DNA from: a virus
DNA: 39,370 nt
Reading direction: 5' to 3' (one strand)
Virus record (IMG/VR): IMGVR_UViG_3300021341_000063
Coordinates: 1-39,370 of that record
Each line of letters begins with the position of its first letter. Positions within the stretch are counted from its first letter, which is position 1. Positions 1-39,370 of this stretch are shown one piece after another. The notes beneath the pieces were generated by a model, which searched no databases, was not told the DNA's origin, and worked only from the letters and a program-made list of their open reading frames with translations. The position numbers were made by a program, and so were the translations under genes.

Positions 1-339
1 ATGAACACCGCCGCCGCCCTCCTCATCCTTCTCTCCTACACCGTTGTCGACGGCGACACTCTGCGCGCTAATGGGGTCGGCATCCGCCTGTGGGGGATCG
101 ATGCGCCGGAGCGGAAAGAGGACGGAGGGCCGGAGGCGATGGCGGCGATGGAGCGGCTGACCGCCGGGGCCGAGCTGCAGTGCGAGGTCAAGGACGTTGA
201 CCCATACCGCCGCATCGTGGCGCGGTGCGACCTGCCGGACGGGCGGGATCTGGCCTGTGCGCTGGTGGCCGGAGGCTGGGCGCGGGACTGGCCGAAGTAT
301 TCCGGCGGCGAGTATGCGGATTGCAGGGCCAAACAGTGA
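1..339 (+). CDS. Thermonuclease-like (SNase-fold) nuclease, secreted or phage-borne
   Basis: A 112-aa staphylococcal-nuclease-fold protein, expected to cut DNA/RNA in a Ca2+-dependent way. The N-terminus (residues 4-11) is a short hydrophobic stretch like a weak signal peptide. The SNase hallmarks follow in order: VVDGDTL (acidic metal ligands), RLWGIDAPE (first catalytic Arg), GPEAM (catalytic Glu) and DPYRRIVAR (second catalytic Arg), ending in GGWA. It is short for the family but keeps the whole core. It sits on the opposite strand from the late genes, beyond their terminator, and its stop overlaps the GTG start of the next gene. It may be a moron gene or flanking DNA. The ATG lies on base 1, so an upstream start cannot be excluded. 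Confidence 0.85.
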   Translation: MNTAAALLILLSYTVVDGDTLRANGVGIRLWGIDAPERKEDGGPEAMAAMERLTAGAELQCEVKDVDPYRRIVARCDLPDGRDLACALVAGGWARDWPKYSGGEYADCRAKQ

Positions 340-584
340 AGGCCAGAGACTACCCCTTCCCCACCGTCGAAATCGCCTGCGACCACTGCGGGCGCTTTGG
401 CCGCTATCGGAAGGAACGGTTTGTCGAGATCGTCGGGGCCGATACGGATCTGCCACAGGCGCTGACGATCATCGCCGCCGGCTGCCCGGAAGACAGGCCA
501 TCGCCGGACAACCTGCACGGCAACTGCAAGCCCCACTATGCCCAGAGCCTGTGGGGCGCAGCGAAACAGTCCGACAGGCGATAG
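336..584 (+). CDS. Small hypothetical protein with a CxxC pair
   Basis: An 82-aa reading frame beginning at a GTG that overlaps the stop of the nuclease gene (GTGA junction), the usual translational coupling in this window. Near the N-terminus it has CDHCGRFGRYRKERFVE, a CxxC followed by basic residues, and further on a Cys in the GCPED segment and another in GNCKPHY, so a small zinc-binding fold is plausible. I do not recognise a family. The coding case rests on the overlap, the composition and the Cys pattern. Confidence 0.6.
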   Translation: MKARDYPFPTVEIACDHCGRFGRYRKERFVEIVGADTDLPQALTIIAAGCPEDRPSPDNLHGNCKPHYAQSLWGAAKQSDRR

Positions 585-619
585 CCGGCAGAGAAGGAAT
601 CGCCTAGGCTCTGCGCAGC

Positions 620-693
620 GCGGCCGTAGCTCAGTGGTAGAGCAGGAGACTTCCACTCTCTGTGCGCCAGTTCGATTCTGGTCGGCCGCTCCA
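620..693 (+). tRNA. tRNA-Gly (anticodon TCC)
   Basis: A full cloverleaf can be drawn. The acceptor stem is GCGGCCG paired with CGGCCGC, the D arm GCTC/GAGC, the anticodon stem GGAGA/TCTCT with loop CTTCCAC (anticodon TCC, reading GGA), and the T arm GCCAG-TTCGATT-CTGGT. Discriminator T is followed by an encoded CCA at 691-693. All stems are intact. GGA is a rare Gly codon in GC-rich genomes, so a phage-supplied tRNA could help, but it could also be a host tRNA beside an attachment site. No copy of its 3' end is seen near the integrase. Confidence 0.93.
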
Positions 694-751
694 GATCACC
701 GCGCAGCCCCCGACTTCTATGCAAAAAATGCATGAAAGTGGATCACCAGCC

Positions 752-790
752 ACAAACAAAAACGCCCGCCCTGCGGCAACAGGACGGGCG
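752..790 (-). terminator. Intrinsic terminator of the late (structural/lysis) operon
   Basis: On the minus strand a 9-bp stem (CGCCCGTCC paired with GGGCGGGCG, one G-U pair) encloses a 10-nt loop and is followed at once by TTTTTGTTTG. It lies about 130 bases beyond the last late gene (Rz1, ending at 917), between it and the oppositely oriented tRNA, so it ends the long leftward transcript. Confidence 0.88.
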
Positions 791-806
791 AGAGAGCGGC
801 ACAGCG

Positions 807-828
807 CGATATCGGAATACCGATATCG
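807..828. repeat. Perfect inverted repeat containing a GATATC palindrome
   Basis: CGATATCGG and CCGATATCG flank AATA, giving a perfect 9-bp inverted repeat with a 4-base centre. Each arm itself contains the palindrome CGATATCG. It lies in the noncoding 791-916 interval between Rz1 and the late terminator. It could be a protein-binding site or a second hairpin assisting termination. No poly-T follows. Confidence 0.6.
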
Positions 829-916
829 GACTGCGTGAAACTGCCTTTCGGCCAGAGCCTCCTTTGGTTGCGCGCCTGAACCCCGGCGCCGGGATCTGGT
901 CGGCGACGTGGCGCGC

Positions 917-1141
917 CTAATGCGGCCCGGGCTTGCGGCCGGACAGCGCCTCGACCTTGTCGGCGCAGTCCAGCAGCGCCTTGCGGTCGCGGGTCCACAG
1001 CAGCTCCACCCGTTGATCGGACAGCCATCCTGACGGGATCGCCACCGGCGCGTCGCAGGGATCGGCCGACTTAACGAATGGCGTTGAGCCGGCGCACCCG
1101 GTCAGGGCCAAGGCACCGATCGACAACAACAGGATCCGCAT
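917..1141 (-). CDS. Rz1-like outer-membrane spanin lipoprotein
   Basis: A 74-aa protein with a lipoprotein signal: positively charged start, hydrophobic run LLLSIGALALT, and lipobox LTGC with the lipidated Cys at residue 16. The mature part is short with several charged residues. Its start lies inside the upstream Rz-like gene in another frame (71-bp overlap) and it runs past that gene's end, the overlapped Rz/Rz1 arrangement. With Rz it should span the periplasm and fuse the inner and outer membranes in the last step of lysis. The mature part is not very Pro-rich, unlike lambda Rz1. Confidence 0.78.
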   Translation of the reverse strand: MRILLLSIGALALTGCAGSTPFVKSADPCDAPVAIPSGWLSDQRVELLWTRDRKALLDCADKVEALSGRKPGPH

Positions 1142-1379
1142 AGGCGGCCTCCTCCAGCTTGCGCGCCAGCGTGTCGCGTTCGACGGCGATCTTGCGGCGC
1201 TGTTCCTCCAGGTCCTGCCCGGCCTCGATCTGCGCCAGCAGGCGCGCCTGCGCGGCCCCCTCCGCGGCGGCGTAGCCGGTGCGGTACATCCACACCCCGA
1301 AGGCGGCCAGAGCGGCGCATAGAGCCAGCACCAGCGCCCCCCACAGCCAAGCGCGGAAGCGGTCTAGGATCGCCCTCAC
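1071..1379 (-). CDS. Rz-like inner-membrane spanin
   Basis: A 102-aa type II membrane protein. An N-terminal amphipathic start (MRAILDRFRAWLW) leads into one transmembrane segment (about residues 12-32), then a charged coiled-coil-prone helix (QIEAGQDLEEQRRKIAVERD) and a short tail. Start is GTG at 1379, overlapping the lysozyme stop in a GTGA junction. It encloses the start of the Rz1-like gene. Size, topology and position after an endolysin identify the i-spanin, although sequence in this family is poorly conserved. Confidence 0.78.
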   Translation of the reverse strand: MRAILDRFRAWLWGALVLALCAALAAFGVWMYRTGYAAAEGAAQARLLAQIEAGQDLEEQRRKIAVERDTLARKLEEAAYADPVVVDRCLGPDRVRRLNAIR

Positions 1380-2167
1380 GCCACCCCCACCAGGCAATAC
1401 GCCTCTTCCTCGCCGCGCCTGTTGACCAGCCCGAGGATCACCCGCCCCCCGGCCTTGTTCCACCAGGTCAGAGCGTAACAGGCCCCGGAGATGTGGCCGG
1501 CGTTGAGCCGCCGTGTGGCGGTACTGCGACCAGCGGCAGAGATCCCGACGTTGACCGCGAAACTTGCCCAGGCCGCACCACGCTTTGGCGTGATCCGGTG
1601 GCGCAAGGTGTCCTCGGTCATGTATCGGGTGACGCCGCGCCAGTATTCCAGCGCCTCGGCGCGCAGCAGGTCCGCGCATTCTTCGGCCGTCTTACGCATG
1701 CCAGGAATGACCCCGCGCGTCGTGCCGGAACAGATCGTCCAGACGCCGACAATATCGCGGTAGGCGGTCAGGACGACGCCCTCCCACCGCTGGATCAGCG
1801 GAACCGCCTCTGCCATGATCGCCGCCTCGGTCACCGTCGTTCCGGAGACCAGCGGCGTGGCGCGGGCCGTCTCGCCGCGCGCCACGGTGGCGACGGTGAA
1901 GGACGCCAGCACCACCAGCGCACAGATCGCGGCAATGCGCAGCCACGATCGCCATGCCCCCGCCGGCTGCTGCAACAGGCGCCCGGCCAGCCCGGCCACG
2001 ACAAAGCCAACGACCAGCGACAGGCGCAGCACCGGGTTCATGTCGATGCCGGTTTTCGCATAGACCAGCTCAGGCACCAGCAGCACCAGCAGCCCCGCCA
2101 CCGGGAACCAGAAGGAATACCCCAGAAGGGCGACGCGCCATGCGTCGGGGATCGGTTTCGGAAACAT
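1376..2167 (-). CDS. Membrane-anchored GH24 lysozyme (endolysin) with N-terminal three-helix module
   Basis: A 263-aa protein. Residues about 12-37, 47-65 and 76-97 are hydrophobic helices; the C-terminal ~145 residues are a T4-type lysozyme. The catalytic triad has exact T4 spacing: E129 in RWEG, D138 in AYRD and T144 in VWTICSG (E-x8-D-x5-T). It should hydrolyse peptidoglycan from the periplasmic face. The start at 2167 is preferred because GGGAG lies about 7 bases upstream; another ATG lies two codons earlier. The anchor is longer than a SAR helix and could act as a holin/antiholin-like module or simply tether the enzyme. Next genes: Rz/Rz1. Confidence 0.88.
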   Translation of the reverse strand: MFPKPIPDAWRVALLGYSFWFPVAGLLVLLVPELVYAKTGIDMNPVLRLSLVVGFVVAGLAGRLLQQPAGAWRSWLRIAAICALVVLASFTVATVARGETARATPLVSGTTVTEAAIMAEAVPLIQRWEGVVLTAYRDIVGVWTICSGTTRGVIPGMRKTAEECADLLRAEALEYWRGVTRYMTEDTLRHRITPKRGAAWASFAVNVGISAAGRSTATRRLNAGHISGACYALTWWNKAGGRVILGLVNRRGEEEAYCLVGVA

Positions 2168-2222
2168 GTGCATTCTCCCACAGAAAAGCCCGCGCACCGG
2201 CGCGGGCGGCCAGGACGGGCGA

Positions 2223-2492
2223 TCAGTTCCGCCCGCTCGCGCCCTTGAGGTAGGACACGTCGTTTTGCAGCTGCCCGATCGCCGCGTGGGTCTCGCCGTG
2301 CAGCTCGGTGTGCTTGCTGTCCAGCGCGTCGATCCGGCTGTGCAGGCTGGACTCCGCCGTTTCGCGATCCGGCTTGTTGCGGCGCGCGCCGGCCCGGAAC
2401 AGGCGCAGCCCGCCGAACAGACCGGACAGCATCACCCCGGCGGCGAGCAGTCCCTGGATCACCCATTCAGGTAGAAAATCTTGCGGCGTCAT
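2223..2492 (-). CDS. Small membrane/coiled-coil protein, holin-like
   Basis: An 89-aa protein with one N-terminal hydrophobic segment (about residues 11-33, EWVIQGLLAAGVMLSGLFGG), a basic patch (RAGARRNKPDR) and a C-terminal heptad-like helix (residues 45-83). This single-TM plus coiled-coil design resembles XhlA/hemolysin-type phage proteins that assist holins. It overlaps the upstream gene by 26 bp and precedes the lysozyme, so a lysis role fits. Assignment is by topology and position only. Confidence 0.6.
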   Translation of the reverse strand: MTPQDFLPEWVIQGLLAAGVMLSGLFGGLRLFRAGARRNKPDRETAESSLHSRIDALDSKHTELHGETHAAIGQLQNDVSYLKGASGRN

Positions 2493-2925
2493 GGTCCATC
2501 CCTGCCCGGTACACCCCCCGAAGATCCGCCAGCGCGAAGATCAGGTAGAAGGCGAAGTTCATATCCGGCGCCGACACCAGCCCGGCGCACCACGCCCAGG
2601 CCGAGGCCAGCGCCAGTCCCGAAAAAACCATCATGCCGATGACCGCGCCGATGCCGCGCAGGAGCGGCGTCCGGTGCCACGCGCCGTTGACGTACAGCGC
2701 CACCATGCGCGCCCCGCCGATGGCGCCCAGCCCATACCCGATGGTCACCTCGCGCAGGCCGAAATCGCGCAGCGCCCACCATTCCGAAAACATCATGGTG
2801 TCTCCGGGAAGGGCCAGCACCGCACCGATGGCGAGCATGGCCAGCGCCGCCAGCCATTCGCCGAACCGCCCCTCGCGGTCGATCGTGTCAAGGATGCCCA
2901 TCTGTGCGCTCCGAACCAGCGGCAT
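2467..2925 (-). CDS. Multi-pass membrane protein, candidate holin
   Basis: A 152-aa protein with about four hydrophobic segments (roughly residues 24-40, 57-75, 87-108 and 112-130) and a charged C-terminus. The start at 2925 makes an ATGA overlap with the stop of the sialidase tail gene; a second Met lies eight codons on (2901). Sitting between the tail fibre and lysis genes, it is the best multi-pass holin candidate. I do not recognise a named family. Confidence 0.6.
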   Translation of the reverse strand: MPLVRSAQMGILDTIDREGRFGEWLAALAMLAIGAVLALPGDTMMFSEWWALRDFGLREVTIGYGLGAIGGARMVALYVNGAWHRTPLLRGIGAVIGMMVFSGLALASAWAWCAGLVSAPDMNFAFYLIFALADLRGVYRAGMDHDAARFST

Positions 2926-5900
2926 CAGTTCACCGGGTAGCGGAACACCGCCACCTGCACCGAGGTGTCGACGTTGGTCGAAACCTCCGGCTGCGTCTCG
3001 ATCGCGGCAACGAAGATGTCGTCGCCGGCAAAGGCCTTCTTCAGCACCGTGTACCCGGCGAAGCGGGGCCGCGCCATCAGCCTGTAGACATCGCCGAAGG
3101 TCATCGCGGCATCGTTGGCCGACATGATCACGTGCCCCTGCCGGGTGCCATAGGTCGCCTTTGCGGCGACGAGGCGCCCCCACACCCCGAGGTCACCGGC
3201 AATATCGTCCTGCACGAACCCGTTGTTCACGTCGGCGCTGTCGGTATAGCCCGAGATCGCGGTCGCCACCGTGTCGAAGGTATTGCCGTAGTCCCCGGAC
3301 ACCGAGAACTTGACGGTGCCGGAGGAGGCGTTGCGGAACAGCATGACCATCGTCTTGTCGTCCGGCAGAACCGCCAGCGCAGGTTCGGTCACATGCCCGC
3401 CGGACGGCTGAATATAGGGCACCGGCGTGGTGGAATAGGCCCAGGTCTCGCCGGAGCCGTCCCCGCCCGTCTTGAAGTCGTCGCACCAGAAGGCATAGTT
3501 GTTCTGGTTGTTGGCGTTCAGCGTCATGTAGACGCGGCCCTCCTGCGCGCCTTCGGTCAGCTGGAACGACGTGCCGTTCTCGCCGGTGGCAACGAACCCG
3601 TTCGACAGCCCGAAGGCAGAGATATCGAGGATCTTGACCGGCGCCGACCACGACCCGTCCGCCCCGTTTTCGTCGCTGATCATCACGTAGAGGTTGCGCG
3701 CGTCGTCGGTGCGGGTTCCGCTGACGCTGTCCTGCTCCATCAGCACCAGCACCAGCCTACCGCGGTACGGCCCGTGCTTGATCTTGATCAGCGTGAACCC
3801 CTGCACGCCGCCCAGCCCTGACGACCATCCAGACGGCTCGTAGATGACGAAACTGTCGCCCAGCGGCGTCAGCGTTCCGGCCGCGCGGTCGAACTCATAC
3901 CGCCGGCCGATCGCGCGCTTGGGCGATTCCGTGCCGTAGCCGGCGGTGAATTTCTCGCCGGTGACCGCGATGATCCCGCATTTGTCGCCGCGCTCGTACA
4001 GCACCTCGATCGCCGGGATGCGCGCCAGGTCGGCCACCGGATTGCTGCCGGCGCGGTAGAGGAACGCCGCGCCAAGGATATTGGTGTCCACGTTCTCGCC
4101 GTCCGCGTCCAGCATCCAGGTGCGCAGCGCATCGGCATCGTCCGACACCCCGCTGGGGATCACGGCCAGCCGGTTCAGCCAGATCGACTGGAACGGGTAG
4201 AGCCCGAAGTGGGTGAAGGTGATCGCGCCGGGCAGATGGTTCAGCCAGGGAACCGAGCCGTTGGCACAGATCGAATGGTCGTTCTCCGCCACCCGGTACT
4301 GCACCTGCAGCCGCCCCGCCGGTTCGAAATCACCCATCTCGATGATCCGGGAGGTGCCGTCGTTGGTATTGCTTTTCAGCAGAAAGCCGTCGTCGCCGGT
4401 GTCCTGCGAAATATCCACCGTCGCCCGGTCAGATCCCGCGCCGTAGAACCCGAGCGACCCGCCGCCGGTCGGCGAGCCGAGCGCGGTTTTCGGATACCAG
4501 ATATCGAAATAGGCGGTCTGCGCCGCGGCGGAGGGAAACGTGCCGACGGGGATTTTCAGATCCTCCACCGACACCAGCAGATCGGCCGCGACAGATGGCG
4601 CCGGCGGCGGCACGTGGTAGGTGGCCGACACGTTGACCAGCGCCATCTCGAACACGTCGCCTGCGGTTCCGAACCGCCAGACAATGGTCGGATCGGCGGC
4701 CGCTCCGCGGAGGTAGGCCAGCCCGAAAGGCCCGCCCGCCAGGCCGACCATCGCGGTCACATCGGTGAAGGTGCTGCCGCCGTCCATCGACAGCTCCACC
4801 GTGCCGGAGCCCGTCTTGCGCCGGATCCAGCCGAACCCCATCTGCGCGGTGCCGGAGGAGGTGACCGCCTGCTGCACGGTGCCGTTGTCGACGGTCACCG
4901 TCACCGTGCTGCACGGCTCCCCGTGCGGCCCGGTGGCATCCAGCGCGACGGTACAGCCGCTCTTGACCCAGGCCGCATTGGTCAGGTCGTCGCTGTAGCG
5001 GCCGCGATAGGAGGTCTGGAAATCGAACCGCACGGCCCGGTGCCCGGGCGTCCAGTCGTAGGGCGCGCCGTAGACCTTCGCCGTGGTGGTTTTCAGGTAA
5101 TCGACCGGCAGAAGCCCGGTATGCCCATGCGCCAGAGCGGCCTTCATCGTGCGCCCGACCGTCACCGTGGTGCCGCCGTCGGCGTCGCAGGGCCTGATCC
5201 AGATGCTGCCGGACGAGGCCGCCGCCTTGCGCGAGACAGAGATGCGATACCACCCGGCATAGTATGGCGCGCCATCGTTCTGCAGCGGCGAAATGCTGGC
5301 CGTCAGCCCGGCCTCCGTCGTGCCGACCTCGCCCGTCGACAGGTTGAACCAGGCGCGGTACACCGTGGCCCCGTCCTGCACCTGCAGGTAGCACCAGCTT
5401 GCGGTGCCGGCCTTCACCACGATGGAATCGGTGCGGTGGAAATCCTGCGCGAAGGTCAGGTTGCGTTTGACGTAGGGGCCGGTCCCGGTCGCCGTGATCA
5501 GGTTGGACTCGTAGCCCGCCGCCGGTCCCTCGTCGTCGGCCGCGACGGTGCATCCCGCCGCGGTCCAGCCGGACGCCGTCAGATCCTCCGACCAGAGGAT
5601 GTCGTTGTGCGGCTGGTACTTCAGCGATCCGTCCTGCTGCAGGCACAGCTTCGGCGCTCCGAAGGTATCGGCGGGGATGAAATCGGTGATCGATCCGACG
5701 AAATCGTTGGCCGCATCGCCGGTATCCTTGACCACCACCGCCAGGCTTTCGAAATCGCTGGTCGCATCGACGAACAGGATGTCGTCGTAATCGTCGGCCA
5801 GGTTCGCGCCGGCCGCCGCCGCCTCGTCGCGCACGGCATCCAGCGCCGCGTGGATGGCCGATTTGTAGAGCTGCGCGGCGTTGGCAAGATTGTCGATCCC

Positions 5901-6344
5901 GAGATAGTCGCCGAGGTCGGCGACGCTGACCCGCTTGATCGCCTCGCCGTCCTCGCTGTCGATCAGCGGCAGGGCGTCTGCGTCTACCGGCGCAACCTTC
6001 GGATCGGCCGCCAGCAGCGCGGCGCGCAACAGGACATAGGCGCCATAGGGCAGCGTGCCGTTCGCGGACACGCAATCGCCCACATCCGCCGTCGCGGCCT
6101 CCGGCACGTCGAGATAGAAGGTCTCGACCGACCCGTTTGCGACCAGCGTCCCGAGGTAGCGGCCGTTGTAGAGATCAACGTCGATCGCGCCGGCGCCGCT
6201 GGTGGTGGTCTGGATCACCACCGGGGAATACAACCCGTCGCCGCCCTCCACGCCGGAGGGATAGGCCAGCGAAATATCGGCGTTGGTCACGGGGTTGCCT
6301 TGCCGGTCGTGCAGAATGCCGGTCACGGTGCAGAGCGTTGTCAT
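2925..6344 (-). CDS. Large tail fibre/receptor-binding protein with sialidase-like C-terminal domain
   Basis: A 1139-aa protein. The N-terminal ~100 residues form a small beta domain of the kind that attaches fibres to the tail tip. Two related modules follow (about 250-420 and 440-570), each starting like WSEDLTASGW or YSDDLTNAAW, as seen in phage carbohydrate-binding-like domains. From about residue 765 the sequence looks like a sialidase beta-propeller: an RIP motif (RIPAIEVLYERG) followed by an Asp box SGDYGNTF near residue 1020. It may bind and cleave a sialic-acid-like (nonulosonic acid) surface sugar. Substrate and catalysis are inferred; I did not place the full Arg triad. Confidence 0.8.
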   Translation of the reverse strand: MTTLCTVTGILHDRQGNPVTNADISLAYPSGVEGGDGLYSPVVIQTTTSGAGAIDVDLYNGRYLGTLVANGSVETFYLDVPEAATADVGDCVSANGTLPYGAYVLLRAALLAADPKVAPVDADALPLIDSEDGEAIKRVSVADLGDYLGIDNLANAAQLYKSAIHAALDAVRDEAAAAGANLADDYDDILFVDATSDFESLAVVVKDTGDAANDFVGSITDFIPADTFGAPKLCLQQDGSLKYQPHNDILWSEDLTASGWTAAGCTVAADDEGPAAGYESNLITATGTGPYVKRNLTFAQDFHRTDSIVVKAGTASWCYLQVQDGATVYRAWFNLSTGEVGTTEAGLTASISPLQNDGAPYYAGWYRISVSRKAAASSGSIWIRPCDADGGTTVTVGRTMKAALAHGHTGLLPVDYLKTTTAKVYGAPYDWTPGHRAVRFDFQTSYRGRYSDDLTNAAWVKSGCTVALDATGPHGEPCSTVTVTVDNGTVQQAVTSSGTAQMGFGWIRRKTGSGTVELSMDGGSTFTDVTAMVGLAGGPFGLAYLRGAAADPTIVWRFGTAGDVFEMALVNVSATYHVPPPAPSVAADLLVSVEDLKIPVGTFPSAAAQTAYFDIWYPKTALGSPTGGGSLGFYGAGSDRATVDISQDTGDDGFLLKSNTNDGTSRIIEMGDFEPAGRLQVQYRVAENDHSICANGSVPWLNHLPGAITFTHFGLYPFQSIWLNRLAVIPSGVSDDADALRTWMLDADGENVDTNILGAAFLYRAGSNPVADLARIPAIEVLYERGDKCGIIAVTGEKFTAGYGTESPKRAIGRRYEFDRAAGTLTPLGDSFVIYEPSGWSSGLGGVQGFTLIKIKHGPYRGRLVLVLMEQDSVSGTRTDDARNLYVMISDENGADGSWSAPVKILDISAFGLSNGFVATGENGTSFQLTEGAQEGRVYMTLNANNQNNYAFWCDDFKTGGDGSGETWAYSTTPVPYIQPSGGHVTEPALAVLPDDKTMVMLFRNASSGTVKFSVSGDYGNTFDTVATAISGYTDSADVNNGFVQDDIAGDLGVWGRLVAAKATYGTRQGHVIMSANDAAMTFGDVYRLMARPRFAGYTVLKKAFAGDDIFVAAIETQPEVSTNVDTSVQVAVFRYPVN

Positions 6345-6402
6345 CTGCAGGTCTCCTTATCGGAAGGGTCAGTGTCTGGAACGGCCGCAGGGGCCGGCGG
6401 CG

Positions 6403-6933
6403 TCAGCTGGCCGCCTCGCCGCCGGTGCCGTAGCCGATGGCGGACATCGTCATGTCGGAGGTGGTGGCGAAGCGGAACGCGGCGACCGACGCGCCGCCGC
6501 CCGCGATCGTGCCGGTGGCATGCCCCACCCCGTCGGCGCCGCCATAGGCCACGCGATAGTCTCCGGTCGCGAAATCGATCGTCAGCGTCGCGGTGTAGGC
6601 CCCGTTCGCCGGAAGCGTCGGCAGGTTCGTGGCCGCGCCATAGGTCACGCCGTCGTCGCTGAGCGCGATGGTCGGCGTCCGCGGCGTGCCCCCGGAGTTG
6701 TACAGGTGAAAGGTGATGTTCACGCCCTGGTATCCGCCAAGCCCGGTGAAGGCCAGCAGGCTGGAGGCGGTGGCAGAGCCTGACAACGTGTGCTGCGCCA
6801 CTCGTGCAGCCCCGGACGCGCCCTCGGCAATCGCGATCGGGTTGTCGCGCAACTGACGAAGTTTTGAAACCGTCACCGGAGACAAGTGCGCCAGGTATGC
6901 GTCGAGTACAGCGGACAGAGAGAAAGAAGCCAT
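6403..6933 (-). CDS. Tail-associated hypothetical protein
   Basis: A 176-aa protein with a short helical N-terminus (about 35 residues, LDAYLAHLSPVTVSKLRQLR) followed by a Gly/Thr/Ala-rich beta region. It lies between the tail-tip protein and the large fibre in the late operon, so a tail-tip or fibre-adaptor role is likely. Family not recognised. Confidence 0.6.
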   Translation of the reverse strand: MASFSLSAVLDAYLAHLSPVTVSKLRQLRDNPIAIAEGASGAARVAQHTLSGSATASSLLAFTGLGGYQGVNITFHLYNSGGTPRTPTIALSDDGVTYGAATNLPTLPANGAYTATLTIDFATGDYRVAYGGADGVGHATGTIAGGGASVAAFRFATTSDMTMSAIGYGTGGEAAS

Positions 6934-6945
6934 TTGTCAGTCCTG

Positions 6946-8721
6946 TCAGAAAATCACATATGGGTCAGTGCCGTCCGGAAATGTTTCCTCGGCATCGTCG
7001 ATCAGAAAGCACCCCCACCGCTTTTCCTCATCGGTGGCGCTGTCGTAATCCGGCGCCGCGTCCTCCATGATGAATCCGAAGCGACCCAGAAACCCGTGGC
7101 TTACGGCTGTGATCTTCACATCGTGCCCCGGGCTTGTTTCCTCCGTTGAGGTCACCAGCATTTCAGTCGGATCTGTGGCCCCGGTGGCATCCTGAATCAG
7201 CCACGTTGACAAGGTGATCAGGTCGGCAGGGCTGACATCTTCCCGGTCTTTGGCGTCCAGCTTGAATGTCACCTGCTTGGGAGGGTCCTCGTATCTGTTC
7301 GCAAGGCGATCAGCCAGTTCACTCGCCGCGTTGTTATCGCCATCTTTCAGCCAGCGTGTGAAAACCCTGACGATCCGATCCTGGCCGTTCTTGTTTGCAG
7401 AGCCGCCATCGTTCAATCCGACGGTGACCATGTCGTAGTTGCTGGCATCCTCGACGCCGCCGGTGGCATCCAGCATCCCGTGGTAGACCAGCACCTGGGT
7501 GACGCGCTGGTCGACCAGGTCGGTGCGGGCAGCACTTCCGGCCACCACATCGCCCGCCTCGGAAAATGCCTGCTGCGTCTCGCCATAGGCCAGCGGCCGG
7601 TTGGCCCGCATCCGCACCTTCTGCGCCACGTCGTCCCACCACCAGAACACGCCGTGCTGCGCCAGCTCCCCCAGCAGTTTCGCAACCCCGGTCGGCTTGG
7701 CGATGGTCGCAGTCACCGGGAAGCCGGACAGCCAGTCGCCCTCCGCGTCCCAGTCCGCCGTCGGCAGGAACGCCGGGTCGACACCGGCGAAATTCTCCAG
7801 CAGGTCGGCGGCGACATCGCCGATGAACTGATCCTCGACGCGGTAGCATTGCTGGAACAGGTCGCCCTCAGAATGGCTGGCGGCGGAGGAGCCGTCGATC
7901 GCCCGACCCGTCACCGTCACCACGTCGCCGGACCGGGTGAAGGTCACGATCTCCGACCCGATCGAGGCGCGCCCGGAGGCGGCGTATTCCGCGCCGATGC
8001 CGGCGGGCTCCAGCGTGATTTCCGGCAGCCCGGCCTCGGCGATGTCGGCCCCCAGCGTGCCCTTGGACACCGCCGGGCAGACCGCCTTGTCGTTCTCGGC
8101 CAGGTCCAGCACGTCCTTGGCGACGATACGCACGGCGCCGCCTGCGGTGTCCGGCCCCTCCCACTCCGCGATCACGTAGTGGCGGGTGCGCATCGCGGCC
8201 AGCGCCTGCCCCTCGTAGCCCTCCAGCACCCGCAGCGACCGGCCCAGGTAGTAGGGCCAGCGCGCCAGCAGGCGGCCAAAGAAGGTGCCCTGCCCGCGCG
8301 GGTCGTAGCCGGTGCCGGAAAACTGCGCCGCGCCCGAGATCCGCTCGGCCTGGTAGGGATCGAAGCCGGTGTCGCTGTCGATGAAATCGGCCAGCTCGAC
8401 GGTGACCCGCGCCCGCTTGCCCAGGGGCCCGGTGCGGTCGTCGATCCCGCCCATGTTGATTTCCGATGGGTTTGTGCTGACCGATTTCAGCGCCGGGTAG
8501 ATCAGCATGCCCCTGGGCAGGCCGGACTGCGCCCGGGCAAAGCGCAGCGTCTTTGTCCCGGCCGCCCAGTTCGCAATGTCCTGGCAGGTGCGAAAGGTGT
8601 TGAAACACTTGCGCGGCGCATCCGCCGACAGCGCCGCCGTGCAGGGGGCCGAGCCGTAGGCGTTCTCGCAGAAATCAACATCGATCTCGACGATCTGCAC
8701 GGGATAGCGCGGGCCGGTCAA
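6946..8721 (-). CDS. Tail tip/baseplate hub-like protein
   Basis: A 591-aa protein. Residues 1-60 carry a conserved-looking Cys set (FCENAYG, APCTA, KCFNTFRTCQD) followed by a long mixed domain with hub-like beta strands. Proteins with this Cys-rich start occur downstream of the tape measure in several siphophages, where they form the distal tail or hub. Its start overlaps the upstream small gene in an ATGA junction. The C-terminal third has noticeably lower GC than its surroundings, suggesting mosaic exchange. Role assigned by position and general resemblance. Confidence 0.7.
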   Translation of the reverse strand: MTGPRYPVQIVEIDVDFCENAYGSAPCTAALSADAPRKCFNTFRTCQDIANWAAGTKTLRFARAQSGLPRGMLIYPALKSVSTNPSEINMGGIDDRTGPLGKRARVTVELADFIDSDTGFDPYQAERISGAAQFSGTGYDPRGQGTFFGRLLARWPYYLGRSLRVLEGYEGQALAAMRTRHYVIAEWEGPDTAGGAVRIVAKDVLDLAENDKAVCPAVSKGTLGADIAEAGLPEITLEPAGIGAEYAASGRASIGSEIVTFTRSGDVVTVTGRAIDGSSAASHSEGDLFQQCYRVEDQFIGDVAADLLENFAGVDPAFLPTADWDAEGDWLSGFPVTATIAKPTGVAKLLGELAQHGVFWWWDDVAQKVRMRANRPLAYGETQQAFSEAGDVVAGSAARTDLVDQRVTQVLVYHGMLDATGGVEDASNYDMVTVGLNDGGSANKNGQDRIVRVFTRWLKDGDNNAASELADRLANRYEDPPKQVTFKLDAKDREDVSPADLITLSTWLIQDATGATDPTEMLVTSTEETSPGHDVKITAVSHGFLGRFGFIMEDAAPDYDSATDEEKRWGCFLIDDAEETFPDGTDPYVIF

Positions 8722-8972
8722 TGACCACCCTCCGCCCTGCCTTCGTACTGGCGCATCAGGTCCAGAAGGTCAGGCGACGCCAATACGATCAGCGCGTCTT
8801 CTTCCGCGCCCAATGGGAGGAAAACGGTCAGCCGGTTGGAGGCTGTCAATTCATCAATGCAAGACTGAAAAGTTTCCTGGTCCGCCTCAGATAGACGGTC
8901 AAACAGATCCCCTATCGCCGCAATAACTGCGCTGGCTTCAGATGTGTCGATACTCAATTGCTGGATCATCAT
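8718..8972 (-). CDS. Small tail-region protein
   Basis: An 84-aa acidic, mostly helical protein with no recognised motif. It overlaps both neighbours by ATGA-type junctions within the distal tail genes, which strongly supports translation. GC is lower than in its neighbours. A small gene in this slot is common in siphophages with this tail type; function unknown. Confidence 0.7.
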   Translation of the reverse strand: MMIQQLSIDTSEASAVIAAIGDLFDRLSEADQETFQSCIDELTASNRLTVFLPLGAEEDALIVLASPDLLDLMRQYEGRAEGGH

Positions 8973-9811
8973 GTCATCGCCTCATCGTGGAACAGCCGCA
9001 TCGGCAAGTCGAAACTCATCAGGTCGCGCGGGCCGGAGTTCACCGGCGCCAGCGCGCCGCCCCCCGCCTGCCGCTGGGCGTAGAACAGATCGCCGTACTT
9101 ACCCGGCCGCCAGGCCCAGAAAAACGGCGTGCCGGCGTTGAACGCCTGCTGGAACGCCAGCCATGCTGCCGAGCGGATCTGCGACGGGGTCACGTGCGAC
9201 AGGCTGGCGGTCACCTGCGACCCGGTGCGCATGGCCGAGTTGCCCAGGAAATGCCCGCCCTCCGAGATGTTGGACAGCAGCTCCACCCGGTTCGGCGTCA
9301 GCGGCGGCGCATATCCCTGGTACAGCCGCCGTTCGATCACGATCTCGCGCCCGGCCAGCGCCACGCCGATCACCGCATCGTCGGCCGCATCGCTGATCGC
9401 CAGCCGCCAGTCCGCCGCGGTGGAGACCGCGAACCGGAACCCGATCGCGCGGTTGTCTGCCGGGGTCACGGCAGGCGCCGCGCTGTCGGTCCAGCTGCTG
9501 CCGCCGTCGGTGGAATATTGCAGCGTGACCGTGGCGCCGATATCCGCCAGGTTGTGCGCCGCGAGGCCGACGAAGTTGACCGCGGCCCCGGCGGCCAGCG
9601 TCAGGTCGAGCGCGGCGGCGTCAGAGACATTCGGCGTCGCCGCCCAGAAATTATAGGTCGCCGGGTCCAGCGCGTTGGCCGCCGTCTCGACCTGCGTCCC
9701 GACGCCCGTCGCCGCGCTGGCGGCCAGCTGTTCCCAGACGATCAGCGGGTTGTGCTGCAGCTCGTGCGCCGCAAGGTCCGCGGCCCTGGCGGTGGAGATG
9801 GAAATGGTCAT
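8969..9811 (-). CDS. Distal tail protein
   Basis: A 280-aa protein starting at 9811, where ATG overlaps the tape-measure stop (ATGA). The middle is beta-rich (LQYSTDGGSSWTDSAAP), followed by a segment ending in a WLAFQQAFNAGTPFFWAWRP stretch. As the first gene after the tape measure it should build the distal tail ring that connects tube to tip. Family resemblance to other siphophage distal tail proteins is from memory, so the precise name is tentative. Confidence 0.72.
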   Translation of the reverse strand: MTISISTARAADLAAHELQHNPLIVWEQLAASAATGVGTQVETAANALDPATYNFWAATPNVSDAAALDLTLAAGAAVNFVGLAAHNLADIGATVTLQYSTDGGSSWTDSAAPAVTPADNRAIGFRFAVSTAADWRLAISDAADDAVIGVALAGREIVIERRLYQGYAPPLTPNRVELLSNISEGGHFLGNSAMRTGSQVTASLSHVTPSQIRSAAWLAFQQAFNAGTPFFWAWRPGKYGDLFYAQRQAGGGALAPVNSGPRDLMSFDLPMRLFHDEAMT

Positions 9812-11658
9812 GACGCGAACACCATTTTCAGACCGCGGTCGCCGGCCTCCTTCTGCAGCTGTTCGAACAGCGAGGAAATGGTGGATCCGGAATACATCCC
9901 CTGCGGCTCGATCTGCGGCAGGTAGACGTTGAGCGGCGCGGCGGCGGACACGGCACCTGTCGCCCCGCCACCGCCGCCGGGACCGCCACCGCCGGTGCCG
10001 CGCGGGCTCGCGCTGGAGATCGAGGCGATCATCGCGCCGGTGCGCGCCAGCGAGGCGGCGGTGAAGGCTGCGGCCACCGGCGGGCCGCCAACCTGCATCC
10101 CCTTGGCCCACGCCGCCGTCGCTGCGGACCAGCCATCGACCACCGCCTGCGCCACGGCGGCAGCCTGGCCGATGCGGAACAGCTTGTCGTTCTCGGTCTG
10201 CATCAGCGTCGCCACATCGCCGAGCGCGCCGCCGATGGCGTAGAGCCGTTCGTCCATCGCGCGCCGGTTGATTTCGGAAAGCGCCTTTTGGTGCTCCTCC
10301 TCGATCCGCCGCTCCGCCTCGTTGTACAGCTCCTCCGTTCCGACGCGGGCCTCGCGGTACTCCGCCAGCTTTTCCAGCTGCTCCGACCGCCATTGCTCGA
10401 CCATTTCGGCCTGCGTCATCAGCGATTGCTGGAACCGCTGGAAATCCTCCGCGATGTTGCGGCCGCCGCCGCCACCTGCAGGATCGCTGCCGAAGTCCAC
10501 GGACGGCAGGCGCGGGCGCAGAGAGGACGAAGGCGCAAGCGGGCTTCCCGGCGACGCTGATCCGGAAGGAAAGACAACCTCTGGCAACATGGTCGGCGGC
10601 AACAGATCGTCCCCGGCGTTCAACCCTGTTCCTGTTGTCACCATTGGCGGCGTCGGTGACGCTGCCGTTCCGCGCAGAGACTGCAGCCATGCTGGCCACT
10701 TGCTTTCGTCATCTCCCCAGATCGCGTGCGCGGTCATCCCCTTTCCCTGCGCGAATTTTGAGGCCTGTTCGTAAAAGGTGCCGACGCTTTCGGCAGCCGA
10801 TCCGATGGCACCAGCCATCTCTCCGACCTTTGTTGCGACGCCTCCGACGAATGTTCCGACAGCAATCAACGCCGGAATGAGTTCATCGGAAAAAACATCC
10901 ACCAGCGCGGAAATCTCCTCCGCATTGTCCAGCACGGCCGCCGTGAACTTCCGGCTGATCGTCGCCGACAGGTCCGCCATCTTGCGGTCCAGCTCGGCGC
11001 CGCCGCGCACCATGTCGTTGCTCAGGATCCGGCCCGATCGCTCGGCCTCATCCCCCAGCCGCCGCATCTCGGAACCGCCGTCGCGCAGCAGCGGGATCAG
11101 CGCGGTTGCGTCGCTGGCGATCGCTTCCATGTAAAACGTCATCTGCTGCTGCGACACGCCAGCCTGTTCCAGCGAACTGACGTAGAGCTGCAGCGCCTCC
11201 GGCCCGGACAGACGGGCGAACTGATCCGCCGTCACCCCGACCTGCGGCGCGATGTTGTCAAAGAAGTCCTGCAGCGGACCGGCGCCGTTGGCGATGAAAT
11301 CGCCGACCTTGTCGTTCACATCCTTGAAGATGTCGGCCAGCTTTTCCTGGCCGATCCCGACCTTGTCTGCGGCGGCGGCATATTTCTGGAACCGCTCGGC
11401 GCTCACCCCGGCCAGGCTGGACAGGTTCTCGATCTCCTTCGCCGTGGCGGCGGCGGACTGCGCGATCCTGTAGCCGCCTGCCACCGCCGCCACACCGACT
11501 GCCCCGACCGCGACACCGACCTTGGCAATATTCTTCGCCATCTGCGCGGCGCTCTTGTCGAACGAACCAAGCCGCCCCTGGGCGCGGCGCATGCCACGCT
11601 CGAAGTCAGAGGTATCCGCGCCGACGCTGACGGCGATGTCACCCACTATGTTGGCCAT
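9808..11658 (-). CDS. Tail tape measure protein
   Basis: A 616-aa protein that sets tail length and is ejected with the DNA. The N-terminus shows the typical ADTSDFERGMRRAQGRLGSF motif, then a hydrophobic stretch (about residues 45-70, VAVGAVGVAAVAGGYRIA), long helices, a Pro/Ser-rich linker, a second helical block rich in Glu/Arg, and a Gly-rich C-terminus. At 616 residues it is short for a tape measure, implying a fairly short tail of roughly 90 nm by the usual ~1.5 Angstrom-per-residue rule (inference). It overlaps the end of the frameshifted chaperone by 20 bp. Confidence 0.92.
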   Translation of the reverse strand: MANIVGDIAVSVGADTSDFERGMRRAQGRLGSFDKSAAQMAKNIAKVGVAVGAVGVAAVAGGYRIAQSAAATAKEIENLSSLAGVSAERFQKYAAAADKVGIGQEKLADIFKDVNDKVGDFIANGAGPLQDFFDNIAPQVGVTADQFARLSGPEALQLYVSSLEQAGVSQQQMTFYMEAIASDATALIPLLRDGGSEMRRLGDEAERSGRILSNDMVRGGAELDRKMADLSATISRKFTAAVLDNAEEISALVDVFSDELIPALIAVGTFVGGVATKVGEMAGAIGSAAESVGTFYEQASKFAQGKGMTAHAIWGDDESKWPAWLQSLRGTAASPTPPMVTTGTGLNAGDDLLPPTMLPEVVFPSGSASPGSPLAPSSSLRPRLPSVDFGSDPAGGGGGRNIAEDFQRFQQSLMTQAEMVEQWRSEQLEKLAEYREARVGTEELYNEAERRIEEEHQKALSEINRRAMDERLYAIGGALGDVATLMQTENDKLFRIGQAAAVAQAVVDGWSAATAAWAKGMQVGGPPVAAAFTAASLARTGAMIASISSASPRGTGGGGPGGGGGATGAVSAAAPLNVYLPQIEPQGMYSGSTISSLFEQLQKEAGDRGLKMVFAS

Positions 11659-12252
11659 TGCGGTCCTGCTCCTTCTCGCGGCGCAGCCACGCTTTCAGAT
11701 TGTCCCATCGGTCCTGGCTGAACCGGCTTGCCGGCATCCGTGCCTCGATCAGCCACCAGACCTGTCCCGGCGACAGCGACCAGAAATCGGCCGGGCCAAC
11801 GATCTCCTTTCCGACCAGCAGATCGTGCAGCGCCCGGACTATGCCTTGCCCGGGTTCTTCTTCGCCCTTTTCGGCGCCGGCTTTTTTTTGGCGGCGCCAC
11901 CCGTCAGCTTGGCTGAGACCGGCGGCGAGATGATCGCCAGCAGACCCAGGATCGCGCCCTGTACCTTGACCGCCACCGAGTTGTCGGAAGCGGCGAAATC
12001 CTCCTGGATCGAGGTGTAGATCTCCTCGTCCGTCACCTGCGCCCCGGCATAGCGCAGCGCGGCCCCGTAGGCGGCAGACAACCGTGCGTAGCCCGGTCCG
12101 CCCTGGCGGGTCAGCATGGCGACCGGCGGCTCGCCGCCCGGCCCCATCAGCGCGTCCTCGATCGCCGCGATCAGCGGCAGGGTGCGCTCCGGGGCCACGA
12201 CGAACTGCTCACCCTTCCAGCTCAGGGTGACGGGCTCGAATTTCCCCGCCAT
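11639..12252 (-). CDS. Tail assembly chaperone G-T fusion made by -1 ribosomal frameshift
   Basis: If the ribosome slips back one base on the A8 run at 11882-11889 it leaves the G frame after residue 124 and reads on to a TGA at 11641-11639, giving a 204-aa fusion. The extension is clearly coding (DLLVGKEIVGPADFWSLSPG, then QVWWLIEARMP) and resembles the T part of siphophage chaperones. It has no usable start of its own. The G/G-T pair normally coats the tape measure and recruits tail tube subunits. Ratio and slippage are inferred from sequence. Confidence 0.85.
11839..12252 (-). CDS. Tail assembly chaperone G
   Basis: A 137-aa protein made by normal decoding, ending in a Lys/Ala/Pro-rich tail (KKKPAPKRAKKNPGKA). 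It lies exactly between the tail tube gene and the tape measure, the invariant siphophage position for gpG. It starts 2 bases after the tail tube stop. Its 3' part contains the slippery A8 used to make the longer G-T form. Confidence 0.88.
   Translation of the reverse strand: MAGKFEPVTLSWKGEQFVVAPERTLPLIAAIEDALMGPGGEPPVAMLTRQGGPGYARLSAAYGAALRYAGAQVTDEEIYTSIQEDFAASDNSVAVKVQGAILGLLAIISPPVSAKLTGGAAKKKPAPKRAKKNPGKA
11882..11889 (-). promoter_or_regulatory. Slippery A8 site for programmed -1 frameshift
   Basis: In the G frame the codons are GCC AAA AAA AAG, so both the P- and A-site tRNAs can re-pair after a one-base backward slip. The zero frame stops 41 bases further on, while the -1 frame stays open for about 80 codons and enters the T-like segment. 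Frameshifting here is well established for tail chaperones of long-tailed phages. Confidence 0.85.
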
Positions 12253-12254
12253 GC

Positions 12255-12653
12255 TCAGACCGCCGCGGTGAAGGTCCAGGCGCCCTTCGACTTGAAGGTC
12301 ACGTTGAACTTCTCGCCATCCTCGTCGGCTGCCGTTTCGGAATACGAGGTCATCACGAAATTGCCGGAGATAGTATCGCCGTTGCCGAAATCATAGGTCA
12401 GATCGGACAGGAACTTTCCGCTGACCGCACCGAGCGCGAGATCGCGCAGGACATTGTCCTCCTCGTACCCCTCGCCGGTGATCTCCAGCTGCAGGCCGGT
12501 CATCGTATCGTCGAGGTAATCGACCACGCCGGCGTCGCCCTTGTCGGTGATGTCGATCGGCTCACCGGCGACGCTGATGGTGTTTGTCAGCAGTCCGGCA
12601 ATCGCCGTTCCGCCCTTCTTGATCAGGCAATCGCGCCCGGGATTCTTGGCCAT
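12255..12653 (-). CDS. Major tail tube protein
   Basis: A 132-aa beta-rich acidic protein with a tail-tube-like pattern (GEPIDITDKGDAGVVDYLDD, ITGEGYEEDNVLRDL, VTFKSKGAWTFTAA). It would polymerise into the tube around the tape measure. It sits immediately before the chaperone pair and after the tail terminator, the standard order. Size is typical for the small TP901-1-like tube proteins. Confidence 0.85.
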   Translation of the reverse strand: MAKNPGRDCLIKKGGTAIAGLLTNTISVAGEPIDITDKGDAGVVDYLDDTMTGLQLEITGEGYEEDNVLRDLALGAVSGKFLSDLTYDFGNGDTISGNFVMTSYSETAADEDGEKFNVTFKSKGAWTFTAAV

Positions 12654-12679
12654 CTCTCACTCCATTGATTGCGCGCCGG

Positions 12680-13099
12680 TCAGGCGCTTTCGATCAGGGC
12701 GCGGTACTCGCAGACCCCGTGAACCTTGCCATCAGCGTCGGGCCAGCAATCGCTGCTCTCCCGCGCGAGGACGAAATTCGAATGCCCGCTGACGGCCAGC
12801 GACTGGCGGTGCAGCGCGGTATAGAGCGCACCCTGGATCGTCTTGCACTCCAGGGTGCGGCCAGCCCGGCTGAAAGTGTGGATCCGGATCAGCACCGAAA
12901 ACCCCGGCGTCGATTTCGTATCCATCCCGCTGGTGATCGCGCGGCCCATCACCACGTAGGGAAACGCGGCCGCGTCGCCGCCGTCGTCAGCCTGCGGCGC
13001 CACATCGTAAACGCCCGCGACGCCCAGACTGGCCGCCGCGAGGCGCGTGTAGAGCGCGGTCTGCAGCGCCGCCTCAACCACCGCGGCGCTTTGCGGCAC
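12680..13099 (-). CDS. Tail terminator/completion protein (DUF3168-like)
   Basis: A 139-aa protein with the DUF3168 look: an N-terminal helix starting with ALQTALYTRL, then V..V.D..P, a PYVVMG strand, a SVLIRIHTFSRAGRT segment, and a C-terminal strand. Members cap the tail tube and join it to the head. It overlaps the upstream gene by 26 bp. Confidence 0.82.
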   Translation of the reverse strand: MPQSAAVVEAALQTALYTRLAAASLGVAGVYDVAPQADDGGDAAAFPYVVMGRAITSGMDTKSTPGFSVLIRIHTFSRAGRTLECKTIQGALYTALHRQSLAVSGHSNFVLARESSDCWPDADGKVHGVCEYRALIESA

Positions 13100-13487
13100 G
13101 TTTCATGGCCGCCTCCCATTTCTTTCCGAACTGCGTCGACAGAACATCCGCCATCCGCAGCCGGAACCGCTCCACGGCACTGGCGAAAAAGGCATGCTCC
13201 ACCCCGTCAGGCCCCTGCCCGTACTCCAGGAACCGCCAGTAGAACGCGCGCAGCCCCACGATCACGTCGGACCTGATCAGCCCGCGGCGCACCTTCCGCC
13301 GCTTGGCCTTGATGTTGGCGACCAGGTCGCCCTCGTCCTCCGGCGCATCCTTCTTGGCGTCGTCACGAATGGTTCCGGCAATGCCGTGGACCGTGGCGCG
13401 CATGATGTTGCTGGCCTCGCGCGGTGCCACCGTGCCCAGCAGCGCGTTGATGTCGTCGATGCCGCGCACCTCAACCTTCGTCTTCAC
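13074..13487 (-). CDS. HK97 gp10-like neck/tail-completion protein
   Basis: A 137-aa basic protein. It begins MKTKVEVRGIDDINALLGTV, has a long helix with DDAKKDAPEDEGDL, then RSDVIVGLRAFYWRFLEYG and a C-terminal helix, all typical of HK97 gp10 relatives at the head-tail joint. The start is a GTG at 13487 forming a GTGA overlap with the preceding gene. Confidence 0.82.
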   Translation of the reverse strand: MKTKVEVRGIDDINALLGTVAPREASNIMRATVHGIAGTIRDDAKKDAPEDEGDLVANIKAKRRKVRRGLIRSDVIVGLRAFYWRFLEYGQGPDGVEHAFFASAVERFRLRMADVLSTQFGKKWEAAMKRAAKRRGG

Positions 13488-13819
13488 GATCCCACCCCCC
13501 GCTCAGTCTCGATCCGCATGTACGGCTCCCGCGTCCCGATGTCAGGAAGGGACCGGATGTTGTAGGCGACGCCATCCCACAGGATGCGCATCGCCTCGGT
13601 AAGGTCGGCGCGCGTCCTGACCCGGAACGTCACAGACTGCCGCGCAGCCTGCCGCTCCTCCTCGAACCGCTCGCCGCCTCCGCCCGGCACGACCTGCGCC
13701 CAGACGGTCGGAACGCTGCCCAGGTCGGCCCACGTCTTCACCTTTCCGCCGGCGCCGTCAGGCGCGGTGGTAAAGGACTGGAACGTGATCCGTTGATCGA
13801 GGCGGCCGATGCGTGACAT
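13484..13819 (-). CDS. Head-tail adaptor (head closure) protein
   Basis: A 111-aa protein starting MSRIGRLDQRITFQ, with a beta barrel-like body (VWAQVVPGGGGERFEEERQA, VTFRVRTR) and DGVAYNIRSLPDIGTREPYM. This is the classic signature of the SPP1 gp16/HK97-type head-tail joining family that plugs the portal after packaging. The ATG at 13819 is one base from the upstream stop. Longer upstream starts would overlap the connector gene and lack support. Confidence 0.86.
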   Translation of the reverse strand: MSRIGRLDQRITFQSFTTAPDGAGGKVKTWADLGSVPTVWAQVVPGGGGERFEEERQAARQSVTFRVRTRADLTEAMRILWDGVAYNIRSLPDIGTREPYMRIETERGVGS

Positions 13820-13820
13820 C

Positions 13821-14396
13821 TCACACCCAGAGAACGTACGGCACCAGCATTGCCCGGAAGGCAAGCGGCAGCTCGGTTGCGATGGCGCCCGTCACCACGG
13901 CCTCCGGGTTGTCATGCCAGAACGCCACGATCTTCAGGATCGCTTCCCTGATATCATCCGGAACATCGTCCGCCGCATCGCCGTACCCGACCACGGCATT
14001 GACCGCGACCGTGTCCACATCAGGCAGCACCGACGGCCATGTCACCAGGTGGGCCGGAACAATCCGGTTGGGAACCGACGCCATGTCCAGACGGTACTGA
14101 TCCGCCGCCAGGGTCTGGCTGACATTCGCGGTATCCAGATAGGTGATACTTTCGATCGACTGCACCGGCCCGATCGGCAATGTGATCGCACGTCCCAGCC
14201 CGGACAGCCGCAACTGCACGGTCTGCGTGATCAGTCGGCGATGCAGGAACCGCTCAACATGTCGCCGGGATGCCTTGATCAGACGATCGAAGGCATCGTC
14301 AAACGCCGTCCCGTCGACCCTGCAATGCAGCTTTGCCTCCGCCACAGTCACCGGCTCAACAGCCGGCCCGGACCCTGGAACGTCGATCAGCGCCAT
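13821..14396 (-). CDS. Head-tail connector (HK97 gp6-like)
   Basis: A 191-aa protein with PVTVAEAKLHCRVDGTAFDD followed by a helix containing RHVERFLHRRLITQT, then a LPIGPVQSI strand and a C-terminal helical region (DDIREAILKIVAFWHDNPEAV). This is the usual gp6-like connector that forms the ring under the portal. It lies directly after the small capsid-region genes. Confidence 0.86.
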   Translation of the reverse strand: MALIDVPGSGPAVEPVTVAEAKLHCRVDGTAFDDAFDRLIKASRRHVERFLHRRLITQTVQLRLSGLGRAITLPIGPVQSIESITYLDTANVSQTLAADQYRLDMASVPNRIVPAHLVTWPSVLPDVDTVAVNAVVGYGDAADDVPDDIREAILKIVAFWHDNPEAVVTGAIATELPLAFRAMLVPYVLWV

Positions 14397-14402
14397 GACC
14401 GA

Positions 14403-14618
14403 TCAGACCAGCTCGGCAATGCTGCGCGCGACGAAATGATCCGCCGACGCCTGCGGCAGGATCTTCTTTTCACCGGCGGTGAATTTCGTGGCGCGCTCGG
14501 TTCCGCGCAATTCGTCCTGCACCTCGTGGTTACGCAGGAAAACGACCTCGGCGTGACCTTCCGGAACTTTCGCGGAAGTCTTTGCCGCCCCGCCGGGCTT
14601 CTGGGTTTTCTGGGTCAT
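14403..14618 (-). CDS. Small head-region protein
   Basis: A 71-aa, Lys/Ala-rich protein (KTQKPGGAAKTSAKVPEGHA, then EVVFLRNHEVQDE) ending in an acidic helix. The ATG at 14618 is chosen because GAGGA lies about 7 bases upstream; 18 further codons are open upstream but lack a good ribosome site. Its position between capsid and connector suggests a minor head component. Not recognised. Confidence 0.6.
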   Translation of the reverse strand: MTQKTQKPGGAAKTSAKVPEGHAEVVFLRNHEVQDELRGTERATKFTAGEKKILPQASADHFVARSIAELV

Positions 14619-14685
14619 CTTGCTGTCCTCATCATGAAAATGTCGGCGCGCCATAAACCGGCGCGCCGGCAATGGTCCGTGGCGA

Positions 14686-15144
14686 TCAGACGATCACCAC
14701 CTCGTCGACGCTTGCGGCGTCACCGGCGCTCGCCTTGCCGATCCGCGCGTCGCTGCCGATCACCAGACCGCCGGCATCGCTCGCGGCGGTCGCGACGGTC
14801 ATCGACAGGCGGAAGTGGGTGAAGTTGTTGGCGATATCGAGATCGTCGGCGCCGAACGAAATCGTGGCCTGCTTGTTGGAATCGGACCCGGCCTCGGTCA
14901 GCTGGGTGATGGCCGCGCCGGACAGGTCCTTCGCGCCGGTGCCGCTGGAATCGGTGGCCTGTTCGATCTTGGCATCCAGCGTCGCGCTGGTGCCGAGATC
15001 GCCGGCCATAACGATCGCCATGAAACTCTGAAAGTTCTTGGCGGAGATCCAGCCGGTGGTGACGGTTCCTGCGGCGTAGGCATCCGGATCGATGGCGCCG
15101 AGGAGCGCATCGCGATGCGCCATGGGTACGGTTTTCTGGGTCAT
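14686..15144 (-). CDS. Capsid-associated protein, decoration-like
   Basis: A 152-aa Ala/Thr/Asp-rich protein following the major capsid gene. It reads as a compact beta-rich protein (ISAKNFQSFMAIVMAGDLG, then SATLDAKIEQATDSSG). Position and composition suit a head decoration or fibre protein, but I recognise no family. Confidence 0.62.
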   Translation of the reverse strand: MTQKTVPMAHRDALLGAIDPDAYAAGTVTTGWISAKNFQSFMAIVMAGDLGTSATLDAKIEQATDSSGTGAKDLSGAAITQLTEAGSDSNKQATISFGADDLDIANNFTHFRLSMTVATAASDAGGLVIGSDARIGKASAGDAASVDEVVIV

Positions 15145-15224
15145 GTCTCAGTCTCCGAAACAGAAAGGAAAGCGCGCGGGACAGAACGCCCCGCGCAGGT
15201 ACCGGCCTCAGACCGGCGTCAGGA

Positions 15225-16502
15225 TCAGGCCCGCTCAGCCAGCGCGACGAAGTGCGACTTGGTGGCGGACCCGTTGGCCGGGCTCACCGGCGCCGACAGA
15301 TGCGGCTGACCGCCAAAGCGGAAGGTCCACCGGAACGCCTCGATCGCGTAGTCGAAGTAAAGGTGCATCGACTGCGCGAATTTCGGCCCGGCCTCGCGGC
15401 GCAGCGCGTGGTAGCCCTTCGGCGAGATCAGCTGCAGGTCGCCAAGATCGCCCAGCGTCTTGGCGTGCTCGCTGAACCGAACCGGGTAGCCCATCAGCAT
15501 GCCGCCGGGCGCGTCCATCAGGCCGTTCGGCGGCATCCAGATCGGCTTGTCGCCGATGGTCATGGTCGCAAGCTGCGGGATGGTGTCGCGGTTGGTCAGC
15601 CAGAACGGGCTGTCGCCGGGAAGAACCAGCAGCCGCGAATACATCTTCAGCACGTTTGCCGCCAGCAGCGTGTCGGCCGACTGGCTGCCCTCTTTCGGGA
15701 CCGTGACCAGCGCATTGGATTCCATCCAGCCCAGCGGGCGGCCCACACCGCTGCCGTAGACCATCGCGTTGTTCTTCTTCCACGCGATTGCCTGGCCCGC
15801 CTTGCGGGTCATCCGCGACTGCATGAGCGGCGCATCCTCCATCAGCTCGTCTGTGCACAGAACAAATGCGTAGCACTCATGGAGCGGCAGACTGCGCGGG
15901 TCAGTGACCAGCTTCGAGGGAGACATCTGCTTGCCCTCGCTGCGCCAGCTTGCCTGCACGCCGCTGGACCCCCAGGGCGTGGTCTCGTCGGCAATCGACT
16001 TCACCTCGCGCTTGGACGTGGGCTCTTCGTCGACCAGCGGACCGAACTCATCCAGATCCGCGACGACCTCGAAAATGCCGTCGCTGAACTCGGACGGCAC
16101 CATGTACCCCTCGCCGCTCGATGCGCCGCCCTCATGCACATTGGTCGGCGCACCGAACAAGCGGCGGTCGACATTGCCGCTAACCTGCGCATTGCGGACG
16201 GCATGCGCAAATTCGCCGAGGCTCTTGAAGCCGCCGGTGGTTTCCGGGTTCGGATCGTGCACCGCGTTGCGCCCGCCACCGGGGGTGGTCACGACGGCCT
16301 CCATGGTCCGGCGCTGTTCGGCCAGCTTTTCGATACCGGCGATCTCGGCGTTGGTGGCCTCGATATTCGCCACGATGCTGTCGTAACGGTCCTGTTCCTC
16401 GGCCGTCATTTCGCGACCTTCGTTTTCGGCCGCATCGACCAGTTTGATGCCATCCGCCTTAAGGTCGGCCAGCTTATTCTTCAGCTCCGCGAGCTTTTTC
16501 AT
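15225..16502 (-). CDS. HK97-fold major capsid protein
   Basis: A 425-aa protein. Residues 1-65 form a charged coiled-coil delta domain (LKNKLADLKADGIKLVDAAE), followed by a linker and the HK97 fold, including EGYMVPSEFSDGIFEVVADL, DELMEDAPLMQSRMTRKAGQ and NAMVYGSGVGRPLGWM, and a late WTFRFGGQ strand. It assembles the icosahedral shell; the delta domain is expected to be cut off by the adjacent protease. Start at 16502 has GGAGGG 5-6 bases upstream; a longer in-frame extension to 16559 is unlikely. Confidence 0.95.
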   Translation of the reverse strand: MKKLAELKNKLADLKADGIKLVDAAENEGREMTAEEQDRYDSIVANIEATNAEIAGIEKLAEQRRTMEAVVTTPGGGRNAVHDPNPETTGGFKSLGEFAHAVRNAQVSGNVDRRLFGAPTNVHEGGASSGEGYMVPSEFSDGIFEVVADLDEFGPLVDEEPTSKREVKSIADETTPWGSSGVQASWRSEGKQMSPSKLVTDPRSLPLHECYAFVLCTDELMEDAPLMQSRMTRKAGQAIAWKKNNAMVYGSGVGRPLGWMESNALVTVPKEGSQSADTLLAANVLKMYSRLLVLPGDSPFWLTNRDTIPQLATMTIGDKPIWMPPNGLMDAPGGMLMGYPVRFSEHAKTLGDLGDLQLISPKGYHALRREAGPKFAQSMHLYFDYAIEAFRWTFRFGGQPHLSAPVSPANGSATKSHFVALAERA

Positions 16503-16593
16503 GGGTCCCTCCATCATGCCGGGAACACGCCATCCCTTGACGATGCGCCCGGCGCGCATCGCTTTGGTGACCTTCAGGTCGTGGTTCGATTGA

Positions 16594-17526
16594 TCAGAGC
16601 AGGTTCATCCTCTGCCGCGCCAGGCTGGCATTGCGGCGGCCGCGGCCCGTCTTGCCGCCGCGCGCGAGCCGCTGGATCGTCTCATCCAGCGTTGCGACAC
16701 GATCGGCCATACCGAGGCGGACAGCCTCCTGGGCCCCGTAGGCGCGACCGCCGCCCATATGCCGCTCAGATGTTTCAGGATCAGCCCGGACAACCGACAC
16801 CGGAACGCCGCGCGCCTTGGCGACATCCTTGGTGAAGGCCTCGTAGGCCGACCGCACATCCGCCTGCAGGGCCTTGCGCGCCGCGTCGTCCAGCGGCTCG
16901 AACGGGTTGCCCTCGACTTTCCGCGCCCCCTCGAAAATGAAGGTTGGGGCAATGCCCTGCGCCTGCAGCGCGGCACTGACATCCCGGTGCAACATGTAGA
17001 CACCGATGGAGCCGACCGTTCCGGACGGCGTCACCACCAGCTCATCCGCCGCGCTCGCGATCCAGTATGCCGCGCTGGCGGCAAGCGTATTCGCCACCGC
17101 GACGATCGGACGATCTGCCCGCCGCGCCGCCCGGATCATCGCCGCCGTTTCCGGCACCAGGTCGATCTGCCCGCCCGGGCTGTCGATCTCGATGACGATG
17201 GCCGACGTGCCGCTGTCTTCCGCGGCCTGGCGAAACGCGCGCTGGAAGGCAACCAGGTTCGCCGCCCCGGGACCACTGATATCCGCCATCATGTTTCCAC
17301 GCGGCAGGATGGTTCCCATCAGGCGCAGGACGCGAATGGTTTTCTGACCGGCGCTGACCTCACCTGAGATCTCCGCTTTCGGTCGCTCATCGAAGGCGGG
17401 CTCGGCGCGGGGCCCCATCCGTGCCCTCAGTGCGATGGCCGACACGATGGCCTCGGCCTTCTGGGGCTCGATCAGCCAGACCCCCTGCCCGGCTGCCCGC
17501 AGCAGCCGTTCGATTTCATGCGGCAT
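16594..17526 (-). CDS. S49 (SppA/ClpP-fold) head maturation protease
   Basis: A 310-aa serine peptidase. It has the ClpP-fold signatures IEIDSPGGQ (114-120) and NTLAASAAYWIA, placing the nucleophile at Ser151, with the likely general base Lys203 in FEGARKVEGN. The Ser-to-Lys distance of 52 matches the lambda gpC protease pair. It would process the capsid delta domain and then be lost. The basic C-terminal tail may bind scaffold. It overlaps the portal gene end by 11 bp. Confidence 0.93.
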   Translation of the reverse strand: MPHEIERLLRAAGQGVWLIEPQKAEAIVSAIALRARMGPRAEPAFDERPKAEISGEVSAGQKTIRVLRLMGTILPRGNMMADISGPGAANLVAFQRAFRQAAEDSGTSAIVIEIDSPGGQIDLVPETAAMIRAARRADRPIVAVANTLAASAAYWIASAADELVVTPSGTVGSIGVYMLHRDVSAALQAQGIAPTFIFEGARKVEGNPFEPLDDAARKALQADVRSAYEAFTKDVAKARGVPVSVVRADPETSERHMGGGRAYGAQEAVRLGMADRVATLDETIQRLARGGKTGRGRRNASLARQRMNLL

Positions 17527-18811
17527 TTTTCACCACCTCCAGTTTCGGACGACCGCCGTTGCGCGCCACGCTGTGGCGCAGAAACGCGATCGCGGCCTCT
17601 GTACTCTGCCCGCTGTCGCGCGGACTCCCGGCCGGCGCCATGTTCAGCGGTTCGATAAACCTGTCTCCGGCCGTCCCGATTCCGTTCATGTTCTCCAGCC
17701 GCCGAATCTCGTTGACGCTCAGCCAGCCCCATTGACGCGCCAGGGAATAGGCCTCGTAGCGCGCCTTGATGTCCCCGCGCAGAAGGCTGGCCACATTGAA
17801 CTCGAAATATTCCCCGGGCATGAGGAACGTCTTGTCGGCGCTGCGCTCGATCAGCTCCAGCCATGGCCCCAGCGTGTCGGTCACGAACTCCAGCGCCTGC
17901 TGTTCGATATTGCTGAACGTCGCCTTGTCGAGGATGCCAACCTTGTGCGGCGGCACCCGCCACAGCCTGGCGATGTCCGACCACAGTTCCTTGCGCGTCT
18001 CCAGGAACTGCGACTGCTCGTTCGTGGCGCCGAGCTGCTGGATATCCATGCCGTACTCCAGAACCCCGGGCTTGCCGCGGTTGCGGCCGCCGAACCATCG
18101 CTGCCAGGCGTTCAGGAAATTCCGCTTCGACTCCTCCCCGTCGAAATGACCGGAATGCTTGAACACGAACGGCGGCGTGGCGTCGTTCTCGAAGAACCGC
18201 GCGCCGTAGGCCTGCAACGCCAGCGCCGCCCCGATCGCCTCGCGCCCGTCGTGCAGGATCGCGGAATTGCCCGTGACACCGTCGACATGCGGCGGAACCG
18301 CGATGAACCAGACCTCATCCTCCAGCAGCACGCGCTCCGGCCGTCCCGGTTCGCGCACCCGGAACCTGCGGCTCCGGTCGGACAGCAGCTCGACGGAATA
18401 ATTGCGGCGCTCGATGCGCCACATCTGTTCCCTCGGCGTATCCTGGTCGATGCGCTCTGCCAGGTACTGCCCCTCGGCGGCCAGGTCGTCGACCATGTTC
18501 GCGAAAAAGTCGAACGACGTATCGCGCGGGTTCGGGTTGCCGAACAACCGCGCGACGGGGTGGTTGCGCACCCTGTGCCGGTCATCCCGGGCGTCACGCT
18601 CGAACACGCCAAACGACAGCCCGGCCACGGAATCCATCAGCGTCTTGATGCTCGCCCGCACCACCGGCAGCTTGCGGGCGGCGTCGACGGTCACGTGCAC
18701 GCCTGATTTCGTCGGCACGCCGACAGGCTGAAACCAGAAATCGTCGCTTGCATCGCGGTCTCGCGGCGCGGGCGTTTCCGCCCGCTTTGATCCCCGCAGG
18801 AAATCGAACAT
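17516..18811 (-). CDS. HK97-type portal protein
   Basis: A 431-aa portal with family landmarks: VVRASIKTLMDSVAGLSFGV, HPVARLFGNPNP, DDLAAEGQYLAER, the LWRVPPHKVGILDKATFSN segment and WGWLSVNEIRRLENM before the C-terminus. Twelve copies form the DNA entry channel at one vertex. It starts 5 bases after the terminase stop and overlaps the protease gene. Confidence 0.95.
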   Translation of the reverse strand: MFDFLRGSKRAETPAPRDRDASDDFWFQPVGVPTKSGVHVTVDAARKLPVVRASIKTLMDSVAGLSFGVFERDARDDRHRVRNHPVARLFGNPNPRDTSFDFFANMVDDLAAEGQYLAERIDQDTPREQMWRIERRNYSVELLSDRSRRFRVREPGRPERVLLEDEVWFIAVPPHVDGVTGNSAILHDGREAIGAALALQAYGARFFENDATPPFVFKHSGHFDGEESKRNFLNAWQRWFGGRNRGKPGVLEYGMDIQQLGATNEQSQFLETRKELWSDIARLWRVPPHKVGILDKATFSNIEQQALEFVTDTLGPWLELIERSADKTFLMPGEYFEFNVASLLRGDIKARYEAYSLARQWGWLSVNEIRRLENMNGIGTAGDRFIEPLNMAPAGSPRDSGQSTEAAIAFLRHSVARNGGRPKLEVVKNAA

Positions 18812-18815
18812 CGTT

Positions 18816-20522
18816 TCAGCCCACCATGTAGTCGTTCGGAATGCTCAGCGCTGCGGCGCGCGCCGCCGCCGGGTTCATGTCCATCAGCATCGCCGCGTTG
18901 AACATCGCGATCAGCGGGTCGATCTTGCCGACCCCGGAGCGCGCCTTCGTGATCAGCACGTTGTTACCCTTCGCCTCGGCTTTGGCATTGCCAAGAACCC
19001 AGGTCATGATCGGCTGGCCGCCGTGCTCGAACGTGCCATCCATCAGCCGCCGCTCCAGCCCCTTGATCGTGCCGCTCAGCCAGCCGCCCTGCCGGACGCC
19101 GTAGATGAACTCCAGCGGATAGCCGCGCTCCAGCAGCTCATCCACCAGCGCCGCAACGCCCCATGGGTCCAGCCCGAAGGCCGACGTATCCGGGAACAGG
19201 TTGGCCGCCTGAACGCGGTCGCAAAGGTCGACGATATCGCGCACATGCGCTGTCGGCTCCTCGTCGATCACCAGGTCGCCTGACGCCTCCAGGTCGCGCA
19301 GCTTCGGCGCGATTTCCTGCCGGCGCTCCAGCACATCCGGAATACACCAGGCCCGCGTCCAGCTCAGCCAGCGGCGCGTCTGCGCACAGCGCCCGATCAG
19401 GTGAAGCGACGCAAGGTCGTCGGCGCCGCCCATGTCTCCGCCTGCCACCACCACCTCGGACCGCTCCAGCAGCGTATCGAGGTCCAGCCCGCCGGTTTCC
19501 CGCTTCGGCCAGTAATCGGCTCCGACCCAGCGCTCGGAATGCAGGCCGAGACCGATCTCGATGTTCAGATGCTGGCTGACCCAGATCTGCTCTGCCTCCG
19601 GCGATGCGCTGCCGTTGTTCTCGTATTCCGCCTCCAGCCGCGCCCGGCTGATGGATCGATCTAGGTTCGGCAGCACCAGGTGCCAGTTGTCCCGGTTGCG
19701 CCAGAACGCCTCGTCCTTCTGCAGATCCTGCGGGAACTCGTAGAGAACCGGCAACATGATCGGTGCCGATCCGCCACGGCCGTCCCGGATGGCGCGGGCC
19801 TTCTTCAGCTCCTCTTTCCAGATCCCGGTCGGCTCCCGGTCGGACTGGGTGGTGATCATCATCACCTGACCGCCTGTCATGGTGATGCCGCCGCCACGGA
19901 TCTGCTGCATGACCGAGGCCGCCTGTTTCTTTTTCCCCAGCTCGTGCAGCTCGTCGATGATCGTCAGCACCGGGATTTCCCCGGTGACGATAGAGGTGTC
20001 GAACGTCTTGACGTGCAGCTGCGACCCAGAATTTCGAACTGTGATTTGACGGGAGTAGTCTTGGATGTGAAACACCTTTGCTAAGATCTCATCCAAACGG
20101 ATCATGTCGCTTGCCTGCTTGAAACACCTTGCACTGATGTTCTGGCTCGGCCCGATCAGCAGCATCTGCGCCCGCGGCGTTTCCTCAAGGTAGAGGGCGG
20201 TCAGCGCCAGCGCCGCGACATAGGTCGACTTCGAGCTTTTCTTCGGGACCATGCACAGGCATTCCCACACCAGCCGCGCGCCGGTCTCGGGATCCTCGCT
20301 GGCAAGAAAGGCCACCAGCACGTCGCGGAACCAGTCGCCGCAGGCTTCTTTCAGCGGCGGGTTACCGGCCACGTCCGGCAGCCGCAGCCGGTTGAAGAAC
20401 GCCAGCGCCTTGGCCGCCCGCTTCTCGTTGAACGGGACATCTGCCATCGGCGTCTCGCCGCGCTGAATCCGCTCCCACCAGTCCGGGCATGCGAACATCG
20501 GCAGGTGTTCAGTGCGGGCCAT
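18816..20522 (-). CDS. Terminase large subunit
   Basis: A 568-aa packaging motor. The N-terminal ATPase has a deviant Walker A VPKKSSKST (residues 92-100) and Walker B VLTIIDELHE (185-194). The C-terminal nuclease starts with VVVAGGDMGG (first catalytic Asp363). This is the HK97/lambdoid-type TerL. The ATG at 20522 is preferred over a TTG at 20534 because GGAGG sits 5 bases upstream. It overlaps the small subunit by 14 bp. A patch around 20030-20150 has lower GC than the rest. Confidence 0.94.
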   Translation of the reverse strand: MARTEHLPMFACPDWWERIQRGETPMADVPFNEKRAAKALAFFNRLRLPDVAGNPPLKEACGDWFRDVLVAFLASEDPETGARLVWECLCMVPKKSSKSTYVAALALTALYLEETPRAQMLLIGPSQNISARCFKQASDMIRLDEILAKVFHIQDYSRQITVRNSGSQLHVKTFDTSIVTGEIPVLTIIDELHELGKKKQAASVMQQIRGGGITMTGGQVMMITTQSDREPTGIWKEELKKARAIRDGRGGSAPIMLPVLYEFPQDLQKDEAFWRNRDNWHLVLPNLDRSISRARLEAEYENNGSASPEAEQIWVSQHLNIEIGLGLHSERWVGADYWPKRETGGLDLDTLLERSEVVVAGGDMGGADDLASLHLIGRCAQTRRWLSWTRAWCIPDVLERRQEIAPKLRDLEASGDLVIDEEPTAHVRDIVDLCDRVQAANLFPDTSAFGLDPWGVAALVDELLERGYPLEFIYGVRQGGWLSGTIKGLERRLMDGTFEHGGQPIMTWVLGNAKAEAKGNNVLITKARSGVGKIDPLIAMFNAAMLMDMNPAAARAAALSIPNDYMVG

Positions 20523-20982
20523 GCTCGCCTCCAAGGCCCAGCTCGCGTTCCAGCGCCTCCTCTGCCTCCTGCGCAGCGCCGGCGTCGATCTCCTTCTTGC
20601 CCTTCGGCTTGGGCTTGTCCCCCTGTTTCGCGGCGCTATCCAGGAATGCGGATGCGTTCATCTGATCGTTTTTCTCGATCATCCGGTTCAGCTCGCGCAT
20701 CGCGCCGACGTTTCCCTTTTCGACCTGGGCGGCCAGTTTCTGGAACTGCCATGCGACCAGTCGATCGCGCTGCATGTCGCGCGTCTTCAGGATCGAAAAA
20801 TAATGCTTGTTCAGCGTTGGAACAGAAATGTGGCAGGCATTTGCGATCCGTTCCTTGCCCCACCCAAGAGCAAGTAACATCATGATTTTGTTGGCATTTT
20901 CCTGCGAGTACCGATGCGCCGGCCGCCCCCGTCGGCCAGACGGATGACGAACCGGGTCACCGAACAGGTCCAGATCGCCCAT
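20509..20982 (-). CDS. Terminase small subunit
   Basis: A 157-aa DNA-recognition subunit. A putative helix-turn-helix lies at WGKERIANACHISVPTLNKHY (about residues 41-61), followed by a helical oligomerisation region and an acidic/Lys-rich C-terminus that would contact TerL. The start at 20982 has a GGGAG ribosome site 8-9 bases upstream. The HNH gene upstream fits cos-type packaging. Confidence 0.87.
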   Translation of the reverse strand: MGDLDLFGDPVRHPSGRRGRPAHRYSQENANKIMMLLALGWGKERIANACHISVPTLNKHYFSILKTRDMQRDRLVAWQFQKLAAQVEKGNVGAMRELNRMIEKNDQMNASAFLDSAAKQGDKPKPKGKKEIDAGAAQEAEEALERELGLGGEHGPH

Positions 20983-21073
20983 CCGATTTTCTCCCGTCAA
21001 AAAAAATTCTCCAAGTGGCTGTCCCGCGCCGGTCCCTGCAACCCTCCTTCTGGAGATTTGCACCCCCCCCCCT
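20983..21073 (-). other. Noncoding gap before terS with a G10 tract; candidate cos region
   Basis: This 91-base gap between the HNH gene and terS contains, on the minus strand, ten consecutive G residues (21063-21072) directly after the HNH stop, then a short A/T-rich stretch with an A-rich run on the plus strand near 21000. In cos phages with an HNH beside terS the cohesive-end site is often here. No paired cos repeats are proven by eye. Confidence 0.35.
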
Positions 21074-21919
21074 TCAGCGCCCGGACACAACCTCATCCCT
21101 CGGATCGCTGCTGTAGTCGCGCCACCACCGACTGATTGCAGACCTGGTCCCGTCGCCACGCCCCGCAGGCATCCGCGCCAGGCTATCGCCCACACTATCC
21201 GGCGCGACCACCACCACCTCCGACACCCCGAGCGCCCGGCGCCACCAGTCCCGCACCTCCGCCTTCGGCTCCGAAACGATGAACCAGACCCGGGGCCAGT
21301 CCGCCCGCCGGCCCAGCTGCGCCAGCACGGCGTTCCGCGCCCGCAACGCCGGGCCAAGCCAGCGTCGACGATCCCACCCGTGCAGGTCCTGCCCGGACAG
21401 CATCGACGCGATCTCATCCAGATCCAGCACCAGATCGCCCGGTACGCGCCGCGACCGCACCAACGTCGACTTGCCAGCACATGGCGGCCCGGCCACCAGA
21501 ACGACCGGAACCAGCGACCGACCGATCCACTCCGGATGCGTCTGAGCCGCGCCACTCGACTGCGCCGCGCGCTCGATCGCCTGCTTGACGCTGTCGTGCC
21601 ACAGCTTGCTGACGGACTGGCAGTTGCCGGGATCAAAGAACCGCGCACGGTCCCCGCGATGCGGCCGCCGATGGTCGACCACCGGCGCATTCGGCGCCCG
21701 GCCACGCCCGACCAGAGGCACCCCGGTCTGACAGCAGGTCATGCCGTCGCGGATCAGAACCTGATCGCGCAACAGCGACCACGCCTTCGTCTTGTACCAC
21801 CGCCGCCAGTCCTGCTCCGCCCGGCGCACCGCATCGTGCCGCCGCGCATCCGCAACCGAATTGTCGATGCGCGGCTTGCCCGCACCCACCTTCGGGCGAA
21901 CCGTCGTCAGTCGTGCCAT
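21074..21919 (-). CDS. HNH endonuclease fused to a P-loop domain
   Basis: A 281-aa two-part protein. Residues 40-112 are an HNH module (W..K.W..LR..VL.RDGMTC, then VVDHRRPHRGD, FDPGNCQ and LWHDSVKQ), the type that helps terminase cut cos DNA. Residues 137-281 begin with a Walker A VAGPPCAGKST (144-152) and an LVLDLDEI acidic strand (163-170), like small nucleotide or polynucleotide kinases. The ATG at 21919 has GGAG 5 bases upstream. The fusion is unusual, since phage HNH terminase partners are normally single-domain. Confidence 0.85.
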   Translation of the reverse strand: MARLTTVRPKVGAGKPRIDNSVADARRHDAVRRAEQDWRRWYKTKAWSLLRDQVLIRDGMTCCQTGVPLVGRGRAPNAPVVDHRRPHRGDRARFFDPGNCQSVSKLWHDSVKQAIERAAQSSGAAQTHPEWIGRSLVPVVLVAGPPCAGKSTLVRSRRVPGDLVLDLDEIASMLSGQDLHGWDRRRWLGPALRARNAVLAQLGRRADWPRVWFIVSEPKAEVRDWWRRALGVSEVVVVAPDSVGDSLARMPAGRGDGTRSAISRWWRDYSSDPRDEVVSGR

Positions 21920-22002
21920 GCGATCTCCGATCAGCACCAGCCCGCCCGGGGAGGAGGAGAGGACGGGCCGGCGCCTAACGTCGCCCCCGCGACGCGTCCG
22001 AA

Positions 22003-22078
22003 TTGGTTGCCGGGGCAGGACTTGAACCTGCGACCTGCGGGTTATGAGCCCGCCGAGCTACCATCTGCTCCACCCGGA
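22003..22078 (-). tRNA. Initiator-type tRNA-fMet (anticodon CAT)
   Basis: A 76-nt cloverleaf with CCA encoded at 22005-22003. The anticodon arm is GCGGG-CTCATAA-CCCGC, carrying the three consecutive G:C pairs (29-31/39-41) that mark initiator tRNAs. The acceptor has a G1-A72 mismatch, matching the required lack of a 1:72 pair, plus an extra U2-C71 mismatch, so only five acceptor pairs remain. The D arm (GAGC/GCTC) and T arm (GCAGG/CCTGC) are intact. It sits in the leader of the late operon, on the sense strand. It may be functional or decaying. Confidence 0.88.
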
Positions 22079-22271
22079 CAAAAGAAAGGCCCGGCAGGGA
22101 TGATACCTCCGGGCACATTGCAGGCGTGTCACTCTCGGCGTTTTCTGAACCTGGGTTCTGAACCGGAGCCCGCCGCCCACCCGCACGGGCCACGGTCTGC
22201 TTTGGCAGAGGGGGTCACCGGCATAGGGCTATTGGGACGCGACGGTAACCGCTGCCGCGCCGATCTGTCAA
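22079..22271 (-). promoter_or_regulatory. Candidate late promoter and leader
   Basis: Overlapping the stop of the NusG-like gene is TTGACA (22271-22266), and 17 bases on is TTACCG, a weak -10. The ~170-base leader before the tRNA contains two copies of GGTTCAGAA (minus strand) 13 bases apart (22143-22151 and 22156-22164); the second lies in the palindrome GGTTC-T-GAACC. It could hold a late promoter plus a site for an antitermination factor. Evidence is sequence pattern only. Confidence 0.35.
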
Positions 22272-22900
22272 CCTGTCTTGCGCAACGGAACCAGATCGCC
22301 GGTCGACGCCTCGACGCTTGTCTCGCGTCCGAACAGGCTGAACCGCACCATCGCACCGCCGCTGGCCCGAAGTTCCACCACCTCGCAGGTGAACCCGGAG
22401 AACGGCCCGCTGCGGAACAGCGCGCTATCCCCCTCTCCCACCAGACGCTGCCGGCGGCGGCGTGCCCGCTCTGCCTTGCGCGCGGCGTCCGCTTCGGCGT
22501 CCACCTTGCGCATCTGGTGGATGGCGCGCAGCTTCTTCGGTTCCAGCGCGCCCCATGTGCCATCGGACCGGCACAGCGCGCCGGTGATGAACGGGCCGCT
22601 GGTGACCGCATGCACCACCGGATCTCCGGGGAAGCGCGCAAAGACATACCCTGGCAGATAGCGGCGCTGATATTCCCGCATCGCGCCGAACCGTTTCGCC
22701 TTGCGCGTCAGCACCGGGTGGAAGGCGTAGACCCCCCGCAACCGCAGCCATGCCTCCGCCTGATCCTCTCGCTGCGGCACGACACGCAGCGCGTACCAGT
22801 ATGGCTTGCCGCGCCGAAAGATCGGTGACCTGTCGGCGCCCTGCCCGTCCTTGCAGTAGCGCGCCTCGATGTCCCTGACCAGTTGTTCCATCCCGTTCAT
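22268..22900 (-). CDS. NusG-like transcription elongation/antitermination factor
   Basis: A 210-aa NusG paralogue. An NGN domain spans about residues 33-130 (KPYWYALRVVPQREDQAEAW, then YQRRYLPGYVFARF), followed by a charged Arg/Lys linker and a KOW-type domain (EGDSALFRSGPFSGFTCEVV). It should bind RNA polymerase and promote processivity, as NusG and RfaH do. The start at 22900 has GAGGGG about 6 bases upstream. It lies between the replication genes and the late operon, where lambdoid phages place Q, suggesting it controls late transcription. Target sites are unknown. Confidence 0.85.
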   Translation of the reverse strand: MNGMEQLVRDIEARYCKDGQGADRSPIFRRGKPYWYALRVVPQREDQAEAWLRLRGVYAFHPVLTRKAKRFGAMREYQRRYLPGYVFARFPGDPVVHAVTSGPFITGALCRSDGTWGALEPKKLRAIHQMRKVDAEADAARKAERARRRRQRLVGEGDSALFRSGPFSGFTCEVVELRASGGAMVRFSLFGRETSVEASTGDLVPLRKTG

Positions 22901-22967
22901 GCCCGTTCCCCTCACTCCAAGATTTAGCGTCGCCAACATTCCAACCCACAACATCCTGATTTCATGC

Positions 22968-23300
22968 GGGAAGGTAGGGAGGATAGCCGTTCCGCAATCG
23001 CGCTATCCTCCCGCTGTTTCTCAAACATCAACCAATTGGTTTCATTCGAACTTTTCGATCCAAAGGGAAGGAAGGGAGGATAGGGAGGCATTTTGTAGTG
23101 TTTTTTAAGATTTCCTGTTCCACCCATTTTACCGCCATCCCAATGTCGCGCGCGCGCATACGCGTAGGTCAGATTTTGCCTCCCCAGCCTCCCCACCCTC
23201 CCGCAGCGACGCGCAAGCCTCTGTGTCACAACAGTTTTCCCCCTGACCCCGTAAATGCGCTATCTTCCCGCCGCATCGCTCTACCTTCCCTAGCCTCCCG
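22968..23300. repeat. Iteron-like array of 9-bp repeats; candidate replication origin
   Basis: A noncoding interval (22901-23289) holds many copies of GGGARGnTA, many joined end to end with 9-bp period. On the plus strand they lie at 22968-22986 and 23065-23090; inverted copies are at 23003-23012, 23178-23203 (degenerate), 23259-23269 and 23281-23299, the last overlapping the helicase stop. The copies at 22977 and 23002 form an 11-bp inverted repeat. Between arrays lie an AT-rich stretch (23089-23115) and a 20-bp alternating CG/CA/TA tract (23147-23166). The position beside the helicase gene suggests an origin. Confidence 0.65.
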
Positions 23301-25095
23301 TGAAATCTGTATCGGGGTACGGGGCATCGCCTGACTGCGCCGCCAGCGGCTTGCCCGAGCTGTCCTTCGGCGCGTCGTCGAACCGCCGCCTGAAGGCATC
23401 CGTGAACCGCAGCCCGACATATTGCGATATGCTGGCCTTACCCTTGGCGAACTGCTTTCCCGTCTCAGGATGCCGCCATGCGCGCGCCTTGGCCGATAGC
23501 TGGCGGGAGAACGTCGTCGGCTTCCACGGGCTCATTCCCCGCTCCATCATGTGCAGCGTGAAGGCATCTCCGAGGACCTTGGAGGTGATCACGTCTCCCG
23601 GATCTCCGGTGATGACGCAGCAGGCGGTGAGGAACATCCCGATCGGGTCGCTTTCGTCGCGATACTCTCGGGTGGCCTCTGTCACCGCCGCCGGCGGCGC
23701 GAGCCCGCCCTCCAGCACCTCCATCAGCCCCTCGATCAGCCAGTTCAGAATGCCGGCCCGCTCCGCGAACAGCTTGTCGACCAGCTCCGGGTCGCGCTCC
23801 GCCTCGGGGATCTGCACGTCGAAGGGCACCAGCAGAACCCGCCGCCAGATACCGTCGTCGGTCCCGCGTATCTCGGGCTTGTGGTTGCCGGACATGGTCA
23901 GCTTGAAGATCGGCCGCACCTCGACAAAGTCGGAGTGCAGGGCACGCACCTGCAATGGCTCGCCGCCGGTCAGTTCCTTGATCAGCCCCTCCTGCAGGCG
24001 CTGGCCTTCGTCCGGCTCCGAGGTGCGCACCATCCGCGCGCCCATCAGCGGGATCAGGTCCGGCGTGGCATCGCCGCCGCCGCGCCGGTTCGAACCGGTC
24101 AGGCTTTCGATCCGCGCGGTCGCGGCATAGCCGCCCATGATCCTGGCAATGGTGTCGACCAGCACGGATTTGCCGTTGGCGCCGGCGCCGTACAGGAACA
24201 CCAGCCGCTGCATCGGCAGGCCGGACATGCTGAGGCCGAACCACCGTTTCAGGAACTCGCGGATCTCGCGGTCCGGCTGGATCCGCTCCAGGAACGCGTC
24301 GAAGGCGTCGTGGCCGGCATCCGGATCGTATCCGGCGCCCATGATCTTGGTCAGGCGCTGCTCGCGCCGGTGGGGTTCCGGGGCGATGTCGCAGACCCGG
24401 CCGCCGCCGTCGGCGCTGGCATCCGTCACCGCGAAGCGCAACACGTGCGACTCCGTGTTGACCACCAGCGGTTCGGCGTCGAGATCGTCAAAGGCGACGG
24501 CCAGCTCGACCCCTGCCTCCTTCATCGCGTTGTCGATGCGGGCGGAATTGCCCGTGGTATTGGCAAAGCTGCGGTGGCGCGAGCGGCGGTCCCTGAGCCG
24601 TTTTTCGACTTCCGAAATCGCGTCGGACCGCTGCTGCAGGCCCGCAACCTCCCGGGCCTGCTCCTCCGACCTGTCCCCCTTGGGGATCGCCAGCAGCTCC
24701 CGCAACCTGCTGGACACGTCCGCCCGGTCGGCCATCGCCGCCTGCTCCGCTTGCGTCATCGGCAGGTGCGGGATCTCGCGCAGGATGAGGTCTGACAGGC
24801 GCTGCGCCTGCCGGCGCACGGCAAGCTGATCTTCGTCCTTGCGCCAATGCGACCCGGACCATGCGAACCACCCGACCCGCGGAACCGACATCACGTCGTC
24901 CCCGAAGTGGGTGACGAACCGCTGGCCGTTGCCGTGGTCGTTGAGCGGCTGCTGCGCGGCCCGGCACAGCCGCTCCACCATGTCCTCCGGAGCGTCGGAC
25001 GGCGGCCCGCCCGGCTGTTCCGGAGAATGGTCCGGCGGCCCGTCCGCGGTCACCGGGTCCAGCCCGGCAAAGGGGTCGTCGTCGTACTCGCTCAT
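23290..25095 (-). CDS. D5/P4-type superfamily 3 replicative helicase
   Basis: A 601-aa protein. The N-terminal half has a D5_N-like region (about 210-290) and a charged helical segment, then an SF3 ATPase with Walker A FLYGAGANGKS (residues 300-310), Walker B-like acidic strand (ARMVRTSEPDEG), and motif C-like MSGNHKPEIRG. A winged-helix C-terminal part follows. It should open the origin and drive unwinding. I see no TOPRIM or AEP primase motif in its N-terminus, so it may be helicase only. It begins with an overlap with the upstream gene and ends in an iteron-like repeat. Confidence 0.88.
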   Translation of the reverse strand: MSEYDDDPFAGLDPVTADGPPDHSPEQPGGPPSDAPEDMVERLCRAAQQPLNDHGNGQRFVTHFGDDVMSVPRVGWFAWSGSHWRKDEDQLAVRRQAQRLSDLILREIPHLPMTQAEQAAMADRADVSSRLRELLAIPKGDRSEEQAREVAGLQQRSDAISEVEKRLRDRRSRHRSFANTTGNSARIDNAMKEAGVELAVAFDDLDAEPLVVNTESHVLRFAVTDASADGGGRVCDIAPEPHRREQRLTKIMGAGYDPDAGHDAFDAFLERIQPDREIREFLKRWFGLSMSGLPMQRLVFLYGAGANGKSVLVDTIARIMGGYAATARIESLTGSNRRGGGDATPDLIPLMGARMVRTSEPDEGQRLQEGLIKELTGGEPLQVRALHSDFVEVRPIFKLTMSGNHKPEIRGTDDGIWRRVLLVPFDVQIPEAERDPELVDKLFAERAGILNWLIEGLMEVLEGGLAPPAAVTEATREYRDESDPIGMFLTACCVITGDPGDVITSKVLGDAFTLHMMERGMSPWKPTTFSRQLSAKARAWRHPETGKQFAKGKASISQYVGLRFTDAFRRRFDDAPKDSSGKPLAAQSGDAPYPDTDFTGG

Positions 25096-25538
25096 GCCGC
25101 GCTCCGGAACCGCCCAGACGGGTCGACCTTGGCCAGGAACCTGCGGCGGTCGCCGTCGTCCATGCTCTCCCAGAGCGCCACCAGGATGCGCTTGCGCGCT
25201 GCGGCGGCGAAATGCGTGGTCTCCATCCGCCGCAGACCGGCGCCGACGTAGGCCTCCAGCTCGCGCGGGGTGGCGATATCAGCCCAGAAGTCCGCGTCTT
25301 CCCGCAGCGCTCCGAATCCGGCCTGGTCCGGCATGCCGCCGCCTACCTCCTCCAGCCATTTGCACAGCAGCGCCGCCACCGGCCCGGCCTCCTCCCGGCT
25401 GACCGACATCAGCAGCGCGGCCATGTGGCCCAGCAGCGCATCGAGCTGCGCTTCGGCGGAAAACCGATCGAGGCCTGCGCGCAGTGCCGCGGCCTCCTGC
25501 TCCATCGTTTCCTGTGTCGCATCGCTCAATCTGGTCAC
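25092..25538 (-). CDS. Hypothetical protein upstream of helicase
   Basis: A 148-aa mostly helical acidic protein. It starts at GTG 25538 in a GTGA overlap with the previous gene and ends overlapping the helicase start, so it is coupled to replication genes. It contains LGHMAALLMSVSREEAGPVA and ADFWADIATPRELEAYV. No family recognised. A role in replication (for example helicase loading) is only a guess from context. Confidence 0.65.
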   Translation of the reverse strand: MTRLSDATQETMEQEAAALRAGLDRFSAEAQLDALLGHMAALLMSVSREEAGPVAALLCKWLEEVGGGMPDQAGFGALREDADFWADIATPRELEAYVGAGLRRMETTHFAAAARKRILVALWESMDDGDRRRFLAKVDPSGRFRSAA

Positions 25539-25759
25539 AGCTGCACCCCCAACTCCCGTGCGCGTGCGGCCAGCGCCGCCCGCTCTCCATCGAAATCCGG
25601 GCGCGGATCGTAGCGCCGCGCCATTTTCCAGCCGCGCAGCTCCTCCTGCGTCAGCCCGGCGATCAGCCGCAGCTTGGCCTCGCGCATGGCCGCCGACATC
25701 ACGCGGAGCGCCGGCGCGCCGACCGGCTGAAACCCCTTCGGTACCGGACGGACGCTCAT
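25535..25759 (-). CDS. Small hypothetical protein
   Basis: A 74-aa basic protein (MSVRPVPKGFQPVGAPALRV, then EAKLRLIAGLTQEELRGWKM) with ATGA/GTGA overlaps on both sides. The short helical segment could bind nucleic acid. Function unknown; translation supported by coupling to neighbours. Confidence 0.6.
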   Translation of the reverse strand: MSVRPVPKGFQPVGAPALRVMSAAMREAKLRLIAGLTQEELRGWKMARRYDPRPDFDGERAALAARARELGVQL

Positions 25760-26349
25760 GACGTGCTCCGGTCCTTGCAGGGGACTTCCGACAGGTCATC
25801 AAACCCATCCGCGCAATAGCGCGCCAGGCGCGACAGGGCCGCCCGGGTGGCCCTGTCCTGCACATCGCAGATCGATGCCAGCACGACCAAGTATGGCGAC
25901 AGGCCGTTGGCCTCCGCTCTCTCGGCATGCGTTGACGGCGCACCGCCCCCGCGCGCCGTGACCTCTCCCGTGTCGTCGTCCACGATGGTGCAGCGGCGCT
26001 CTACGACACCCGGCACGGTTAAGACCGCACGCGGCGCGTTCGGATCGTCGAGCGGCGGATCTGCGGCGGGCGGAGGGTCGTCCGGCAGATCCACCCGCCC
26101 CTCGTACTGCCCGGTGTGGTCGTCCACCGCCTCGCCCTCCGGCGCGGCCGTTTGCGGCGGGTCGATCTTCTGGTGCGGGGCGAAGGCGAGCGACAGGTAT
26201 CCGCTGTCCTCGACACCCGACACCACGTCGAACCCCAGCGCCTCGATCTGCGCGACGGCGTACTCAAAAATGTGAACCGCCTGTTCGCGCGCCTTGGTCT
26301 GCGCCCTCTCCCGGGCGTGGCGCGCCCGGATGTCCGCTATCGTCGTCAC
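25756..26349 (-). CDS. Hypothetical protein of the replication operon
   Basis: A 197-aa protein with a basic N-terminal helix (TIADIRARHARERAQTKARE), a middle Asp/Pro-rich linker and a C-terminal helical part (DVQDRATRAALSRLARYCAD). Start is GTG 26349 with GGAGG upstream, overlapping the methyltransferase stop by GTGA. Function not recognised; the order helix, disordered linker, helix is visible. Confidence 0.65.
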   Translation of the reverse strand: MTTIADIRARHARERAQTKAREQAVHIFEYAVAQIEALGFDVVSGVEDSGYLSLAFAPHQKIDPPQTAAPEGEAVDDHTGQYEGRVDLPDDPPPAADPPLDDPNAPRAVLTVPGVVERRCTIVDDDTGEVTARGGGAPSTHAERAEANGLSPYLVVLASICDVQDRATRAALSRLARYCADGFDDLSEVPCKDRSTS

Positions 26350-27113
26350 AGCAATGCCTCCTGTATTTGCGGCGCCGGCTGGATGCCGAGCGCGCCCGCC
26401 TGGGCCACCGCCTTGCGCACCCGCGCCACCGCCATGTCGAAATAGTCCGGGTTGATCTCGATCCCGATCGCGCGGCGGCCGGTCAGCACCGCCGCCACCA
26501 GCGTGGCGCCGCTGCCCGCGAAGGGGTCGAGCACCAGATCGCCCGGCCCGGTGAAGTCGAACAGGATGTTGCGCATCAGCCGCCACGGCTTTTCCGTCGG
26601 GTGGCCGCCGTGCCGGTCGCGCGGGTTGACCAGCTCGGAATAGAAGCCGCGCTTGCCGCCCCCGTTCCAGCGCGCGTATCCGGTGCCGCACCAGGCGGCG
26701 ACGAACATCTCGCCCCAGGCGGCCGGCCCCTGCCCGTTGAACTGCGGCGCGCCGTCCGGCTTGTGCCAGGCGCAGGCGCGCTTGTAGCGGATCCCCTTGG
26801 CCGGGTTGATCGCATCGGCCCAGCGGCCTACCCCCTCAGCCGTGCAGAAGGCGATCAGCCACCCCCGGCAGAGCGGCACGACCTGCGCCACGAAGTCGGT
26901 GCGGTAGGCGTCGATGCCGTCGAAATCCAGCCCGCGCAGCTCCGCTCCACCGTCAGCCCGCAGCGCGCGACCGGAGTTCTTGGCGTCGTGCAACGACTGC
27001 TCATAGGGCGGGTCGCAGATCACCTGATCGACGGGGTCGAGGTCCGCCAGAACAGCGCGGCAATCGCTGCGGATCAGCCGCACCGGCCCGATGGTGATGT
27101 CGGCGGCGGTCAT
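26346..27113 (-). CDS. Beta-class DNA methyltransferase (N6-adenine or N4-cytosine)
   Basis: A 255-aa amino-methyltransferase. The catalytic motif IV DPPY is at residues 34-37, before the SAM-binding motif I DPFAGSGAT at 196-204; that order defines the beta class. HPTEKP (171-176) is the usual lead-in to motif X/I. It lacks a nuclease partner, so it is an orphan enzyme that could protect phage DNA from host restriction or mark regulatory sites. The ATG at 27113 follows GCGGGGA. Two intrinsic-terminator-like hairpins precede it. Confidence 0.92.
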   Translation of the reverse strand: MTAADITIGPVRLIRSDCRAVLADLDPVDQVICDPPYEQSLHDAKNSGRALRADGGAELRGLDFDGIDAYRTDFVAQVVPLCRGWLIAFCTAEGVGRWADAINPAKGIRYKRACAWHKPDGAPQFNGQGPAAWGEMFVAAWCGTGYARWNGGGKRGFYSELVNPRDRHGGHPTEKPWRLMRNILFDFTGPGDLVLDPFAGSGATLVAAVLTGRRAIGIEINPDYFDMAVARVRKAVAQAGALGIQPAPQIQEALL

Positions 27114-27125
27114 GCCATTCCCCGC

Positions 27126-27158
27126 AAAAAGCCCCCGGCGGCCGGAGCGCGCCGGGGG
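27126..27158 (-). terminator. Intrinsic terminator-like hairpin just before the methyltransferase
   Basis: On the minus strand a perfect 9-bp stem (CCCCCGGCG with CGCCGGGGG, 9-nt loop) is followed by C and TTTTT, ending 13 bases before the ATG at 27113. It would stop leftward transcripts from cro and related genes unless antitermination or a local promoter intervenes. Confidence 0.75.
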
Positions 27159-27207
27159 AAGTCCAACAGGGAGGTAGGGTGGATCACCCGCCGCCCGCGG
27201 GGTCTGG

Positions 27208-27245
27208 AAAAACGGCCGGCGCCAACAGCGGGCACCCCGCCGGCC
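27208..27245 (-). terminator. Second intrinsic terminator-like hairpin in tandem
   Basis: On the minus strand GGCCGGCG pairs perfectly with CGCCGGCC across a 16-nt loop and is followed by G and TTTTT. It lies about 70 bases after the stop of the 27313-27621 gene, and a second terminator follows at 27158-27126. Together they form a strong barrier between immediate- and delayed-early genes. Confidence 0.72.
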
Positions 27246-27312
27246 TTGGGTGAGCTCGGTCGGAAATGCGCCCCCAGAACGCATACCGATCCCGCTGAGG
27301 TTTCGTGAATGG

Positions 27313-27621
27313 TCATACCGGAACCTCCTCAAGAGGCTGCGGATTTTCGGCGATCCGGCGCAGGCGATCGACAGCTTCGCAGCTGCTGCGCGGCTTGCGG
27401 ATGCGGTAGTGCGTGATCTTCCCGCATACCCAAAGACGGCCCCAGAAAAGCACGGGCTGTCCGAAATTCCCATGCCACCACGACGGGTGGTCTACCATCG
27501 GATTCACAGCCTCCTCCGAAGTACCATCGGACCGAACGTGACGGACCTTTGCGACCTCGCCAGCCTTCAGAGGACATCCACGCCCGTCATGCTCGATCCA
27601 CGGCCCCCAATCCTCGCTCAT
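27313..27621 (-). CDS. Small conserved-looking phage protein
   Basis: A 102-aa protein starting MSEDWGPWIEHDGRGCPLKA, a pattern seen in short phage proteins of unknown role, with several Trp residues and an Arg-rich C-terminal helix (ITHYRIRKPRSSCEAVDRLR). The ATG at 27621 overlaps the upstream stop (ATGA) and has GGAGG 5 bases upstream, so it is preferred over GTG 27633. It is the last gene before the tandem terminators. Confidence 0.72.
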   Translation of the reverse strand: MSEDWGPWIEHDGRGCPLKAGEVAKVRHVRSDGTSEEAVNPMVDHPSWWHGNFGQPVLFWGRLWVCGKITHYRIRKPRSSCEAVDRLRRIAENPQPLEEVPV

Positions 27622-27962
27622 CGCATCCTCCACCAGATCTGCGCCGCCACGAACGCGGCCAGCATCGCCGCCTGGACGCCGACCAGCCGCCAGGCAAACC
27701 GGCGGTCCCGCCGTGCGGCGGCGCGCTTTTCCGCCGCATCGGCATTCAACGCCTGCGCCGCCAGCCGCTCTCCCCGGGCCTTGATGGCCGCCTTGATCGT
27801 CGCGTCCTGACTGGCGGCGACGACCTGCGCCTCGGCCTGAACCTCATTGGCCCGGTCCAGCGCTGTTGCGATGTCCCGCAAAGCCTGCGGCGTCAGATGG
27901 ATCAGCTGACCAGCATCCGCGAGGGTGAACAGTTGTCTGGAGACTGCGCCGAGATCGCTCAT
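27618..27962 (-). CDS. Small protein with C-terminal membrane anchor
   Basis: A 114-aa protein. An N-terminal helical region (LFTLADAGQLIHLTPQALRD) leads to a charged coiled-coil-like stretch and a C-terminal transmembrane segment (about residues 91-110, RLVGVQAAMLAAFVAAQIWW). Tail-anchored topology in an early operon; function unknown. ATGA overlaps on both sides. Confidence 0.65.
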   Translation of the reverse strand: MSDLGAVSRQLFTLADAGQLIHLTPQALRDIATALDRANEVQAEAQVVAASQDATIKAAIKARGERLAAQALNADAAEKRAAARRDRRFAWRLVGVQAAMLAAFVAAQIWWRMR

Positions 27963-28384
27963 GCCCGCACCTCGCGCCAGAGCGGCAGAAGGCGCTGCAG
28001 CGGCAGCCCGTCCTCTGGCCGCGCCAGCGCGCTCAGGTCGGCATAGCTTTCGGCCCGCACCAGCCCCACGGCCAGCGCCGAGGCGTCCCGCGCCGCGATC
28101 CCGCGATCGACCAGCCGCCCGACCAGCGCCGTGGCGCGCGCCGCCTCCGCATGCTGCGCGGCGGCCTGCTCTGCCCGCGCCGCATCCTCGGCAGAGGGCA
28201 CCACGAGCCGACGCTTGGCCGGTTGCGCCCGCTCCCGCTTGGGAAACCCGTACCGCTTCGCGGCCTCGTAGACCGAGGTCGCATGCGCGACGTCGTAGTG
28301 CGCCGCGATCAGGTCGGCCGAGACGCCGCCGTCCCACATCGCGCGGAACGCGTCGTCGTTTGGAATCCGGGCGCGCGGGGCCAT
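27959..28384 (-). CDS. HTH-containing early protein
   Basis: A 141-aa protein. The N-terminus (about residues 11-45, AFRAMWDGGVSADLIAAHYD, then a Y.AAKRYGFP stretch) looks like a resolvase/GcrA-type helix-turn-helix for DNA binding. A charged coiled coil and a Leu-rich C-terminus follow. It might regulate early genes or guide replication proteins. It starts with ATGA overlap at 28384. Confidence 0.6.
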   Translation of the reverse strand: MAPRARIPNDDAFRAMWDGGVSADLIAAHYDVAHATSVYEAAKRYGFPKRERAQPAKRRLVVPSAEDAARAEQAAAQHAEAARATALVGRLVDRGIAARDASALAVGLVRAESYADLSALARPEDGLPLQRLLPLWREVRA

Positions 28385-28857
28385 CACGCGCCCTCCGCGA
28401 TGTCGGTCAGGCGGGCGCGCAGGCGCAGCGCGGCGGCGATCACGTCGTCGACCTCCGCCACCTGTTTCAGCGCCTCCTGCGGGGTATAGGCGTTGGGGTC
28501 GTCCGACCCCGCGGAATGCGCCGCCGCATGGGCCGCCATCACCTCCGCGAACTCGCCCGTGAGCGTGGCCATATCGGCGCCGGCGTTGCCGCCCGCGACC
28601 ACGGGCAGGAACACGCCCCCGGCCAGTACCGCGAAATGCTGCGCCGCGACCGCGGCGGCCTCCGGGTGCATCCGGCACAGCCGGTCGACATGGTTCAGGC
28701 CGATCCCGCCCGGCCGCGCCTCGTTCAGCTCCATCCCGTAGGAGATGGTGGAGATCGAAACCCCGGCATCCGCCGCGGCGTTCTCGACCCCGCCGAGCGC
28801 ATTGCAGATCCGCCGGAACATGTCCTGGACCGAGCCGGGGCGTGTCGCGCGTGTCAT
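28384..28857 (-). CDS. CII-like phage regulatory protein
   Basis: A 157-aa protein whose first 80 residues follow the phage CII/regulatory pattern: a helix (DMFRRICNALGGVENAAADA), then G.S.STIS..., a ligand-like acidic stretch, and H.DRLCRMHPEAAAVAAQHF, ending with GGVFLPV. It is likely a DNA-binding activator of lysogeny or replication. ATG 28857 has GGGAGG upstream. It follows cro, the place where lambdoid phages keep cII. Family identity is tentative. Confidence 0.6.
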   Translation of the reverse strand: MTRATRPGSVQDMFRRICNALGGVENAAADAGVSISTISYGMELNEARPGGIGLNHVDRLCRMHPEAAAVAAQHFAVLAGGVFLPVVAGGNAGADMATLTGEFAEVMAAHAAAHSAGSDDPNAYTPQEALKQVAEVDDVIAAALRLRARLTDIAEGA

Positions 28858-28942
28858 GTGAAAATCCTCCCGTCCATTTCGCTGGAGCCCGTGGCAGGGC
28901 GGCAGCACAACTGCCGGCATGGGATATGCACGGCGATATCGG

Positions 28943-29230
28943 TCATTCGGCAGCCTCGGTCCGGGGGGCGTCCGGCGGTGCGGAAGCGGAGGCGTCCGTA
29001 TCGGAGGCGACATCGGGGCGAAAGAAATGCTCCGGTCGCAGATCGATGCCGCGCTCCCTGGCCCCGTCCAGCAGAACCTGCTGCATGTCGGACGGGATCA
29101 GGCCGCCGGTGCCGCCCTTGTCCTTCGCATAGGTCCAGCGTCGGACGCGGGTCTCATGCCGTCCGGTCATTTCGGCGACGGCGTGGTATCCGCCGCAAAT
29201 CTCGATAACTTTATGGGCTGGCGTAAGCAT
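28943..29230 (-). CDS. Cro-like repressor
   Basis: A 95-aa small DNA-binding protein with VIEICGGYHAVAEMTGRHET (helix-turn-helix, about residues 8-28) followed by RVRRWTYAKDKGGTGGLIPS and a disordered acidic tail. It is divergent from the CI-like gene and is the first leftward gene. Its ATG is only about 9 bases past the -10, with no ribosome site, so it may be translated from a leaderless mRNA. Role: switching off repressor synthesis and early genes after induction (inferred). Confidence 0.78.
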   Translation of the reverse strand: MLTPAHKVIEICGGYHAVAEMTGRHETRVRRWTYAKDKGGTGGLIPSDMQQVLLDGARERGIDLRPEHFFRPDVASDTDASASAPPDAPRTEAAE

Positions 29231-29231
29231 G

Positions 29232-29306
29232 GTTGCGATGATTGCGATAATCGCAATCTCAAGTCAAGCACAGAGTTGCGATATTCGCGCTATTCGCCGC
29301 TGCGAA
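29232..29306. promoter_or_regulatory. CI/Cro operator cluster with leftward promoter
   Basis: A perfect 19-bp palindrome GATTGCGAT-A-ATCGCAATC (29240-29258) is the best operator. Overlapping and degenerate copies lie at 29232-29248 and 29275-29291, and a TTCGC/GCGAA pair at 29293-29306. On the minus strand TTGACT (29267-29262), a 17-base spacer and CAATCA (29244-29239) form the cro promoter, with the operator inside it. Sites recur upstream of the rightward operon. Confidence 0.75.
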
Positions 29307-29325
29307 AAGTCGTATTCACCACAAG

Positions 29326-29889
29326 ATGGATGTGATCGACGGTAACTGGATCAAGGCGCGCCTCCCCAAGGGTGAGCATGGCGCCAAGGCGGCTCTGGCC
29401 GAGGCCATGGGCATTTCGCGCGACAAGCTGAGCAAGATCCTGAACGGACAGCGGCAGGTGCAGCCGAGTGAAATTCCCGGTGTTCTGAGCTATTTCGCCC
29501 CCTCGGCGGCTGAGGGCAGCCTTGCGCCAGGGTTCTCCGAATCCAGCGTCGAGGCGTTTACCCCGAAGGTCGCCACGCTGGCCGAGACGGCCCTGCGCCT
29601 CAGCCAGAAGGCCGGCACGCATCCGACGATCTACCGGGCGCGGCGTGACGTCACGTCCGCTCACGTCCGGCGTGGCGATCTGCTGGTCGTCGATCTCAAC
29701 GGCCAGCCTGCACCCGGCGATCTGGTGGTCTGTACCATCGCCGACCCGGACACAGACGTTGCCGGCACCCACCTGCGCCGCTGGTTCCCGCCGTGGCTGA
29801 TCGACGAGGCCGACGGCGTGCAGGCCGGAACCGACGATGGAAGCGCGGCAATCCTCGGCAATGTCCTGACGGTAGTGCGCGAAGCGTGA
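29326..29889 (+). CDS. CI-like lysogeny repressor
   Basis: A 187-aa repressor. Residues 17-42 form a helix-turn-helix (GAKAALAEAMGISRDKLSKI), and the C-terminal half resembles the LexA/CI dimerisation fold (RRGDLLVVDLNGQPAPGDLV). At the site of the catalytic Ser in the S24 motif (GDSM) the sequence reads DVTSA, with Val; the usual Lys position is also not clear. It therefore seems unable to self-cleave, so induction may not be SOS-driven. It is divergent from cro and lies between the two operator clusters. Confidence 0.85.
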   Translation: MDVIDGNWIKARLPKGEHGAKAALAEAMGISRDKLSKILNGQRQVQPSEIPGVLSYFAPSAAEGSLAPGFSESSVEAFTPKVATLAETALRLSQKAGTHPTIYRARRDVTSAHVRRGDLLVVDLNGQPAPGDLVVCTIADPDTDVAGTHLRRWFPPWLIDEADGVQAGTDDGSAAILGNVLTVVREA

Positions 29890-29936
29890 GCCGGGCTACC
29901 CAGCGCTGAACCACAGGCTCCAGCGGGCTCCGCGTC

Positions 29937-30347
29937 TCACGACGGGATGCCGCCCTTGTCGATCACGCCCTTCGCCAGCCCGGCATTCGGGTAGTAGAAG
30001 CCGTCGACGCTGACCCCGTCGCCCTCGCGCAGAATCCGCTTGCCGCGATAGACCTCGACCAGATCGCCGTCCGCATCCGCCCCGGCGCCCGAGATGCTGT
30101 TGCCCCGCGCCATCAGCCGCAGCATCTCGCCGGTGTTCTCCGCCGTGGTGATCTGCGCGAGGCCGAGCTGGGCAATCGCCATGATAACCATGCCTATGGC
30201 AATGATCACGATACACGACACCAACTCCGCCACCATGAAATTACGGGACAACACGTTCAACGCCACGTAGCCGCCAATCAGGATCAGGACGACCCCGCAG
30301 ACATTGAAGAAACTCAGGACGCCACGCGCCATGTGGAATTTCTGCAT
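29937..30347 (-). CDS. Membrane protein beside the repressor; candidate superinfection exclusion
   Basis: A 136-aa protein with two N-terminal transmembrane segments (about residues 12-33 and 40-60) and a soluble C-terminal domain (RGNSISGAGADADGDLVEVY, then RGKRILREGDGV). It is convergent with the repressor gene. Genes in this slot are often expressed in lysogens and alter the host envelope. No family is recognised. An imperfect hairpin (29885-29941) separates it from the repressor. Confidence 0.6.
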   Translation of the reverse strand: MQKFHMARGVLSFFNVCGVVLILIGGYVALNVLSRNFMVAELVSCIVIIAIGMVIMAIAQLGLAQITTAENTGEMLRLMARGNSISGAGADADGDLVEVYRGKRILREGDGVSVDGFYYPNAGLAKGVIDKGGIPS

Positions 30348-30411
30348 CGGTCTTCACCTCTCTCGCGCGATCACAGCCTGCCGTCGATCGATCTCTCCGC
30401 CCCGCTCCGCT

Positions 30412-30582
30412 TCAGGCCCCTGTGCCGGCCTTCTTGTTCTCCATCACCAGAACCGCCAGCAGCGCGAAGAATGAGAACAGCGCGCCCCAGATGAACCAGG
30501 CGACCGGATTGCGCCCGCGCGCGGACGCGGCCAGCGCCGTGATCACCGCCATCGCGACCCAGATAAATATCGTCAGACCCAT
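30412..30582 (-). CDS. Small two-helix membrane protein
   Basis: A 56-aa protein, nearly all hydrophobic (MGLTIFIWVAMAVITALAAS, then a short Arg/Asn turn, then WFIWGALFSFFALLAVLVM) and ending in KKAGTGA. ATG 30582 has GGAGGG 7 bases upstream. It precedes the other membrane gene on the same strand and probably shares a transcript. Function unknown. Confidence 0.62.
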   Translation of the reverse strand: MGLTIFIWVAMAVITALAASARGRNPVAWFIWGALFSFFALLAVLVMENKKAGTGA

Positions 30583-30684
30583 TTCATCCCTCCATTGAAA
30601 TTTGCCCACCGCCACAACCCTGCGCGGAATTTCCCACCTGTCAAGCGCCCCCGCCGAATCAAGAAAGCGACACTGTAAGTACGC

Positions 30685-30748
30685 TTGATTGCGATTTCCG
30701 CAATTTTATCCCTTGACACGCTGTTGCGATTTCCGCAATCTTCGCAAC
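30685..30748. promoter_or_regulatory. Rightward early promoter with repressor operators
   Basis: Two operator copies, ATTGCGATTTCCGCAAT (30688-30704) and GTTGCGATTTCCGCAAT (30723-30739), plus a half-site TTCGCAAC (30741-30748), match the sites beside cro. TTGACA (30713-30718), 17 bases, then CAATCT (30736-30741) gives a promoter with the same layout as the cro promoter, with an operator in the spacer. It drives the 30807-38312 operon and is expected to be shut by CI. Confidence 0.75.
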
Positions 30749-30806
30749 TATCGCCCCGCCGAAGACGCCATAAGGCAGATCGCGGGACCCACCGATGGAG
30801 GACCAG

Positions 30807-31085
30807 ATGACCCCCAACACCTACACCGCCGCCCTGCGCATGGCCGGGTTTACCGCCCGGCCGATGTGGCGCACCGCCGCCTGCCTGGTCGGCGGCGACA
30901 CCGACCTGCACGGCTACCGCATCTACGACGGCAGCAACCGCATCGTGACCGACATGATCCTGCGCTGCGAGGGGCCGGCCGTGGTGCAGGCGTTCGTCGG
31001 CGCCAAGGCCTCGCCGCCGACCCCGGCGGTTTTCGCCCAGGTCATCGCCGGACTCCATCCGACCGCGAAGGAGTCCGGAGCATGA
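30807..31085 (+). CDS. First rightward early protein, hypothetical
   Basis: A 92-aa protein (MTPNTYTAALRMAGFTARPM, then GYRIYDGSNRIVTDMILRCE). The ATG at 30807 has GGAGG 5 bases upstream, so it is preferred over one at 30795. It is the first gene under the CI-controlled promoter. Not recognised; mixed alpha/beta pattern. Confidence 0.65.
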   Translation: MTPNTYTAALRMAGFTARPMWRTAACLVGGDTDLHGYRIYDGSNRIVTDMILRCEGPAVVQAFVGAKASPPTPAVFAQVIAGLHPTAKESGA

Positions 31086-31348
31086 CCGCCCCCGCCAACC
31101 CGATCGCCACCGAGCGCACCGCGCTGCTGAAACGCCTCTACGGCCGCAGCGCCGCGCAGCGCCGCACGCTGATCCGCTTCGCTGTCGAACACTACGGCGG
31201 CTCGCTCACCGGCGCCCTGCCGCCCCTCGGCTACGATCCCGTCACGCTCAGCTTGCTGGGTGTGGTCGCCACCGGCGAAACCGAGGACGCCGCCATCGAC
31301 GCCTGGATCGAGGCCGCGAAGCGCTGCGACGCCGAGGTGCCGGCATGA
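31082..31348 (+). CDS. Small early hypothetical protein
   Basis: An 88-aa protein with a basic helical start (ATERTALLKRLYGRSAAQRR) and a Leu/Gly-rich middle. ATGA overlaps on both sides support translation. No family recognised. Confidence 0.6.
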   Translation: MTAPANPIATERTALLKRLYGRSAAQRRTLIRFAVEHYGGSLTGALPPLGYDPVTLSLLGVVATGETEDAAIDAWIEAAKRCDAEVPA

Positions 31349-31806
31349 CCGGCCCCCTCTCCGCCCCTGTCGCCCTGCGCTCGATGCGCCCCGATCGCGC
31401 GCCCGATTTCATCATCGGCGGCACACACAACCCATACCTGCTGCGCTGGTGGCTGATCCCGCGCAACGAGGTGTTCAACGTCTACTACCACCGCTTCCTC
31501 CGCGACGATGACGACCGCGCGCTGCACGATCACCCGTGGCCCAGCCTGTCGGTGATGACCAGGGGACAGATGCGGGAGATCACCGCAGATGGCACCAAGA
31601 CGATCAGCGCCGGCGACGTGGTGTTTCGCCCGGCCGAGTTCGCCCACCGGGTGGAGCTGATCGACGGGGCGCCCTGCGAAACGCTGTTCGTCACCGGGCC
31701 GAAGATCCGCGAGTGGGGCTTCCACTGCCCCAACGGATTTGTCCCCTGGCAGGATTTCGTCGCGGCCGACGACAAGGGCGGCATCGGCCCGGGATGCGGG
31801 GACTGA
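31345..31806 (+). CDS. Cupin-like phage protein
   Basis: A 153-aa protein with a cupin layout: LHDHPWPSLSVMTRG gives a metal-binding H-x-H, then AGDVVFRPAEFAHRVELIDG, a second cupin-type motif with a His, and TGPKIREWGFHCPNGFVPW near the end. Phage proteins of this sort are known but uncharacterised; they may modify sugars or nucleotides. ATGA overlap at the start. Confidence 0.75.
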   Translation: MTGPLSAPVALRSMRPDRAPDFIIGGTHNPYLLRWWLIPRNEVFNVYYHRFLRDDDDRALHDHPWPSLSVMTRGQMREITADGTKTISAGDVVFRPAEFAHRVELIDGAPCETLFVTGPKIREWGFHCPNGFVPWQDFVAADDKGGIGPGCGD

Positions 31807-31808
31807 TT

Positions 31809-32000
31809 ATGACCCTGACCCAAACCCTGATCCCGATCCTCGCCGCGCTGATGTTCCTGGCCGCCATGGCCTGCGCGCTGGTCCGGCAGATCGCCGCCAT
31901 GCGCAGCGGCGAGACCGACATCCAGAGCCGCGACATCATCTGGGCACTGTCCGGCGGCCTCGGCCTGCTGACCGCCGCGCTGATCTGGGGGGCGGTGTGA
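31809..32000 (+). CDS. Small two-helix membrane protein
   Basis: A 63-aa protein with two hydrophobic segments (about residues 5-26 and 44-62) separated by a charged loop (RQIAAMRSGETDIQSRD). Its stop overlaps the next ATG by one base. Function unknown. Confidence 0.55.
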   Translation: MTLTQTLIPILAALMFLAAMACALVRQIAAMRSGETDIQSRDIIWALSGGLGLLTAALIWGAV

Positions 32001-32410
32001 TGCAGGTGAACCGCTATCTCACCGACAAGCAGATGGACCACATCGACCACGCGCTCGGCCGCCCGATCAATCCGCTGGCCGAAACCTATCGGAATCGCTT
32101 CACGGTCGAGCCGGACAGTGACGAGGCCGCCGCATTCCGCGCCTCTCCCAACTGGTCGGAAGGCCGGACGTTCGGTGGGATGACCACGTTTCAGGTGACG
32201 ACCGACGGCCGCCATGCTCTGCGCGACCACCTGCGCGCGATCCGCGATCCGCACCGCGCGTTCGACATCACCTTTGAAGGGTTCACCGAAACGGTGATCG
32301 CGAAGACGCGCAGCGAGGCGAAATACGATCACTGGCTGAGGATCAGCGACTGTGACCCGGACCTGACATTCGGCGACTATCTGCGCAACGCACGCGTGAG
32401 GGCCGCATGA
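32000..32410 (+). CDS. Early hypothetical protein
   Basis: A 136-aa protein (MQVNRYLTDKQMDHIDHALG, then EGFTETVIAKTRSEAKYDHW) with C-terminal FGDYLRNARVRAA. It is translationally coupled to its neighbours. Family not recognised. It starts with ATG at 32000, overlapping the upstream stop. Confidence 0.62.
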   Translation: MQVNRYLTDKQMDHIDHALGRPINPLAETYRNRFTVEPDSDEAAAFRASPNWSEGRTFGGMTTFQVTTDGRHALRDHLRAIRDPHRAFDITFEGFTETVIAKTRSEAKYDHWLRISDCDPDLTFGDYLRNARVRAA

Positions 32411-32598
32411 CCGCCCGCCAGAACCCACCGGCCCACATGCCGCGCCCGATGCGCCGCGGATGGACCCCGCGCGAGCGCATCGGCATCGCCCAGAGCTGCA
32501 GCCTGCACAGCCGCATCACCGCCGTGACGCTGCCCGAGCCGCCCTGGCAACAGGACGACACCGGCGCGCGGCAGGGCAACGAACCGGACCGGACATAG
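32407..32598 (+). CDS. Small basic hypothetical protein
   Basis: A 63-aa Arg/Pro-rich protein lying directly upstream of the clamp gene with an ATGA overlap. It has no recognised motif and could be a short regulator or not translated. Support is mainly the overlap. Confidence 0.45.
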   Translation: MTARQNPPAHMPRPMRRGWTPRERIGIAQSCSLHSRITAVTLPEPPWQQDDTGARQGNEPDRT

Positions 32599-32609
32599 AA
32601 GGACCCACC

Positions 32610-33722
32610 ATGAACGCCACGACGGACTTCACCACCACCGATATCGCCATTGCGCCGGCCGACCTGCGCGCGGCGCTGAAATCTCTGAAACACGGGTACG
32701 AGAAGCGCAACACGATCCCGGTTCTGGGCACCTGCCGGATCGCAGCGAACAGCGCGTCCGGGCTGGTGAAGATGACGGCGACAGACCTCGATCTCCGCAT
32801 CAGCACCACGATCGAGGCGCGGGTGGACCGACACCTCAAGGCGGCGGTGCCATTTGCCGCGCTGCAGGCGCTGGCCAGTGACGACGGCGACGAGGTCGGC
32901 CTGTCGGTTGAGGGGGAGATCCTCACCATGACTTCCGACGGCATGACCGCGCGCCAGAGGCTGCTGTGCGGCCCGGAGGACTTCCCGGTCAGCAACTTCC
33001 CCAAAGATGCGCCACAGATCCGGATCGGCGAAAGCGATCTGCACCGGCTGCTGCGGCTTGGGAAACACTGCACCAGCACCGAGATAACCAGATACTACCT
33101 GAACGGCACCTACCTGACACAGAACAAGACAACCGCGACGCTGCGCAGCGTCACCACCGACGGGCACCGCATGGCGGTGATCGACTGCGACACCAAGGCA
33201 TGCGAGCTGCCGGAGGGCATCCTGCCGTGGAAGGCCGTCGCCGCGATCCTGTCGGAGACACGCGACGGCGGCAACCGGGTGGCCGAGGTTGCGATGACCG
33301 GCCAGCACATCTCCGTCACCATCGGTGACACCCGCATCGAGTCGAAGCTGATCGACGGCACCTATCCCGACTACACCCGCGTCATTCCGAAGGCGGACGC
33401 AAAGTCCAGCGCAACGCTGACCCGCGCGGCGGTCGAGCGGATTCTCCGGATGCAGGTGGCAATCTCCGGCGACCGGCGGCCCGCCCTGCGGCTGGACCCC
33501 GAGCGCGGCGAGATGGTCGCAGAGTGCCACGATGGCAACAGGATCTCGGCGCCGATGCAGTGTCAGGGAAAGACCGCCACCGGCTTCAATTCGAAATACC
33601 TCGCCGACCAGCTGCGCGTGGCCTCTCCGGTCGAGCTCAGCTGGGGCGAAAACGGTGATCCGGCGATTATCCGTGGCGAGGACCTGCAGGCGCTGTGGGT
33701 TCTCATGCCGATGCGGGTTTGA
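32610..33722 (+). CDS. dnaN: DNA polymerase III beta subunit (sliding clamp), phage-encoded
   Basis: A 370-aa clamp. It has the three-domain beta-clamp pattern: LRAALKSLKHGYEKRNTIPV near the start, ATDLDLRISTTI (domain 1), RSVTTDGHRMAVIDCDT (domain 2), and the C-terminal ...ALWVLMPMRV that matches the canonical LMPMR[LV] end. The RBS is AAGGA about 8 bases upstream. It is full length and intact, so it should form a ring around DNA and hold a polymerase. No polymerase gene is seen here, so it would work with host DNA polymerase. Confidence 0.96.
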   Translation: MNATTDFTTTDIAIAPADLRAALKSLKHGYEKRNTIPVLGTCRIAANSASGLVKMTATDLDLRISTTIEARVDRHLKAAVPFAALQALASDDGDEVGLSVEGEILTMTSDGMTARQRLLCGPEDFPVSNFPKDAPQIRIGESDLHRLLRLGKHCTSTEITRYYLNGTYLTQNKTTATLRSVTTDGHRMAVIDCDTKACELPEGILPWKAVAAILSETRDGGNRVAEVAMTGQHISVTIGDTRIESKLIDGTYPDYTRVIPKADAKSSATLTRAAVERILRMQVAISGDRRPALRLDPERGEMVAECHDGNRISAPMQCQGKTATGFNSKYLADQLRVASPVELSWGENGDPAIIRGEDLQALWVLMPMRV

Positions 33723-33831
33723 GCGAACAGAACACCCCCGACGTAGTGCCGCGAAACCTGCGCTACGCAAACTGGCCGGGGGCGGCATCCCCGCTCCCGG
33801 CGCTTTTCAGAGAGGAGGCAGCGATACAACC

Positions 33832-34122
33832 ATGTGGATACTGAAAGGAACCTGCCACAATACGGGCCACCCTTGGAAGGATGGCCACAAGAGAGGCGAG
33901 ACGGTGTTCGTTTATTCGACAACCTTTCCAAGGCCTTATGCAGAAGGGCAACACCCGCGCGTCGGAAACACAGGTGGCTCCACAGTCACGGATGAGCACT
34001 TCACGCTTAGACCTGCGTCATTGGTGCAGGTGGTGCGATTGATACCAACCATCCTTTCAGACTTCTGCCGCGATTGGCGCGGGCCTCTGGCCAAACTGCC
34101 GAGATACCCCACCACCGAATGA
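33832..34122 (+). CDS. Small hypothetical protein with cassette-shared 3' end
   Basis: A 96-aa protein (MWILKGTCHNTGHPWKDGHK, then RLIPTILSDFCRDWRGPLAK) ending PTTE. A GGAGG lies about 13 bases upstream, rather far, so the start is somewhat uncertain. The final codons are part of an 81-bp repeat whose second copy closes the following gene. Function unknown. Confidence 0.55.
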   Translation: MWILKGTCHNTGHPWKDGHKRGETVFVYSTTFPRPYAEGQHPRVGNTGGSTVTDEHFTLRPASLVQVVRLIPTILSDFCRDWRGPLAKLPRYPTTE

Positions 34123-34190
34123 AGGCCCGGCATCCCGCCGCGCCACCCTGCCGGGGCCTGAGTGAGTGAGCCCCGGCGGGTAGAGGAGAG
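34110..34190 (+). repeat. Intergenic cassette repeat, copy 1
   Basis: An 81-bp element that includes the last codons and stop of the upstream gene, a perfect 8-bp hairpin (GCCGGGGC at 34150 and GCCCCGGC at 34170) with the loop CTGAGTGAGTGA, and the purine-rich ribosome site of the next gene. It is about 95 percent identical to copy 2 at 34480-34561. It could act as a terminator-like or RNA-stability hairpin; the loop carries stop codons in several frames. Confidence 0.9.
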
Positions 34191-34195
34191 AAGCA

Positions 34196-34492
34196 ATGAA
34201 CCAGATAGAGACATGGCAGCAAGGTCGTTTCATCGACAAGCCGCAGTACAACAAGGCTGGCGATCTGTGGAAGGACGAGAAGCGCCGCGAGGAAAAGCAT
34301 CTGGTTCGACCAGCACCGGAGGAGAACGCCATCTGTTGGTGCCCTAACCCGGACCATGCCGAATGGATCGCGCAGCGCCTGAACCTCGCATCGAAGCTGG
34401 AACAGATGACCTACGACTATGCGACCGGAAAGACCGACGCCACCGAGATCATTTCCTTTGTCAGGTCTGCGGCCAACGACACCACCGAATGA
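34196..34492 (+). CDS. Small protein enclosed between two cassette repeats
   Basis: A 98-aa protein (MNQIETWQQGRFIDKPQYNK, then CWCPNPDHAEWIAQRLN) ending DTTE. Flanked by an 81-bp repeat on each side, it looks like a single-gene cassette with its own ribosome site and end. A CxC followed by a His suggests possible metal binding. Function unknown. Confidence 0.65.
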   Translation: MNQIETWQQGRFIDKPQYNKAGDLWKDEKRREEKHLVRPAPEENAICWCPNPDHAEWIAQRLNLASKLEQMTYDYATGKTDATEIISFVRSAANDTTE

Positions 34493-34561
34493 AGGCGCGA
34501 CATTCCCGCCGCGCCACCCTGCCGGGGCCTGAGTGAGTGAGCCCCGGCGGGGAGAGGAGAC
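34480..34561 (+). repeat. Intergenic cassette repeat, copy 2
   Basis: Second copy of the element at 34110-34190, with the same shared gene end (ACCACCGAATGA), the same hairpin (GCCGGGGC at 34521 and GCCCCGGC at 34541) and the same purine-rich ribosome site before the next ATG (34569). It differs by a few substitutions and one inserted base. Confidence 0.9.
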
Positions 34562-34568
34562 AGAGACG

Positions 34569-35426
34569 ATGACCACGCCAGACATGGAACCGATCACCGA
34601 CAGCGCGGACCTGGTACTGTTCCGCGCCCCGGACGAGGCGGCGATCCCGCAGGCCTCCGACACGCTGCGGCTCGCCTTCGTTCCGGTCGCCGCGCTGGTC
34701 GTAGACCGCCGCTATCAGCGCCGCACCAGCGAGGCGTCGCGATCGCGCATCCGCAAGATCGTCGCCGGGTTCGCCTGGTCGAAGTTCGGCGCCATCGCCG
34801 TGACCGAGGTGGGCGAAGGCCAGTATGCGGTGATCGATGGCCAGCACCGCGCGCTGGCCGCCTGCGTGGTGGGCGCCGAGGCGGTGCCGGCGGTGATCGC
34901 CTCCGGCGACATTGCCCGGCAGGCCGAGGACTTCGTCGGGATCAACGCGGTGCGCACGTCGGTCGCGGCGATCGACAAGTTCCGCGCCCGGGTGGCCGCT
35001 GGCGACGAGGTGGCGGTGCAGGTCAACGCGATGCTGACCGAGCTGGAGATCTCCACCGACGTGCCGGCCGGCGCCGGGGTCAGGTACCGCGAAACCCGCG
35101 CCGTCAGCACGCTGGAAAAGCTGCAGAAGCGTCTGGGCCGCGGCGTGGTGTTCACCGCGCTGGAAACCCTGCTGGACGCCCAGCCAGACCAGCACAACCT
35201 GCTGACCGCGTTCTCAATCGAGGTCACGGCGATGGTCGTGGCGCGGATGATCGACGCCGGCCGGGATCTGGCGCGGCTCGACGCGGTGCTGGCCGACACG
35301 GATCTGGAAACGCTGAAAGAGGAGGCAAGCGCTCTGCGCAAGCTGACCGGCGGCGGCACGGCGCAGCGCGGCGCAGAGCTGCTGCTGCAGGCGGTGAACA
35401 AGGGCCTGCGGGAGAAGGTGGCATGA
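34569..35426 (+). CDS. ParB/Srx-like domain protein
   Basis: A 285-aa protein. The N-terminal ~130 residues look like a ParB/sulfiredoxin fold: FVPVAALVVDRRYQRR, then IVAGFAWSKFGAIAVTEVGE and the hallmark YAVIDGQHRALAA. The rest is helical. Phage members may be ATPases, nucleases or DNA-binding regulators; there is no ParA partner here. The gene follows cassette repeat 2 and overlaps the next gene by ATGA. Confidence 0.8.
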   Translation: MTTPDMEPITDSADLVLFRAPDEAAIPQASDTLRLAFVPVAALVVDRRYQRRTSEASRSRIRKIVAGFAWSKFGAIAVTEVGEGQYAVIDGQHRALAACVVGAEAVPAVIASGDIARQAEDFVGINAVRTSVAAIDKFRARVAAGDEVAVQVNAMLTELEISTDVPAGAGVRYRETRAVSTLEKLQKRLGRGVVFTALETLLDAQPDQHNLLTAFSIEVTAMVVARMIDAGRDLARLDAVLADTDLETLKEEASALRKLTGGGTAQRGAELLLQAVNKGLREKVA

Positions 35427-35662
35427 CCAGCCCTGCCATCCACACCGTCCGGATATCGTCGCACGTCTCCGCCCAGGGGCCGCTGGCAGATGGCGCGTCG
35501 GAGTGCAGCCTCTACGACTGCCCCGCGCGCGATGCCGTCGATTGCATGTCGGGCGCAGCATGCCCGCGCACAGCGGCGAGGAAGATCTGCCCAGGCAATC
35601 GCGTCACCATCGATGCAGGCGGGGCGGTGGTGACCGGCCAGCTGGTGGGGAGGGTGGCGTGA
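35423..35662 (+). CDS. Small Cys-rich protein
   Basis: A 79-aa protein with six Cys residues clustered in one half (ECSLYDCPARDAVDCMSGAA, then CPRTAARKICPGNR), so it probably binds zinc or an Fe-S centre. It overlaps both neighbours and comes just before two larger Cys-cluster proteins, suggesting a shared job. Not recognised. Confidence 0.68.
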   Translation: MTSPAIHTVRISSHVSAQGPLADGASECSLYDCPARDAVDCMSGAACPRTAARKICPGNRVTIDAGGAVVTGQLVGRVA

Positions 35663-36672
35663 TGGGTATACCACTGCACGGCGCCATTCATGACAGCATT
35701 GCGGCCCGTCGGGAGCGGGTTCGTTCGATGGTATCGGTCGGCATGACCGGATCGGAGATCGCGGCGGAGCTGGGCGTCAGCGTTGGAACTGTATCGCTCG
35801 ACAAGAAAGCGCTCGGGATCTCCGGCAAGCGCGGGCCGAGGCCTAGCGGCGACAAGGCGGCAGAGCGGCGGGAGCGCAGCGCAGGTAGGAAACGCACCGC
35901 CCTGGCAGACCGCCGCCGCTTCCGCACAACGCCGGTGCCGATGGGCAAGCCGGCCGTTCTGGTCCCTGCGGAAACCAGTGGCACCCGCTTCCCGGAGCGC
36001 GTGGTCCAGCCGGGAGCCTTCGGGCCTGCGCTCAAGGACGGCGCCAACAATTCCAAGATCGGCGGCGATGTTCTGGTTGGCCGCCTGCGCGGTGCGCCGA
36101 TCTTCACCCTGACACTGGAGGAACGGGCCACCTGCCCGCGCGCCTGCCCGCTCTGGCGCGGCTGCTACGGCAACAACGACCAGCACAGTCGCCGCCTGCG
36201 CCACGGCCCGCGCCTGGAGGCGCAGCTGCGCGAGGAGGTCGGTGACCTCTGCGGCAGGCACGGAACCATCCTGGTGCGGCTGCACGTGCTAGGGGATTTC
36301 TACTCCTGGCGCTACCTGTGTCTCTGGGCCGATTTGCTGGACATCCACCCCGGACTGCACGTCTTCGGCTTCACCGCCTGGGGGAAGGAAACGAAGATCT
36401 GCGCTGGCGTGGCCCGGCTGCGCGGCGTCTATCCCCAGCGCTTTGCGATCCGCCACAGCGGCACGACCGGGCGCTGGGGCAGTTTCACCGTGGATTTCCC
36501 GACGACCAAGAAACGGATCGGAGACGCGCTGCTCTGCCCGGAACAACGCTACGCCGGGCTGGAGACGACAGAGGCGCGCGCGGCGATGGCCGGAACCCGC
36601 GGCGCGATCCATTGCGGCAACTGCGCCGCCTGCTGGTCTAGCGACGTTCCGGTCGCGTTCGTTGAACATTGA
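35662..36672 (+). CDS. HTH plus Gp88-like Cys-cluster protein
   Basis: A 336-aa protein. Residues 27-60 form a helix-turn-helix-like segment (TGSEIAAELGVSVGTVSLDK). A basic linker follows. From residue about 95 the sequence resembles phage Gp88-type proteins, with the cluster C158-C162-C168 (TCPRACPLWRGCYGNN) and a C-terminal C318-x2-C321-x2-C324 (HCGNCAACW). Two Cys sites suggest one or two Fe-S clusters and radical-SAM-like chemistry, but no function is known. TGATG overlap with the upstream gene. Confidence 0.7.
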   Translation: MGIPLHGAIHDSIAARRERVRSMVSVGMTGSEIAAELGVSVGTVSLDKKALGISGKRGPRPSGDKAAERRERSAGRKRTALADRRRFRTTPVPMGKPAVLVPAETSGTRFPERVVQPGAFGPALKDGANNSKIGGDVLVGRLRGAPIFTLTLEERATCPRACPLWRGCYGNNDQHSRRLRHGPRLEAQLREEVGDLCGRHGTILVRLHVLGDFYSWRYLCLWADLLDIHPGLHVFGFTAWGKETKICAGVARLRGVYPQRFAIRHSGTTGRWGSFTVDFPTTKKRIGDALLCPEQRYAGLETTEARAAMAGTRGAIHCGNCAACWSSDVPVAFVEH

Positions 36673-36686
36673 AAGGAGCAAGCCGC

Positions 36687-36929
36687 ATGAAACTGATAAC
36701 CCCCGACACCATCAATTTTCAGGCGCGGATCACCGAGGACGAGCTGCGCGAACGCATGGCGGCCGAGGTGCTGGAACAGATCGGCGGGCTGGGCCCGGAC
36801 GGCAAGCCCCTGCCCGGGATCGAAACCAGCGTGCGCCGCGGCGACGGCCGCAAGGGCGGCTACACCATCGACGTCACCGGCCCCGCCCCGGCGCGGCTGT
36901 ACCTGCCGAAGGGAGTGAGCAATGGCTGA
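36687..36929 (+). CDS. Small protein between the two Cys-cluster genes
   Basis: An 80-aa protein (MKLITPDTINFQARITEDEL, then GGYTIDVTGPAPARLYLPKG) with AAGGAG 8 bases upstream of ATG 36687 and an 8-bp overlap with the next gene. Not recognised; mixed helix-strand pattern, no Cys. Confidence 0.62.
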   Translation: MKLITPDTINFQARITEDELRERMAAEVLEQIGGLGPDGKPLPGIETSVRRGDGRKGGYTIDVTGPAPARLYLPKGVSNG

Positions 36930-37935
36930 CAACACCAAAATCGAATGGGCCACCGCCACGTGGAACCCGCTGGGCGGCTGCACCCGCGTCTCGGAGGAGT
37001 GCCGGAACTGCTATGCCGAGGTCATGGCCGCGCGCTTCTCCGACCCGGGCCAGTGGGGCCACGGGCTGGCGCTGCGGGTCAAGCTGCGGGACGGCACCAC
37101 CGATCACCGCTGGACCGGAAAGCTTGTCCTGCACGAGCACAAGCTCGACCAGCCGCTGCGCTGGAAGAAACCGCGCCGGATCTTCGTCAACAGCACCTCC
37201 GACCTGTTCCACGAGAATGTGCCGGACGAGTGGATCGACCGCGTGTTCGCGGTGATGGCGCTGGCCCCGCAGCATGTGTTCATGGTGCTGACCAAGCGGG
37301 CGGATCGTATGCGGGAATATGTATCGCGTACCGATGACGCTTGGCACGGCAACGCAGACCTCTTTGCGGATCGCTTTAACGCCGCGATGGACTGGAACCA
37401 TGCCTGGATCAACGACATCGACGAAATGCCGTGGCCCCTCCCCAACGTCTGGCTTGGCGTCTCTGTCGGAGACCAGACCGCCGCCGACGAACGTATCCCG
37501 GAGCTGCTGGCCACACCTGCTGCGGTGCCCTTCGTCTCGGCAGAGCCGCTGCTGGGGCCGGTGGATCTCGGTCAATGGCTTGATGGCCTAGACTGGGTGA
37601 TCGTCGGCGGCGAGAGCGGCCCAGGTGCACGGCCGATGCACCCGGACTGGGCGCGGTCCCTGCGCGATCAGTGCGTGGCGGCGGGGGTGTCGTTCTTCTT
37701 TAAACAGTGGGGCGCATGGGGGACTGTTGGCCTGCGACCGTCAGGTACGCCAGGACAATATGCGATAGCGAGCGCCGAGCCGCGTTCAGATTTCTGGACT
37801 CAAACAGTCCACCAGGTCGACCAATATCCTAGAATGTTCGACCTGCTCGGCGGCGCGAGCGTGTTGGAACGGATCGGAAAGAAGGCCGCCGGCCGCCTGC
37901 TGGACAGACGCGAATGGAACGAGGTGCCGGGATGA
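36922..37935 (+). CDS. Phage Gp37/Gp68-like (DUF5131) Cys-cluster protein
   Basis: A 337-aa protein of the phage Gp37/Gp68 family. It opens with IEWATATWNPLGGCTRVSEE and the motif C20-x6-C27-x2-C30 followed by YAE, the likely Fe-S ligand set; later FVNSTSDLFHENVPDEWID, FMVLTKRADRM, WLGVSVGDQ, FVSAEPLLGP and WVIVGGESGPGARPMHPDW match the TIM-barrel-like body, and FFFKQWG ends the core. It probably uses an Fe-S cofactor; the substrate is unknown. A patch near 37730-37850 has lower GC. Confidence 0.9.
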   Translation: MADNTKIEWATATWNPLGGCTRVSEECRNCYAEVMAARFSDPGQWGHGLALRVKLRDGTTDHRWTGKLVLHEHKLDQPLRWKKPRRIFVNSTSDLFHENVPDEWIDRVFAVMALAPQHVFMVLTKRADRMREYVSRTDDAWHGNADLFADRFNAAMDWNHAWINDIDEMPWPLPNVWLGVSVGDQTAADERIPELLATPAAVPFVSAEPLLGPVDLGQWLDGLDWVIVGGESGPGARPMHPDWARSLRDQCVAAGVSFFFKQWGAWGTVGLRPSGTPGQYAIASAEPRSDFWTQTVHQVDQYPRMFDLLGGASVLERIGKKAAGRLLDRREWNEVPG

Positions 37936-38108
37936 GCCTTTTCAAACTGCTCGCGAACACCGTCGAGGGCGTGGCCCAAACAACCATCGGCACCGCCAAG
38001 GCCGCCGCTGGGACGGTCACCGCCGTGCTGGACGACGGCAAGACGATGGACGACGGGCTGAAAGCCATGCGCGATGGCGCCGAAAAGATCGGCAAGGCGG
38101 ACGACTGA
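37932..38108 (+). CDS. Small helical protein
   Basis: A 58-aa protein (MSLFKLLANTVEGVAQTTIG, then DDGLKAMRDGAEKIGKADD), amphipathic helix-like. It has an ATGA overlap with the Gp37/Gp68 gene and lies close to the integrase. Not recognised. Confidence 0.55.
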   Translation: MSLFKLLANTVEGVAQTTIGTAKAAAGTVTAVLDDGKTMDDGLKAMRDGAEKIGKADD

Positions 38109-38111
38109 CCC

Positions 38112-38312
38112 ATGCCAGCCGCTCGCCCCACCCCTGCCGCTATCAGGCGCGCGATCGAGGCGATGCTCGCCGCCGGTCTCACCGTCGGGTCGGTCGTGGT
38201 GCAGCGTGACGGCAGCGTGCGAATCGTTGCCACCGGCGAAGAACAGGACATAGCATCGCTTCCCGACAGCGAGGAGGCGGCATGGGACGCGGCGACAGGG
38301 GCGGTATCGTGA
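38112..38312 (+). CDS. Small protein upstream of integrase
   Basis: A 66-aa protein (AAIRRAIEAMLAAGLTVGSV, then VVQRDGSVRIVATGE) with helix then beta strands. Its 3' end overlaps the integrase start. Excisionases sit here in many phages, but no winged-helix Xis motif is visible, so I leave the function open. Confidence 0.6.
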   Translation: MPAARPTPAAIRRAIEAMLAAGLTVGSVVVQRDGSVRIVATGEEQDIASLPDSEEAAWDAATGAVS

Positions 38313-39370
38313 CGCTCACGAACCTCAAACAGGTAACGCGGCGCGGCCGCACCTACTGGTATTTCCAGCGCAAGGGGCACCCGCTTATCCGGCTGCCAGA
38401 CCTGCCGCACGACGACCCGGCCTTCCTCGCCGCCTATGCCGAGGCGAAAAAGGCCACGCCGGAACCGGAGCCGGCCGCAGCCGGTAGCTTCGCAGCCCTG
38501 GTGCGCGCCGCGCTTGCCTCGGATCACTACCACCAGTCGAAGGACGCCACGCGCGCGATGTTCCGCCGGCACTGCGATCCGCTGCTGGAAGAGTTCGGGG
38601 CCCTGCCCGCGCGCGGTCTCAAATCGCGCCACATCCGCGCCAACCTGCCCGCCAGCTCTGCGCCCGGGCACCGGCTGCGTACATGGCGGTTCCTGTGTTC
38701 CTTCGGCGTCGAGCGCGGCCTGCTGCCCCGCAACGAGGCGCTGGACGTTGCCATGCCCAAGCCGAAGAAAAAGGGCGGGCACCCGGCCTGGACGGCGGCT
38801 GACATCGAGGCCTTCCGCAATCGCTGGCCGATCGGCAGCGTCACCCGCGCGGCGTTTGAGCTGCTGCGGCTGACCGGCGCGCGGATCTCCGACTCGGTGC
38901 TGCTGGGGCCGGGCATGGTGGCGCGCGACGGCGTGCTGTCCTACCGACAGGTGAAGACCGGCGGGCTTGCCCATGTGCCGTGGACCTGCCCGCTGCCGGA
39001 CTATGCCGCGCACATGGCCGAGGACCGCGAGCTGATGCACCAGGCGCTCGCCGTGCTGGCCGGCCACATGACCTTCCTCGCAGCGAAGGGAAAGACCCGC
39101 TCCGATAAATCGCTGGGTACTATGATCCGCGAGGCCGCACGTGAGGCCGGCGTGGGAAAAAGCGCCCACGGCCTGCGCAAAAGCCTGGCCGCGGCGCTGG
39201 CGGAAGGGGGCGCATCGGCCCACCAGATCAGCTCATGGACCGGCCATGAATCCCTGAAAGAGGTGGACCACTACACCAAATCGGCCGACCGCCGCCGGGC
39301 CGTCATCGGCACGGAACAAGAACAGAACGTTGGAAAACATTCCGGGCAGCGTTGGAAAACACAAAAATAA
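38282..39370 (+). CDS. int: Tyrosine site-specific integrase
   Basis: A 362-aa tyrosine recombinase. It has an N-terminal arm-type DNA-binding region, a core-binding domain, and a catalytic domain with R201 (LTGARISD), K225 (RQVKTGG), H296 and R299 (AHGLRKSLAA), H322 (WTGHES) and the nucleophile Y331 (VDHYTKS). The full set is present, so it should integrate and excise the phage. ATG 38282 has AGGAGG 5 bases upstream; a GTG at 38309 that overlaps the previous stop is an alternative. It reads out of the window, so attP/attR should lie at or past base 39370. Confidence 0.94.
   Translation: MGRGDRGGIVTLTNLKQVTRRGRTYWYFQRKGHPLIRLPDLPHDDPAFLAAYAEAKKATPEPEPAAAGSFAALVRAALASDHYHQSKDATRAMFRRHCDPLLEEFGALPARGLKSRHIRANLPASSAPGHRLRTWRFLCSFGVERGLLPRNEALDVAMPKPKKKGGHPAWTAADIEAFRNRWPIGSVTRAAFELLRLTGARISDSVLLGPGMVARDGVLSYRQVKTGGLAHVPWTCPLPDYAAHMAEDRELMHQALAVLAGHMTFLAAKGKTRSDKSLGTMIREAAREAGVGKSAHGLRKSLAAALAEGGASAHQISSWTGHESLKEVDHYTKSADRRRAVIGTEQEQNVGKHSGQRWKTQK
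39328..39361. repeat. Direct repeats at the integrase 3' end, candidate arm-type sites
   Basis: CGTTGGAAAACA occurs at 39328-39339 and 39350-39361, 22 bases apart start to start, two helical turns. They overlap the last codons of the integrase gene. The position next to a likely attP and the phased spacing suit integrase arm binding, but the repeat could also be incidental to coding. Confidence 0.45.

Follow-up and report, generated by a model that had tools for sequence, protein, structure and literature searches.

The repeat array and its surroundings

The window, that is, the whole stretch of DNA analysed here, is a complete viral record of 39,370 bp. A 332-bp region of it (22968-23299) lies directly 3' of an SF3 helicase gene and carries short iterons of the type GGGARGnTA on both strands, as described in the initial annotation, whose bounds of 22968-23300 are correct. 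The TAG stop codon of the helicase gene is itself part of an iteron. A NusG-like gene lies on the other side of the array, with a tRNA-Met (CAT; 22004-22080, minus strand) just 3' of it; a tRNA-Gly (TCC; 620-693, plus strand) is found near the start of the record. The features of the region are as follows.

22268-22954, minus strand: NusG-like elongation/antitermination protein (Pfam NusG, PHROG antiterminator), directly after the array
22968-22976, plus strand: iteron D3, GGGAAGGTA, exact; outer site of the putative right half-origin, 97 bp from C3, the canonical offset
22977-22985, plus strand: iteron D2, GGGAGGATA, exact; outer site, 88 bp from C3
23004-23012, minus strand: iteron D1, GGGAGGATA, exact; orientation flipped relative to the family geometry
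23015-23064, no strand: AT-rich stretch, the lowest-GC 50-mer of the window (34% GC)
23026-23038, plus strand: IHF-like sequence CATCAACCAATTG, one mismatch to WATCAANNNNTTR; off the family's usual position
23065-23073, plus strand: iteron C3, GGGAAGGAA, one mismatch; inner array, exact 9-bp period
23074-23082, plus strand: iteron C2, GGGAGGATA, exact
23083-23091, plus strand: iteron C1, GGGAGGCAT, assigned by register
23147-23166, no strand: alternating purine-pyrimidine run (Z-prone) of 20 bp in the gap separating the inner arrays, 9 bp inward of B3
23176-23184, minus strand: iteron B3, GGGAGGCAA, one mismatch
23185-23193, minus strand: iteron B2, GGGAGGCTG, one mismatch
23194-23202, minus strand: iteron B1, GGGAGGGTG, one mismatch
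23239-23250, minus strand: GGGGTCAGGGGG element between the outer and inner arrays, on one side only
23261-23269, minus strand: iteron A3, GGGAAGATA, exact; 67 bp from B1
23282-23290, minus strand: iteron A2, GGGAAGGTA, exact
23291-23299, minus strand: iteron A1, GGGAGGCTA, exact; overlaps the helicase TAG stop codon
23290-25095, minus strand: SF3 helicase gene (601 aa; D5_N, P4-type primase_Cterm), the proposed initiator and iteron reader

A motif scan finds seven exact copies of GGGARGnTA in the whole window, all of them within 22968-23299; the chance expectation in 39 kb is 0.52, and the maximum over 100 shuffles is three. When one mismatch is allowed, 11 of the 26 matches in the window fall inside the 332 bp, while those outside are at or below background (27.8 being expected for the whole window). 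An equal density of the motif elsewhere, which would speak against an origin, is therefore not seen. The initial count of about ten copies is a fair one, since seven exact and four one-mismatch copies are joined by a twelfth site, GGGAGGCAT, recognised by its register. The exact 9-bp joins are likewise present, at 22968/22977, 23065/23074/23083, 23176/23185/23194 and 23282/23291. The 20-bp alternating run, CGCGCGCGCGCATACGCGTA, is the only one of at least 14 bp in the window. The AT-rich stretch is real, as the 50-mer of lowest GC content, but it lies between an inner and an outer array and not between the two inner ones. GC skew lends no support to an origin at this place, being mostly negative along the window with no sign change at the array.

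Conservation of the layout in relatives

Homologues of the helicase were gathered from viral contigs, prokaryotic genomes and named phages, giving 147 distinct 3' flanks. Tandem periodicity with a lag of 9 bp is present in 57% of these flanks and in 0% of both shuffled sequences and upstream coding sequence, and no other lag exceeds 4%. Inverted inner triplets of 3 x 9 bp are fitted automatically in 108 of the 147 flanks, a threshold that none of 100 shuffled controls reaches. The other 39 flanks do not reach this threshold, and the origins that belong to them may be at other places or have diverged too far. The adjacency of the array to the helicase gene is kept in relatives that include phages of very different hosts. 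Chromosomally integrated prophages likewise have the array together with the helicase.

Followed along the helicase gene in its own direction, the layout of the family consists of A1, A2 (+9), A3 (+21), B1 (+67), B2 (+9) and B3 (+9), and after the core it is mirrored as C1, C2 and C3 followed by D1, D2 and D3. The twelve sites thus form two mirror half-origins of 2+1+3 sites each. One relative, L006, has exactly this layout, with offsets of 0, 9, 30, 97, 106 and 115 from each end. Among 86 well-fitted loci, 69-85% have a site at the outer offsets of 67, 88 and 97 bp on either side, compared with 1-2% for control offsets, and the full set of 12 sites is recovered in 36. The symmetry of the window is imperfect, because its D1 is inverted and shifted, as it is flipped in 14 other loci of the 86, and because its IHF-like site is off the family position.

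The word itself varies widely among relatives, which have GGGARGnTA, GGGACGAC, GGGTCGTC, GGGCYTGA, CGGCCCGA, GGGCAGA, GGGCCGA or GGGTTGAT in the equivalent sites. In the sequences compared, the conserved thing is the layout, not the sequence. A BLASTN search of the region against phages gives no match, since the word drifts and the layout can be reached only by way of the helicase. Coexisting prophages with near-identical helicases occur in isolate 2687453351 (L009, L010 and L015) and in 2734482290 (L011 and L012), and their iteron words are closely similar, not identical (CGGCCCGAA versus GGGCCTGAA). The tandem pattern is confined to the array in the records of G001, G002, G003 and G006, where it occurs six times in each; it is found once more outside the array in G007, and twice more in G005, a prophage host genome.

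Repeats with a lag of 9 bp are also found 3' of the helicase in the named phages RcapNL, Pthi1 and AmM-1, and in Methanoculleus virus L4768 (L183), an archaeal tailed virus with a helicase of the same family, whose 9-bp tandem repeat has a word of the TGCCCCA type. The rule that an array follows the helicase gene has an exception in RR1-A (L182), where none is present 3' of the gene, and is therefore not universal. Mycobacterium phage Findley (L185) and Staphylococcus phage S-CoN_Ph25 (L184) have tandem signals 3' of the helicase with a lag of 12 instead of 9. The same lag separates two repeats of Lactobacillus phage A2, which suggests a sister arrangement among phages that infect Gram-positive bacteria.

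Core and spacer elements

The elements between the iterons are also positioned. In 94% of the 86 loci, the gap separating the inner arrays contains an alternating purine-pyrimidine run of 10 bp or more, which mostly begins 9-11 bp after B3; in the controls, the mean longest run of shuffled sequence is 6.5 bp, and 6% of the spacers have such a run. The Z-prone run is thus conserved in position, and its possible roles include Z-DNA formation, flexibility or a site for another protein. The C-D interval is more AT-rich than the A-B interval across relatives (46% versus 57% GC). A GGGG-N3/4-GGGG element between A3 and B1 is found in 87% of the 86 loci and in 5% of the opposite (C-D) spacers; this one-sided element is possibly a priming or polarity signal.

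Also between A3 and B1, 59% of the 86 loci have, at a fixed position, a sequence that departs from the IHF consensus by no more than one base, against 1.5% of shuffles. This reading was conceived on L009-L012 and then tested on all 86 loci. Such matches are enriched in the C-D spacer too, partly at the mirror position (38% versus 4.5%). In the window itself, the corresponding IHF-like site is degenerate or displaced.

The adjoining SF3 helicase

The initial annotation placed an SF3 helicase gene next to the array, and the assignment of 23290-25095 is borne out by Pfam, with D5_N (67.7 bits versus a cut-off of 22.4) and DUF5906 (33.3 versus 27.6), and by TIGR01613 (Primase_Cterm, P4 family; 227 bits versus 109). 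Pox_D5 on the C-terminus scores 15 bits, below its cut-off of 21.4. The GxGANGKS (SF3 Walker) motif is conserved in the relatives. The AlphaFold model, with a pLDDT of 90, has a fold like that of the hexameric SF3 helicases ASFV PrimPol and mpox E5, and the helicase profile finds ASFV C962R and 7ola by sequence; we take 7ola to be the SaPI5 primase-helicase. Two parts of the protein are of particular relevance to DNA recognition.

23371-23625, minus strand: C-terminal winged-helix domain, residues 491-575, with modelled HTH helices 505-518 and 526-539 and wing 550-564
23413-23442, minus strand: wing residues 552-561, which covary with the iteron word (partial Mantel)

The best PDB match of the C-terminal model is the RFX-DNA complex 1dp7 (probability 0.98, E 0.03), and the next is the tail of ASFV PrimPol. 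The origin-binding domain (OBD) of P4 is absent among the top fold matches of this model. The P4 OBD, the ASFV tail and RFX have been described as having similar folds (PMC10516667).

Proposed recognition of the iterons by the helicase

Since the word differs among relatives, it can be compared with the protein next to it. Over 80 non-redundant loci, the distance between words is correlated with the distance between helicase C-termini when the rest of the protein is controlled (partial Mantel r=0.278, p=0.0005), with a peak at residues 543-553. The highest mutual information with the word is found for residues 555, 525 and 557, followed, after residues 584 and 101, which are outside the winged-helix contacts, by 529, 522 and 560. 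In the AlphaFold model, the other high-information residues map to the beginning of the recognition helix (526-539) and to the wing (550-564). These two elements together retain the correlation when the rest of the domain is controlled (r=0.278, p=0.0005); when they are controlled in turn, the remaining C-terminal domain has r=0.02 and the tail of the gene, which is nearer to the array, has r=0.04. Mere linkage was considered as a cause of the covariation and rejected on these values, because the array-proximal tail has no partial correlation.

The wing alone gives r=0.31 (p=0.002) with the rest of the domain and protein controlled, and its signal is strongest at word positions 4, 7 and 8; the wing covaries with the word, while the other parts of the helicase that were tested do not. 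Proteins with more than 50% divergence in the N-terminal and AAA+ parts were also compared with their nearest neighbours: when neighbours are chosen by contact residues, the words differ by 2.2 of 8, compared with 3.3 for a random choice and 3.7 when they are chosen by the N-terminal and AAA+ parts. Random residue sets elsewhere fall short of the correlation of the contact set. Since this set was defined after the covariation had been seen and the Mantel tests compare related sequences, the figures are support rather than proof. The drift of the word with the wing makes it likely that the helicase itself reads the word. RFX uses its wing to read the major groove, and the C-terminal winged helix of the helicase, as modelled and compared across relatives, would bind the iterons in the same manner, mainly through the wing.

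Two neighbouring gene products were considered as readers and rejected: the NusG-like protein, whose gene is near only 7 of the 86 arrays, and a 170-aa protein encoded upstream, whose homologues are near 13 of the 86 and which has no match among phages.

Alternative functions of the array

Arrays of short sites can be operators, and this one is intergenic and upstream of the NusG-like gene, so that it might be a transcription operator or antitermination site read by that protein or by a repressor. Such a function is improbable, given the scarcity of NusG-like genes at the other loci and the covariation of the word with the helicase wing; nor does the region contain a sigma-70 promoter or terminator pattern, for which reason a promoter or terminator reading was also discarded.

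The idea that the small terminase reads the array as a cos or pac packaging site is just as improbable. Terminase genes lie downstream in the window, and in RcapNL (L178, 4906-4973) the cohesive end is found some 300 bp past the 3' end of the helicase gene, which apparently places cos next to the origin. However, cos may neighbour the array without being the array, and the wing covariation, the adjacency to the helicase across very different hosts and the rep_origin annotated at the same place in phage A2 all point away from packaging.

Still less probable are RNA or G-quadruplex elements in place of duplex protein sites. The word of the window is G-rich and a single strand of the region folds better than shuffles (z=-3.6), but the better folding follows from the inverted arrays, and several relatives keep the geometry with words that form G-quadruplexes poorly, such as CGGCCCGAA and GGGTCGTCn. 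On this ground the G-quadruplex reading was rejected, and no Rfam family is found in the region other than the tRNA at 22008-22079. Equally remote is a role of the array in partition, as a centromere-like site, or in incompatibility of a plasmid-prophage. Centromeres can have similar iteron arrays, but no partition protein is found among the window ORFs scanned with Pfam, and the array goes with the helicase in chromosome-integrated prophages.

Proposed mechanism of initiation

The initial reading of this region as a replication origin is strengthened by the layout kept in dozens of relatives, by the rep_origin of phage A2 and by the covariation of word and helicase. On sequence grounds, the region, which belongs to a tailed phage, is very probably a replication origin, and we consider it highly likely that the 332 bp are the place where this phage would initiate replication and that the adjoining SF3 helicase recognises them. 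The fold of the helicase and the likeness to the SaPI and A2 origins make an origin of the self-loading helicase type, built of two mirrored halves, the best-supported account.

In such an origin, the SF3 helicase would bind the twelve 9-bp iterons through its C-terminal winged helix, and the mirrored arrays, by analogy with SaPI and SV40 origins, would load two head-to-head hexamers. Once loaded, the hexamers would separate the strands of the core, which is easily distorted, and replication would proceed from it in both directions. A weaker proposition is that, in many relatives, each half-origin is folded by an IHF-type bend between its outer and inner sites; the constant 67-bp length of the spacer would then have an explanation. 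The number of sites in each half, six, would equal that of the subunits of a hexamer and by this analogy suggests one site for each subunit; since only 36 of the 86 loci yield the full dozen, a strict six-per-hexamer reading is not proved. The fullest version, namely a family of origins with a strict 12-site mirror and one site per hexamer subunit, in which an evolvable wing predicts the word and the Z-prone CG run at a fixed distance is the first duplex distortion, is rather doubtful.

Implications

Self-loading replicative helicases are a bacterial parallel to SV40 T antigen. Two questions that they raise are how many subunits are recruited per origin and how specificity changes in evolution. 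Since the sites are countable (2+1+3, mirrored) and dozens of variant pairs of word and wing are available, both are directly testable here. Many unannotated prophages of Rhodobacterales, and phages of other hosts too, can be searched for their origins with this pattern, which would likewise help to foresee whether prophages that live together have an origin in common or avoid that of the other.

Comparison with known origins

Each of the known systems shares some features with the array and has its own distinctive ones. The iteron plasmids of the Rep_3 type also have repeated initiator sites beside AT-rich DNA. Their iterons, however, are direct repeats of 18-22 bp accompanied by DnaA boxes, whereas the array has a 9-bp word, two mirrored arrays and a helicase as initiator; matches to DnaA boxes are at background in the window, with none in the array region. 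The initial annotation was right to set the repeats apart from those iterons, but phage A2 is a precedent for origins of the present kind. In the SF3 origins of SV40 and papillomaviruses, inverted short sites load a double SF3 hexamer, as is proposed here. The SV40 sites are GAGGC pentamers, and the origin-binding domain of these viruses is N-terminal and unrelated to the C-terminal winged helix of the present helicase. Their sites are also many fewer.

The ori of phage P4, with type I iterons, is served by the alpha protein. The present helicase passes the P4-family primase_Cterm cut-off, and in both systems a C-terminal winged helix reads short sites or, here, is predicted to do so. The layout and words of the P4 ori and crr differ from those of the array. 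No second locus like crr is found in the window, where all exact copies and the tandem pattern are in one place.

The SaPI type (Rep/PriRep, Staphylococcus) is similar, by description, in its self-loading helicase and inverted short repeats, and 7ola is a detectable homologue. In SaPI origins, repeats of opposite orientation direct two head-to-head self-loading hexameric helicases (PMC9894130). As in that type, the array adjoins the helicase gene, here starting at its stop codon, and two repeat sets of opposite orientation flank a core, which here contains the CG-alternating run. The covariation of word and wing also lends support to a helicase that would bind the repeats by its C-terminal domain, as the cognate helicase of that type does. 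The fixed 12-site mirror geometry, the 9-bp period and the Z-prone run set the present array apart from SaPI, as does a helicase without a fused primase domain (Pfam).

Lactobacillus phage A2 (NC_004112) has a rep_origin annotated 3' of its primase/helicase gene ORF35, in the same place as the array, and this origin has reportedly been defined by experiment. The two helicases are homologous (33% identity over residues 52-493), and in both phages the origin is directly 3' of the helicase gene and overlaps its end. The A2 origin also has the core word GGGAGGAT, and its AT-rich core is flanked by copies of ACGGGAGGAT in the two orientations. Unlike the array, it has fewer copies, which are 8-12 bp apart without a 9-bp tandem, its core is a plain AT tract without a CG-alternating run, and its helicase gene has a longer product with a large N-terminal part. 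Taken with these systems, the array is best described as a self-loading helicase origin, at which initiation would take place, that resembles those of SaPI, P4 and A2 and is a distinct and highly regular variant of them.
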